DNA from: Dehalococcoidia bacterium
GTDB lineage: Bacteria; Chloroflexota; Dehalococcoidia; Plut-88900
NCBI GenBank assembly: GCA_012270635.1
Contig: JAAXHX010000450.1
Coordinates: 1-8,966 of the forward strand
Direction of reading: 5' to 3'
DNA: 8,966 bases
Shown piece after piece: positions 1 to 8,966 of this stretch. A program made the position numbers and the translations under genes. Under the pieces are notes generated by a model. It was not told the DNA's origin. It saw nothing but the letters and a program-made list of their open reading frames with translations, and made no database searches. Numbering within the stretch: position 1 is the stretch's first letter; every line of letters starts with the position of its first letter.

Positions 1-1
1 C

Positions 2-631
2 GTCGAAGAAACCCCATCCCCCACCCCCGAGCCAGCGGTAAGGCCAACCGCCACCCCCGAACCCGCGGCACGACCGACCATCACCCCCTTGCCCACGGTG
101 ACGCCCGCGCCGGAACCCACGGATGCGCCGGACCCGGCCGCGAGGCTCGGTATCAAGGACACCCCCAACCCCGACGGCCTGCCTATCGGCGTCGATATCG
201 GCCATCTAGCCCCCGATTTCCGGCTGGAGACCGAGGAGGGCGAAGTGGTAGTGCTCAGCGATCTCAGGGGCCGGCCCGTCTTCATCAACTTCTTCGCCGT
301 ATGGTGTGGCCCCTGCCGCTTCGAAATGCCGGAAATCGAGAGCGTCTACAACTCCCTGGGAGATGAGCTGGCGGTACTGACGGTGGACGTGCGGGAGTCC
401 GTGGACCGGGTGAAGGGCTACAAGGAGCTGCTGGGTCTGACCATGCCCACGGTTATGGACACCCGGCGGGAAGTCGCCAACGCCTACGGGGTCCCGGGCC
501 TGCCCTGGACCTTCATCCTGGATGAGAAAGGCGTGGTGAGGCACATAAAATTCGGCGCATTCCTGAGCAGGGAGGAGATAATCGGGGCCCTGGGCGTGGT
601 CGGCGTCACCGAAGAGTCGGACCCCGGCTAA
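2..631 (+). CDS. TlpA/ResA-like thioredoxin-fold protein, 5' end outside window
   Basis: Extracytoplasmic thiol-disulfide oxidoreductase of the TlpA/ResA/AhpC-TSA type. The frame is open from base 2 with no convincing start, so the gene begins outside the window. A TTG at 89 is a possible start but falls in the middle of a Pro/Thr-rich tract that continues in frame upstream, so I do not use it. The first 50 or so residues are a PT-rich spacer (TPEPAVRPT, TPEPAARPT), the kind of linker often found between a signal or lipoprotein anchor and a secreted domain. The thioredoxin domain follows: APDFRLE entry, LSDLRGRPVFINFFA strand, the redox motif WCGPC encoded at 302-316, then GVPGLPWTFILDEKG, where the Pro before Trp-Thr is the expected cis-proline. 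It ends at TAA 629-631, interlocked with the stop of the convergent methyltransferase gene. Known of the family: reduction of cysteines outside the membrane, for instance in cytochrome c maturation. The partner here cannot be told. Confidence 0.9.
   Translation, partial: VEETPSPTPEPAVRPTATPEPAARPTITPLPTVTPAPEPTDAPDPAARLGIKDTPNPDGLPIGVDIGHLAPDFRLETEEGEVVVLSDLRGRPVFINFFAVWCGPCRFEMPEIESVYNSLGDELAVLTVDVRESVDRVKGYKELLGLTMPTVMDTRREVANAYGVPGLPWTFILDEKGVVRHIKFGAFLSREEIIGALGVVGVTEESDPG
21..110 (+). repeat. 30-base tandem repeats encoding a Pro/Thr linker
   Basis: Two adjacent 30-base units (21-50 and 51-80) both begin CCACCCCCGA and match at about 23 of 30 positions; a third, degenerate unit covers 81-110. 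They are in frame and encode ten-residue units of the form TPEPAxRPTx. This is a coding repeat in the spacer of the thioredoxin-like protein, and may extend to the left of the window. Confidence 0.6.
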
Positions 632-1275
632 ACCGCGCCGTTAGACACTGCCGACACCACGTAAACCGGATCACAGTAGAAGCCCGGCCTCGGGCTGATG
701 TCCCTCGCCTCCGGCGCCCCCCATCCCCCCGACCGACGGAAGTACGTTCCCACCAGCCGCGCCCGGTCTCCGTCCGAAAGGGCCTTCCATATCGCCGTGG
801 CCTTGGTTGGGAACATGCGGTTCGAGAAGATCACGTGGAACCGGGCCCCGGGCCTCAGGGCTCGGGCCACCTCCCTGAACACCTTCTCCGGATGGGTCAA
901 GTACTGCACAGAAACCGTCAGTATCGCCGCGTCAAAGGTCCCGTCTCGAAAGGGGAGATTGGGGGTGGCGTTCAGATCGTGGACTACTGCGTCGTCAAGC
1001 TGGGGGTTCTCCCTCATCTCCACCCCGTTGAGCCCAAGCCCGACCACCTTGCCCCTCGGTGGGCCCTCCGGCAGGTGCGACCGCCAGCTGCTCATCAGGT
1101 CCAGTACCGCGCCCCCCGTCGGCAGCGCCCCCGACAGGTATTCTCCTATGGCTTCAATGGCAAACCGGTCGATGTGGACAACGAGGCGGGGCTCGGCATA
1201 GAACAGGACGTCGGGCCTCTCATCGTCTCTTCGGAAGTGCTCAGGGCCGAGGGGGCCTTCGGGTTGTCTGCGCAT
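628..1275 (-). CDS. Class I SAM-dependent methyltransferase (methyltransferase type 11-like)
   Basis: A 215-residue soluble protein with a Rossmann-type methyltransferase core. The SAM-binding strand at residues 56-64 reads AVLDLMSSW rather than the usual Gly-rich motif I. It is followed by the second strand GLGLNGVEM (80-87 region), the VVHDLNATPNLPF segment (97-109) carrying the acidic/polar residue and the LPF typical of type 11 enzymes, motif IV FDAAILTVSVQYL (114-126), and the helix VFREVARALRPG (132-143). A segment FSNRMFPTKATAIW (150-163) follows; from memory it is characteristic of a conserved subfamily with the same altered motif I. The ATG at 1275 has AAGG 8 bases upstream, overlapping the stop of MFS carrier 1, and lies 12 bases after that gene, so the two are probably co-transcribed. 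The substrate is unknown. Its TAG overlaps the TAA of the opposing thioredoxin gene. Confidence 0.85.
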   Translation of the reverse strand: MRRQPEGPLGPEHFRRDDERPDVLFYAEPRLVVHIDRFAIEAIGEYLSGALPTGGAVLDLMSSWRSHLPEGPPRGKVVGLGLNGVEMRENPQLDDAVVHDLNATPNLPFRDGTFDAAILTVSVQYLTHPEKVFREVARALRPGARFHVIFSNRMFPTKATAIWKALSDGDRARLVGTYFRRSGGWGAPEARDISPRPGFYCDPVYVVSAVSNGAV

Positions 1276-1287
1276 CTACCGTGCCTT

Positions 1288-2568
1288 TTATCTCTTGGCC
1301 GAGGATTTAGGGTCGGGATACCTGCTCGGCTTCCAGAGGAGTATGGAGGTCAGGACCAGGGCCAGGGGTGCGAAGGCCGTATAGAGCAGCGCCCGACGCA
1401 GGTCTCCCGTAGCCTCCTGGATGAATCCCACCACCAGGGGCCCGAGAGCCGCCCCGCAGGAAATCGCTATCCGCAGAAACGCCTGTCCCACGGCCACCTC
1501 CCTCGGCTTGATGTTTGGCAGGTAGAAGACCATCCCCATCAGCGCCGCGAAGAACGCCGAGAAGAGTCCCTTCAGCGTGGTTAGGAGGATTACAAGGCCC
1601 GCGGGCTCGGTGTAGAGAAGCAGCAGTATCAGCGCGAACTTGGCGATCCCGCACGTCGCCAGCACCAGGGGCCTGTTGCGATTGAAGAAGGCGATGGCAT
1701 TGATTCCAATGGAGCTCGGGGCGGCGGCCAGGGCCGAGACCCCCATCGCCACACCCACCATCGTCGCCGAAAGGTGCAGCTCCGCCTCCGCATAGGTGGG
1801 CCAGAACACCGTGAACGCCATCTCCGCCACCACCACCCCGAAGAGGCCGATGCTCGCATACCACAGCTCTTTGTACTTCAACACGCTCGTGAGTGGGGTT
1901 CCCTCCTGGACGGGCTCGATTGACTTTTCTTTCTCGGCATTTCGCTCCCTCCCGAGAACGAACCACACAACCGTAAGGGCGAGGCATAGGAATCCCCACA
2001 CGTGAAGGGCCCTTCGCCAGTCCCCCGACCAGACCACGATCAGCGGCGTGAGAAACGAAACCACGCCGAACATCATGTCGACGCTGCCCACCACGATGCC
2101 GTTGGACATGCCCAGGCGCCGTCTGCTGGACCACTGTTGTATCAACAGCACCCTCGGGGCCTGGGTGAACATCGTACCCAGGGCCAGGACTACCCTCCCG
2201 AGGATCAATATCGAAAACACCGGCGCCCGTGCCTGGATGAACACCGATCCCGCGACCACCAGCAGCGCGAAGGTCAGCATCCGGCGCGGCCTGAACCTGG
2301 AAGTCCACGCGTTGATGGGCATCACCAGCACGAGGTTGGCCAGCAGCGCCGAGGACCCCACCAGCCCCTGCTGCGTCGGGGAAATCCCCAGTTCCCGCGA
2401 GATGTCCGGGAGGAGCAGGCCGATGAAGAAGAGCATCGCCATGGAGGTGGAGACGCCCGAGGCCATGGCGCCTATGACCACCCAGCGATACCGGGGTACG
2501 GTTTCCTCCGCGGCGGGTCGGTAGCGGGACGTTTCCTGGGATACGGCTGCCATGCTATTGGCAGCCAT
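1288..2568 (-). CDS. MFS transporter 1
   Basis: A 426-residue major facilitator superfamily carrier of about 12 membrane helices. A roughly 27-residue polar N-terminus precedes the first helix (RYRWVVIGAMASG). The amphipathic loop between helices 2 and 3 carries SRFRPRR, in the place of the MFS signature loop. The central cytoplasmic linker is charged (residues 206-230), and the C-terminal helices end before a basic tail. GDWRR (182-186), KYKELW (231-236) and PREVAV (355-360) recur in the two MFS genes on the right of the window, so all three belong to one subfamily. It lies 14 bases after the CoA-transferase gene and 12 before the methyltransferase gene, in one direction. No Shine-Dalgarno is visible before ATG 2568 or the alternative ATG five codons later (2553), so translation may be coupled to the upstream gene. 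Import of an organic acid activated by the neighbouring CoA-transferase is inferred, not shown. Confidence 0.93.
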   Translation of the reverse strand: MAANSMAAVSQETSRYRPAAEETVPRYRWVVIGAMASGVSTSMAMLFFIGLLLPDISRELGISPTQQGLVGSSALLANLVLVMPINAWTSRFRPRRMLTFALLVVAGSVFIQARAPVFSILILGRVVLALGTMFTQAPRVLLIQQWSSRRRLGMSNGIVVGSVDMMFGVVSFLTPLIVVWSGDWRRALHVWGFLCLALTVVWFVLGRERNAEKEKSIEPVQEGTPLTSVLKYKELWYASIGLFGVVVAEMAFTVFWPTYAEAELHLSATMVGVAMGVSALAAAPSSIGINAIAFFNRNRPLVLATCGIAKFALILLLLYTEPAGLVILLTTLKGLFSAFFAALMGMVFYLPNIKPREVAVGQAFLRIAISCGAALGPLVVGFIQEATGDLRRALLYTAFAPLALVLTSILLWKPSRYPDPKSSAKR

Positions 2569-2582
2569 TATAGAGGGAGTGG

Positions 2583-3836
2583 CTAGATGACCCCCGACTC
2601 GCGCAGTTCCACCACTTCCGCCCAGTCGTACCCGCAGACCTCGGTCAGTATCTCCTCGGTGTGCTGCCCGAACTCCGGGGCCGCAGGCCCGACCGCCGCC
2701 GGCGTCTTGGAGAACTTGATGGGCGGGCCCGTGGTCTTGGTCGCGCCCATCGTCGGGTGTTCGGTGTCCACCACGTACTCGTTGGCCAAGGCCTGCGGGT
2801 CCCTGGCCGACTCCGCCACCGTTTTAACCAGCGTATAGACGAACTTCACCTTCTCTCGGCTGAAGTGGTCGGCCCACGCCTGCCTGGGCATCGACGCGAA
2901 CCTCTTGATCAGGATTTCCCTGAAGGCCGCCGCATTCTCCAGCCTGCAGGCCAGGGTGTTGAACCGCGGGTCGTCGGCCACCCCGCCCAACCCCATTGCC
3001 GAGCAGAACTCTTTCCACACCCGTTCCGGGTGGGGCTCGTTGAGCATTATCCACTGGTCGTCGGCGCACCGGTACCAGTTGACAAACGGGTCCAGGGAGG
3101 CGCGGCTGGAGGTCCCGAAAGTGGAGTCGTTCTTCCAAAGGTACATGTGGAAATTGTCGTGCTGCAGATGTATGGAGCTCCCGAGCATCGAGGCTTCCAC
3201 CGCCTGCCCCACCCCCCGCCGCTCCCTGGCTATCAGCGCCGCCATGATGCCGTAGACCAGCATCGTCGCGCCCATCTGGTCGAAGGTCCCTCCCCCGACG
3301 ATCATCGGCTCCCCACCCTCGGCGTTCCCCATGCGGAACATGTAGCCGCTATGGGCCTGTATCGAGGAGTCGTACCCGTGCTTGTCCGCCAGCGGGCCCC
3401 GGGTGCCGTAGGCCGTGTTGATGGCCCATATCAGCCTGGGGTTTACCGCCGAGAGGCTTTCGTAGTCCACGCCCAGCCGATTGACCACGTCCGACGTGAA
3501 GTTGGTGAAGAACACGTCGGCCCTGGAGATAAGCCGGTGGAGCGCCTCCCTGCCCCGGGCGCTCTTCAGGTCTAGGGTGATGGACCGCTTGCTGCGGTTC
3601 ACCATCTCGAACCACAGGGCCCGGCCCCCGGGAATCTCCAGGTTGTGTCCGAAGGCCTGGGTCACCCCTCTGCTCGGGTCTCCGGTCACGGGCTGCTCTA
3701 TCTTGATGACGTCGGCCCCCAGGTCCCCGAGCATGTATCCCGCGCCGCCGCCGTTGTGCCAGACCGCCAGCTCTACAACCCGTATCCCCTTCAGAGGCCC
3801 CTCTAGTGGAGGTCGGGTCCTGTTCGCCGAGTCCAT
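2583..3836 (-). CDS. CaiB/BaiF-family (class III) CoA-transferase
   Basis: A 417-residue enzyme of the family that moves CoA from one acyl-CoA to a free carboxylic acid through a catalytic aspartate. Visible blocks: GIRVVELAVW near the start (17-26), LGADVIKIEQPVTGDPSR (39-56), NRSKRSITLDLKSARGRE (80-97), RADVFFTNF (105-113), GYDSSIQAHSG (154-164), and GTFDQMGATM, in which Asp186 aligns with the catalytic Asp of formyl-CoA transferase. RRGVGQAVEASM follows, and the C-terminal HTEEIL block is present, so it appears full-length and active. I chose ATG 3836 because GAGGGG lies about 8 bases upstream; the open frame extends 25 codons further to a TTG (3911), but that part is basic, unlike the family, and overlaps the likely promoter. 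It heads the minus-strand cluster with an MFS carrier and a methyltransferase. The acid substrate cannot be predicted. Confidence 0.95.
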   Translation of the reverse strand: MDSANRTRPPLEGPLKGIRVVELAVWHNGGGAGYMLGDLGADVIKIEQPVTGDPSRGVTQAFGHNLEIPGGRALWFEMVNRSKRSITLDLKSARGREALHRLISRADVFFTNFTSDVVNRLGVDYESLSAVNPRLIWAINTAYGTRGPLADKHGYDSSIQAHSGYMFRMGNAEGGEPMIVGGGTFDQMGATMLVYGIMAALIARERRGVGQAVEASMLGSSIHLQHDNFHMYLWKNDSTFGTSSRASLDPFVNWYRCADDQWIMLNEPHPERVWKEFCSAMGLGGVADDPRFNTLACRLENAAAFREILIKRFASMPRQAWADHFSREKVKFVYTLVKTVAESARDPQALANEYVVDTEHPTMGATKTTGPPIKFSKTPAAVGPAAPEFGQHTEEILTEVCGYDWAEVVELRESGVI

Positions 3837-3875
3837 GTTGCGCCCCTCTTTTCGCCTCCGCGAAATTTGGCGGCA

Positions 3876-3904
3876 ATGATATCCCCCCTCGGCCCTTTCA
3901 GCAA
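3876..3904 (-). promoter_or_regulatory. Candidate sigma70-type promoter of the CoA-transferase operon
   Basis: On the minus strand, TTGCTG (3904-3899) and TATCAT (3881-3876) are separated by exactly 17 bases. Transcription would start near 3869, giving a leader of about 33 bases that contains the GAGGGG ribosome site of the ATG at 3836. The -10 box runs straight into ATTGCC, as do the -10 boxes of the two MFS genes on the right. The -35 match is weak (TTG only). Confidence 0.45.
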
Positions 3905-3931
3905 CACGCAAGTCCCTGCGCCACTTGGCTG

Positions 3932-3960
3932 TTGCGCGCGCCCATCCAAGCCTTTATATT
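3932..3960 (+). promoter_or_regulatory. Candidate promoter of the small plus-strand transcription unit
   Basis: TTGCGC (3932-3937), a 17-base spacer, then TATATT (3955-3960), the best -10 box in the window and in a locally AT-richer patch. Start would be near 3967, just ahead of the extended Shine-Dalgarno sequence. It is back to back with the CoA-transferase promoter, with 27 bases between the two -35 boxes, so one regulator could serve both. Confidence 0.5.
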
Positions 3961-3972
3961 GGGGGTACACTC

Positions 3973-3989
3973 AGAAAGGAGGTGATCCA
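3973..3989 (+). promoter_or_regulatory. Perfect 17-base complement of the 16S rRNA 3' tail (extended Shine-Dalgarno)
   Basis: AGAAAGGAGGTGATCCA is the exact reverse complement of the generic bacterial 16S rRNA end TGGATCACCTCCTTTCT. No other gene in the window has more than a 4-6 base Shine-Dalgarno. Its AGGAGG core ends 7 bases before the TTG at 3990, the ideal distance. It may be an extremely strong ribosome site, or an RNA that pairs with the 30S subunit. The sequence past the 17 bases no longer matches 16S in either direction, so it is not a 16S gene fragment of useful length. Confidence 0.6.
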
Positions 3990-4034
3990 TTGGATAAAAG
4001 CGACGAACGGACTGGTGAGGTGTCTGTAACGTAA
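3990..4034 (+). CDS. Possible 14-residue leader or micropeptide ORF
   Basis: TTG start, 14 codons reading MDKSDERTGEVSVT, stop TAA at 4032-4034. The only support for translation is its position: directly after a promoter and a perfect extended ribosome site with 7-base spacing. The peptide is short, hydrophilic and charged, with no membrane segment and no run of one amino acid as in classical attenuator peptides. The stop codon falls in the loop of the hairpin 4020-4046, so a ribosome reaching it would melt that hairpin. An overlapping alternative starts at the GTG inside the ribosome site (3983) and ends at 4030, but is badly placed. I do not recognise the peptide. Confidence 0.35.
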   Translation: MDKSDERTGEVSVT

Positions 4035-4134
4035 ACGGTTAGACACGTAGGGGGCGTCCCCTGGGTTCCCGTTTGCGGAATCCGAACAGACGCCGGGTCC
4101 CGAAGTTCCCGGGTTGTCCACCGGGACGGCCAAC

Positions 4135-4165
4135 AGGCCGAAGCGCTTCGGGGCCTTTCCCTTTC
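4135..4165 (+). terminator. Terminator-like hairpin between the small RNA and the BtpA-family gene
   Basis: AGGCC (4135-4139) pairs with GGCCT (4152-4156) around the perfect palindrome CCGAAGCGCTTCGG (4138-4151), leaving a GG bulge. TTTCCCTTTCT follows on the plus strand, so it suits a plus-strand transcript best. The same palindrome lies just past the stop of the minus-strand BtpA-family gene and may end both transcripts, although the minus strand has no good T run after it. Confidence 0.5.
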
Positions 4166-4965
4166 TACCCCCTCCCCGTCGACACCAGCCTCGCAACCCT
4201 CTCCCTGTCCACGGGGTTCGATATCACCCCGTCCCTCTTCACGCTAGTCCCTACTATCGCCCCATCCGCCCATTCCAGGTACGTCCCGATATTCTCCTCC
4301 GTCACCCCGCTCCCGACCAGCACCGGCGTCCCCTGAGGTACGGCTTCCTTCACCGCCTTTACATCCGACGGGTCTGCCTCCTCCCCGGTGAAGGGGCCCG
4401 TCACGATCAGGGCATCGGCCAGCCCTCGGTGTACCGCCGCCCTGGCCGCATCCCTGATGTCCTGCTCGCCGAGAGGGACCGCATGCTTCACCAGCACGTC
4501 AGCCAACAGCTTCACCCTAGCCCCCAGCCCCGACCTCCGTCTCACCGTCTCCGCAGCCCGACCCTCGACGATGCCCTGGTCGGTGACCATCACCCCCGTA
4601 TGAACGTTCACCCTGATGAACTCGCCCCCGGTGGCATACGCCAGGCCGAGGGCTGCTATCGAGTCGTTGCGAAGCACGTTCACTCCAAAGGGCACGGCGA
4701 TGCTCCTGCCAACCCTTTCGATGACGACGGCCATCGCCGCCACGGTCTCCGGCGGCACGGGGCCGCTGAGGAACGGCACGTCCCCGAAGTTTTCGAATAT
4801 CACCGCGTCTACTCCACCCTGGGCCAGGGTCTCGGCGTCCCGAAGGGCGTGCTCCACCACCCGGTCCAAGTCGCCCCGCCAACCCGGGCTGCCGGGCAGT
4901 GGCGGCAGGTGCACCACCCCAATGATCTCCTTATGGCTCCCGCGGTCCTCGTCCAGAATCGGCAT
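4165..4965 (-). CDS. BtpA/SgcQ-family TIM-barrel protein
   Basis: A 266-residue protein covering the whole BtpA (photosystem I biogenesis)/SgcQ family. Family landmarks in order: IIGVVHLPPLPGSP (14-27), GVDAVIFENFGDVPF (51-65), VPFGVNVLRND (91-101), FIRVNVHTGVMVTDQG (116-131), VKLLADVLVKHA (151-162), ALIVTGPFTGEEAD (185-198), PVLVGSGVTEENI (214-226) and DGAIVGTSVKRDG (234-246), the last two resembling a phosphate-binding end of a beta/alpha barrel. It is cytoplasmic, with no signal or membrane segment. In cyanobacteria BtpA stabilises photosystem I, but homologues are widespread in non-photosynthetic bacteria (SgcQ of E. coli lies in a sugar operon) and are thought to be enzymes of unknown reaction. 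ATG 4965 is preceded by GGGGG at 5-9 bases. It is divergent from the Rieske oxygenase gene, 143 bases apart. No sign of photosynthesis is seen here. Confidence 0.93.
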   Translation of the reverse strand: MPILDEDRGSHKEIIGVVHLPPLPGSPGWRGDLDRVVEHALRDAETLAQGGVDAVIFENFGDVPFLSGPVPPETVAAMAVVIERVGRSIAVPFGVNVLRNDSIAALGLAYATGGEFIRVNVHTGVMVTDQGIVEGRAAETVRRRSGLGARVKLLADVLVKHAVPLGEQDIRDAARAAVHRGLADALIVTGPFTGEEADPSDVKAVKEAVPQGTPVLVGSGVTEENIGTYLEWADGAIVGTSVKRDGVISNPVDRERVARLVSTGRG

Positions 4966-5024
4966 GTTTCCCCCAAGGGTAGGGTATCCCTCACTGCGAG
5001 AAAATGAAACCTCCGCGCCCCCTT

Positions 5025-5053
5025 TTGTTCCCCGACCCCCCGTCTGGTAGAAT
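5025..5053 (+). promoter_or_regulatory. Candidate promoter of the Rieske oxygenase gene
   Basis: TTGTTC (5025-5030), a 17-base spacer, then TAGAAT (5048-5053) preceded by TGG, forming an extended -10 (TGnTAnnaT). Start near 5060 gives a leader of about 48 bases that contains the GGTGAGG ribosome site. It lies in the 143-base divergent region shared with the BtpA-family gene, whose own promoter I cannot place; TACCCT boxes close to its start are weak candidates. Confidence 0.5.
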
Positions 5054-5108
5054 CACCCGCATACTGGGATTCCCGGACTCGGACCGTTAGCGAGGGGTGA
5101 GGCGCGCT

Positions 5109-6395
5109 ATGGTAGTAACGGTAAAGAGAGAAGCTGAGACCCTGACGGCACGCGAGCCCGCCGTTCACGACGAAGCCTACGGGGCCACGCAGATCGGCCC
5201 CTTCGACTACGTCCCGAAGGTCGGGTTCCGGGAGTATTGGTACCCCTGCGTCTGGGTCAAGGAAGTCGGGCGCAAGCCCGTCAACGTCAAGATGCTTGGC
5301 GAGGAGCTGGTCCTCTTCAAGGGCAAGAAGGGCAACGTCGTCGCGCTCAACGAGTGGTGCCCCCACCGCGGCGCCCGACTCTCCCGGGGCTTCTGCGAAT
5401 TCAAGGGAACCGTCACCTGCCCCTACCACGGCTACACCTTCGATGAGACCGGCAAATGCGTCGCCGGCCTCATCGAAAGCGCCGAGTCCCCCCTGGTCAA
5501 CAAGATGCGCACCCGGGTCTACCCCACCGCCGAGTGGAACGGCATCGTCCTGGTCTGGATGGGAGAGACGGACCCCGTCCCCTTCGAGGAAGACCTGCCC
5601 CACGAGTTCTCCGACTCCACCCTCACCGGGCGCAAGTATACCCGCGTCAAGATGTGGGAGACCAACTGGACAGAGCCCATGAACCAGGGCATCGACTACC
5701 ACGAGTTCTATCTCCACCGAGGCCTCAACTTCTGGCGGTTCGTGGACTGGCGGTTCCCCTTCTGGCGGCCCAAGTCGGTCTCCACCGGCGGCACGGAGAT
5801 CGTCTCCGAGGGAGAGGACAACATCTGGGTCAAGACCGCCGAGGCCAAGTTCGGCCACGCCGAATACCCCGGCCTGGGCAAGTGGCCCCGCAAGACCTGG
5901 TGGCGCGTCCTCCCCGCCCCCAAGACCCCCAACGCCGGCATGATCGCCACCGCCACCGGAGAGAAGGCCTGGGCCACCTACAACCACAACCTGCAGCTGC
6001 CCTCCAAGATCAGGGTCTGCATCGGCAGCCTGGTCCACCTGAGGTGGGGCGTACCCGTGGACGAGCAGAACACCCGGGTCTGGACCTTCACCATCTGCAA
6101 GACCCCCAGGACCCTCCTCGGCAAGCTCTGGATGGACGTCTGGTACTACTTCTGGAACAAGCCCGCCCGGGTCATAGCCATCAACGAAAAGGAAGACCTC
6201 GTCGTCTTCAAGAATGAGCACATCAACCTGGAACGGTCCCAGAAGCTCGGGCTCCTGGACCGGGGCCTGATCCTCTTCCGCCGAAACCTGGCCAAGCGCT
6301 CCCGAGACTTCCAGCGCCTCGGCGGGGCCCGGGGCTGCCTAAAGCAGGAACCCGACCCTACCTTGGTCCGCCAATGGGCCCGTAACCAACGCTAG
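5109..6395 (+). CDS. Rieske-type ring-hydroxylating oxygenase, catalytic (alpha-like) subunit
   Basis: A 428-residue non-haem iron oxygenase. The N-terminal Rieske domain has the [2Fe-2S] ligands Cys84-Pro-His86 and Cys104-Pro-Tyr-His107 (C-x-H-x17-C-x2-H), followed by GYTFDETGKC. The catalytic domain has NWTEPMNQGIDYHEFYLH (186-203) with His198 and His203 as mononuclear iron ligands, and Asp363 in NEKEDLVVF as the likely third ligand. The bridging Asp196 sits two residues before His198 instead of the usual three. I chose ATG 5109 because GGTGAGG ends 6 bases upstream; the GTG at 5097 lies inside that ribosome site. Such enzymes insert oxygen into aromatic rings or remove O/N-methyl groups with electrons from a reductase. 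No beta subunit, ferredoxin or reductase lies nearby, so it is probably a single-subunit alpha-only type fed by a partner encoded elsewhere. The substrate is unknown. An intrinsic terminator follows. Confidence 0.95.
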   Translation: MVVTVKREAETLTAREPAVHDEAYGATQIGPFDYVPKVGFREYWYPCVWVKEVGRKPVNVKMLGEELVLFKGKKGNVVALNEWCPHRGARLSRGFCEFKGTVTCPYHGYTFDETGKCVAGLIESAESPLVNKMRTRVYPTAEWNGIVLVWMGETDPVPFEEDLPHEFSDSTLTGRKYTRVKMWETNWTEPMNQGIDYHEFYLHRGLNFWRFVDWRFPFWRPKSVSTGGTEIVSEGEDNIWVKTAEAKFGHAEYPGLGKWPRKTWWRVLPAPKTPNAGMIATATGEKAWATYNHNLQLPSKIRVCIGSLVHLRWGVPVDEQNTRVWTFTICKTPRTLLGKLWMDVWYYFWNKPARVIAINEKEDLVVFKNEHINLERSQKLGLLDRGLILFRRNLAKRSRDFQRLGGARGCLKQEPDPTLVRQWARNQR

Positions 6396-6423
6396 CCCCG
6401 TCCTCCTCCCTTCAGCCGCAAAC

Positions 6424-6461
6424 CCGGGAATGCGCCAGGAGCATTCCCGGTCTTCTTTTCC
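6424..6461 (+). terminator. Intrinsic terminator of the Rieske oxygenase gene
   Basis: Perfect 10-base stem CCGGGAATGC (6424-6433) and GCATTCCCGG (6441-6450) with a 7-base loop, followed by TCTTCTTTTCC. It lies 29 bases after the oxygenase stop and separates that gene from the MFS pair. An in-frame ATG at 6430 lies inside the stem, one reason not to use it as the start of MFS 2. Confidence 0.87.
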
Positions 6462-6471
6462 TACCCGGCAA

Positions 6472-6488
6472 CGGTGGAAATCTCACCG
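6472..6488 (+). other. Inverted repeat upstream of MFS 2, possible operator
   Basis: CGGTG (6472-6476) and CACCG (6484-6488) with a 7-base spacer, ending 15 bases before the -10 box TAGGAT (6504), so a repressor or activator there would contact the polymerase. Short arms, so it may be chance; no copy is seen before MFS 3. Confidence 0.25.
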
Positions 6489-6500
6489 ACATTCCATCAG

Positions 6501-6509
6501 TGTTAGGAT
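6501..6509 (+). promoter_or_regulatory. Extended -10 element for leaderless MFS 2 transcript
   Basis: TGTTAGGAT, exactly 10 bases before ATG 6520. The arrangement is repeated before the next MFS gene, and no Shine-Dalgarno lies between element and ATG, so the transcript probably starts at or a few bases before the ATG. No recognisable -35; that region holds the inverted repeat CGGTG-7-CACCG (6472-6488). Confidence 0.45.
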
Positions 6510-6519
6510 TGCCACCGTC

Positions 6520-7761
6520 ATGGCGCAGGCAGTCCGGCAAATATCCCGGATGGGGCAAAGCCCCACCTATGGGTGGGTCGTCATCCTCACCTGGATGGCC
6601 ATCCACATGTGGGGATATCTGGTCATGGAGACCCTTGGCCTCTTCCTCCCAAGCATGAGAGAGGAGGAAGAGCTCGGTCTCACCCCGGTGCGTGAAGGGC
6701 TGCTCGGGGCGGCGCCCCAGTTCACGGTCCTGGCATTATCCATACCCTTCGGCCTGTACCTGTCTCGCTTCTCCGCAAAGCTCCTAACCCTGGCGTCCGT
6801 GGTGGGTGCGGTTCTGGTCATATTCATGCAGGCCTGGGCCCCGGTCTACGGTTTCCTACTCCTGGCGAGGGCTCTTTACGGTCTCTCCATAACGCTGAGG
6901 GAGCCGGCCCGCACCCTGCTCCTCAGGATGTGGATAAAGCCCCGCCAGATACTCATAGCCAACGCCTCCATCGAACTGCTGTGGGGCATAGGCGCGGCGT
7001 TATTCATCGTGGTGCCGATAATCATGAAGGCCCTGGACGGCGATTGGCGCAGGACCATGCAGGTGTTCGGCTACGCAACCATCCTGGTGGCCGTTGTGTG
7101 GTTACTTGTGGGCAAAGAACGCCCCATGCCCGACGCCGAGACCGAAAGAGAAATTAAAGAGCCCGTGTCCATAAGGAGCACCTTGCGTTACAAGGAGCTG
7201 TGGCTTCTGGCCATCGGGCTGGTTGGAGTCGAGATGACCTTCGCCTCCTTCGCCACCTTCTGGCCCAGCCACATGAAAGACACATACGGCATCGACATCC
7301 AGACCTCCGCCCTGATCTGGGCCATCGGCGGCATGGTTGCCGGGCCCTCGGGCCTGGGCATCAATCTCATGGTCAACAGGACCGGCAGGCGCAGAACGGC
7401 TCTCCGCATAGGCGGAGCATTGATATCCGTGACCACCGTAGCCCTGCTCTATTCCGGGTCTTTCCCGGTGCTCGTGGCCATCTCATTGCTCCACGGCCTT
7501 AGCTTCACCTTCTTTCCGGTGATATTCACCATACCTTTTCAGTTGAAGGGAATCCGCACCCGGGAAATCGCTGTGGCCATGGGCTTCTTGAGATCGGCTC
7601 TGATGGTGGGAGCAATGGGCGGCCCGGTAGTAGCGGGGGTGCTTCACGAACTCTCCGACGACCGACGCCTGGCCCTGACCATCGTGGGCATGGCCGGTAT
7701 GTCCCTGACCATCGGCGCCTTCTTCCTCTCCTCCGAGTGGGACCGCCGCCCCAGCGACTAA
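6520..7761 (+). CDS. MFS transporter 2
   Basis: A 413-residue major facilitator carrier of about 12 helices. The frame opens at ATG 6430, but I use ATG 6520 (MAQAVRQ...): the protein then starts exactly like its tandem copy (MPQVARR...), the upstream DNA is conserved between the two up to this ATG, and 6430 lies in the terminator of the preceding gene. Features: first helix from YGWVVIL (17), LSRFSAK in the loop between helices 2 and 3 (81-87), REPARTLLLRMW (127-138), GDWRR (174-178), a charged central linker (199-222), RYKELW (223-228), and IRTREIAVAMGFLRSA (345-360) in the C-terminal half. By eye about two-thirds of residues match MFS 3, while MFS 1 shares only scattered motifs. It has two extra acidic residues (REEEELG) in the first outer loop relative to MFS 3. 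Downstream of the Rieske oxygenase it may import that enzyme's substrate, but it sits behind a terminator with its own promoter, so the link is weak. Confidence 0.93.
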   Translation: MAQAVRQISRMGQSPTYGWVVILTWMAIHMWGYLVMETLGLFLPSMREEEELGLTPVREGLLGAAPQFTVLALSIPFGLYLSRFSAKLLTLASVVGAVLVIFMQAWAPVYGFLLLARALYGLSITLREPARTLLLRMWIKPRQILIANASIELLWGIGAALFIVVPIIMKALDGDWRRTMQVFGYATILVAVVWLLVGKERPMPDAETEREIKEPVSIRSTLRYKELWLLAIGLVGVEMTFASFATFWPSHMKDTYGIDIQTSALIWAIGGMVAGPSGLGINLMVNRTGRRRTALRIGGALISVTTVALLYSGSFPVLVAISLLHGLSFTFFPVIFTIPFQLKGIRTREIAVAMGFLRSALMVGAMGGPVVAGVLHELSDDRRLALTIVGMAGMSLTIGAFFLSSEWDRRPSD

Positions 7762-7787
7762 CCCCACCCCGTTCGCCCCTCCACCAG

Positions 7788-7796
7788 TGGTACGAT
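7788..7796 (+). promoter_or_regulatory. Extended -10 element for leaderless MFS 3 transcript
   Basis: TGGTACGAT, exactly 10 bases before ATG 7807, the same geometry as before MFS 2 and likewise followed by TGCC with no Shine-Dalgarno. The gap to the MFS 2 stop is only 45 bases with no terminator, so read-through from MFS 2 is also likely. Confidence 0.42.
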
Positions 7797-7806
7797 TGCC
7801 GGCATT

Positions 7807-8966
7807 ATGCCGCAGGTAGCCAGGCGAATAGTACTTTTGGGCCGAAGTCCCACCTATGGGTGGATCGTCGTTCTTTGCTGGATGACCGTCCACATGTGGG
7901 GCTTCCTGGTCATGGAGACCTTCGGGTTGTTCCTGCCCAGCATGAGGGCCGAGTTGTCCCTCACCCCCGTACGGGAGGGATTGCTTGGGGCCGCCCCCCA
8001 GGTTGCCATCCTGATATTCTCCATCCCCTTCGGGCTGCACCTGTCCCGCTTCTCCCCGAAACTGCTCACCCTAGCGTCCATAGCGGGCGCGGTGGCCGTC
8101 ATCTTCTTTCAGGCTTGGGCCCCCGTGTACGCCCTGTTCCTCCTGGGAAGGTTCCTGTATGGCCTATCGCTTACCGTCAGAGAGCCCGCCCATCCCCTCC
8201 TCCTCCGCATGTGGATACCGGCCCGCCAGATACTCGTCGCCAACGCCTCCATTGAACTGCTCTGGAGCCTCGGGTCCGCATTCTTCATCGTCGTGCCGTT
8301 GGTCCTCGAGGCCCTTGGGGGCGATTGGCGAAGGACAATGCAGGTCCTCGGCTACGCAACCATTGGCCTCGGCCTTCTCTGGCTCCTGGTGGGAAGAGAG
8401 CGGCCTGCGTCCTCCGCCGAGGGCGAACCCGATGCCCAACGCCCCGTATCCATCCGCGGCGTTCTCCGCCACAAGGAGCTCTGGTTGTTGGCCATGGGCC
8501 TGCTCGGCGTCGAGATAACCTTCTCATCCTTCGAGACCTTCTGGCCCGCCTTCATGCTCGACCGGTACGACGTCACGATCAAGACTTCGGCATTGCTCTG
8601 GACCATTACGGGGCTGGTCGCCGGGCCTACCGGCTTGGCCGTCAATCTGGTGGTGAACCGGCTGGGTAAGCGCAGGACCGCTTTGCGCATCGGCGGGGTA
8701 TACGTAGTCCTCACCACCATACCCCTTCTCTACTCCGGCTCCTTCCCCGTGCTCGTGGCAATCTCCATTCTCCACGGCATGTGCTTCTCCTTCTACCCCA
8801 TCGTAATGACCATACCCTTCCAGCTGAAGGGCATCCGGGCCCGAGAGATCGCCGTAGCCATGGGATTCTTGACCTCGGCGCTGACCCTGGGCGGGGTCTC
8901 GGGTCCCGTGCTGGCCGGGTTCATTCACGAAGTCTCCGGTGACCAACGTCTCGCCTTGACCTTGGT
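7807..8966 (+). CDS. MFS transporter 3, tandem duplicate of MFS 2, 3' end outside window
   Basis: The frame is open from ATG 7807 to the window edge (386 full codons), so the last helix and stop are missing. The protein is collinear with MFS 2: SPTYGWIVVL, HMWGFLVMETFGLFLPSM, LTPVREGLLGAAPQ, LHLSRFSPKLLTLAS, REPAHPLLLRMW, RQILVANASIELLW, GDWRRTMQV (172-180), RHKELWLLAMGLLGVE, VVNRLGKRRTALRIGG and IRAREIAVAMGFLTSAL. Roughly two-thirds of residues are identical by eye. Divergence is highest in the central linker (PASSAEGEPDAQ against PMPDAETEREIK) and in helix faces, as expected if the copies have shifted substrate. The start is fixed by its match to MFS 2; there is no Shine-Dalgarno. It is probably co-regulated with MFS 2. 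The function as a small-molecule carrier is sure only at superfamily level. Confidence 0.93.
   Translation, partial: MPQVARRIVLLGRSPTYGWIVVLCWMTVHMWGFLVMETFGLFLPSMRAELSLTPVREGLLGAAPQVAILIFSIPFGLHLSRFSPKLLTLASIAGAVAVIFFQAWAPVYALFLLGRFLYGLSLTVREPAHPLLLRMWIPARQILVANASIELLWSLGSAFFIVVPLVLEALGGDWRRTMQVLGYATIGLGLLWLLVGRERPASSAEGEPDAQRPVSIRGVLRHKELWLLAMGLLGVEITFSSFETFWPAFMLDRYDVTIKTSALLWTITGLVAGPTGLAVNLVVNRLGKRRTALRIGGVYVVLTTIPLLYSGSFPVLVAISILHGMCFSFYPIVMTIPFQLKGIRAREIAVAMGFLTSALTLGGVSGPVLAGFIHEVSGDQRLALTL

Follow-up and report, generated by a model that had tools for sequence, protein, structure and literature searches.

A divergent Chloroflexota member of the Ms_IGR-5 RNA family with a candidate translated mini-ORF and a predicted pseudoknot

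Gene organization of the locus

The window, the whole stretch of 8,966 nt of Dehalococcoidia DNA that was analysed, contains a free-standing RNA gene on the plus strand at 3967-4165. A putative promoter lies at 3932-3960 (+), with TTGCGC at 3932-3937 and TATATT at 3955-3960 separated by 17 nt, and transcription would be expected to start at 3967. The 3' part of the RNA forms a terminator arm (4095-4165, +), in which helix P2 joins 4095-4105 with 4146-4156 around inner hairpins, and the T-rich tail TTTCCCTTTC occupies 4156-4165 after hairpins reaching 4156. Generic sigma-70 and terminator scans of 3850-4250 called no promoter and no terminator; both sites are imperfect. The TTG/TA promoter layout precedes all six Chloroflexota elements, the one in the window included, compared with 1.3% of shuffled upstream stretches, and is found upstream of 96 of 117 Actinobacteria, 10 of 11 Acidobacteria and 16 of 18 NC10 type 1 elements. 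It precedes none of the 29 Myxo/Delta elements and only one of eight NC10 type 2 elements, so another promoter type may drive these. Most of the NC10 type 2, Delta- and Myxobacterial elements (L212-L219, L020, L043, L048, L220-L241) start with GCCG, not ACAC.

The RNA gene is flanked upstream by a minus-strand CoA-transferase gene, whose start is placed by eye probably near 3838, and downstream by a convergent BtpA gene (4165-4965). The next large plus-strand gene encodes a Rieske oxygenase and starts at 5097, leaving ~930 nt downstream of the element without a plus-strand gene. The window also contains genes for a methyltransferase, MFS transporters and a thioredoxin-like protein. Two similar MFS transporter genes stand in tandem 3' of the Rieske oxygenase gene (6430-7761 and 7807-8964, +); the first is confirmed by Pfam, and the second, judged from its translation, leaves the window. 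Inside the BtpA gene, a match to the Rfam M23 RNA (4714-4765, minus strand) reaches 27.8 bits against a cut-off of 41.2 and is probably due to chance. The original prediction, made from the letters of the window, had placed a promoter, an anti-16S sequence, a mini-ORF and a terminator in a free-standing unit; all were located as described, and the unit faces a convergent gene.

Neighbouring genes were compared as mechanical ORFs within about 2.5 kb of 42 elements. Shared neighbours occur only within small groups, such as L071, L153 and L154 with the same convergent gene. Between phyla only two matches were found, both weak (L064-L189, 33%; L083-L167, 31%), and the genes flanking the window element match no gene in these 42 flanks. 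The check proposed beforehand, whether copies sit beside the same genes, came out positive within small groups and negative across the 42 flanks. A leader-peptide attenuator of a downstream gene would also combine a short ORF, overlapping hairpins and a terminator. However, with no plus-strand gene for 930 nt and no gene common to the 42 flanks, such a role is highly improbable.

Family identity

Scanning of the window showed a full-length match of 3967-4162 to the Rfam family RF02471 (Ms_IGR-5, "Actinobacteria sRNA"; model positions 1-184 of 184) with 45.6 bits against a cut-off of 45 and an E value of 6.4e-8. A described family therefore exists for the window RNA, contrary to the earlier statement that none matches, although the score lies just above the cut-off. 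The window element shares with RF02471 the 5' ACAC-AAGGAGG start, the GGAC..GUGAGGUG block and the GUCC hairpin, and the consensus letters of the family themselves read as a TTG ORF, LIDLWTCEVAAR-stop. The window element is a borderline and divergent member of RF02471, and the identity is firm. The full elements nearest to it are in Chloroflexota. Among the relatives, L122, L195 and L199 score 57.6, 65.7 and 61.0 bits, above the cut-off, whereas the Chloroflexota relatives L152, L153 and L154 reach 34-39 bits, below the cut-off of 45. The family is named for Actinobacteria, whereas the window element comes from Chloroflexota. NC10 elements also score above the cut-off, and the Actinobacterial restriction thus sits in the family name, not in the model. 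Three of eight genomes searched have an RF02471 match above the cut-off, among them record L102, whose element is of the NC10 type; no match above it was found in 14 named control genomes, Caulobacter vibrioides and Thermus composti giving weak ones.

Structural comparison with the Rfam entry showed two differences. In the Rfam consensus structure, the anti-16S region is paired to the codons that follow Glu-Val (E-V), and the P1 pairing (GGUG with CACC) and the pseudoknot, both of which were found here, are missing. Membership of RF01867 (CC2171, Caulobacter sRNA) was rejected, the match reaching 18.4 bits against a cut-off of 75. The CC2171 consensus also begins with GAAAGGAGGUGAUCCAGUG, so that a mini-ORF and a full anti-16S site may be combined there too; its letters lack the GAGGUG-stop block of the window element. 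In the window, ARAGORN found no tmRNA or tRNA gene, and there was no such Rfam match.

Distribution across phyla

Species genomes contain at least 118 loci with the pattern AAAGGAGGTGATCC-(10-40)-GTGAGGTG. Among the matches listed, most are from Streptomyces and other Actinobacteria, and further ones are in records titled Methylomirabilota/NC10, Acidobacteria, Myxococcales, Lujinxingiaceae, Deltaproteobacteria, Spirochaetia, Wallbacteria and Chloroflexota. A sequence-only model of 39 sequences, R1, was then run on whole genomes, seed genomes included. At E 1e-5, it matched 4 of 247 genomes in the order of the Chloroflexota seed and, in the phyla of the other seeds, 29 of 198 (Streptomyces), 11 of 119 (Acidobacteria), 71 of 79 (NC10), 22 of 140 (Myxococcales), 3 of 148 (Deltaproteobacteria) and 5 of 149 (Spirochaetia), with one match per matching genome. 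These tallies are probably low, given the strict filters and the limited number of candidates scored per genome. In the 349 genomes from the phylum of a Burkholderiales record, the sole match was that record's own false seed. In several of the phyla searched, most genomes lack the element or gave no match to it, which marks it as dispensable. A phage origin was rejected, as viral contigs gave no match to AAAGGAGGTGRTCC...GTGAGGTG.

Relaxing the threshold to E 0.01 gave matches in 139 of 301 genomes, of which only those in G137 and G001, among the matches listed, span the model. L126 and L127, found at this threshold, are not elements, and five more of the seven inspected consist of a 16S-tail-like stretch only; such short 16S-tail pieces reach about 18-21 bits with R1 in many genomes. 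Lack of conservation in relatives had been named as grounds for dropping the prediction, and the opposite was found. As judged by these matches, the Ms_IGR-5 element is not confined to Actinobacteria and is a multi-phylum element.

The anti-16S site

The site SD1 (3973-3989, +), AGAAAGGAGGTGATCCA, is a 17-base exact complement of the generic 16S rRNA 3' end, as had been noted. The 16S gene in the genome of the Chloroflexota record L071, a relative and not the host, ends in TGGATCACCTCCTTTCT, the exact complement of the window 17-mer. The 16S-tail pattern was found in two of 15 genomes; in the other 13, the 16S gene is not assembled or has a different tail. The 14-mer core of SD1 occurs once in the window and in none of 200 shuffles of it, and the calculated energy of the 17-mer on the 16S tail is -30 kcal/mol.

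Changes in SD1 were counted in 80 distinct elements, with no base of the site fixed and nine seed genomes left out. Within the 560 cells of the core A/C sites, 68 transitions keep a G-U pair and 20 transversions lose the pairing, whereas the 560 cells of the core G/T sites show only four transitions and two transversions, all pair-losing. The excess of 68 pair-keeping over four pair-losing transitions points to selection for pairing with the 30S tail, in line with the predicted 30S binding. Of the 80 elements, 38 can pair with the 16S tail over an unbroken 17 nt and 78 over at least 11 nt; two have a run of only 7 nt. The outermost G of the 17-mer is A in 23 of the 80, with loss of the pair, so selection appears to act on the inner 14-15 nt. 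Staphylococcus aureus has mRNAs with an extended Shine-Dalgarno sequence (PMC13009471), whose contact with the 16S tail likewise exceeds the usual core; as described in the available text of that report, however, these are ordinary mRNAs with two extra base pairs, whereas the RNA here is free-standing and pairs over up to 17 nt.

The RNA could be a plain decoy whose anti-16S sequence withholds 30S subunits, with translation of the ORF being incidental. The 16S-tail pairing, conserved far beyond ordinary need, speaks for a decoy, but the in-frame start, the open frame and the fixed stop described below would be left unexplained, as would the covarying fold around the stop. A decoy alone is thus an unlikely account.

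The mini-ORF and its fixed stop

A mini-ORF with a TTG start 7 nt after GGAGG occupies 3990-4034 (+). It consists of 14 codons and TAA and encodes (M)DKSDERTGEVSVT; the frame is conserved in relatives. Across the pattern loci among the matches listed plus the window, an in-frame start codon lies 1-8 nt after GATCC in 117 of 119, and a stop follows exactly three codons after GAG GTG in 116 of 119. After removal of duplicates and of the false loci L024 and L028, 93 distinct loci remain among the matches listed. The frame from the start to GAG is open in all 93, compared with 10 and none for the other two frames, and a stop is found at the fixed site, 9 nt after GAGGUG, in 92 (TAG 59, TAA 18, TGA 15). 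Since these loci were chosen for GTGAGGTG, the R1 loci are a fairer test of the frame. A search at the amino-acid level found an E-V ORF in 94 of 99 R1 loci, nine of which are from seed genomes; the exceptions are L174, L180, L192, L193 and L235. All 94 have three codons to the stop, though two to five were allowed, and 93 encode E-V as GAG GTG. With the seeds removed and any Glu-Val codons allowed, the ORF was found in 89 of 90 R1 elements (88 GAGGTG and one GAGGTA). The proposed translation of the mini-ORF is thus supported by the same open frame in both sets of loci, and the TTG mini-ORF is, on this comparative evidence, genuine.

A larger set of 197 elements, picked by the presence of GAGGT[GA] with a stop at +9, was used for the counts of the pseudoknot, helices P0 and P1 and codon changes; because it was selected on the stop, the fixed stop is argued from the pattern and R1 loci instead. 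The start codons in 195 elements of this set are GTG (81), ATG (63), TTG (38) and CTG (13), and L180 and L181 lack a start codon of these four accepted kinds. The ORF is 11-17 codons long in 193 of the 195. The Chloroflexota peptides, with the first residue as encoded, are LDKSDERTGEVSVT in the window, LLSDKRAVSEVSVA in L071, LLSDRWTASEVSVA in L152, MIDSDKRTSREVSVP in L153, LISDKRTCSEVSEA in L154 and MIRIWTREVPVL in L122.

The fold and the pseudoknot

The predicted fold of 3967-4165 has an energy of -88.3 kcal/mol (z -3.4), with one of 200 shuffles as low. RNAalifold analysis of 20 Chloroflexota and NC10 sequences gave helices P1 and P1b and the terminator arm with its inner hairpins, with both-sided changes in 18 of 37 pairs. 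In the window, the P1 5' strand (4019-4027, +) pairs with the 3' strand at 4086-4094 (+), and the P1b 5' strand (4030-4037, +), which holds the stop codon, pairs with 4070-4077 (+). The third base of the stop codon covaries with its partner (G-C 14, A-U 4, G-U 1 and unpaired 1 among the 20). In the 197-element set, P1 scores at least 7/8 in 113 of 187 elements, compared with 32% with the arms exchanged.

In the predicted pseudoknot, the two codons that precede the xGU codon pair with the P3 hairpin loop. Its 5' strand in the window is CGGACT (4008-4013, +; codons 7-8), of which GGAC at 4009-4012 would pair with the loop GUCC (4116-4119) of P3 (4107-4126, +), and it covaries across elements. 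The complement of the element's own 4-nt core is present in a hairpin loop in 132 of 197 elements. Among 91 GGAC elements, 79 have GUCC and three AUCC, and among 40 GGAT elements, 32 have AUCC and 16 GUCC; pairing extends to the next facing bases in 98 of 111 GGAC/GGAT cases. The exact core complement is absent from hairpin loops in 65 of the 197, including L071, L152, L153 and L154, in which the codon spacing differs and, by eye, the pairing occurs in a shifted register. A looser test, the longest match anywhere downstream, gave at least 6 nt in 97 of 197 elements versus 19% permuted, the permutation figures being uncorrected for relatedness of the elements; it separated only moderately and was replaced by the hairpin-loop test. 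A further hairpin, P0, between the end of SD1 with the start codon and the bases before GGAC was rejected, with a mean of 2.01 pairs against 1.50 permuted in 137 distinct arm pairs and no pairs in the window; some NC10 and Actinobacteria elements could plausibly form it, and overall it is weak.

A model with the fold, R2, was built from the 20 Chloroflexota and NC10 sequences. It scores 109-116 bits in Acidobacteria, up to 80 in Actinobacteria, up to 79 in Deltaproteobacteria and up to 57.5 in Spirochaetia, compared with 18-20 bits for three 16S decoys and 20.9 and 32.8 bits for the false seeds L028 and L024; 88 of 89 sources gave an R2 match. R2 is not sufficient alone, since the ORF-bearing L041, L187 and L189 score 19.9, 16.9 and 13.5 bits, no better than the decoys. 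In the R2 alignment (86 distinct rows with five decoys), 92.7% of the cells are paired and the covariation is 0.536 versus 0.045-0.068 when slid; as the alignment is fitted to the structure, its pair counts are favoured. The call for covariation in relatives is thus answered by P1, P1b and the pseudoknot, and, as far as the alignments tell, covarying helices and a long-range pseudoknot incorporate the last codons together with the stop. A chance copy or fragment of antisense 16S, as the many short 16S-tail pieces matched by R1 might suggest, is refuted by the conserved frame, the pseudoknot pairing and the R2 scores; the conservation of the promoter and the lone false seed in the 349 genomes of the Burkholderiales phylum further reduce its probability to a negligible level.

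The false seed in the Burkholderiales record (L024:2610-2792) is itself a free-standing unit; it combines AAAGGAGGTGATCCA-GTG and a strong terminator with a different ORF, about 26 codons long as read by eye. Despite 32.8 bits with R2, it lacks the E-V-stop block. Mini-mRNAs with full anti-16S sites may comprise more than one family.

Probable selection on the act of translation rather than on the peptide

Codon changes were analysed with each ORF used once and an expectation that assumes equal mutation rates. Between the start and the pseudoknot hexamer, 44 close pairs show 27, 25 and 17 differences at codon positions 1, 2 and 3, and 12 of 69 changes are synonymous, where 20% would be expected without selection. 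In the three codons before the stop, 23 of 83 changes are synonymous (59 pairs; 31% expected). These counts give no sign of purifying selection on the residues outside E-V, and the micropeptide selected for its sequence that had been envisaged is not supported. A functional micropeptide would act through a T-[RCGS]-E-V core on the ribosome or another protein, the RNA being a very efficient mRNA. The strong ribosome site and the retention of the frame and of E-V across phyla are compatible with such a role. However, the residues ahead of the core and those following E-V change as freely as expected in the absence of selection, the conserved Thr codon falls on the pseudoknot strand, and E-V is almost invariably encoded by GAG GTG although synonymous codons exist, which points to the RNA and against the peptide. 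We regard a functional micropeptide as improbable. Since the frame is kept and the amino-acid content is not, the act of translation, not the peptide, appears to be under selection, with E-V inseparable from the RNA constraint. Dual-function and peptide-coding sRNAs such as RyhB/RyhP (PMC5331693) also carry a translated short ORF on a small RNA; compared with what the available text describes for these, the residues of the present family lack purifying selection and its stop codon is part of the RNA fold.

Transcripts of the family have been reported, as given in the available parts of the respective texts. RNA-seq supports a transcript of the family in S. lividans (PMC8079986), in S. avermitilis the family counts among the sRNA transcription units (PMC8780764), and the M. 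smegmatis transcript ncMSMEG15794c overlaps IGR-5 (PMC10454040). Significant ribosomal reads occur on Ms_IGR-5 homologs of M. abscessus and M. smegmatis (PMC4974804); the same text states that most characterised E. coli ncRNAs carry ribosome footprints and warns that many non-coding RNAs show ribosome reads. In the open-licence literature, text search recognised no paper on an Ms_IGR-5 function or ORF, and IGR does not occur in the text of a survey on peptide coding by sRNAs (PMC5521070). The RNA may alternatively be a base-pairing regulatory sRNA, whose 3' half (the UCACC-like P1 strand and the GUCC loop) would target mRNAs and be exposed or hidden by ribosome entry. The fold does sequester the P1 strand and the GUCC loop, and the portions of these reports at hand place the family among sRNAs in Streptomyces and mycobacteria. 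However, the strands covary with internal partners, unlike conserved target contacts, making a regulatory sRNA of this kind a rather doubtful explanation.

A proposed model of a ribosome-operated RNA

We tentatively propose, as the likeliest of the readings considered and one with a substantial though limited chance of being right, that the window RNA is a free-standing, ~200-nt structural RNA operated by the ribosome, which would capture 30S subunits and park or gate the ribosome at the stop. The first two steps are supported by the comparison of elements. The 5' end of the RNA would pair with the whole 16S 3' tail, and such pairing should make the RNA compete very strongly for 30S subunits. 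The ribosome would then start within a few bases and read usually 11-17 codons of unconstrained amino-acid content. In the third step, supported in its geometry, it would reach the stop at a fixed place inside the knotted fold. Terminating at this position, it would occupy the pseudoknot strand, GAGGUG and the 5' halves of P1 and P1b, so that termination and the closed fold would be mutually exclusive and the fold would be opened.

GAGGTG (4017-4022, +), the Glu-Val codons, is a possible second anti-16S site. It lies 6 nt before the last sense codon and 9 nt before the stop, and the same hexamer ahead of the window ORF lies at a similar distance, 5 nt, from the start codon. Ribosome pausing occurs at internal SD-like sequences. 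In the fourth step, GAGGUG might rebind the 16S tail and hold the ribosome or the 30S subunit, perhaps delaying release. Alternatively, the invariance of GAGGUG may be purely structural, with GGUG serving as a P1 strand or junction. In the last step of the proposed model, the RNA would alternate between a closed fold and an open form held by the ribosome, and would in this way store or sense initiating ribosomes.

Extension of the model to the family gives a multi-phylum class of stand-alone RNAs with the ribosome as ligand, in which a full-tail landing site, an in-frame start, a neutral open frame, a stop in a pseudoknotted fold and a second anti-16S sequence in phase with termination would be kept by selection and would serve to park ribosomes or to report initiation and termination capacity. 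This extension is possible, and we advance it with more reserve. In the open-licence literature, text search gave no account of RF02471 working in such a way.

Implications for the family

RF02471 is best redescribed as a multi-phylum, translated and pseudoknotted RNA, and the Ms_IGR-5 annotation would change in its coding frame, pseudoknot and taxonomic range. If the proposed model is true, an orphan Actinobacteria sRNA would become an RNA of several phyla whose translation is an end in itself, and a natural example of an RNA that is switched by a ribosome occupying a stop codon, with no downstream gene. It would also provide a testable reason for a transcript to keep a full anti-16S sequence.
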